Shown one piece after another: positions 1 through 22,375 of a stretch of 22,375 nucleotides of DNA. Each line of letters begins with the position of its first letter. Position 1 is the stretch's first letter. Position numbers and translations under genes: made by a program. The stretch comes from a virus: the IMG/VR virus record IMGVR_UViG_3300044819_000132, positions 1 through 22,375 of that record; one strand, given 5' to 3'. The notes beneath the pieces are model-generated. The model worked only from the letters and a program-made list of their open reading frames with translations, did no database searches and was not told the DNA's origin.

Positions 1-339
1 GGAGAACTTCCGCGTCCACCCGAAGGCGTACGCGACGATCGGGCTGCTGATGTCGGGGACGATGAGGTCGTCGCTCTGGCCGAGCTCCCATCGCTGCATC
101 AGCTTGTTGATGCCGTTCGGGAAGAGGTCCGGATAGAGCGCGAACGTCGCCTGCGCGTTGATGGTCGCGCGGATGACGTAGAGCTTGCGGCCGAGCTTCT
201 CCGGGTCGCCGCCGTCCTGGTGCGAGTACTCGTGAACGTGATCGCGAAGCCCGCCGATGACCTCGTACTCGACAACGGGCACACGAACTTTCCCGAACGA
301 GAAGAACGGGAGGGCATCCTGCGCGGAGATGGCGGGCAT
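1..339 (-). CDS. Baseplate/tail-hub protein, DNA-circularisation N-terminal (Mu gpN-like), partial
   Basis: The 113 visible residues begin MPAISAQDALPFFSFGKVRV; the rest lies outside the window. Visible motifs are an N-terminal 'PFFSFG' strand, then 'HVHEYSHQDGGDPEKLGRK', which fits the pattern of the DNA_circ_N family (Mu gpN/gp43): an 'HEYP..D....E.LGRK' stretch followed by a beta strand ('LYVIRATI'). In Mu this gene directly follows the tape measure and encodes a baseplate/tail-hub component. The start lies 3 bases after the tape-measure TAG stop with no clear Shine-Dalgarno site, so translation is probably coupled. The position supports the call more than the sequence does. It could also be a LysM-type hub protein, because the C-terminal part is not visible. 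Confidence 0.6.
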   Translation of the reverse strand, partial: MPAISAQDALPFFSFGKVRVPVVEYEVIGGLRDHVHEYSHQDGGDPEKLGRKLYVIRATINAQATFALYPDLFPNGINKLMQRWELGQSDDLIVPDISSPIVAYAFGWTRKFS

Positions 340-342
340 GGG

Positions 343-2691
343 CTATTGCGAGTCGGGGTGCATCGCGGGCTGATTCGCTTGCGTGCCGGGCGGCTTCTTC
401 GAGTTGTCCTCGGCGATGATCACGGTGAAGCGGCCGTCCTTCAGCCCCTCCTTCACCCCGTTGGCGACGGACGTGGCGAGCGCCTGCGCCTGCTCCGCGC
501 TCATGAGCTCCTTCTCGGCGGCGGTCACCGCCTGGAGCGTCGGGCTCGAGGCCTCATTGCCCGGATACATCCGCTTGTATTCGGCCTGCAGCCGGTCGAT
601 CTCCGCGTCGCTCTTGCCCTCGTAGCCGAAGGCCTTGTTGCGCTCGTCCTTCGCCGCGCCGAGCTTGCCGCGCGCGGCGGCCACGGCGCCGGCGAGCTGC
701 ACGGCGTGCTCGGCGACAAGGCTCTCGGTCTCCGAGGGGATGGGGATCGCGTTCGAGATGTCGGGCGCGCCCATGCCGAGCTCGCGGTGCGCGCGCGGCA
801 GGTTCGTCCCCGGAAGGAAGTCGCGCCTGTTCGCAAGGTCGATCGCCTTCTGCGCCGCGGCTTGCGCCGCCGCCCCCTTGGCGTCGTCCTGCGCCGCCGT
901 CGGCTTCTTCACCCCGAGGAGCGACGCCAGCGCGTCGGCCGCCCCCTTGGCGAGGAGGACGATCTCGGGGGCCACGGCGACAAGCGCCGGGAGCATCTCC
1001 TTCTGGAACTCCTCGGCCGTCTCTTGGATCTGGTCGTTGAAGACCGCGACCTGGCTCTTCGAGTTCTTCATCGCGAGCGCGAAGTCCTCCTGGACCGTCG
1101 CCTCGTCCATCATGTCGATCGTGAGCCGCTTGAACTCGTCGTTCACGGCGGCCGTCGCGGCCACGAGCTTCTCCTGGTCGCTGCCGCTCTTGCCGACGTA
1201 GCCCTCTTTGAAGACGCTCTCGAAGCCGGCCGTCGCGCGCATCGCCTTCACGTCGCCGTAGAGCGCGGTGAGGTTCGTCTCGAAGTTCTGCCAGCCCTTC
1301 GCCTGGTCCTTCAGGCCGAGCGCGCCCTGCATCGGGAGCTTCTTTCCCGCCGGCGTGAGCCGAAAGCCGCCGCGCATCGCGGCGACGAACGACTCGACGA
1401 TCAGCTGCTGCGGGTCCCGGATGCCGCCCCCCGCGTCATAGGTCTTCATGCCGAAGCCCGTGAACGTGTCGAGACGCTGCCGCTTGCGGAAGACGTTCGT
1501 GAATTGCTGCACGCTCGTAGCCGCCTGGGAGGCGGACGCCGCGCCGCCGCGGCCGCGCGCTTCCTGCGCCATCGCGCCGAGGATGGTGATCGTGTGCGCC
1601 CGATCCCCCGCGAACATTTGCGCGCTCGAGGCGATCTTCGCCATCTGCGTCGCGAGATCCTTGATGAGGATCGCGCCGGTCTTGCCCTCGGACGAGACCC
1701 GCTTCATCACGCCGTAGAGGACTTCGGCCTTGTTCGGCATGTCGCCGAGCGTGTTCGACGCGGCGCCGGCGGCCTCGACCATCTCCTCGAGGCTCGAGCC
1801 GGTCGCCTTGGAGAGGACGGCCATGTTCTCGAGCGACTTGCGCCCGAGGTCCAAGTCGCCCGTGAGCCCGACGAACTTCTCGAGTCCCTGCCCGACCTCG
1901 TTCGCGGTGAAGCCGGTGCGCTGCCCGATGTGGTGCGCTTCCTTCAGCATCACCGAAGGGTCGACGCGCTGGGCGTTTGGGCCCGCCGTTCCCGGCATGT
2001 AGCCGAAGCTCGAGATGTCTCGGAAGAGCGCTTCGTTCTTCTGCGACTCGGCGAACATCGACGCGGGGTCGGTGTTCACTCCGAGGCCGTGGAGAAGATC
2101 GGCACCGAGCGCAACGGCGCCGTGCACCGCGCCAGAGCCGATGCGCGAGGCGACGCTCCCGAGCAGCCCGAAACCGTTCGGCAAGCCGACCGGCCGATTG
2201 CCAAAGGCGAGAGCGCGCGCGCCGAAGCCAGGATTGAGCCTGTCCATCGCGGCTGCGGACCCGGAGGTCGCGCCGAGCGACATGCCCATTCGAATGGAGC
2301 CAGCCGCGGGCCGAACGAGACCCAGCGCCTCCCGCGCCCGCAGCCGCTCGATCTTGGCGAGCTCCTTCTGAGCCTCCGACGTGATCGCGCGGAGCTCGAC
2401 GGGCAGCTTCTTTAGCCCGGCTGCGAGCGCGTCGAACTTCCCCTTCGTTCCGTCGGCGACGGCGCCAAGCTGGGTCTGCATCCCCTTCGCCGCAGACACG
2501 GACGCATCGGTCGCCTTCTTCACGACGGCGGGCATCGAGCGATAGGCGCCCGTTCCAATCTGAGCGCCCGCCGCGAGCTCCTCGCCCATCTTCTTGCCGG
2601 CGCGCTTGCCGGCCGTGATCATCGTCGTGAAGACGTTCGCCACGGAGGCGTCGACGGCCGCGACGATGCGGATCCTGAGGGGCGTGGTCAC
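343..2691 (-). CDS. Tail tape measure protein
   Basis: 782 residues, the second longest gene in the window, at the canonical place between the tail chaperones and a gpN-like gene. It is Ala/Lys-rich and mainly helical. The N-terminal ~120 residues look coiled-coil. The middle has long amphipathic stretches, and a hydrophobic segment at about residues 566-594 could be a membrane-insertion region. No lysozyme or peptidase motif is seen. Tape-measure length sets tail length in phages; at the usual ~0.15 nm per residue this predicts a tail of about 115-120 nm (inference). The start is a GTG at 2691, 10 bases after the kinase stop; a GAGG lies about 15 bases upstream, which is distant, so coupling to the kinase gene is likely. 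Confidence 0.85.
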   Translation of the reverse strand: MTTPLRIRIVAAVDASVANVFTTMITAGKRAGKKMGEELAAGAQIGTGAYRSMPAVVKKATDASVSAAKGMQTQLGAVADGTKGKFDALAAGLKKLPVELRAITSEAQKELAKIERLRAREALGLVRPAAGSIRMGMSLGATSGSAAAMDRLNPGFGARALAFGNRPVGLPNGFGLLGSVASRIGSGAVHGAVALGADLLHGLGVNTDPASMFAESQKNEALFRDISSFGYMPGTAGPNAQRVDPSVMLKEAHHIGQRTGFTANEVGQGLEKFVGLTGDLDLGRKSLENMAVLSKATGSSLEEMVEAAGAASNTLGDMPNKAEVLYGVMKRVSSEGKTGAILIKDLATQMAKIASSAQMFAGDRAHTITILGAMAQEARGRGGAASASQAATSVQQFTNVFRKRQRLDTFTGFGMKTYDAGGGIRDPQQLIVESFVAAMRGGFRLTPAGKKLPMQGALGLKDQAKGWQNFETNLTALYGDVKAMRATAGFESVFKEGYVGKSGSDQEKLVAATAAVNDEFKRLTIDMMDEATVQEDFALAMKNSKSQVAVFNDQIQETAEEFQKEMLPALVAVAPEIVLLAKGAADALASLLGVKKPTAAQDDAKGAAAQAAAQKAIDLANRRDFLPGTNLPRAHRELGMGAPDISNAIPIPSETESLVAEHAVQLAGAVAAARGKLGAAKDERNKAFGYEGKSDAEIDRLQAEYKRMYPGNEASSPTLQAVTAAEKELMSAEQAQALATSVANGVKEGLKDGRFTVIIAEDNSKKPPGTQANQPAMHPDSQ

Positions 2692-2701
2692 GGTGGTTTT
2701 G

Positions 2702-3190
2702 TCAGTCCTCTTCGACCATCACGCCGCGATCGAGCAGCCGCGCGAGCACGCCCTCGTGGCCATCCTTGCCCATCCAGATCGTCGTGCAGCCCTTCGCCAT
2801 CGTTTCTTGACCCGGAGAGCGGCCGACGACAGGGACGCTCATCCAGATCACGAGTTCGCACGGACGGCCGGTCGGATTGGCGTCGAGCCACTTCCGCAGG
2901 CCGCGCACGGCGGTGACGCCCTCGACGATCCACGGGCCCGGCGTCTCCGCCATCCACCGCGCACATTCCGCCGACGCCGCGCTCCAATCGTGCGAGCCGA
3001 TGAGGTTGTCGGTCGCGTAGACCCGAGCCCCGGTGAGCGCTCCAATGACCTCGCCGAGCGTGGTCTCGGCGAGCGTCGACTTGCCGGTGCGTGGGCCGCC
3101 CGCGAGGACGACGCGCTGCGCGCCGCGCAGCATCCTCGCGGCAAGCCGCTCCGCTGCGCGGCCGACGGTCTCGGCGATCGTGTCGGTCAT
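2702..3190 (-). CDS. Small P-loop kinase/NTPase within the tail operon
   Basis: 162 residues. A Walker A motif (GPRTGKST, residues 32-39) follows a hydrophobic strand (RVVLAG). It continues with an acidic residue in 'YATDNL' (D61), 'WIVEG' (88-91) and a late 'SPGQETMAKG' (125-134). This resembles the DxxL...DW...EG...R layout of zeta-toxin/adenylylsulfate-kinase-like small P-loop kinases, in which D61 would be the catalytic or substrate-binding acid. The substrate is unknown. The ATG start overlaps the stop of the upstream micro-ORF (ATGA) and has no Shine-Dalgarno site, so it is translationally coupled. A longer in-frame start at 3262 (GTG) is possible but would run across both micro-ORF boundaries. 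It sits between the tail chaperones and the tape measure, an unusual place for an enzyme. Confidence 0.7.
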   Translation of the reverse strand: MTDTIAETVGRAAERLAARMLRGAQRVVLAGGPRTGKSTLAETTLGEVIGALTGARVYATDNLIGSHDWSAASAECARWMAETPGPWIVEGVTAVRGLRKWLDANPTGRPCELVIWMSVPVVGRSPGQETMAKGCTTIWMGKDGHEGVLARLLDRGVMVEED

Positions 3191-3255
3191 GACGAGCACA
3201 CCGCAAGCGGCGACAGCGCGATCGCGACGCCCAGCAACCAAAACGCCAATTTCAC
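3187..3255 (-). CDS. 22-residue hydrophobic micro-protein
   Basis: A GTG-started ORF encoding MKLAFWLLGVAIALSPLAVC plus two serines. The whole peptide is a positively charged N-terminus followed by a membrane segment, like a signal peptide or a minimal membrane peptide. The C-terminal 'LAVC' is close to a lipobox but has valine at -1. A GAGGTG Shine-Dalgarno sequence lies 4-9 bases upstream. Its GTG overlaps the preceding stop (GTGA), and its TGA overlaps the ATG of the kinase (ATGA). The ORF may act mainly as a translational-coupling leader for the kinase, or encode a small membrane effector. No homologue is recognised. Confidence 0.45.
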   Translation of the reverse strand: MKLAFWLLGVAIALSPLAVCSS

Positions 3256-3407
3256 AAGTCACCTCGGACGTAGCGAAGAGCGAGAATCAGAAGGACGTTC
3301 ACGGCCGCGAGCGACCAGGCGCACCAGAGCCAGCGAGTCCGCCGCCGGCTCTGCAGCCGCGCGAAGCGCAGCTCGGGGAGGGCGATCCACGAAGGCGTGG
3401 CGGTCAC
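3252..3407 (-). CDS. 51-residue single-pass membrane protein
   Basis: A GTG-started ORF whose first codon overlaps the stop of the upstream gene (GTGA at 3407-3404). The N-terminal half is basic (RFARLQSRRRTR). It is followed by one clear membrane segment (WLWCAWSLAAVNVLLILALR, residues 26-45) and a short YVRGDL tail. The positive-inside rule predicts a cytoplasmic N-terminus. Size and topology fit small phage membrane proteins in general, but no holin or spanin family is recognised. It ends in a GTGA overlap with the 22-residue micro-ORF, so three successive junctions between 3407 and 3187 are stop/start overlaps. This is strong evidence that these short ORFs are translated. Confidence 0.55.
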   Translation of the reverse strand: MTATPSWIALPELRFARLQSRRRTRWLWCAWSLAAVNVLLILALRYVRGDL

Positions 3408-4051
3408 GCGCGTAGCGTGAGGTCGTAGTCGGCCTCTCCGTCCTCGAAGATCTCGTGGTCACTCTCGCCCGCCTCCGGCTGAAGCCCGGGGGCCTTCACG
3501 CGCAGCGGCTCGAGCGCGCAGCCGAGCAGACGGCGGATGGCGAGCTGCTCCGCGCGCGGAAGCGCCGCGATCGTTCCGGCTTGGAGATGCGCGACGAGGA
3601 GAGCGAGGTCCTCGTCCGTCGCGGTGGGCGACAGCGGGTTGTGCTGCGCGCCGGCGAGCTGGAGCGCCTCGAAGACGAGCTTGATCCCCGCGGGGGTGAA
3701 GTAGCGAAAGACGTGGTCCTCCAGCGCCGGGAGGTCGTCGTGCATCTTGAGGATGTCGTTCGGGTCGCAGACCGACCGCGCGATCGCCATCCCCATGATG
3801 CGGGAGAGATAGATGTCGTTCTCGTCCTCCGGCGAGAGCCGCGTGACGCCGGGCTCCGCGAGGTTCAGGAACTTCACGGTGGACGTCGCGCCGTCGCGCG
3901 TCGCGATCTGCGCGTCGAGCTCGCTCAAAAGACGAAGGCCCACTGCAATCGCTGCAGTGGGCCTTCGCTCCCAACCCTCGGCGAAGGCCGAGGGGGGAAT
4001 GACCATCGTGGTGATCGGGCGGCTGGGACGGGCGGAGTCGAAGGTGGGCAT
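3404..4051 (-). CDS. Tail-assembly-chaperone-like protein (second copy)
   Basis: 215 residues, acidic C-terminus, no membrane or catalytic motif. Its helical core ('MGMAIARSVCDPNDI', 'ALQLAGAQHNPLSP', 'DEDLALLVAHLQAG') follows the same pattern as the upstream gene at 4079..4804 ('AAKMIELSICDP', 'CDLCSPLRREMSDIEMLV'). I therefore read the two as paralogues. Small helical proteins just ahead of the tape measure are typically tail assembly chaperones (lambda G/GT, Mu gp41), which coat the tape measure during assembly and are not in the finished virion. The ATG lies 10 bases after the frameshifted product's stop, with GAGG about 9 bases upstream. The family is inferred from position and pattern, not from a firm match. 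Confidence 0.5.
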   Translation of the reverse strand: MPTFDSARPSRPITTMVIPPSAFAEGWERRPTAAIAVGLRLLSELDAQIATRDGATSTVKFLNLAEPGVTRLSPEDENDIYLSRIMGMAIARSVCDPNDILKMHDDLPALEDHVFRYFTPAGIKLVFEALQLAGAQHNPLSPTATDEDLALLVAHLQAGTIAALPRAEQLAIRRLLGCALEPLRVKAPGLQPEAGESDHEIFEDGEADYDLTLRA

Positions 4052-4061
4052 GGGTGTCGCC

Positions 4062-4310
4062 TCAGTCCGTGCCCGTGTTCACGGTGCTTTCGCCGAGCCA
4101 CTTCGGCGTCGCCGGCTTTTGGTCTTCGAGGAGCTGGCCGCGGGCCCACGCGAGCTCGCGCGCGGTGATGGTGACGACTCGGTCGGGGTGCTCGTCTTCG
4201 TCTCGGTCGACGAACCAGCGGAAGACTTGGGCTCGAGTAAGCTCAACAGCTGGCGCGCCATAAAACGCATGTAGAGCCACCGCAAACTGGGCCCGCACCC
4301 GTCGAAAAAA
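4062..4310 (-). CDS. Tail assembly chaperone, -1 frameshift extension (GT-like)
   Basis: After a -1 slip on T TTT TTC, translation continues for 80 residues (FF/RRVRAQFAVALHAFYGAP...) and ends at 4062, giving a fusion of about 247 residues with the upstream domain. The extension has normal protein composition (for example 'AVELTRAQVFRWFVDRDEDE', 'ITARELAWARGQLLEDQ'), unlike the low-complexity zero frame opposite it. The lambda G/GT arrangement is the known precedent, with the T part binding the tape measure. An independent gene starting at GTG 4298 is the alternative, but no Shine-Dalgarno site precedes it. Third-position GC in the first ~60 bases after the slip favours the zero frame, so both frames may be used there. 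Confidence 0.6.
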   Translation of the reverse strand, partial: FFRRVRAQFAVALHAFYGAPAVELTRAQVFRWFVDRDEDEHPDRVVTITARELAWARGQLLEDQKPATPKWLGESTVNTGTD

Positions 4311-4804
4311 CGGAGACCGTCATCCCCTTCTTTCGCGAGCTCGCGAATGCCGACGAGCATCTCGATGTCGCTCATCTCGCGGCGAAGCGGCGAGCAGAGG
4401 TCGCACCATTCCTCGGCAACCTTGAAGAGGTAGTGAATGGTCTCGCGCTGCAGCTCCCCCAAGATCTCCGCGACGCCGCTGCCGTACGGCAGCCCGTCGG
4501 GCTTCAGGCTCGCGCCGATGAACGTGTGGGAGCGCTTGCCCGGCTCGCCCGACGCCGGGTCGCAGATGCTGAGCTCGATCATCTTCGCGGCGTACGCGAG
4601 GTCGAAGAGCGGCTCGCCGAGCTTCGCGTTCTCGGGCTTGACGCCGTGTTCCTGCGCGTACTTCAACGCGTAGGCGAGGCACGCGGCCTCCTCGTCGCCG
4701 GCGAGCGGCACCGCCACGCACGCGAGACCGGTCTCCGAACCGGGGATTGGAAGGGTGAGCGCGCGTTCGGCGCGCCGGCCCTTCTGCATCAGGTCGAATC
4801 TCAC
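4079..4804 (-). CDS. Tail assembly chaperone, zero-frame product (G-like)
   Basis: Reading from a GTG that overlaps the tube-gene stop (GTGA) gives 241 residues; an ATG five codons in is an alternative. The first ~165 residues are an acidic helical domain (for example 'DLAYAAKMIELSICDP' and 'MSDIEMLVGIRELAKE') in the place where Mu-like and lambdoid phages encode the tail assembly chaperone. At 4304..4310 the mRNA carries T TTT TTC. Beyond it the zero frame continues through 'LRWLYMRFMARQLLSLLEP' and then becomes a Ser/Thr/Pro/Arg-rich tail of low complexity, which looks like a shadow of the -1 frame. The 3' ~230 bases are thus open in two frames. The likely role is delivery of the tape measure and tube subunits. 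Confidence 0.7.
   Translation of the reverse strand: MRFDLMQKGRRAERALTLPIPGSETGLACVAVPLAGDEEAACLAYALKYAQEHGVKPENAKLGEPLFDLAYAAKMIELSICDPASGEPGKRSHTFIGASLKPDGLPYGSGVAEILGELQRETIHYLFKVAEEWCDLCSPLRREMSDIEMLVGIRELAKEGDDGLRFFDGCGPSLRWLYMRFMARQLLSLLEPKSSAGSSTETKTSTPTESSPSPRASSRGPAASSSKTKSRRRRSGSAKAP
4304..4310 (-). promoter_or_regulatory. Programmed -1 ribosomal frameshift site (T TTT TTC)
   Basis: The minus strand reads CGT TTT TTC GAC in the zero frame, an exact X XXY YYZ heptamer. Both tRNAs can re-pair in the -1 frame (TTT TTT). A Shine-Dalgarno-like AAGGGG (4324..4329) lies 13 bases upstream, about the distance at which internal SD sequences are known to stimulate -1 shifts in bacteria (dnaX). 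No strong downstream pseudoknot was identified by eye. Confidence 0.65.
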
Positions 4805-5178
4805 GAGATCTTCGGAGCGCCCCCGGAGAGGGTCCACTTCGAGTTTTGGGCGCCTGACTTGTGATCGCTCGTTGCGCCGCCGCTGATGACGCGCATCGTG
4901 ATCGTGTGCGTCTGCCCGTCGACCGGGAAGAGTGAGACGGTGACGTCCGACTTGTTGATCATCGCATTGTAGAGGGCCAGAGAGTCGCCGCCGAGGAGCG
5001 GGTTCAGGCCGTCCAAAGTGAGCTTCGTGGTCGTGGCGCCGTCGGAGAAGCCGACGAGTCCGGGGTCCCCGAATTGCGGCTCGTCGCCCGAATTGAACTC
5101 GTAGTCGTTCTTCTCGAAGGTGCCGCCCTTCTTGCCGTTGATGTAAACGCTGGCCGAACGAACGCGGATCATCGCCAT
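4801..5178 (-). CDS. Tail tube protein (Mu gpM-like)
   Basis: 125 residues, starting MAMIRVRSASVYINGKKGGT. It is the short beta-rich gene directly after the sheath, where contractile phages place the tube subunit that forms the inner channel. The body alternates strands and turns ('TTTKLTLDGLNPLL', 'DVTVSLFPVDGQTHTITMRV', 'SKWTLSGGAPKIS'), as expected for the two-sheet tube fold. An AAGGA lies 9 bases before the ATG. A longer in-frame reading back to 5334 is low-complexity and rejected. The stop overlaps the start of the chaperone gene (GTGA), so the two are coupled. A 222-base gap with a hairpin separates it from the sheath gene. Confidence 0.75.
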   Translation of the reverse strand: MAMIRVRSASVYINGKKGGTFEKNDYEFNSGDEPQFGDPGLVGFSDGATTTKLTLDGLNPLLGGDSLALYNAMINKSDVTVSLFPVDGQTHTITMRVISGGATSDHKSGAQNSKWTLSGGAPKIS

Positions 5179-5336
5179 GGGAGTGGGTCCTTGGAGTGCG
5201 CGCGCTCGTGGCGCGCGGGTGAGGTCGGAGGTGGCGAGTCGGCGAGCGGGGCTAGCGGCCGCAGGCGGCGCACGCGCGCCGCAGGTGCGGCAGGCAGACG
5301 TGCGGGAACGGCTCGGGCGGCAGGTGCGCGACAAGC

Positions 5337-5375
5337 GAAAGGGGCGCGGCAGCCTTCGCTGCGCGCGCCCCTTTC
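5337..5375 (-). terminator. Hairpin between sheath and tube genes
   Basis: The arms 5337..5353 (GAAAGGGGCGCGGCAGC) and 5358..5375 pair almost fully, with a small bulge and a CTTC/GAAG loop. It lies 25 bases after the sheath stop. There is no long T-tract on the minus strand, so it is better read as a weak terminator or an RNA-stability element in mid-operon. The rest of 5179..5400 is GC-rich, with no convincing ORF. Confidence 0.45.
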
Positions 5376-5400
5376 TTTGCGCTCTTCTTCGCGCTCCCCA

Positions 5401-7122
5401 TTACGGGGTCTGGAGAACCGACTGGCCGATCTGGTGGTCGATCTGCATCGGCTGCACCGTCACGGCGCTCATGATGCGCCCGGCGATCGGGTCGAACGCG
5501 GAGACGACCGGGTTGTTCGCGACGTTGTAGATGATCGGCGGAACGCTCAGCCCCTGGACGACGCCGTTCGCGAAGTCGGTGAGGATGGCGTTCGCCGAGC
5601 TGCTCCAGAGCTTCGGGTACCCGACGCCGGCCGGGTACGGGACCGCGTTCACCGGGAGATCCGGCGCGACGCGGGGGTTCGACGGCTTGAAGACGTTGAG
5701 CCAGTAGAGGAGCAGCGAGACGAGGACGAAGTCAGGGACGATCGCCTCGCTCGTGTCGAGACACGAGTAGTCGGGCAGCGTTCCGTTCAGCGAGTGGCTC
5801 GTGATCGAGCGGACGATGACCGCCTGCCCGCTCGCGTTCGTCGTTACCGGCGTGACGCCCGTGTTGAGCGCCGCGACGAGCGTGCTGTGAATCGGCCAGT
5901 CGGACCGCTGCGACTGCGGGGCGACGCCAGGGAGGACGACGTCGTCGTAGCCGATGCACGGGTCCACGGCTTCCGCCGCGGTGCGCATCGCCGCGAAGAT
6001 GCCGGCGATCTCCGAGTAGTGGGTCTCGGAGTTCAGGTACCAGAGGAGCTGCATCCGCTGGCTGTTGAGCGTGGTCTGCGCGAGCGTCGTCGCGGCGGCG
6101 AGCGTGCCGGTCACGGCGGCGACCGCGTGCTGCAGAAGCAGCGTGAGCGGGCCCGCCTGGTTCGTGATCTGCGTCAGCCAGCGGCCGAGGTTCGTCGCGT
6201 CGTTCTGGCAGAGCGCGATGCGATCGAACTGTTGGTTCTGGATGTACTGCAGGATGTTGGTGACGTTCTCCGCGCCGGCGCCGCCGCCGGCCGAGATGCC
6301 GCCGCCGGTGACGACCTGGCCGAAGCAGGTCCAAACCGCTGCGCCGTCCGTGACCGTTGAGCCGACGGTCGTCGGCCACGTGGGCTCCACCGAGCCGACA
6401 GCGCCACCGGTCGTGCACTTGAAGTAGAAACCGTTCGCGTGCGCTGCGCTCGGTTGCGCGTAGGTGTTGACCGCGACGACCGTGACGCTCGGCGTGAACG
6501 TGCTCCAGAGGACGCCGCCCAGGTTGCAGCTGACGCCCGGGCACTGCAGCAGGCTCTGGAACGCGATGTAGCTGTTGCCGTCGAGGCCCGGCGTGATGCA
6601 GGTCGCGGTGACGACGGCGCCCACGGCGACCGCAGTGAACGGGCATCGCGGGGTCGCGTTGATCTGCGCCGCGAGGTTCGTCGCGATCGTGGAGGCGGCA
6701 TCGGACGCGCCGATACCGACGGGGATCGTGAGCCCGGCGATCCGGACGTAGAGCGTCTCGGGAATCGTCTGCGCGGCGGTGACCAGGAACGTGAACGTCG
6801 CTTGCGCGGCGCCGCTCGCGACGGCGACGGGCGCGCCGTAGACCTGCACACCCTGAATGCCGACCGCGCCCTGCACGCAACGCGTGAGCTGGCCGCCGAC
6901 GCCGTAGAGCGAGTCGGCGGTCGGCACGTCCGGAATGAAGTCGACTTGCGCGTCCTGCACAGAGGTGCCGGAGGCGTTCGACGCCTTCATCCCGACGCAG
7001 AGGAGCTTCAGCGGGATCGAGGCCGCGCTGGTGGCGCCGGCGCCGTACTTCACCTGGCCGTAAGCACCGGGAACGAAGTCGGTCGAGGGGAAGCCGACGA
7101 TGACGATGGAGGGGCCGGTCAT
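5401..7122 (-). CDS. Tail sheath protein (Mu gpL-like) with an inserted beta domain
   Basis: 573 residues, longer than the ~500 of Mu gpL. It starts MTGPSIVIVGFPSTDFVPGA. The C-terminal half carries sheath features: 'RIALCQND', the 'GPLTLLLQHAVAAV' helix, 'GQAVIVRSITSHSLNG', then 'DYSCLDTSEAIVPDFV', like the 'RxITT...D..yLD' segment of Mu-type sheaths. The sheath contracts to drive the tube into the host. Residues ~210-268 form an extra module ('GFYFKCTTGG...EPTWPTTVGSTVTDG..VWTCFG') also found at the C-terminus of the protein encoded at 7950..9053; it is probably exposed on the sheath surface. AGGGA lies 8 bases before the ATG, and the start is one base after the preceding stop. Confidence 0.85.
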   Translation of the reverse strand: MTGPSIVIVGFPSTDFVPGAYGQVKYGAGATSAASIPLKLLCVGMKASNASGTSVQDAQVDFIPDVPTADSLYGVGGQLTRCVQGAVGIQGVQVYGAPVAVASGAAQATFTFLVTAAQTIPETLYVRIAGLTIPVGIGASDAASTIATNLAAQINATPRCPFTAVAVGAVVTATCITPGLDGNSYIAFQSLLQCPGVSCNLGGVLWSTFTPSVTVVAVNTYAQPSAAHANGFYFKCTTGGAVGSVEPTWPTTVGSTVTDGAAVWTCFGQVVTGGGISAGGGAGAENVTNILQYIQNQQFDRIALCQNDATNLGRWLTQITNQAGPLTLLLQHAVAAVTGTLAAATTLAQTTLNSQRMQLLWYLNSETHYSEIAGIFAAMRTAAEAVDPCIGYDDVVLPGVAPQSQRSDWPIHSTLVAALNTGVTPVTTNASGQAVIVRSITSHSLNGTLPDYSCLDTSEAIVPDFVLVSLLLYWLNVFKPSNPRVAPDLPVNAVPYPAGVGYPKLWSSSANAILTDFANGVVQGLSVPPIIYNVANNPVVSAFDPIAGRIMSAVTVQPMQIDHQIGQSVLQTP

Positions 7123-7123
7123 C

Positions 7124-7858
7124 TCACTGTCCCTTCGGGGCGGTCGTGGTGGGCGCGCCCGCGGGGGCGCTCGTCTGTCCGGCAGGCGTCTTCTTTGCGG
7201 CTTCCTCGGCGAGCCGCTTGCTCGTCTCCGCGAGCGCCGCGCGCGCCGCGGCGACGTGCGCCTCCTCCGTCGGGGCCGTTCCGGTCGGCGCCGCGATGAC
7301 GGCCGAGAGCGGCCGGTGCGCGTGCTGCATGCCGAGCCGACCTGCGCCGTGCGCCGGACGCGGCTTCGGGTCCGGCTTCTCCTGGAAATGGAACTCGTGC
7401 GCGTCCGCCCGCTCTTTGGGCAGCGAGGCGACGCGCTTCTCGATGGGCTGAAAGCCCGACTCGCGGCCGAACGCCGTCACGTATGTGGCGAGATCGGCTG
7501 GGAGCAGCGCGTGGGTCCGCAGCGCCTGGAGAAAGTAGAGCGTGTTCGGCACGCGGACGGGCGCGTGGTTCGCGCGGAGCACGAGCGTCTCGGGCTCATT
7601 GTCGATGAGCTCCTGCGCGCGCTTCGCCTTCGCCTCGCCGGTGAGACTCGCGAGCGCGACGGAGTGCGTGCCCTCGTACTGGTCGAACTCGAAGTAGAGC
7701 TCGCCGTCATCGTCGAGGCGGTGGTGCGCGCCGACGCTGACGCGGCCGGGGTTGTCCTTGGGGTCCCACGGCACGGCGCTGCTTGCGCGGTGGTTGTGGT
7801 CCAGCGGCCCGTGCCACGGATTGGCGTAGACCTGGAGATCGGGGATACGTCGGGGCAT
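7124..7858 (-). CDS. Virion protein in the Mu gp38 position, unknown function
   Basis: 244 residues. The N-terminus (RRIPDLQVYANPWHGPLDHN) and 'GRVSVGAHHR' recall the short DUF2635 (Mu gp38) proteins encoded just before the sheath, but this protein is several times longer, so the link is tentative. The middle is an ordinary globular region ('DGELYFEFDQYEG', 'LPADLATYVTAFGRE'). The C-terminal ~60 residues are Ala/Pro/Thr/Lys-rich and look like a flexible or helical tail (EEAHVAAARAALAETSKRLA). GGAGA lies 5 bases before the ATG but is part of a 14-bp inverted-repeat stem (7862..7945). An upstream in-frame extension to 8062 is low-complexity and rejected. The stop is one base from the sheath start. 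Confidence 0.55.
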   Translation of the reverse strand: MPRRIPDLQVYANPWHGPLDHNHRASSAVPWDPKDNPGRVSVGAHHRLDDDGELYFEFDQYEGTHSVALASLTGEAKAKRAQELIDNEPETLVLRANHAPVRVPNTLYFLQALRTHALLPADLATYVTAFGRESGFQPIEKRVASLPKERADAHEFHFQEKPDPKPRPAHGAGRLGMQHAHRPLSAVIAAPTGTAPTEEAHVAAARAALAETSKRLAEEAAKKTPAGQTSAPAGAPTTTAPKGQ

Positions 7859-7861
7859 GGT

Positions 7862-7945
7862 TCTCCGAGCGCGCGAGAGGAGCGCGAGGGCCGCGGGGAT
7901 TGAGAGAAGCGAGAGGGGCGCGCGGGGAGGGCGCGCGCTCGGAGA
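7862..7945 (-). promoter_or_regulatory. Inverted repeat sequestering a ribosome-binding site
   Basis: Perfect 14-base arms, TCTCCGAGCGCGCG at 7862..7875 and its complement at 7932..7945, flank a 56-base loop. In the minus-strand mRNA the first arm (TCTCC...) begins 4 bases after the stop of the 7950..9053 gene. The second arm contains the GGAGA Shine-Dalgarno site of the 7124..7858 gene. Folding would hide that site unless a ribosome terminating upstream opens the stem, a standard layout for translational coupling or delayed expression. Confidence 0.5.
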
Positions 7946-7949
7946 GGCG

Positions 7950-9053
7950 TTAGGCGCGGCCGAGGATCGAGCCCGGCGGGCCCGCGGGACCGAGGCATGT
8001 CCACGTGATCGAGCCGTCGGCGACCGTGGCGCCCGTGGTGATGGGCCACACCGGCGGTCCAAAGCCGGAGATGCCGGCGCCGCTCGCCTGGTAGATGTAC
8101 GAGGCGCGGCCGCCAGCGGGCGTCGCTTGTAGATACGCGCCCGTCGAGAAGACCGCCGTCGGTGCCCAGAGAGTCGCCTGCGGCTGGCCGTCCGTGACGG
8201 TCTGCTGAAGCGCCGCGGGGAAGGACCAGAGGTTCGGGTCCTTGACGAGGTTCTCTTTCAGATCGAAGCGCATCTCGAGCGCCGGCTTTACGACCGTGGC
8301 GGAGGCGTCACCGCGCTCGCCGATCGTCGTGATGCGCACGCGCGACGCGCCCCACTGCAGCGTGTTGAGCGAGTAGACCTCGGTGAACGTGTGGACGAAC
8401 GAGCCGATCGTCGCCGCGAGCGGGTCGGGGTCTCCAGGAACGACGAAGCTCGGCGTGCGTCCGAGCTCGATCGCCGTGTCGATGCACTTCGCGAGCGCGT
8501 CGACGAAGGTGGCGCGCGTCCGCTGGATGCCGGTGTTCGCCATCTCGGGGAAGACCCAGAGAAGCCGGACCTCCGAGGTGGCGATCCGCCAGTCCTCGGC
8601 GATCTGCTCGACCGTCGTCGCGCCGGCTTCGTCCTTCCGCCACATGTAGAGGGCGGGAAGGTCCTTCGTCGTGAGCCCGAGGCCCGGCGTGGATGACTGA
8701 TCGTCGCCCGGGTTGTGGGCGCGGATCGCGTTCACGACGACGGCGCCGGGAGCCATGCCCGACGCGGCCCATAGGGCGGTGACCTGCCGATCCGTCTGAA
8801 GGAACGCCTTCAGGAACTGGAGGTAGATCCAGAGCGCCGGGTCTCCCTGCGCCTCGCCGTCGGGGGCGGGCTGCGTGGGGACCGAGATGAGCCCCCAGTT
8901 CAGGGCGGGGCCCGGCGGGACCTTTCGATCGACGACGCGCGTTGCGTCCGAGAGCTGGACCCCCGCGCTCGCGGAGAGGAGCGCCGGGGCGGCAGGCGCG
9001 GGAGAGCCCCCGACGTCCAGACCACCGATGAGGCTGGAGTCGCCGAGGATCAT
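7950..9053 (-). CDS. Neck/tail-terminator-like virion protein with C-terminal beta domain
   Basis: 367 residues. The central part ('DLPALYMWRKDE', 'EDWRIATSEVRLLWVFPE', 'CIDTAIELGRTPSFVVPGD') is a folded alpha/beta region with no enzyme motif. By position, between head-completion genes and the sheath, it matches Mu gpK-type tail terminator/neck proteins; this is inference. Residues ~293-355 ('ATLWAPTAVFSTGAYL...VWPITTGATVADGSITWTCLG') repeat the module inserted in the sheath. The protein ends in a short collagen-like GPAGPPGS stretch. The start lies 24 bases after the preceding stop with only a weak ribosome-binding site. Confidence 0.5.
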   Translation of the reverse strand: MILGDSSLIGGLDVGGSPAPAAPALLSASAGVQLSDATRVVDRKVPPGPALNWGLISVPTQPAPDGEAQGDPALWIYLQFLKAFLQTDRQVTALWAASGMAPGAVVVNAIRAHNPGDDQSSTPGLGLTTKDLPALYMWRKDEAGATTVEQIAEDWRIATSEVRLLWVFPEMANTGIQRTRATFVDALAKCIDTAIELGRTPSFVVPGDPDPLAATIGSFVHTFTEVYSLNTLQWGASRVRITTIGERGDASATVVKPALEMRFDLKENLVKDPNLWSFPAALQQTVTDGQPQATLWAPTAVFSTGAYLQATPAGGRASYIYQASGAGISGFGPPVWPITTGATVADGSITWTCLGPAGPPGSILGRA

Positions 9054-9077
9054 GGGGCTCTACCCGGTGGTGACGAC

Positions 9078-9749
9078 CTACTCGCTCTTCGGCGTGACGC
9101 GCTTGGCGACGCTGGTCTTGTAGAGACCCTCGGCGGTCGCGACGTCGACGCGAAGGACCGCGCCCGGCAGCCAGGCGTTGCCGGTCTGCTTCGGGCCGCT
9201 GAGGTACTGCGCGTTCTGGATGCGCACGGAGCCGTGCGCGATCTCGATCACGTGGTGCGTCTCGGGCGGGGGCGCGGCGACGTCCGCGAGCGCAGCCGCG
9301 TGCGTCTCTTCGCAAGCGGCGACGCAGGCGTCGAAGCCCGCCGCGTCGTAGCCGGCCTTCACGTAGCACTCGACCGAGCACGGCTTGTACGAGCACTTCG
9401 CGCAGCGGACGTATGCGGCCGCCGCCGTGGCGGTGAGCCCCATCGTGGGGGCCGCGATCGCCGGCGTCGCAACAACCGTCGGCTCCGTACCGTCGAGTAC
9501 GACGGCGGGCGCCCACGTGCCGCCGCTGTCCCCGTTCACCGCAGTCGCGTCGTCAGCCGCGGTGTCGGTGACGTCGATCGCCGGGTCGGAATCGGGCGAG
9601 TCGGGGATAGCGTCGCCGACGGCCAAGGGCGGCGGCAGGACGGGAGCTGCGGGCGCGGCCGGCGCGGGCTCTGCGACGGTGGAAGGAGCAGCGGTGTCGG
9701 TGGCCGGCGCGGCAACGGGCGCGGGCGTCTGCGTGGTCTCGTCGGGCAT
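9078..9749 (-). CDS. Virion-associated protein with Ala/Pro-rich N-terminus and six-cysteine motif
   Basis: 223 residues. An AGGAG lies 5 bases before the ATG, which fixes the start; the in-frame region upstream to 10181 is a shadow of the neighbouring gene. Residues 1-40 are an Ala/Pro/Thr-rich linker and 45-75 are acidic. Residues 116-146 hold the spacing CxxCx4Cx3Cx13Cx3C (C116, C119, C124, C128, C142, C146), which suggests zinc binding or a twin-CX3C helical hairpin. The last ~60 residues ('HHVIEIAHGSVR', 'WLPGAVLRVDVATAEG') match the end of the protein at 11347..11970. No family is recognised. It probably attaches to the head or neck. Confidence 0.55.
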   Translation of the reverse strand: MPDETTQTPAPVAAPATDTAAPSTVAEPAPAAPAAPVLPPPLAVGDAIPDSPDSDPAIDVTDTAADDATAVNGDSGGTWAPAVVLDGTEPTVVATPAIAAPTMGLTATAAAAYVRCAKCSYKPCSVECYVKAGYDAAGFDACVAACEETHAAALADVAAPPPETHHVIEIAHGSVRIQNAQYLSGPKQTGNAWLPGAVLRVDVATAEGLYKTSVAKRVTPKSE

Positions 9750-9757
9750 GGTGGCTC

Positions 9758-10207
9758 CTATTCGTCGTAGACGACGGTGACATCGAGCGCGCCGTTCGTG
9801 CCGGCGGCGCTGTTGAAGAGGGCGATCTGCGCCCCAATGGGCACGATCACGGGATCGGGGAAGACCCACGACACGCCGACGCCCACGGTGCCGCCGATGT
9901 CCTCGCTCCGGCTGTACTGCTTCGGAGGGGTGGGCGCGACGGGCAACGACGACCACGCGGTGTCGATGAGCGCGGTGGCGGCGGCGTCGGCGGGGTCGCG
10001 CGGATTCGGCGTGTACGAGCTCGCCCCGGTGGGGGTGATCGTCCCTGCGGCGGGCACCGCGAGACCGACGCGCGTGGCTGTCGTGCTCGCGGCGATGAGC
10101 CGAATCTCCTTCACGCGAAGCTTGCGCGACGTCGAGCGGATCGCGCAAATCGGCGCCGCGGTGGTGATGCCCCCGGGGCACGCGAAGGTCATCTCGTAGG
10201 TGGGCAT
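9758..10207 (-). CDS. Small beta-rich virion protein, unknown function
   Basis: 149 residues, starting MPTYEMTFACPGGITTAAPI. It is rich in Val, Thr, Ala, Pro and Gly and predicted mostly beta ('KEIRLIAASTTATRVGLAVP', 'IVPIGAQIALFNSAAGTN', 'ALDVTVVYDE'). No catalytic motif is seen. Its composition is like phage decoration, fibre-base or head-completion proteins. GGAGA sits 4-5 bases before the ATG, and the gene starts 10 bases after the stop of the HK97-gp10-like gene, so it belongs to the neck cluster. The function is not assigned. Confidence 0.55.
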   Translation of the reverse strand: MPTYEMTFACPGGITTAAPICAIRSTSRKLRVKEIRLIAASTTATRVGLAVPAAGTITPTGASSYTPNPRDPADAAATALIDTAWSSLPVAPTPPKQYSRSEDIGGTVGVGVSWVFPDPVIVPIGAQIALFNSAAGTNGALDVTVVYDE

Positions 10208-10217
10208 CGTCTCTCCG

Positions 10218-10760
10218 TCACTTGCCGTTGAAGGCGACCACGGCCGCCTCGACCGCCTTCTCGAGCTCGGCCTCGAGCCGCTGCTCGGTCGCGAAGAATG
10301 CGGGCCCCATGAACGGGTGCGGCCGCGTGCCCGGGTGGTGAACCTCGTGCTTCGAGACCCACTTGCCGTTGACCTTGAAGACGAGCAGGTGCTCTTTCGC
10401 GCCGCGCTTGCGCGACTGGCCTTCGTTCAGCGGACCGAAGGCGCCCGTCTTCGGGCGGATGATGTGGGCCGCGCTGCCCCCGTCGAGCGGTCGCGCGTAG
10501 TCCTTCGGCGCGACGATCTCCGCCTCGATCGCCGGAACGCCGCCGGCGACCTCACCGGTCACGCGGCCGTAGATCTCGTCCTGGAGATGCGTCCCCTCGG
10601 TCTTGTCGCTCCGGTTCACGTGCGACTTGGCGACCTCGACGCCGCGTTCGACCGCGCGGTTCAACGCGGTGCGGACGCCGCGGCGCAGGCGCGGAAGGAA
10701 CGACCCCTTCCACTCCTTCTGAAGCTCCTCGAGCCCTTCCACGACGACGTCGAGGCGCAT
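10218..10760 (-). CDS. HK97 gp10-like head-tail/tail completion protein
   Basis: 180 residues. The ordered features fit the HK97_gp10/Mu gpG-like family: an N-terminal 'VVVEGLEELQKEW' helix, a basic helix ('FLPRLRRGVRTALNRAVERG'), a strand ending 'KDYARPLDGGSAAHIIRPK', then 'HHPGTRPHPFMGPAFF' near the C-terminus. The family's hallmark is an 'YA..v..G...h.i.p' segment followed by 'pGT.p.PFl.PA'. These proteins act in tail completion or head-tail joining. The ATG overlaps the upstream stop by one base (TGATG), so translation is coupled to the connector gene. Confidence in the family is high; the precise role is less certain. Confidence 0.75.
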   Translation of the reverse strand: MRLDVVVEGLEELQKEWKGSFLPRLRRGVRTALNRAVERGVEVAKSHVNRSDKTEGTHLQDEIYGRVTGEVAGGVPAIEAEIVAPKDYARPLDGGSAAHIIRPKTGAFGPLNEGQSRKRGAKEHLLVFKVNGKWVSKHEVHHPGTRPHPFMGPAFFATEQRLEAELEKAVEAAVVAFNGK

Positions 10761-11248
10761 CAGAAGTCTCCGCTATTGCGGCAGCCGTCGATGCTGTCGG
10801 CGATCATGCGCTGATCGTTGTTCGTGACGATCCCGCCCGCGTTCCCCGGCGGCGCGCCGCCGACGAGGTCCGAGAGCCACTCTTTCGAGTCGCACATGTC
10901 CTCGCAGAACGTCATGGCCTCCTTGCGGGGCCCGCTGCCGTACTGGCGGACGTAGTCCGGGTGCCGCTCGAAGAGGAGCGCTTTGAACCAGAGGAGCGCC
11001 GCGTTCTGGATGTTCGCCGGCGTCGGCTGCTGCGTGATGGGGAACGGACCGGGGTAGATCCGCTTCAGGAACCCATCGACCCGCGTGCACGCGAGACTGC
11101 CGAGAAGGTTGAAGACGAGCGTGGCGGCGGGGCTCTGGGCGGAGCCACTGTTCGCGTCGTCGAGCGTCGCCTCGAGAATCTGCGGCGTAAGGAACGCCTG
11201 CGCGAGCTGGAAGTCGAAGTAGACCGGAGCGGTAGTGACGTCGCCCAT
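10760..11248 (-). CDS. Head-tail connector protein (Mu gp36/DUF1320-like)
   Basis: 162 residues. The central 'RVDGFLKRIYPGPFPI' matches the conserved 'vDgyL..RYplPl' signature of Mu gp36 (DUF1320) connectors, with helices before ('TPQILEATLDDANSG') and after ('NIQNAALLWFKALLFERHPD'), as in the all-helical gp6/gp15 adaptor fold. Such proteins form a ring below the portal. A GGGAG about 10 bases upstream supports the ATG at 11248. The gene is the first one after the strong terminator at 11276..11339, so it may depend on read-through or on its own promoter, which I cannot identify. Confidence 0.7.
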   Translation of the reverse strand: MGDVTTAPVYFDFQLAQAFLTPQILEATLDDANSGSAQSPAATLVFNLLGSLACTRVDGFLKRIYPGPFPITQQPTPANIQNAALLWFKALLFERHPDYVRQYGSGPRKEAMTFCEDMCDSKEWLSDLVGGAPPGNAGGIVTNNDQRMIADSIDGCRNSGDF

Positions 11249-11275
11249 GGTCGTTCACTCCCTCGCGCGCGGCAG

Positions 11276-11339
11276 AAAAAAGACCCCGCCCCTCTCGGGC
11301 GCCGCACACGCGAACGTGTGAAGCTCGAAGGGCGGGGTC
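11276..11339 (-). terminator. Forked rho-independent terminator with T6 tract
   Basis: On the minus strand a 10-bp outer stem (GACCCCGCCC/GGGCGGGGTC; 11330..11339 with 11282..11291) is followed immediately by TTTTTT (11281..11276). Inside the loop a second perfect hairpin, CACACG-TTCG-CGTGTG, lies at 11305..11320. It begins 7 bases after the stop of the 11347..11970 gene, the end of the head module. It is the clearest terminator in the window. Confidence 0.8.
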
Positions 11340-11346
11340 CGTGACC

Positions 11347-11970
11347 TCAGATCCGCTCGGCGCAGCCCGAGTCGCGAAGCATCTGCGCGGTCTTCGCGTG
11401 CTTCGGCTTCTTCATGTCGAAGCGGAGGACCGCGCCGGGCCGCGCGGGCTCGAAGCTGTCGTTGTCGCGAACGAGCGCGCCGATCGCCGGTTCGGTCTTG
11501 GAGACCTCGCGGTTCCAGAAGGTGCGGTCCATCGTCTCGCCGACGAACGACCCGTGCGTCAGCTCGAGCTCGACGATCCCCTCGCTCGGGAGCGGACGCG
11601 CGGCCTTGCGCCGACTGGGGCCCCCCTCGAGCGGCTCCTGCAGAAGGAGCGTGTTCGCGTCGGCGGGCTTCGCGACGTTGCGGAGCTGATGGCGCGCCTG
11701 GTCTGCGTCGGCCTTCGCCGCATCGACCTGCGCGTGGAGCATCTCGCGCTCCTCGTTCAGCTGGTTGCGGAAGGTCTCCTGCATCTGGGCGATGACCTGC
11801 CGACTCTCGCCGAGGAGCTGCGCCTGGAGCTGCGCCTTGAACGACTCGAGCTCGGCGGCGACTTCGGGGCTGAGCTTCGGCGCGGCTGCCTTGCCTCCGC
11901 CGTGCTTGCCACCCTCGGCGCCTTCGTTGAGGGAGGTCTGGTCGGTGTCTTTGGGCTTCTCGTTCGCCAT
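11347..11970 (-). CDS. Coiled-coil head-module protein with shared C-terminal domain
   Basis: 207 residues. Residues 1-32 are a flexible Gly/Lys-rich leader. Residues ~34-100 are a heptad-rich coiled coil ('LESFKAQLQAQLLGESRQVI', 'LNEEREMLHAQVDAAKADAD'). The last ~75 residues form a beta-containing domain ('GIVELELTHGSFVGE', 'ARPGAVLRFDMKKPKHAKTA') whose pattern recurs at the C-terminus of the 9078..9749 product. It lies after the capsid gene, like Mu gp35, whose role is unclear; structural or head-vertex functions are possible. No good Shine-Dalgarno site precedes the ATG. A strong terminator follows the gene. Confidence 0.55.
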   Translation of the reverse strand: MANEKPKDTDQTSLNEGAEGGKHGGGKAAAPKLSPEVAAELESFKAQLQAQLLGESRQVIAQMQETFRNQLNEEREMLHAQVDAAKADADQARHQLRNVAKPADANTLLLQEPLEGGPSRRKAARPLPSEGIVELELTHGSFVGETMDRTFWNREVSKTEPAIGALVRDNDSFEPARPGAVLRFDMKKPKHAKTAQMLRDSGCAERI

Positions 11971-12215
11971 GATGCGGACCGTGTCTTTCGGGTAGCTGCG
12001 CCGAGCGCGTGCGCGTCGCCGGAGTGCGGCGCGGGCGAGGCTCGGCGCCCGGCAAGAGGCCGGCGGGGGACGGGGAGTCTTGAGAGGCGCCGCGCGGCGT
12101 GCGCGACGCCGAAGCGCGCCGCGGTGTCCGCGCGGCGGGCTTCCGCCACGAAGAGGATGTGGCCGCGGAGACGGGCGCGCCGCGAAGCGCGCCCTGTCTC
12201 ACGCGACCGCCGGGC
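11971..12215 (-). other. 245-base intergenic region with GC-rich hairpins
   Basis: No convincing gene is present. One hairpin, 12168..12200 (GAGACAGGGCGCGC, loop TTCGCG, one bulge), begins 15 bases after the capsid stop. A second, 12111..12143 (GAAGCGCGCCGCG against CGCGGCGGGCTTC, one mismatch), follows. Neither has a T-tract on the minus strand. They may slow exonucleases or partly terminate transcription after the capsid gene. Confidence 0.45.
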
Positions 12216-13478
12216 TCACTGGTACGCGCCGGCGATGAGCCCACCGACGAGGCCGGAGGTCATGACCTCCGCGTCGTGGTGGAGCGCGACGAGCTGCGAA
12301 CCGCCCATCGAGCCGCGGAACTGGTTGAAGAACTCGCGGATCACGAACCCGCCGCTCGCCTGGCCGGCGGCGGCCGCCGCGTTCCAGCGGAACGTGTACG
12401 CCGTCGCGATGTCGTCCTGCGACGTCGGCGGCATCTGGTCCGGCTGGCGGATCAGGATGCACGACGTGCCCCACATATAGGTGAGCGCTCCGCCGTTCGG
12501 GGCGAAGTACTTCATGCGGCCGACGTAGATCGGCGGCAGCTCGAGGAGGCCGGCCATGGCCTCGGGGCCCGGGATCGGCGCGGCGCCGACCTTGTACGTG
12601 ATGTACTTTTGGACCGACGGGTTCCGCTGGAAGGCGTGCCAGAGGTTCTCCGCCATGATGATGCCGGAGATGTCGCCGAGCGACGCCTCGATCCGGCTGT
12701 GCAGGTCGTGGATCGGGTCCGACGACGCGCCGCCGTCCCACTGGAAGCCCGACGCCAACGTGACGACGTTGTTCGAGTTCCAGTTGGAGCTGTTCGACAG
12801 CAGGTTCGCGACGCGGAGCTCGCGCCGCATCAGGAGCGCGATGAGGACGCGCTTGAGCGTCGCCTGGCGGATCTTGAGCGGGGCGTCCGCGTTCGCCTCG
12901 ACCTGCGTCGGCACGAAGCCGCCGAGCGCGTACTCGATGGTCGAGAACGGGTTGTTCGAGAGGCGCGGGTTGACCTCGGGAACCTGCGCGCCGCCGGCGC
13001 CGGCGATCGGCTCGACGAGCTGGAACGCGTCGTTCTGCGAGAAGATCCAGTACTTGTCCGACTGCTTGTTCACGACGACGGGCGGCGCGCCCATGTCGGC
13101 GATCGGCTTGAAGTTCCGGTAGCCGCCCGCGAAGTTCGGCAGGCCCGACTGGATGTGGACGGCACTCGGATCGAGGTCGGCGAACGCCGCGCGCTGCTCG
13201 ACGCCGGAGTTGAAGCCGCGATCGCTGCCGGTGCCGACGCGGCTCAGCGACGCGAGGTTGTCGAAGCCGCTCCGGTAGGCGTTGCCCGTGAGCTGCATCG
13301 CCTCGCTGGCGATGAAGTCCGCGCACATCTTGTGGACCTTCTCGTCCTTCGTGTCGTTCTTGACCGACATCTGGGCGAGCTGGTTGCCGCCGGAGTCGAA
13401 GACGTAGCCGTTGTTGAAGTCGAGATGCGTCGCCGTCGGGAAGGCGGCGCTCGAGAACGGAATGACGTGCGATCGCAT
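12216..13478 (-). CDS. Major capsid protein
   Basis: 420 residues. Position after the protease/scaffold and decoration genes and overall composition fit an HK97-fold major head protein: a long N-terminal region, a helix-rich core ('APLKIRQATLKRVLIALLMR', 'IIMAENLWHAFQRNPSVQKY') and a terminal 'VIREFFNQFRGSMGGSQLVA' followed by 'LHHDAEVMTS'. The ending 'R..GG..vv..hh.e...ts' is common in phage capsid proteins of the wider Mu gpT/GTA-like sort. A GGAG lies 8 bases before the ATG in the leader GGAGCTCCTCCC. No N-terminal delta-like domain is evident, consistent with the separate scaffold encoded just upstream. Third-position GC is high throughout and there are no breaks. Confidence 0.8.
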   Translation of the reverse strand: MRSHVIPFSSAAFPTATHLDFNNGYVFDSGGNQLAQMSVKNDTKDEKVHKMCADFIASEAMQLTGNAYRSGFDNLASLSRVGTGSDRGFNSGVEQRAAFADLDPSAVHIQSGLPNFAGGYRNFKPIADMGAPPVVVNKQSDKYWIFSQNDAFQLVEPIAGAGGAQVPEVNPRLSNNPFSTIEYALGGFVPTQVEANADAPLKIRQATLKRVLIALLMRRELRVANLLSNSSNWNSNNVVTLASGFQWDGGASSDPIHDLHSRIEASLGDISGIIMAENLWHAFQRNPSVQKYITYKVGAAPIPGPEAMAGLLELPPIYVGRMKYFAPNGGALTYMWGTSCILIRQPDQMPPTSQDDIATAYTFRWNAAAAAGQASGGFVIREFFNQFRGSMGGSQLVALHHDAEVMTSGLVGGLIAGAYQ

Positions 13479-13598
13479 GGGGAGGAGCTCCGTGAGGTTG
13501 GAATGAGGGCGTGGCTGTCCGACCGGAGGGGTTCGCTCCGAGCACGGAAAACGGCGCGCGCCCTGCCGGACTCCGGCGAGCGCAATGCGGATGAGAGG

Positions 13599-13641
13599 CT
13601 TTGGACGCGCGGGCCGTTGACCCCGCCGCGCGCGTCCAAAG
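13599..13641 (-). terminator. Hairpin after the decoration gene
   Basis: A perfect 13-bp inverted repeat (CTTTGGACGCGCG at 13599..13611, complement at 13629..13641, 17-base loop) begins 11 bases after the stop of the 13653..14111 gene. No T-tract follows on the minus strand, so it could be an attenuator or an mRNA 3'-end stabiliser. The remainder of 13479..13652 carries the capsid leader and no gene. Confidence 0.5.
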
Positions 13642-13652
13642 GCGCGCGGGCT

Positions 13653-14111
13653 TTACGCGCCCTTCGCGCCGAAGAGCATCACGTAGATCTGGTCGAGCGT
13701 CGTGTCGGCCGCCGTGAGCGCGACGCCGACCTGGTAGAGCGCCGACGTGTACGTCTTCACGTTGCCGGGGTTCGTGTGGTCGGCCATGACCGACGCGCCG
13801 ATCGCCACGGTGCCCGTCGCCGCCACGACGGCGATGGGCCCGAGGCAGCGCACGCGGCCCGCCGTCCCCGGCGTGCCCGCCGCCCCGCCGGCCTTGATGA
13901 TCTCGAGCGTGACCCCGATCGCCATCGCGCCGTCCGCGGCCGGCGCGGCGGGAACGACGCCGATGCCGTCCTGCACGTTGCTCGAGTGGATGTAGTAGGT
14001 CGTGTCGACCGTAACGAGCGTGTTCGCAGGGATGTCCGTTCCGCTGTAGTTCAGGAACGGGTAGTCGTTCGCGTGACCGTTCTCGGCGAGCTGAAGAACC
14101 AGTGAGCTCAT
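13653..14111 (-). CDS. Probable capsid decoration/cement protein
   Basis: 152 residues, starting MSSLVLQLAENGHANDYPFL. It is beta-rich and low in charge ('ADGAMAIGVTLEIIKAGGAA', 'CLGPIAVVAATGTVAIGASV', 'LYQVGVALTAADTTLDQIYV'). Small proteins of this composition between scaffold and capsid genes are typically decoration or cement proteins (DUF2190- or gpD-like). The repeated 'Vaigasvmad....v.ty' pattern supports this, but no exact family is recognised. GGAG lies 9 bases upstream in a leader (GGAGATCCTCCCC) much like that of the capsid gene, hinting at similar high translation. Confidence 0.6.
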   Translation of the reverse strand: MSSLVLQLAENGHANDYPFLNYSGTDIPANTLVTVDTTYYIHSSNVQDGIGVVPAAPAADGAMAIGVTLEIIKAGGAAGTPGTAGRVRCLGPIAVVAATGTVAIGASVMADHTNPGNVKTYTSALYQVGVALTAADTTLDQIYVMLFGAKGA

Positions 14112-14220
14112 GGGGAGGATCTCCGGGTGAGGGGCAAAGCGCGGCCTCCCCGTGCGAGCGGCGCCATGCCGCTCTCAGGCTCGGTCCCCGCGCGGGGGGT
14201 CGTGAGGGAAAGGGGTTGGG

Positions 14221-14248
14221 CGGGCGCGCTCGCGAAGAGCGCAGCCCG
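14221..14248 (-). terminator. Short hairpin after the protease/scaffold gene
   Basis: On the minus strand, CGGGCTGCGCTC, a TTCGC loop and GAGCGCGCCCG pair with a single bulge, 8 bases after the stop at 14257. There is no T-tract immediately after. It is the same arrangement as the hairpins after the decoration, capsid and sheath genes. Confidence 0.35.
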
Positions 14249-14256
14249 CGCGAGAC

Positions 14257-14913
14257 TCAGGCGCCGGCGACGGTCTCGATCTCGAGGCCCATGTACTTCT
14301 TCGCCGCCCTCGCGAGGTCCTGCTCGCTCATGCAGAGGACGGCGGCTTGCGCGTCGGCGAGTTCGATCCGGTCCTTGCGGGCGATGACGCGCGCGAGGGC
14401 GGCCTCGTCGATGACCGGTCGCTCCGGCGTGCCGACGCGCGCAACGGTCGGCTCGCGGAGGTTGCCGCCGGCCACGATGTTGCGCTGAAGCGGCTGATTG
14501 GCCCGGGCGACCTTCGGATACATGACCGAGAACTGGGCGGGGAGCGTCTTGCGGAACTCCGTGAGCTGCGCGCGCAGCTCCTCCTTCGCCCCCTTCGTAT
14601 CGGAGTACGCGGCGATCGCGTCCGTCACGTCGGCCGTGACCTTCTCCGCCTCGATGACGTCGAGCGCCGCCTGCTGGGTCGCGAGCTTCGCGCGGAGCGT
14701 CGTGAGCTCGGCGTCCATCGCCGAGAACTGCGCCGTCATGGAGACGACCTTCGCCTCGGCCGCCGCGTGCGCCGTCTTCGTGGTGGCGAGCGTCTGCTCG
14801 CTCAGCGTGAGCTTGTTCGTCAGCTCCGAGACGTCGGTCGTCGCCTTGACGAGCTTCGTCTGGGTCTCGCTGAGCAGCGTCGCGACCTTGTTCTCTTCCG
14901 ATGCAACCGTCAT
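14257..14913 (-). CDS. Candidate internal in-frame start: separate scaffold protein (Mu gpZ-like)
   Basis: Within the large fusion gene, an ATG at 14913 (residue 590, MTVASEENKVATLL...) is preceded by GGGAG at 8-base spacing. It would yield a 218-residue protein consisting of the coiled-coil region ('VSELTNKLTLSEQTLATTKT', 'AELTTLRAKLATQQAALDVI') and a C-terminal helical tail. Lambda C/Nu3 and Mu I/Z are known precedents where the scaffold is made from an in-frame start inside the protease gene. Such a product would be needed in excess over the protease. This rests on start-site inspection only. Confidence 0.55.
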   Translation of the reverse strand: MTVASEENKVATLLSETQTKLVKATTDVSELTNKLTLSEQTLATTKTAHAAAEAKVVSMTAQFSAMDAELTTLRAKLATQQAALDVIEAEKVTADVTDAIAAYSDTKGAKEELRAQLTEFRKTLPAQFSVMYPKVARANQPLQRNIVAGGNLREPTVARVGTPERPVIDEAALARVIARKDRIELADAQAAVLCMSEQDLARAAKKYMGLEIETVAGA

Positions 14914-16680
14914 GGCAAAATCTCCCGCATCGCCGCCGAGGTCACCCTCGTCGGACGTCGTTGTGGTTGAACCGTCGGGAGACCCGCCGGCGTGGTACTC
15001 GACCTCGTGTTCCTTGATCGCCGCGTCGATGAGGTCTTGGACGACGTCGAAGACGTCCTCGTCCCACTTCGCGCCCGGCGCTGCGCCCACGAGATCGCGC
15101 AGTCCAAAGCAGTACTTCGCGAGGCTCGTGCCTTGGTGGACCCCGTTGGGGTCGCCGCCGCACGCCGCGAACCTCTCGCGCAAGCTGTCGAGGTGCTCCG
15201 ACGCTTTCTCCGCCGGCTCGAGCTCGTGCATCCCGAACACCTGCCGAATCCGCGGCATGTATTCGTTTGGGCCGTGCGCGTACCCGCTCGCGCTCATCAG
15301 CGAGACCTGCGCGGGCGACGTCGCCTCTTTCTGGTTCTCGCTCGCGACGAGCTTCGCCAGGTCGAGGAACGGCTGATTCGTGAGCCCTGCGGACGAGAGC
15401 CGCGCGCCGATGGGTGCCGCCGTGGCCTTGTCCTTCGAGCCGAACCGAATCGCCGGCGAGATGCCGGCGTACTTCCCCTCGCGGATGTACTGCCGCGCGA
15501 GGTCGCCCCACTGCACGAGGCCCCAGAGGTGGCCCCGCTCGTCGAGCTTCAGGTCGTGGATCCAGCCCTGCGCCGGCGTCCCCTCGCTCGGGATCGTGCC
15601 CGAGGTCGGGTCCTGCTCGCTGCAGTGGTTGAAGTCGATCGGGATGTTGCGGTTCGGGTTCTTCGCCTTGTCGGCGTGGAAGTTCCGAACGATCTCCGCG
15701 AAGACCTCGCGCGTGAGGTTGATGTCCCCCGCTGGATGCCCGGGCCACCGACCTGGCGCGCCGAGCTCGGTCCACACCTTCGGCGCCTGCGCACCTTCCG
15801 CGAGCGTGCAGCTCGCGATGGCCTCGTCGCTGAGGGAGACGATGTCTCCGACGGCGCGCGGGCCGTTCTGGCTCGAGAGATGTCGCACGTGGATTGACCC
15901 GCCCTTTCCGAGCTCGCCGTGAATGCGGACGCGAGCGCCGTCGCTCTTCTTCGGCGCGTCCTTCGAGCCGACGCCGAGCTGCCGCGCGCGGCGCGCGATG
16001 TTCCGCTTCGCCTCGCGGTACTTCGCGCCGCTGATCGCGCCCTTGTTCTTCTCGGCCTCGAGCCGGCTCGCAGCGTCACGCACGTGCGCCGCGTCCTCGA
16101 TCGGGTACTTCTTCTCCTTCGGGAGCGCGAAGTACTTCTCGGGGATGCGCTTGCGCGTTTTGGCCGTGAGGACGGACATCTGCTTTGGCTCCGTCGGCTC
16201 GCCGCGGCGGAAACGCCCGCCGCCCTGCACGTGCACGTCCGAGGGGCCGAGGTCCGCGAACGGATAGGCGACGTCGAAGGCGCCGAGCTCAATGAGCCGC
16301 GCGACCGTCGCGCCGTAGAGAGCGGCCTGGCCGAGCAGTTCGCTCGGCGTCATCCAGCCGATGCGCGTGTCGGGCTCGAGCGCCTGCGCGTTGCCGGACC
16401 AGCCGGCCGCGCGTAAGATCGAGACCTTGCGGCCGTCGGTCGGCGACGTGATCTCGCAGACGAGCGAGAGGTTCGCGGCGACGATGCCGCACTCCTCGAG
16501 CGTCTCGCGGCGGGCGGCGGCCTCGGCGTCTTCGCCGGGCTCGACGATCCCGCCCGGAATCGCCATCTCGTGCGGGGGCTCGGGTCGCGAGACCACGAGC
16601 ACCTCGCCCGCTGCGTTCACGACGATGGCGAGAGCGGCGTCGCCCTCACGCCACCGTCGCTCCTCCTCGGGGGAGGCCAT
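14257..16680 (-). CDS. Nudix hydrolase - Mu gpI-like prohead protease - scaffold fusion
   Basis: 807 residues in one open frame. Residues ~10-140 are a Nudix domain with a complete Nudix box (G44 x5 E50 x7 R58-E-T-L-E-E-C-G-I66), the metal-binding signature of nucleoside-diphosphate-X hydrolases. Residues ~178-237 ('KYPIEDAAHVRDAASRLE', 'AKRNIARRARQLGV') look like a small phage-associated helical domain (DUF6582-like, tentative). Residues ~318-440 resemble the Mu gpI protease: 'NIPIDFNH' (H352), 'AQGWIHDLKL', 'IREGKYAGISPAIRF' (S408). Residues ~590-720 are a coiled coil typical of scaffolds. The protease would cleave scaffold and capsid during head maturation. The ATG is one base after the preceding stop. 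Nested starts are possible at M168 and M590. The Nudix fusion is unusual; its substrate is unknown. Confidence 0.8.
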   Translation of the reverse strand: MASPEEERRWREGDAALAIVVNAAGEVLVVSRPEPPHEMAIPGGIVEPGEDAEAAARRETLEECGIVAANLSLVCEITSPTDGRKVSILRAAGWSGNAQALEPDTRIGWMTPSELLGQAALYGATVARLIELGAFDVAYPFADLGPSDVHVQGGGRFRRGEPTEPKQMSVLTAKTRKRIPEKYFALPKEKKYPIEDAAHVRDAASRLEAEKNKGAISGAKYREAKRNIARRARQLGVGSKDAPKKSDGARVRIHGELGKGGSIHVRHLSSQNGPRAVGDIVSLSDEAIASCTLAEGAQAPKVWTELGAPGRWPGHPAGDINLTREVFAEIVRNFHADKAKNPNRNIPIDFNHCSEQDPTSGTIPSEGTPAQGWIHDLKLDERGHLWGLVQWGDLARQYIREGKYAGISPAIRFGSKDKATAAPIGARLSSAGLTNQPFLDLAKLVASENQKEATSPAQVSLMSASGYAHGPNEYMPRIRQVFGMHELEPAEKASEHLDSLRERFAACGGDPNGVHQGTSLAKYCFGLRDLVGAAPGAKWDEDVFDVVQDLIDAAIKEHEVEYHAGGSPDGSTTTTSDEGDLGGDAGDFAMTVASEENKVATLLSETQTKLVKATTDVSELTNKLTLSEQTLATTKTAHAAAEAKVVSMTAQFSAMDAELTTLRAKLATQQAALDVIEAEKVTADVTDAIAAYSDTKGAKEELRAQLTEFRKTLPAQFSVMYPKVARANQPLQRNIVAGGNLREPTVARVGTPERPVIDEAALARVIARKDRIELADAQAAVLCMSEQDLARAAKKYMGLEIETVAGA

Positions 16681-16681
16681 C

Positions 16682-17113
16682 TCAGAACGTTCTGACGAAG
16701 CCGCCGATCACGAACGCGGGCATCACGGCGGAGCCGGTGTTCGTGACCGCCATCGTGATCGTGTCGCCCGGCGTGAGGAACGAGCCGGCGCCGGCCTGGA
16801 GCGTCATCTGCGCGGCAACGAACGCGGTGAGCGCCGTCCCGCCGGTGAACGTCGTCAGCGTGCCGATGAGCGTCTGCGAGCCGCCGTTCGTGCGCTTGAA
16901 AACGTTGACCGTGATGAACGCCGAACCGCTGATCGCGAGGCTCGCGCTGGGATGAATCGTGATGCTGCCGATGGGGATCTGGTTCGGCCCCGGGCCGAGC
17001 ACGCCGACCGCTTCCTCGGCCACCGCCGAGGTGCCGCCCGCCTGAATGAAGTCGAAGAACGGCGAGCAGGTTGCGAGCGTGGTGCCGATGTCGTTGACGC
17101 TGTTGAGCTGCAT
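16682..17113 (-). CDS. Small beta-rich virion protein, unknown function
   Basis: 143 residues, starting MQLNSVNDIGTTLATCSPFF. A GAAGGA 6-7 bases before the ATG fixes the start; the in-frame extension to 17476 is a shadow of the portal gene. The protein is a string of beta strands ('NQIPIGSITIHPSASLAISG', 'AFITVNVFKRTNGGSQTLIG', 'MAVTNTGSAVMPAFVIGGFV') with few charges, like a decoration, fibre or jelly-roll protein. It lies between portal and protease genes, where Mu has gp30 (F), but shows no resemblance to gp30. Its stop is one base before the start of the protease fusion. Confidence 0.55.
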   Translation of the reverse strand: MQLNSVNDIGTTLATCSPFFDFIQAGGTSAVAEEAVGVLGPGPNQIPIGSITIHPSASLAISGSAFITVNVFKRTNGGSQTLIGTLTTFTGGTALTAFVAAQMTLQAGAGSFLTPGDTITMAVTNTGSAVMPAFVIGGFVRTF

Positions 17114-17157
17114 GGCGCGTGTCCTTCGTGGGGTAGTGGGGGCGGAGCGCGCGCCCG

Positions 17158-18867
17158 TTACTGGGCGGCTTGGTCCGTGGCGTCGTTCGCTGCGGCACCC
17201 GCCGCGTCGTCCGTCTCCGTCTCTTTGTCGTCGTCGCCTCCGCCGTCGGGCGGATCGCCGTCTGGGCCCGGCGCGGGCGACGCGGCGACGAGTTTGATCG
17301 GCTCGTCGTCCTTCTCGTTCTTGTCGACGAGCTTCATGCCGCCGCGCTCGGCGATGTCCTTCTTCGACCAGGGGATCGAGACCTGCGCCGCCTTCACGGC
17401 GAGGTCGAGGAGCTCCTTCGCGGATAGGTCCTCGTTCACGTTCAGCGCGAGCCGCGGACAGAGCAGCGTCTCGCACCCAGGCCAGTTGAGCCGGACGATC
17501 CAGTAGATGAGGTCGCGCTCGAGCGAGTCGCAGATCGCCGCCGCGTCGTAGGACGAGAGCTTCAGCGTGCCGCGCTCGGCGACCTCGCTCGCGGACCTGG
17601 CGCCGGTCTTGCCAGGCTGCGTCGTGTAGTCCTGACCGAGGACCCCTTTGGACATCTGCCCATCGAGGAAGAGAAGAAACTTCTCCGCGTCCATCGTGGA
17701 CGCGCCCTTCAGGATCTCGATCTTGCAGGCGTCCGGCAGCGTCGCCGAGTTCAGCGAGCCGAGCCCGAGAGCCTTCGTCGCCGCGTCGAGCCGCTGAATG
17801 TCCAGCGTCGAGGCGGGGACCGGCGTGTCTTTCTCCTCGTCGCGCGAGAAGTAGCCGACGATGAGCGGGCGGACCGAGCGCTCAAAGTCTTGCGCGACGG
17901 CGCGCGCGACCATGCGCTTGATCATCATGTAGGACGCGATGAAGCGCCCTTCGCCGTCGCGCGTCGGGTATTCGCCCGAGAGCGTCGGCGCGTGGATGAT
18001 GAACTTCCCGGGGAAGTCCGCCATGCGCAGGCCGTACAGACCCGTCGTCGGGCCCATGTACTGCATGCCGGGGCCCACGAGCCCCTGATCCCAAACGTGG
18101 AGGTCCCACGTCGTGGGATTCGAGTAATTGAGCCGTCGCGAGTGGATCGAGTGCAGCGCCTTCGGGCGCCACATGTCCGTCAGCGACCACTCGATCTCCG
18201 CGGCCGAGAGCCCGGTGATGATCCCCCAGGCGAGCGCGAAGAGCGACTGCGACCAGCGCGGGATCGCCCGCAGCATCGCGTCGACCTGGTTCGCGATGCT
18301 CTGCGCCTTCTCGTAGAGCGGGTGCCCGTCCGGCAGCTTCGCCGGGAGCACCTGCAGCTTCGCGCAGGCGACCGCGAGGACCCGCTGCCGCGTGACGCCG
18401 CGCGCGTGCGGGTCGTGCTCGAGCAGCTCCGAGAGGACATCGACGAACTGGTACCGCAGCCCGTAGGTGCAGTTCCGGAAGCACGACGCGAGGTAATTGA
18501 GGGTGAGGTTCCCCCCAATGACGATCGGCGTGCGATCGATGATGGGCGCCGGCGTGAGCAGCCGCTGCGCCGCGCTCGACCCGTCCGACCATTGCTCCCG
18601 GTCGGACGTGCCGCCCGGAATGAGCGGGGCGCTCCCGCGGCTCGGCGGTCGGCGATTGACGCTGCCGTCGCCGACGGCGACCGGGAGCTCTTCGCCGAGC
18701 GCGCCGTACGTGCCGCCCCGAATGCTATTCGGATTCGTCTGCGCGACTTGCGCAGCAACCGGCGTTGCCGGAAACTCCTGCGGTTGCTGCGCGGCGAACG
18801 TGCTGCCGAGCGCCCCAAACCCGTTGAAGCCCAAGCCGGGCAGCTCTTCGAGTGCGGAGTTGGGCAT
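17158..18867 (-). CDS. Portal protein (Mu gp29/DUF935-like)
   Basis: 569 residues. Features of the DUF935 portal family are seen in order: 'VLSELLEHDPHARGVTRQRV' (variable residue then helix), 'GIITGLSAAEIEWSLTDMWR', 'FIIHAPTLSGEYPTRDGEGR', 'SYMMIKRMVARAVAQDFE', and at residues 399-412 'LFLDGQMSKGVLGQ' followed by 'TTQPGKTGARSASEVAERGT', the typical 'DgqiSkaiLGqtltt..G.sra.aevh' segment. The N-terminal ~110 residues are Gly/Pro/Ala-rich and the C-terminus ends in an Asp/Ala-rich acidic tail. The portal forms the dodecameric DNA gateway and docks the terminase. The gene follows the large terminase after a 114-base gap with a small hairpin. GAGG lies 10 bases before the ATG. Confidence 0.85.
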   Translation of the reverse strand: MPNSALEELPGLGFNGFGALGSTFAAQQPQEFPATPVAAQVAQTNPNSIRGGTYGALGEELPVAVGDGSVNRRPPSRGSAPLIPGGTSDREQWSDGSSAAQRLLTPAPIIDRTPIVIGGNLTLNYLASCFRNCTYGLRYQFVDVLSELLEHDPHARGVTRQRVLAVACAKLQVLPAKLPDGHPLYEKAQSIANQVDAMLRAIPRWSQSLFALAWGIITGLSAAEIEWSLTDMWRPKALHSIHSRRLNYSNPTTWDLHVWDQGLVGPGMQYMGPTTGLYGLRMADFPGKFIIHAPTLSGEYPTRDGEGRFIASYMMIKRMVARAVAQDFERSVRPLIVGYFSRDEEKDTPVPASTLDIQRLDAATKALGLGSLNSATLPDACKIEILKGASTMDAEKFLLFLDGQMSKGVLGQDYTTQPGKTGARSASEVAERGTLKLSSYDAAAICDSLERDLIYWIVRLNWPGCETLLCPRLALNVNEDLSAKELLDLAVKAAQVSIPWSKKDIAERGGMKLVDKNEKDDEPIKLVAASPAPGPDGDPPDGGGDDDKETETDDAAGAAANDATDQAAQ

Positions 18868-18946
18868 GGGAGGGACGCCTCGCGCGGAATGACCCCACTC
18901 GGCCTGCCCTCACGTGGCCTCTACATCCGCGCCGAGGATCGAGCCC

Positions 18947-18964
18947 GCCCAGGCCCGCCTGGGC
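18947..18964 (-). other. Small hairpin between large terminase and portal genes
   Basis: A 7-bp perfect stem (GCCCAGG/CCTGGGC) with a 4-base loop lies 17 bases after the terminase stop. There is no T-tract. The 17 bases at 18931..18947, which end in this stem's first base, also occur at 7959..7975. The gap 18868..18981 has no gene. Confidence 0.35.
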
Positions 18965-18981
18965 CCTCCGAGACGCGGGCT

Positions 18982-20499
18982 TCAGCCTTCGCTGAGTGCC
19001 GACTTGAACGTGTGAATGTCCGGCGTTTCGTCGTCTTCGCGTTCCGGATTGAGCTTCACCATGAGTTGCGTGAAGAGCCACACGGCGGCGTCCAAACGAT
19101 CCGGTGAGCGCGGGGACACGTCCGGGATCCAGGTGCAGAACTGATCTTCGAGCTCGGCGAACGCGCCCACATGGTGGATGCGGTTCTGTTCGTAGAGCGC
19201 GGAGACCGGCTCGGCGCGCGTGGCCTTGCCGCGCGAGGCGTGCACTTTGCGCACGGGGAGCGAACGCCGCACGGTGTGCAGGGTCGAGCGCACCATGTCG
19301 CCCCCTTGGTTCACCTCGGCGACGACGAAGTCGGCCTCGTAGTCGTCGAAGAGCTTGACGACCTTCGCCGCCCATTCCTCCGGCGTGTACCGACCCGAGG
19401 CGTCCTCGAGCACGTAGCCCTGGCCGTCGTAGCCGACGCCGCCGACGACAATGCCCGTCTCGGCCGACTCTGTCCCGCTCGAGATCGCGGGGTCCACCGC
19501 GATCGCCACGGTGCGGAGGGCCGGCGCCTCGTCGACGCGGTTCGTGTCGAGTCCGGCGCGCTTCCAGAGCGCCCCCGCCGTGTCGTCGAGAACCTCGGCG
19601 TCAATTTCCTGACGGCCGAGGCGCGTGCCCTCGTACGTCCGGAGGATCTCGTCGAGGAAGTCGGCGGCGACGTTGCCGCGGTTCTCGTGGGAGCTCCCGC
19701 GGGTGAGATGTACCGTGCGGCGAACGACACGACCCCGCCGATCCCGATGGTCGTAGGTCTGCTCGAGCAGCTTCCGGATGACCGGCGTCGGCCGCGGCGT
19801 CGTCGTGACGACGCATTGCGGGCTCGAGCCGAGGCGAAGGCCGAAGCGGAGCTGGGCGTAAGCGTCCTCGTACCGCCACGCCGCGAGCTCGTCGGCCCAC
19901 GCCTTGTGGTGCTGCGGCCCGCGGAGCTGGTCCGGCGCGTCGGCCGAGTAGGTGGTCGCCTGCGCGCCGTTGGGCCAGGTGAGGAGCCGCCGGCTCGGCG
20001 AGTACTCCGGCTTATTCCACGGCGGGCAGATATTGAGCAGCCCGCTCTGCCCCGTGACCATGACGTCGCGGACGTCTGGCACGGTCCGCCCGACGAGCGC
20101 GATACGGAGGTTCGACTTGACGTCGGGCGGGCCTACCCAGTCGCGGACCGTCTCCGCGCCCGTGCGCGTCTTGCCGAATCCGCGGCCGGCGAGGATGAGC
20201 CAGAAGAGCCAGCGCCAGTCGCTCGGCGGTAGCTGCTTCGGCCGCGCCCAGAAGCGCCAGTCATACTGGAGGGTCTTCCGATGGGTCGTCGTCGGCGCCA
20301 GCCGACGCAGGACCTCCTCCCGCTTCCCCCGCGGGAGACTCGCGACGATCGCGGCCTTCGACTGGTTATCGAGGCCCAGCGCCTGCAGCTGGTTGCCGTT
20401 GGCCCCCAGTTGCTCCAGGTCGCTTGCTTCCGAAAAGCTCTTCGCTGAGCTGATCGAGCCGCTTGTCGATGTCGTCTTGAGCACTGGAGATGTCTTCAA
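18982..20499 (-). CDS. terL: Terminase large subunit
   Basis: 505 residues from a TTG at 20499; no ATG occurs in the first ~145 codons, so the true start is uncertain. The conserved core appears to begin near 'IVASLPRGKREEVLRRLAP' (residue ~51). ATPase motifs: Walker A 'LAGRGFGKTRTGAE' (103-116), Walker B 'HKAWADELAAW' (198-208, D203/E204) and coupling motif 'TTTPR' (232-236). Nuclease motifs: 'AVDPAISSG' (D336), 'VVAEVNQGGDMV' (E395) and 'RSPDRLDAAVW' (D467/D470). It pumps and cuts DNA at the portal. The sequence style is close to gene-transfer-agent/Mu-like large terminases. The first 134 bases overlap the small subunit gene, which suggests a later non-ATG start. Confidence 0.9.
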   Translation of the reverse strand: MKTSPVLKTTSTSGSISSAKSFSEASDLEQLGANGNQLQALGLDNQSKAAIVASLPRGKREEVLRRLAPTTTHRKTLQYDWRFWARPKQLPPSDWRWLFWLILAGRGFGKTRTGAETVRDWVGPPDVKSNLRIALVGRTVPDVRDVMVTGQSGLLNICPPWNKPEYSPSRRLLTWPNGAQATTYSADAPDQLRGPQHHKAWADELAAWRYEDAYAQLRFGLRLGSSPQCVVTTTPRPTPVIRKLLEQTYDHRDRRGRVVRRTVHLTRGSSHENRGNVAADFLDEILRTYEGTRLGRQEIDAEVLDDTAGALWKRAGLDTNRVDEAPALRTVAIAVDPAISSGTESAETGIVVGGVGYDGQGYVLEDASGRYTPEEWAAKVVKLFDDYEADFVVAEVNQGGDMVRSTLHTVRRSLPVRKVHASRGKATRAEPVSALYEQNRIHHVGAFAELEDQFCTWIPDVSPRSPDRLDAAVWLFTQLMVKLNPEREDDETPDIHTFKSALSEG

Positions 20500-21043
20500 A
20501 GGCGACCGGGCCGCCGTTCTTCCCTGTCACTTCCGTCTGCAGCGGCGCGTCCAAACCGAAGAGTTTGCAGCGCCGGTTGGAGAGCGCGATCGCCTTGCCG
20601 ATGGCTTCGATCTTCTCCCGCGTCTCGGCGTCCTCATCGTCGAGGATGACGTTCAGCTTCCGCTCGAGGCGTTCGAGCTTCCGCGCCTCGAACTTCCGAA
20701 TCGTGTCGATCTCCTCGACCGGCGTGGCCGCCATCTCCGCCGCGATGAGGCGGTGCACCGACGACTTGTTCTTGTGCCCGATGCGCTGGGCGATCGCCTC
20801 GAGCGAGAAGCCGCGCGCGCGGAGCTCGACGGCCTGCGCGGCGACGAGCTTCATTGCGGCCGCCTTCTTCGCGGCCGCCGCCCCCTTCTTTGGATGCGGC
20901 TTCTTCGCCCCAGGCGGGCGCGGCTTCCGCTGCCCTACGGCGCGGTGCCCCGTCGGCTGGCGGTGCTTTTTCGGTCGCTCTGCTTTGTCGTTGCTTTGGA
21001 CAGCGGCCGATTTCGGCCCCGCATTGCCGTCGTTACTTGTCAT
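20366..21043 (-). CDS. terS: Terminase small subunit
   Basis: 225 residues from the ATG at 21043, which has GCGGGA about 4 bases upstream. The in-frame extension to 21226 has no such site and crosses a 37-base inverted repeat. The first ~60 residues are very basic and Pro/Lys-rich ('KKPHPKKGAAAAKKAAAMKL'). A helix-turn-helix ('LRARGFSLEAIAQRIGHKNK') and a helical oligomerisation region ('FEARKLERLERKLNVILDDE', then 'LSNRRCKLFGLDAP') follow, the latter very characteristic of phage small terminases ('RR.kLlGLdAP'). It recognises the packaging site and regulates the large subunit. Confidence 0.8.
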   Translation of the reverse strand: MTSNDGNAGPKSAAVQSNDKAERPKKHRQPTGHRAVGQRKPRPPGAKKPHPKKGAAAAKKAAAMKLVAAQAVELRARGFSLEAIAQRIGHKNKSSVHRLIAAEMAATPVEEIDTIRKFEARKLERLERKLNVILDDEDAETREKIEAIGKAIALSNRRCKLFGLDAPLQTEVTGKNGGPVAFEDISSAQDDIDKRLDQLSEELFGSKRPGATGGQRQPAAGAGPR

Positions 21044-21080
21044 TGTTCCCGCTACTTGGCTTGCCCGCGGTGTCGGATGT

Positions 21081-21117
21081 GGCCACAGCAACACGCGGGC
21101 AACGTGTTGCTGTGGCC
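21081..21117. repeat. Perfect 15-bp inverted repeat in the divergent intergenic region
   Basis: The arms GGCCACAGCAACACG (21081..21095) and CGTGTTGCTGTGGCC (21103..21117) are exact complements around a 7-base loop, CGGGCAA. A smaller hairpin (TCACCC/GGGTGA, 21123..21139) is next to it. The element is 37 bases upstream of terS and 107 bases upstream of the divergent gene. It could be an operator, an RNA hairpin in the terS leader, or part of the packaging site. No promoter hexamers could be assigned with confidence in 21044..21224. Confidence 0.6.
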
Positions 21118-21224
21118 CGGCGTCACCCCTGAAGGGTGAGGTACCCCCAGTCCAAAGGGAGCCCCGGCTCGGAGTTTTTGTGCGAGGGTTTTCTTGTCCC
21201 CGCAGAAAGGGTCTGAAGTGGCTC

Positions 21225-22337
21225 ATGCGTGTGAAATTTCATGTCGAGATCGCGCTATCGACTTCTACCCGCGCCCGCCAAGTCGGCGCGATGTTCGACT
21301 GCCCCGCCGAGGAGAAGTCCCGCCTCGAATGGGACATCGACCTGCCCATCCGTCCTGGGGAGGGTGCCCCCTGGAACGTCGGCCTCGTCGTCGGCCCCTC
21401 CGGCAGCGGCAAGTCCTCCCTCCTCCGCCACGTGTGGGGAGAGATGCCCGAGCTAAAGTGGGCCGGCGCGTCCATCGTGGACGACTTCGCCGCCTCCCTG
21501 CCGATGGAGTCGATCACGGGGGCGTGCTCCGCCGTCGGCTTCAACACGATCCCCGCCTGGATGCGCCCCTTCCGGGTCCTCTCCAACGGGGAGCGCTTTC
21601 GCGTCGACCTCGCCCGCCGCCTACTCGAGCTGCCGGACCCGATCGTCGTCGATGAGTTCTCGAGCGTCGTGGACCGCCAGGTGGCGAAGATCGGCTCACA
21701 CGCCGTCCAGAAGTTCGTCCGCAAGAACAAGCGGCAGTTCGTCGCCATCGGCTGCCACTACGACGTGATCGATTGGCTCCAGCCCGACTGGGTGCTCGAC
21801 ATGGCGACGCGGTCCTTTACCCGGAGGTCGCTTCAACGTCGCCCCCCAATCGACTGTGTCGTCGGGCGCCTTCCCTATGCCGCGTGGCGTATGTTCGCGC
21901 CGTTTCACTATATGAGCGCCGAGCTCCACCACGGCGCGCGCTGCTTTGGACTCTGGTGCAACGGCGCGCTCGCGTCGTTCATCGCGGTCCTGCCCTTCCC
22001 CCACCCCAAGGTACGGGACATCCGCCGCATCTCGCGCGCCGTCACTCTGCCCGACTGGCAGGGGCTCGGCCTTCTCCGGACGCTCATCGACACGATGGGG
22101 GCGGCCTACGCCGGCACCGGCATGCGCTTGCGCGGCTACCCGGCCCATCCCGTGCTCGTGCGCGCCCAGCAGAAGTGGGAGACCTGGCGCCAGACGAAGG
22201 AGGCGGGGACCTTCGGCAGTCACGTGAGCCCGACGAGCACGGCGGTATCGAAGATGGGCACGAGCGCGTGCGCCGTCTTTGAGTACTGCGGCGCCCCGAT
22301 GCCGAAGAACGAGGCCGAGCGGCTCATCGCGACATGA
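21225..22337 (+). CDS. ABC-type ATPase fused to a GNAT-like acetyltransferase domain
   Basis: 370 residues, the only plus-strand gene. N-terminal ABC domain: Walker A 'VGPSGSGKSS' (56-65), signature-like 'VLSNGERFRVDLARR' (118-132, LSNGE for LSGGQ), Walker B 'PDPIVVDEFSSVVD' (137-150) and switch histidine 'GCHYD' (H178). C-terminal domain: 'FHYMSAELH' (227-235) and 'ISRAVTLPDWQGLGLLRTLI' (269-288), the latter a GNAT motif A-like acetyl-CoA loop. This architecture is the known family COG2401, with no transmembrane segments, so it is not a transporter. The role is unknown; phage Mom, a DNA-modifying GNAT-fold enzyme, is a possible functional parallel. The ATG overlaps no gene. Ribosome binding is weak (GAAG 9 bases upstream). 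Homologues often start similarly, so the start is plausible. Confidence 0.75.
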   Translation: MRVKFHVEIALSTSTRARQVGAMFDCPAEEKSRLEWDIDLPIRPGEGAPWNVGLVVGPSGSGKSSLLRHVWGEMPELKWAGASIVDDFAASLPMESITGACSAVGFNTIPAWMRPFRVLSNGERFRVDLARRLLELPDPIVVDEFSSVVDRQVAKIGSHAVQKFVRKNKRQFVAIGCHYDVIDWLQPDWVLDMATRSFTRRSLQRRPPIDCVVGRLPYAAWRMFAPFHYMSAELHHGARCFGLWCNGALASFIAVLPFPHPKVRDIRRISRAVTLPDWQGLGLLRTLIDTMGAAYAGTGMRLRGYPAHPVLVRAQQKWETWRQTKEAGTFGSHVSPTSTAVSKMGTSACAVFEYCGAPMPKNEAERLIAT

Positions 22338-22375
22338 GGCGGCGCAGAGGCGGTGGGGCCGGGGCCGTTCCCCTG

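Follow-up and report, generated by a model that had tools for sequence, protein, structure and literature searches.

The head gene cluster of the phage studied here encodes, in one open reading frame, a Nudix hydrolase domain, a DUF6582 domain, a Mu gpI-type prohead protease and a scaffold-like C-terminal region (Table 1). The best reading of this arrangement is that a Nudix enzyme is placed inside the assembling head, from where it may be packaged into the virion. The window, by which we mean the whole stretch of DNA that was analyzed, is a phage genome fragment of 22,375 bases from a metagenome; it is the complete virus record, which leaves no additional sequence of this genome to draw on.

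Table 1. Features of the fusion gene and its neighbors, in window coordinates.
Feature	Position	Strand	Basis
Nudix-DUF6582-Mu I protease-scaffold fusion ORF, 807 aa	14257..16680	-	ATG start, no internal stop; relatives L002/L003, L006
Nudix domain, residues 14-118	16327..16641	-	Pfam PF00293, E 1.2e-16
Nudix box, residues 44-66, with all catalytic residues; Thr60 deviates from consensus	16483..16551	-	Sequence; alignment of three fusions
DUF6582 domain, residues 177-238	15967..16152	-	Pfam PF20223, E 9.1e-9
Mu gpI-type prohead protease, residues 322-503 of Pfam match	15172..15717	-	PF10123, E 8.6e-21; phrog_328
Presumed catalytic His352	15625..15627	-	Invariant with three free-standing Mu I proteases
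Presumed catalytic Ser408	15457..15459	-	Invariant with three free-standing Mu I proteases
Shine-Dalgarno-like GGGAGA, 7 bases before in-frame ATG	14921..14926	-	Equivalent site GGGAGA in L002, GGAGA in L006
Scaffold-like C-terminal region from Met590	14257..14913	-	Position and internal start
Mu-type portal gene, upstream context	17158..18867	-	Pfam PF06074, E 4.4e-42
Major capsid protein gene, downstream context	12216..13478	-	phrog_1005, E 7.2e-39

The frame runs from its ATG through 807 codons without a stop, as the earlier note on this DNA had described. That note had named a Nudix domain, a Mu gpI-like protease and a scaffold; these assignments were right, although the DUF6582 domain was overlooked. 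In the window protein the NUDIX, DUF6582 and Mu-like_Pro matches each exceed the curated Pfam cut-offs, and the PHROGs search agrees, returning the head maturation protease family phrog_328 (E 1.4e-22) together with several Nudix families. The C-terminal part gives weak coiled-coil matches under the curated Pfam cut-offs, and the scaffold is called from its position and an internal start.

The fusion is not confined to the window. Two further viral contigs, L002 and L003, encode a 1077-aa version that is 72% identical to the window protein over the shared part and carries about 266 extra N-terminal residues. These two contigs show three differences over the region compared and thus represent one lineage seen twice. 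A third virus, represented by a contig of 138.5 kb (L006), encodes an 854-aa version that is 39% identical and has all three Pfam domains. The recurrence of the joined form at these two levels of identity, in independent viral contigs, rules out a sequencing or assembly error that joined two genes; the sole observation that could be placed on the side of such an artefact is that more distant Mu I homologues lack the Nudix part, and we give the idea practically no credence. The existence of these Nudix-free proteins is most simply explained if the fusion is the derived state. In the annotated phage collection that we searched, the exact Nudix-DUF6582-Mu I combination was absent, and a tblastn search of annotated phages with the Nudix-DUF6582 part gave no match. 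A scan of bacterial genomes returned two matches (L009 and L010), both to part of the Nudix domain alone, without the protease. One Nudix-less Mu I protease (L051, 4608-6092) has a different N-terminal extension of about 130 residues.

The fusion gene lies between the Mu-type portal and major capsid genes, with the terminase upstream and the tail sheath further on; in a Mu-type head cluster this is the place of the protease. Directly before its start, a small gene without a family match (16682-17066, minus strand) ends in the arrangement TGAG-ATG. The two genes may be translationally coupled, since the Shine-Dalgarno sequence of the fusion itself is weak. Elsewhere in the window, a frame at 20490-22337 on the plus strand, opposite in orientation to the late genes, contains an ABC-type ATPase P-loop (Pfam ABC_tran, E 6.5e-6) and has a C-terminus that reads like an acetyltransferase.

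The middle part of the fusion is identified as a Mu gpI prohead protease by its PF10123 profile match and its conserved histidine and serine. His352 and Ser408 are invariant in six sequences, comprising the three fusions and the free-standing Mu I proteases of Shewanella phage MuM16-2, Alteromonadaceae phage B23 and Campylobacter phage CAM-P21. In phage Mu itself, gene I also yields the scaffold Z, from an internal start. The window protein resembles this gpI/gpZ arrangement in combining a protease that has the conserved His and Ser with a scaffold-like C-terminal region that has a putative internal start; however, Mu-like I proteins are 271-340 aa long and lack the Nudix and DUF6582 domains. 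The Shine-Dalgarno sequence and ATG at the beginning of the scaffold-like region are conserved in all three fusions; this is the pattern that separate synthesis of the scaffold, which is probable, would predict. A second internal start at Met168, which would yield a Nudix-free protease, was considered and rejected: its Shine-Dalgarno sequence is weak and is not conserved in L002.

The Nudix domain of the window protein is probably an active hydrolase. Its box reads G44-x5-E50-x7-RETLEECGI, compared with the consensus GX5EX7REUXEEXGU, and residues G44, E50, R58, E59, E62, E63 and G65 are invariant in the alignment of the three fusions. To call the box perfect, as had been done before, slightly overstates the case, as all catalytic residues are there but Thr60 occupies the position after RE where the consensus has a bulky aliphatic residue (U); the other two fusions have leucine (REL). 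Between the window and L002, Nei-Gojobori estimates of omega, which are crude for such GC-rich sequences, are 0.29 for the Nudix domain (74% identity), 0.30 for the protease (81%) and 0.51 for the scaffold (66%); the comparison with L006 is uninformative. Roughly, then, constraint on the Nudix domain appears similar to that on the protease and tighter than that on the scaffold.

In comparisons with NCBIfam and PDB, the domain is nearest to MutT-type and ADP-ribose enzymes. Among the NCBIfam profiles the MutT type is nearer than the ADP-ribose type, with all scores far below the curated cut-offs, and such similarity does not settle the substrate; we assign none. The RNA-cap hydrolase suggested earlier is a possible role that gains no specific support. 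Nudix enzymes of the ADP-ribose pyrophosphatase type have a conserved proline in a loop about 15-17 residues past the box (PMC5389931). P80 of the window protein, 14 residues past I66 and aligned across the three fusions, recalls this proline, although in L002 a 13-residue insertion precedes it.

Nudix domains have also become attached to other head proteins. A scan of viral sequences with the Nudix part found Nudix-DUF2213 proteins (L029/L032 and L035/L036) that match phrog_6216. This family is listed as of unknown function and matches fusions in L029 (5623-7113), L036 (5461-6885), L037, L038, L040 and L041. Cultured phages encode Nudix-DUF2213 proteins as well: Klebsiella phage Chronis (gp4), Pantoea phage PdC23 (gp4), Shewanella phage QDWS and Yersinia phage vB_YenM_06.16-1 (OM046622), where the fusion is annotated as a glycosyl transferase. 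The DUF2213 score lies under its cut-off in QDWS and L029. In the cultured phages these genes are located between the portal and capsid genes. The phrog_6216 fusions thus share with the window protein an N-terminal Nudix domain, a C-terminal prohead protease and the portal-capsid interval; they differ in that the protease belongs to another Pfam family, DUF6582 is lacking and their Nudix domains and the Mu I ones do not make up a single clade. In Burkholderia phage Bcep1, gp18 resembles phrog_15528 and likewise joins a Nudix domain to a head protein, but here the domain sits at the C-terminus of the portal and the DUF2213 protease is a separate gene. Two further proteins were observed: an 880-aa protein in L027 (4879-7518) that combines two Nudix stretches with a 2H phosphoesterase domain and DUF5661, and an 849-aa protein, found in three contigs (L019, 5566-8112), with a Nudix domain and a weak SprT-like match below the cut-off.

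The general idea of a head-fused, packaged Nudix enzyme is not new. Iyer et al. 2022 describe Nudix domains fused to the portal, to MuF and to a capsid-processing serine peptidase, and propose packaging and injection (PMC9503650). The window protein likewise has a Nudix domain joined to a capsid-processing peptidase within a head gene cluster, and the same inference of packaging applies; the Nudix domains described there are T4 NudE-like, whereas the window profiles are nearer MutT. The peptidase described there may or may not be of the Mu I type. Together with the cultured-phage fusions, this published class contradicts the earlier note, which knew of no standard phage with such an architecture; putting the enzyme inside the assembling head, as that note did, is still the best reading. 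The apparently new elements are the form with Mu I and DUF6582, the evidence for its independent recruitment, the internal start signal conserved in the fusions, and the occurrence of a ParB-like module on two head proteins.

When 29 Nudix domains were placed in one tree, those of the Mu I group separated from the DUF2213/portal group; the tree is based on 122 columns and is limited by long branches. The AU test rejects the hypothesis that all head-fused Nudix domains form one group (p 0.008), which speaks against a single origin, and does not reject a group that holds the DUF2213 and portal Nudix domains together (p 0.16). This constitutes moderate evidence that Nudix domains were recruited to head proteins at least twice.

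The extra N-terminal part of the L002 fusion includes the ParB/sulfiredoxin-like motif IIDGHHRTLAC, for which profile support is weak (phrog_1033, E 0.006). A similar ParB-like segment, 52% identical, is found at the C-terminus of the L006 portal (3046-5364; the L002 segment, at the N-terminus of the Nudix-protease, lies at 5203-5740), and the module thus occurs on two different head proteins. Polyvalent proteins, in which ParB-like and other effector domains are encoded with head genes, were described by Iyer et al. 2017 (PMC5512222). The fusions are similar in the presence of several effector-like domains per polypeptide, in the head-gene setting and in the ParB-like part; they differ in that the window protein is still built around a morphogenesis protease and that the ParB-like part is found only in the relative L002.

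These observations can be combined in one explanation. A Mu-type prohead protease-scaffold gene would have gained an N-terminal Nudix hydrolase and DUF6582. The internal start before residue 590 would provide free scaffold in excess, with which the long form would assemble by way of their common C-terminal region, bringing protease and Nudix domain into the prohead. Self-processing by the protease may then free or retain the Nudix domain, and a few copies could stay in the head, enter the next host together with the DNA, and there hydrolyze a nucleoside-diphosphate compound, such as an ADP-ribose type signal or a damaged nucleotide. As a whole, we consider delivery of the Nudix domain by way of the scaffold tail reasonably probable. 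Sequence conservation underlies the early steps of this route, whereas packaging, cleavage, injection and substrate are inferred. It draws on the domain matches, the presence of the fusion in three viruses, its portal-capsid position, the similar constraint on Nudix domain and protease, the invariant His352 and Ser408, the conserved internal start, and the packaging proposed in PMC9503650. The notion is also supported by the Nudix domains on DUF2213 proteases or the portal elsewhere, which are different proteins with a common place in the head, and by the ParB-like module shared between the L002 fusion and the L006 portal.

Against delivery, a Nudix domain on a protease that is often lost at maturation might just as well be active in the producing cell alone; the scaffold assignment, made from position and weak coiled-coil matches, also counts against it. 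In the producing cell or the prohead, the domain might clean the nucleotide pool or regulate the protease, to be degraded or expelled at maturation and never injected. The closest profile matches are indeed MutT-type house-cleaning enzymes, and the protease may destroy its own N-terminal extension; however, pool cleaning would be served by a free Nudix gene, and in Bcep1 the Nudix domain is joined to the portal, which stays in the virion. We regard a role restricted to the producing cell or prohead as unlikely, if far from negligible. More improbable still is that the Nudix fold has lost catalysis and now serves in structure or ligand binding, perhaps by helping the protease to dimerize or by anchoring it. 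Thr60 and the variable loop after the box, with its insertion in L002, would fit such a domain, but a dead domain would have no need of the metal-binding and catalytic residues that are all invariant in the three fusions.

Delivery of the Nudix domain might be extended to a self-releasing cargo system, in which the protease brings an effector in on the scaffold tail and cuts it free at maturation. Exchangeable Nudix and ParB-like effectors, shared between protease and portal, would then disarm nucleotide-signal defenses at entry; we offer this extension tentatively, as a speculation that is doubtful at present. The cultured phages named here would permit direct tests of packaging and delivery. 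The unannotated family phrog_6216 and some misannotated genes are explained as Nudix-protease fusions, and the findings indicate that the joining of Nudix enzymes to prohead proteases of phages took place on more than one occasion and involved two families of protease.

Follow-up and report, generated by a model that had tools for sequence, protein, structure and literature searches.

What is the function of a gene that fuses an ABC-type ATPase to a GNAT-like acyltransferase and lies, in divergent orientation, next to the packaging genes of a phage? The gene is found at one end of the IMG/VR record analysed here, whose whole length of 22375 bp (the window) is probably a fragment of a larger genome. 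The original prediction had described it as cargo beside the terminase, encoding an acyl-transfer enzyme that acts on DNA or on a host defence factor. Our analysis suggests that the protein (ABC-GNAT) most likely adds a chemical group to bases of the phage's own DNA and hides this DNA from bacterial defences, because its relatives occupy the gene slots of phage DNA-modifying enzymes.

The whole protein aligns with phrog_11143, a family whose function label is unknown, and a full-length match at 1e-93 indicates that the ORF did not arise by chance. The complete ABC motifs named in the original prediction (Walker A, LSNGE, the DE of Walker B and H178) are all present in the 370-aa ORF, and so is the cofactor loop of the GNAT-like domain, LPDWQGLGL at residues 275-283 (Table 1). 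When the window copy was searched with Pfam, the ABC domain was recognized with 29 bits, but the GNAT domain reached merely E 0.11. Over 105 relatives, ABC_tran was detected in 105/105 and Acetyltransf_1 in 78/105, with a best value of 5.6e-10. Seven residues of the GNAT domain (W221, F224, H228, Y229, R271, Q279 and G280) are invariant in these relatives. The GC3 of the gene (0.89) is near that of the virion genes (0.88-0.97). The dN/dS of the window gene was 0.36, 0.22 and 0.24 against three close relatives (L007, L002 and L009, respectively), and the gene is under purifying selection. Judged from the sequence, this conservation suggests that the window copy is functional, and it does not imply that the protein acts alone.

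Table 1. Position of the ABC-GNAT gene, its domains and motifs, and neighbouring features in the window
Feature	Position	Strand	Evidence
ABC-ATPase/GNAT fusion gene, 370 aa	21225..22337	+	ORF ATG to TGA; phrog_11143 1e-93; AF2 pLDDT 93.6
ABC-ATPase domain, residues 1-199	21225..21821	+	PF00005 29 bits, above cut-off; Foldseek to ABC NBDs, best E 1.9e-7
Walker A GPSGSGKS, residues 57-64	21393..21416	+	K63 invariant in 105 relatives
ABC signature LSNGE, residues 119-123	21579..21593	+	L119, S120, G122 invariant in 105 relatives
Walker B IVVDE, residues 140-144, and D-loop SSVVD, residues 146-150	21642..21674	+	D143, E144, D150 invariant
H-loop CHYD, H178	21753..21764	+	C177, H178, D180 invariant
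GNAT acyltransferase domain, residues 200-370	21822..22334	+	AF2 of domain alone pLDDT 91.9; VIA Z up to 14; PF00583 in 78/105 relatives
FAPFHYM motif, residues 224-230	21894..21914	+	F224, H228, Y229 invariant
Acyl-CoA (Q-G-x-G) loop LPDWQGLGL, residues 275-283	22047..22073	+	P276, Q279, G280 invariant; G282 0.96
Perfect 15-bp inverted repeat GGCCACAGCAACACG-N7-CGTGTTGCTGTGGCC, 7-nt loop, between divergent genes	21081..21117	.	
Gene in small-terminase position, adjoins ABC-GNAT gene	20366-21226	-	phrog_645 (label RNase E) 2.5e-17
Large terminase	18982-20499	-	
Mu-type portal	17158-18867	-	
NUDIX domain, DUF6582 and Mu-type head protease (I protein) in a single 807-aa frame	14257-16680	-	
Major capsid	12216-13478	-	
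Tail sheath	5401-7122	-	

The full protein was modelled by AlphaFold2 with a pLDDT of 93.6 and a pTM of 0.86, and a Foldseek search with this model returned ABC nucleotide-binding domains (best 1.9e-7) together with GNATs. The C-terminal domain modelled alone (pLDDT 91.9) matched GNATs at E 3.6e-7, and VIA gave Z scores of 14.0 to 1y9k (rmsd 4.5 over 133) and 13.9 to RimI 5isv (rmsd 4.1 over 131). Both folds are predicted at high confidence, and the C-terminus alone is modelled as a GNAT, in agreement with the original prediction. Among solved structures, the GNAT domain fits best to acetyltransferases of proteins and of small molecules (1y9k and RimI). TmcA (2zpa) was present in both PDB searches, with the full-protein model and with the GNAT-only model. 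When viral models were searched with the GNAT domain, the best match was a family member from Leptospira phage LE4, followed at lower ranks by LP65 Orf128 (8.1e-6), a Mom relative, and by the Mom of Salmonella FSL SP-031 (1.4e-4). The solved Mom structure, 8bv8, was absent among the best 50 matches of the GNAT model, an absence compatible with kinship.

The window gene belongs to the ABC ATPase-GNAT family (phrog_11143), as judged from its ABC motif set, its GNAT domain with the acyl-CoA loop and its homology with the gene of Tenacibaculum phage pT24 (32% identity, E 1e-50, residues 4-328, covering both domains). This kind of protein is already known, since Iyer et al. 2013, in the part quoted in PMC7824862, predicted that the ABC-coupled GNAT is a DNA acyl-modification system, and pT24, which matches the window protein, is named there as a carrier of ABC ATPase-GNAT (PMC7824862, citing Iyer 2013). 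The family is large and mainly phage-borne. Relatives are encoded on at least 544 viral contigs and at 72 loci in bacterial or archaeal genomes. Among phage records, 75 contained a match to the window protein, 38 of them with at least 80% query cover at one place; the weakest phage matches listed are partial and mainly cover the ABC domain. The two domains are encoded by separate adjoining genes in Lactococcus P335 and Streptococcus Javan141. In Aeromonas phage PX29 (GU396103), homologues of Mom and of ABC-GNAT occur together (36066-36950 and 53320-54153). A neighbourhood survey placed the homologues in phages, beside terminase or tail genes where examined, and not in ordinary chromosomal loci.

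As the original prediction had noted, all assigned virion genes of the window lie on the minus strand and the ABC-GNAT gene on the plus strand, divergent from the packaging genes. The phage is contractile-tailed and has a Mu-like head module. For the adjoining gene, the RNase E label of phrog_645 is doubtful because the gene position suggests a small terminase, and it was kept as a bare label. An ORF of 186 aa among the minus-strand virion genes (2702-3262, minus strand) contains a P-loop-like GGPRTGKST and has no Pfam match. The inverted repeat between the divergent genes is longer than any found in 300 dinucleotide shuffles (11 bp versus 15 bp). It is possibly an operator or an mRNA hairpin, and its link to the ABC-GNAT gene is putative; the exact core was absent from all other viral contigs searched, and the repeat was rejected as a conserved element. 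Further strong GC-rich hairpins with different sequences (3933-3967, 5337-5375 and 13599-13641) are probably terminators.

The partner genes of the relatives were counted by profile searches following neighbour-gene clustering. A ParB_N protein (PF02195) is encoded directly upstream of ABC-GNAT in 73/76 viral loci. In the bacterial loci, the ParB model matched in 47/67, with lone tails counted too, and 11 of the 47 were Com loci. The last ~45 residues of the ParB-like protein form a conserved C-terminal tail (Y.VIV.C..E..Q..L...L...G...), and the frame that encodes it generally extends over the start of ABC-GNAT. This tail is present in 80/81 viral loci, with the window as the single exception, and in 61/67 bacterial loci. 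The window gene is also inverted relative to the packaging genes and has no ParB. When the ParB and tail models were run over the 22-kb window, neither partner was found, and no relic of a ParB-tail gene was detected ahead of the window gene by these models. The contig ends 38 bp past the stop codon of the ABC-GNAT gene, so the partners may lie beyond position 22375.

The large terminase gene usually follows. Among viral loci, 39/63 have it within 4 kb on the downstream side and 1/34 on the upstream side; the corresponding counts in bacterial loci are 24/57 and 2/47. The original prediction was right about the position beside the terminase, but this position is typical of the family rather than peculiar to one phage. 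Within 1.5 kb downstream, a small convergent gene was found in 39/80 viral and 8/69 bacterial loci. One group of these genes encodes ASCH proteins according to Pfam, a second falls just below the cut-off, and a third is ASCH-like by eye only. The ASCH protein YqfB of E. coli hydrolyses N4-acetylcytidine. A formyltransferase (PF00551) is encoded downstream in 10/69 bacterial loci and in Pseudomonas phage Komp_PAO1_1, and it resembles enzymes that formylate the amine of glycinamide (phrog_9240). In the literature searched, with subscription papers largely outside it, the stand-alone tail, formyltransferase and ASCH neighbours were not found described; the literature on ASCH amidohydrolase, Com-controlled methylases and COG2401 yielded nothing usable.

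Com is the translational activator of Mu mom. A com gene (PF10122) was found 108-195 nt upstream of ABC-GNAT in 16/67 bacterial loci, and in these Com loci the tail is encoded alone, between com and ABC-GNAT. A Com model trained solely on ABC-GNAT loci finds Mu Com (8e-12) and also the Com proteins of GEC_PNG14 and Komp_PAO1_1. In the Pseudomonas phages PAN70 and GEC_PNG14, mom stands behind com as in Mu (5e-67 and 6e-75 with the Mom model). In the Pseudomonas phages Bise and Phipami28, com is followed by a DNA adenine methylase. In Komp_PAO1_1, com is followed by the tail (gp29, 49 aa), ABC-GNAT and the formyltransferase (gp29-gp31). This phage is a transposable Mu-like phage with transposase, Gam and late activator, and it carries the cassette behind its tail-fibre genes. 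Its com gene (PQ287647, 22018-22341) has no annotation, and the deposited gp28 (22005-22169) is another frame over com.

We also inspected 80 viral loci picked by Com alone (L211-L290). The next gene was a methyltransferase of the Dam type in 36, a methyltransferase with a DPPY motif in 38, and other or cut off in 6; the share of 74/80 is not a general percentage, because the set is redundant and its members were picked as close relatives of a Com that is itself followed by a methylase. If Com regularly stands before DNA-modification enzymes, its position ahead of ABC-GNAT would inform on the function of the latter. Com may act more generally in phages to switch on the translation of DNA-modification genes. 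ABC-GNAT proteins of the Com type form one clade (support 1.0), including four members in which com was not detected, and this clade is merely ~32-39% identical to the window protein. A search of the window with the Com model found no com. A Com slot common to methylases and ABC-GNAT was not found described in the literature searched, where subscription papers were largely outside.

Taken together, our analysis indicates that ABC-GNAT is probably a Mom-like writer of a DNA base modification with a built-in ATPase, which would work as an ATP-dependent acyltransferase on phage DNA before packaging. Of the two targets in the original prediction, DNA gained good support from the Com slot, the ParB partner and the terminase proximity; the host defence factor gained none. 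ABC domains with complete motifs are expected to dimerise on ATP. Two ABC domains of ABC-GNAT would close upon ATP, around or along DNA, and the closed dimer would hand a base over to the GNAT domain at the C-terminus. The GNAT domain would then probably acylate an exocyclic amine of this base (adenine N6 or cytosine N4), with a CoA thioester as the donor, and this mark would shield phage DNA from host restriction at about the time of packaging. In most relatives, DNA binding would be supplied by the ParB-like protein, which may dock through its conserved C-terminal tail of ~45 aa. In Mu-like prophages, the tail would act as a separate mini-protein and Com would turn on translation.

This reading is favoured because of the Com slot, the ParB partner, the tail, the terminase downstream, the matches to Mom-family models, the TmcA precedent and the published prediction. 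It is weakened because the Mom profile comparison was not significant, the nearest solved folds are protein and small-molecule acetyltransferases, the window has no ParB or tail, the Com clade is distant and the Com set is redundant. A formyltransferase beside ABC-GNAT would be in keeping with an initial reaction whose product still carries a free amine, which is speculation. It is conceivable, with rather low probability, that ABC-GNAT and the tail subunit place an aminoacyl-type group on the base, that the formyltransferase of cassettes such as that of Komp_PAO1_1 formylates the free amine and that ASCH proteins elsewhere read or remove the mark, giving a DNA base not yet described. If true, the system would be a counterpart of Mom that is driven by ATP, works in several steps and has a dedicated reader or eraser.

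The GNAT domain could instead modify a host or phage protein (RNA polymerase, a ribosomal protein or a restriction enzyme), as Rac of phiKMV does, with the ABC domain as a switch. The nearest solved folds, RimI and other N-acetyltransferases, agree with such an activity, and host RNA polymerase is a known target of phage GNATs (PMC7824862). However, a protein modifier would not be expected in the Com slot, which otherwise holds DNA-modification enzymes, nor with a ParB-like DNA-binding partner, nor typically just before the terminase genes, and we regard a protein target as improbable. Slightly less credit goes to a phage restriction-modification pair, in which ABC-GNAT would mark the phage's own DNA and ParB would be a nuclease that cuts host or competing phage DNA. 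Nuclease is a frequent annotation of ParB-like domains in phages, fusions of Mom domains with endonucleases have been described (PMC7824862), and the adjoining ASCH genes could read the mark. But the Com loci keep only the tail, which makes the ParB half dispensable, ParB is missing beside the window copy and the nuclease activity is putative; the pair also adds to DNA-base modification by ABC-GNAT more than it replaces it. It is very improbable that ABC-GNAT is an SMC/SbcC-like packaging or DNA-end factor acting with the terminase, with the GNAT domain as a structural or regulatory leftover: the terminase proximity is steady and ABC ATPases often handle DNA, but the GNAT cofactor loop and likely active-site residues are invariant, the gene also occurs away from the terminase, in a Mu-like phage where it follows the tail genes, and some phages encode ABC and GNAT as separate genes.

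A large phage family has until now been labelled 'unknown function' or 'ABC transporter', and the Com slot gives an independent reason to call its members DNA-modification enzymes. If DNA-base modification by ABC-GNAT is true, the family would provide an ATP-driven acyltransferase acting on DNA. The survey also points to a previously unmarked partner of ~45 aa. Komp_PAO1_1 grows on P. aeruginosa PAO1, and the question of a modified base is thus directly answerable.

Among known systems, the phrog_11143/pT24 family has the same two domains as the window protein, with a full-length match, but the window copy points away from the terminase genes, and neither of the partners that nearly all relatives carry, ParB and the tail, was found in its 22 kb. 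The methyltransferases under Com control in Bise and Phipami28 occupy the same slot directly behind com as ABC-GNAT relatives, but they are unrelated enzymes with a DPPY-type motif and have no ABC or GNAT domain.

Mu Mom carries out carbamoylmethylation of adenine N6. This methylcarbamoylase (PDB 8bv8) is a phage enzyme of the GNAT superfamily, as the GNAT domain of the window protein is, and its com slot is also occupied by ABC-GNAT relatives. The order with ParB next door is common to both: Mom-family genes of Microbacterium phage Antuna and Arthrobacter phage Sonny (L192 1969-3121; L196 145-1561) have a ParB-like gene directly or one gene upstream, which is like the ABC-GNAT arrangement. 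In the Mom family, an H-Y pair near the beginning of the domain is invariant, and its position matches H228-Y229 of the FAPFHYM motif. In contrast to the window protein, which has an ABC domain and a Q-G-x-G loop, Mom has neither an ABC domain nor a tail, and the Q-G-x-G loop was not seen in it. A single-protein comparison and one with 7 near-identical Mom sequences gave no significant match, and hhalign of the GNAT domain against 11 diverse Mom proteins gave a probability of 3%, with only the H-Y region aligned. All three fell below significance, and the window protein was not accepted as a Mom by sequence homology. The common H-Y pair and the Mom-family viral models make a GNAT-superfamily kinship possible, and we describe the protein as Mom-like in its proposed working and do not class it as a Mom.

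TmcA and Nat10 are RNA N4-cytidine acetyltransferases in which, as in the window protein, a GNAT is fused to an ATPase module. The module of TmcA is a RecD-type helicase and its target is RNA (tRNA cytidine), whereas the window protein has an ABC domain and, we infer, a DNA target. In TmcA/Nat10, the base is brought into the active centre by ATP hydrolysis, and Nat10 no longer acetylates once its Walker A motif is mutated, so a GNAT can depend on an attached base-delivering ATPase (PMC4234376).
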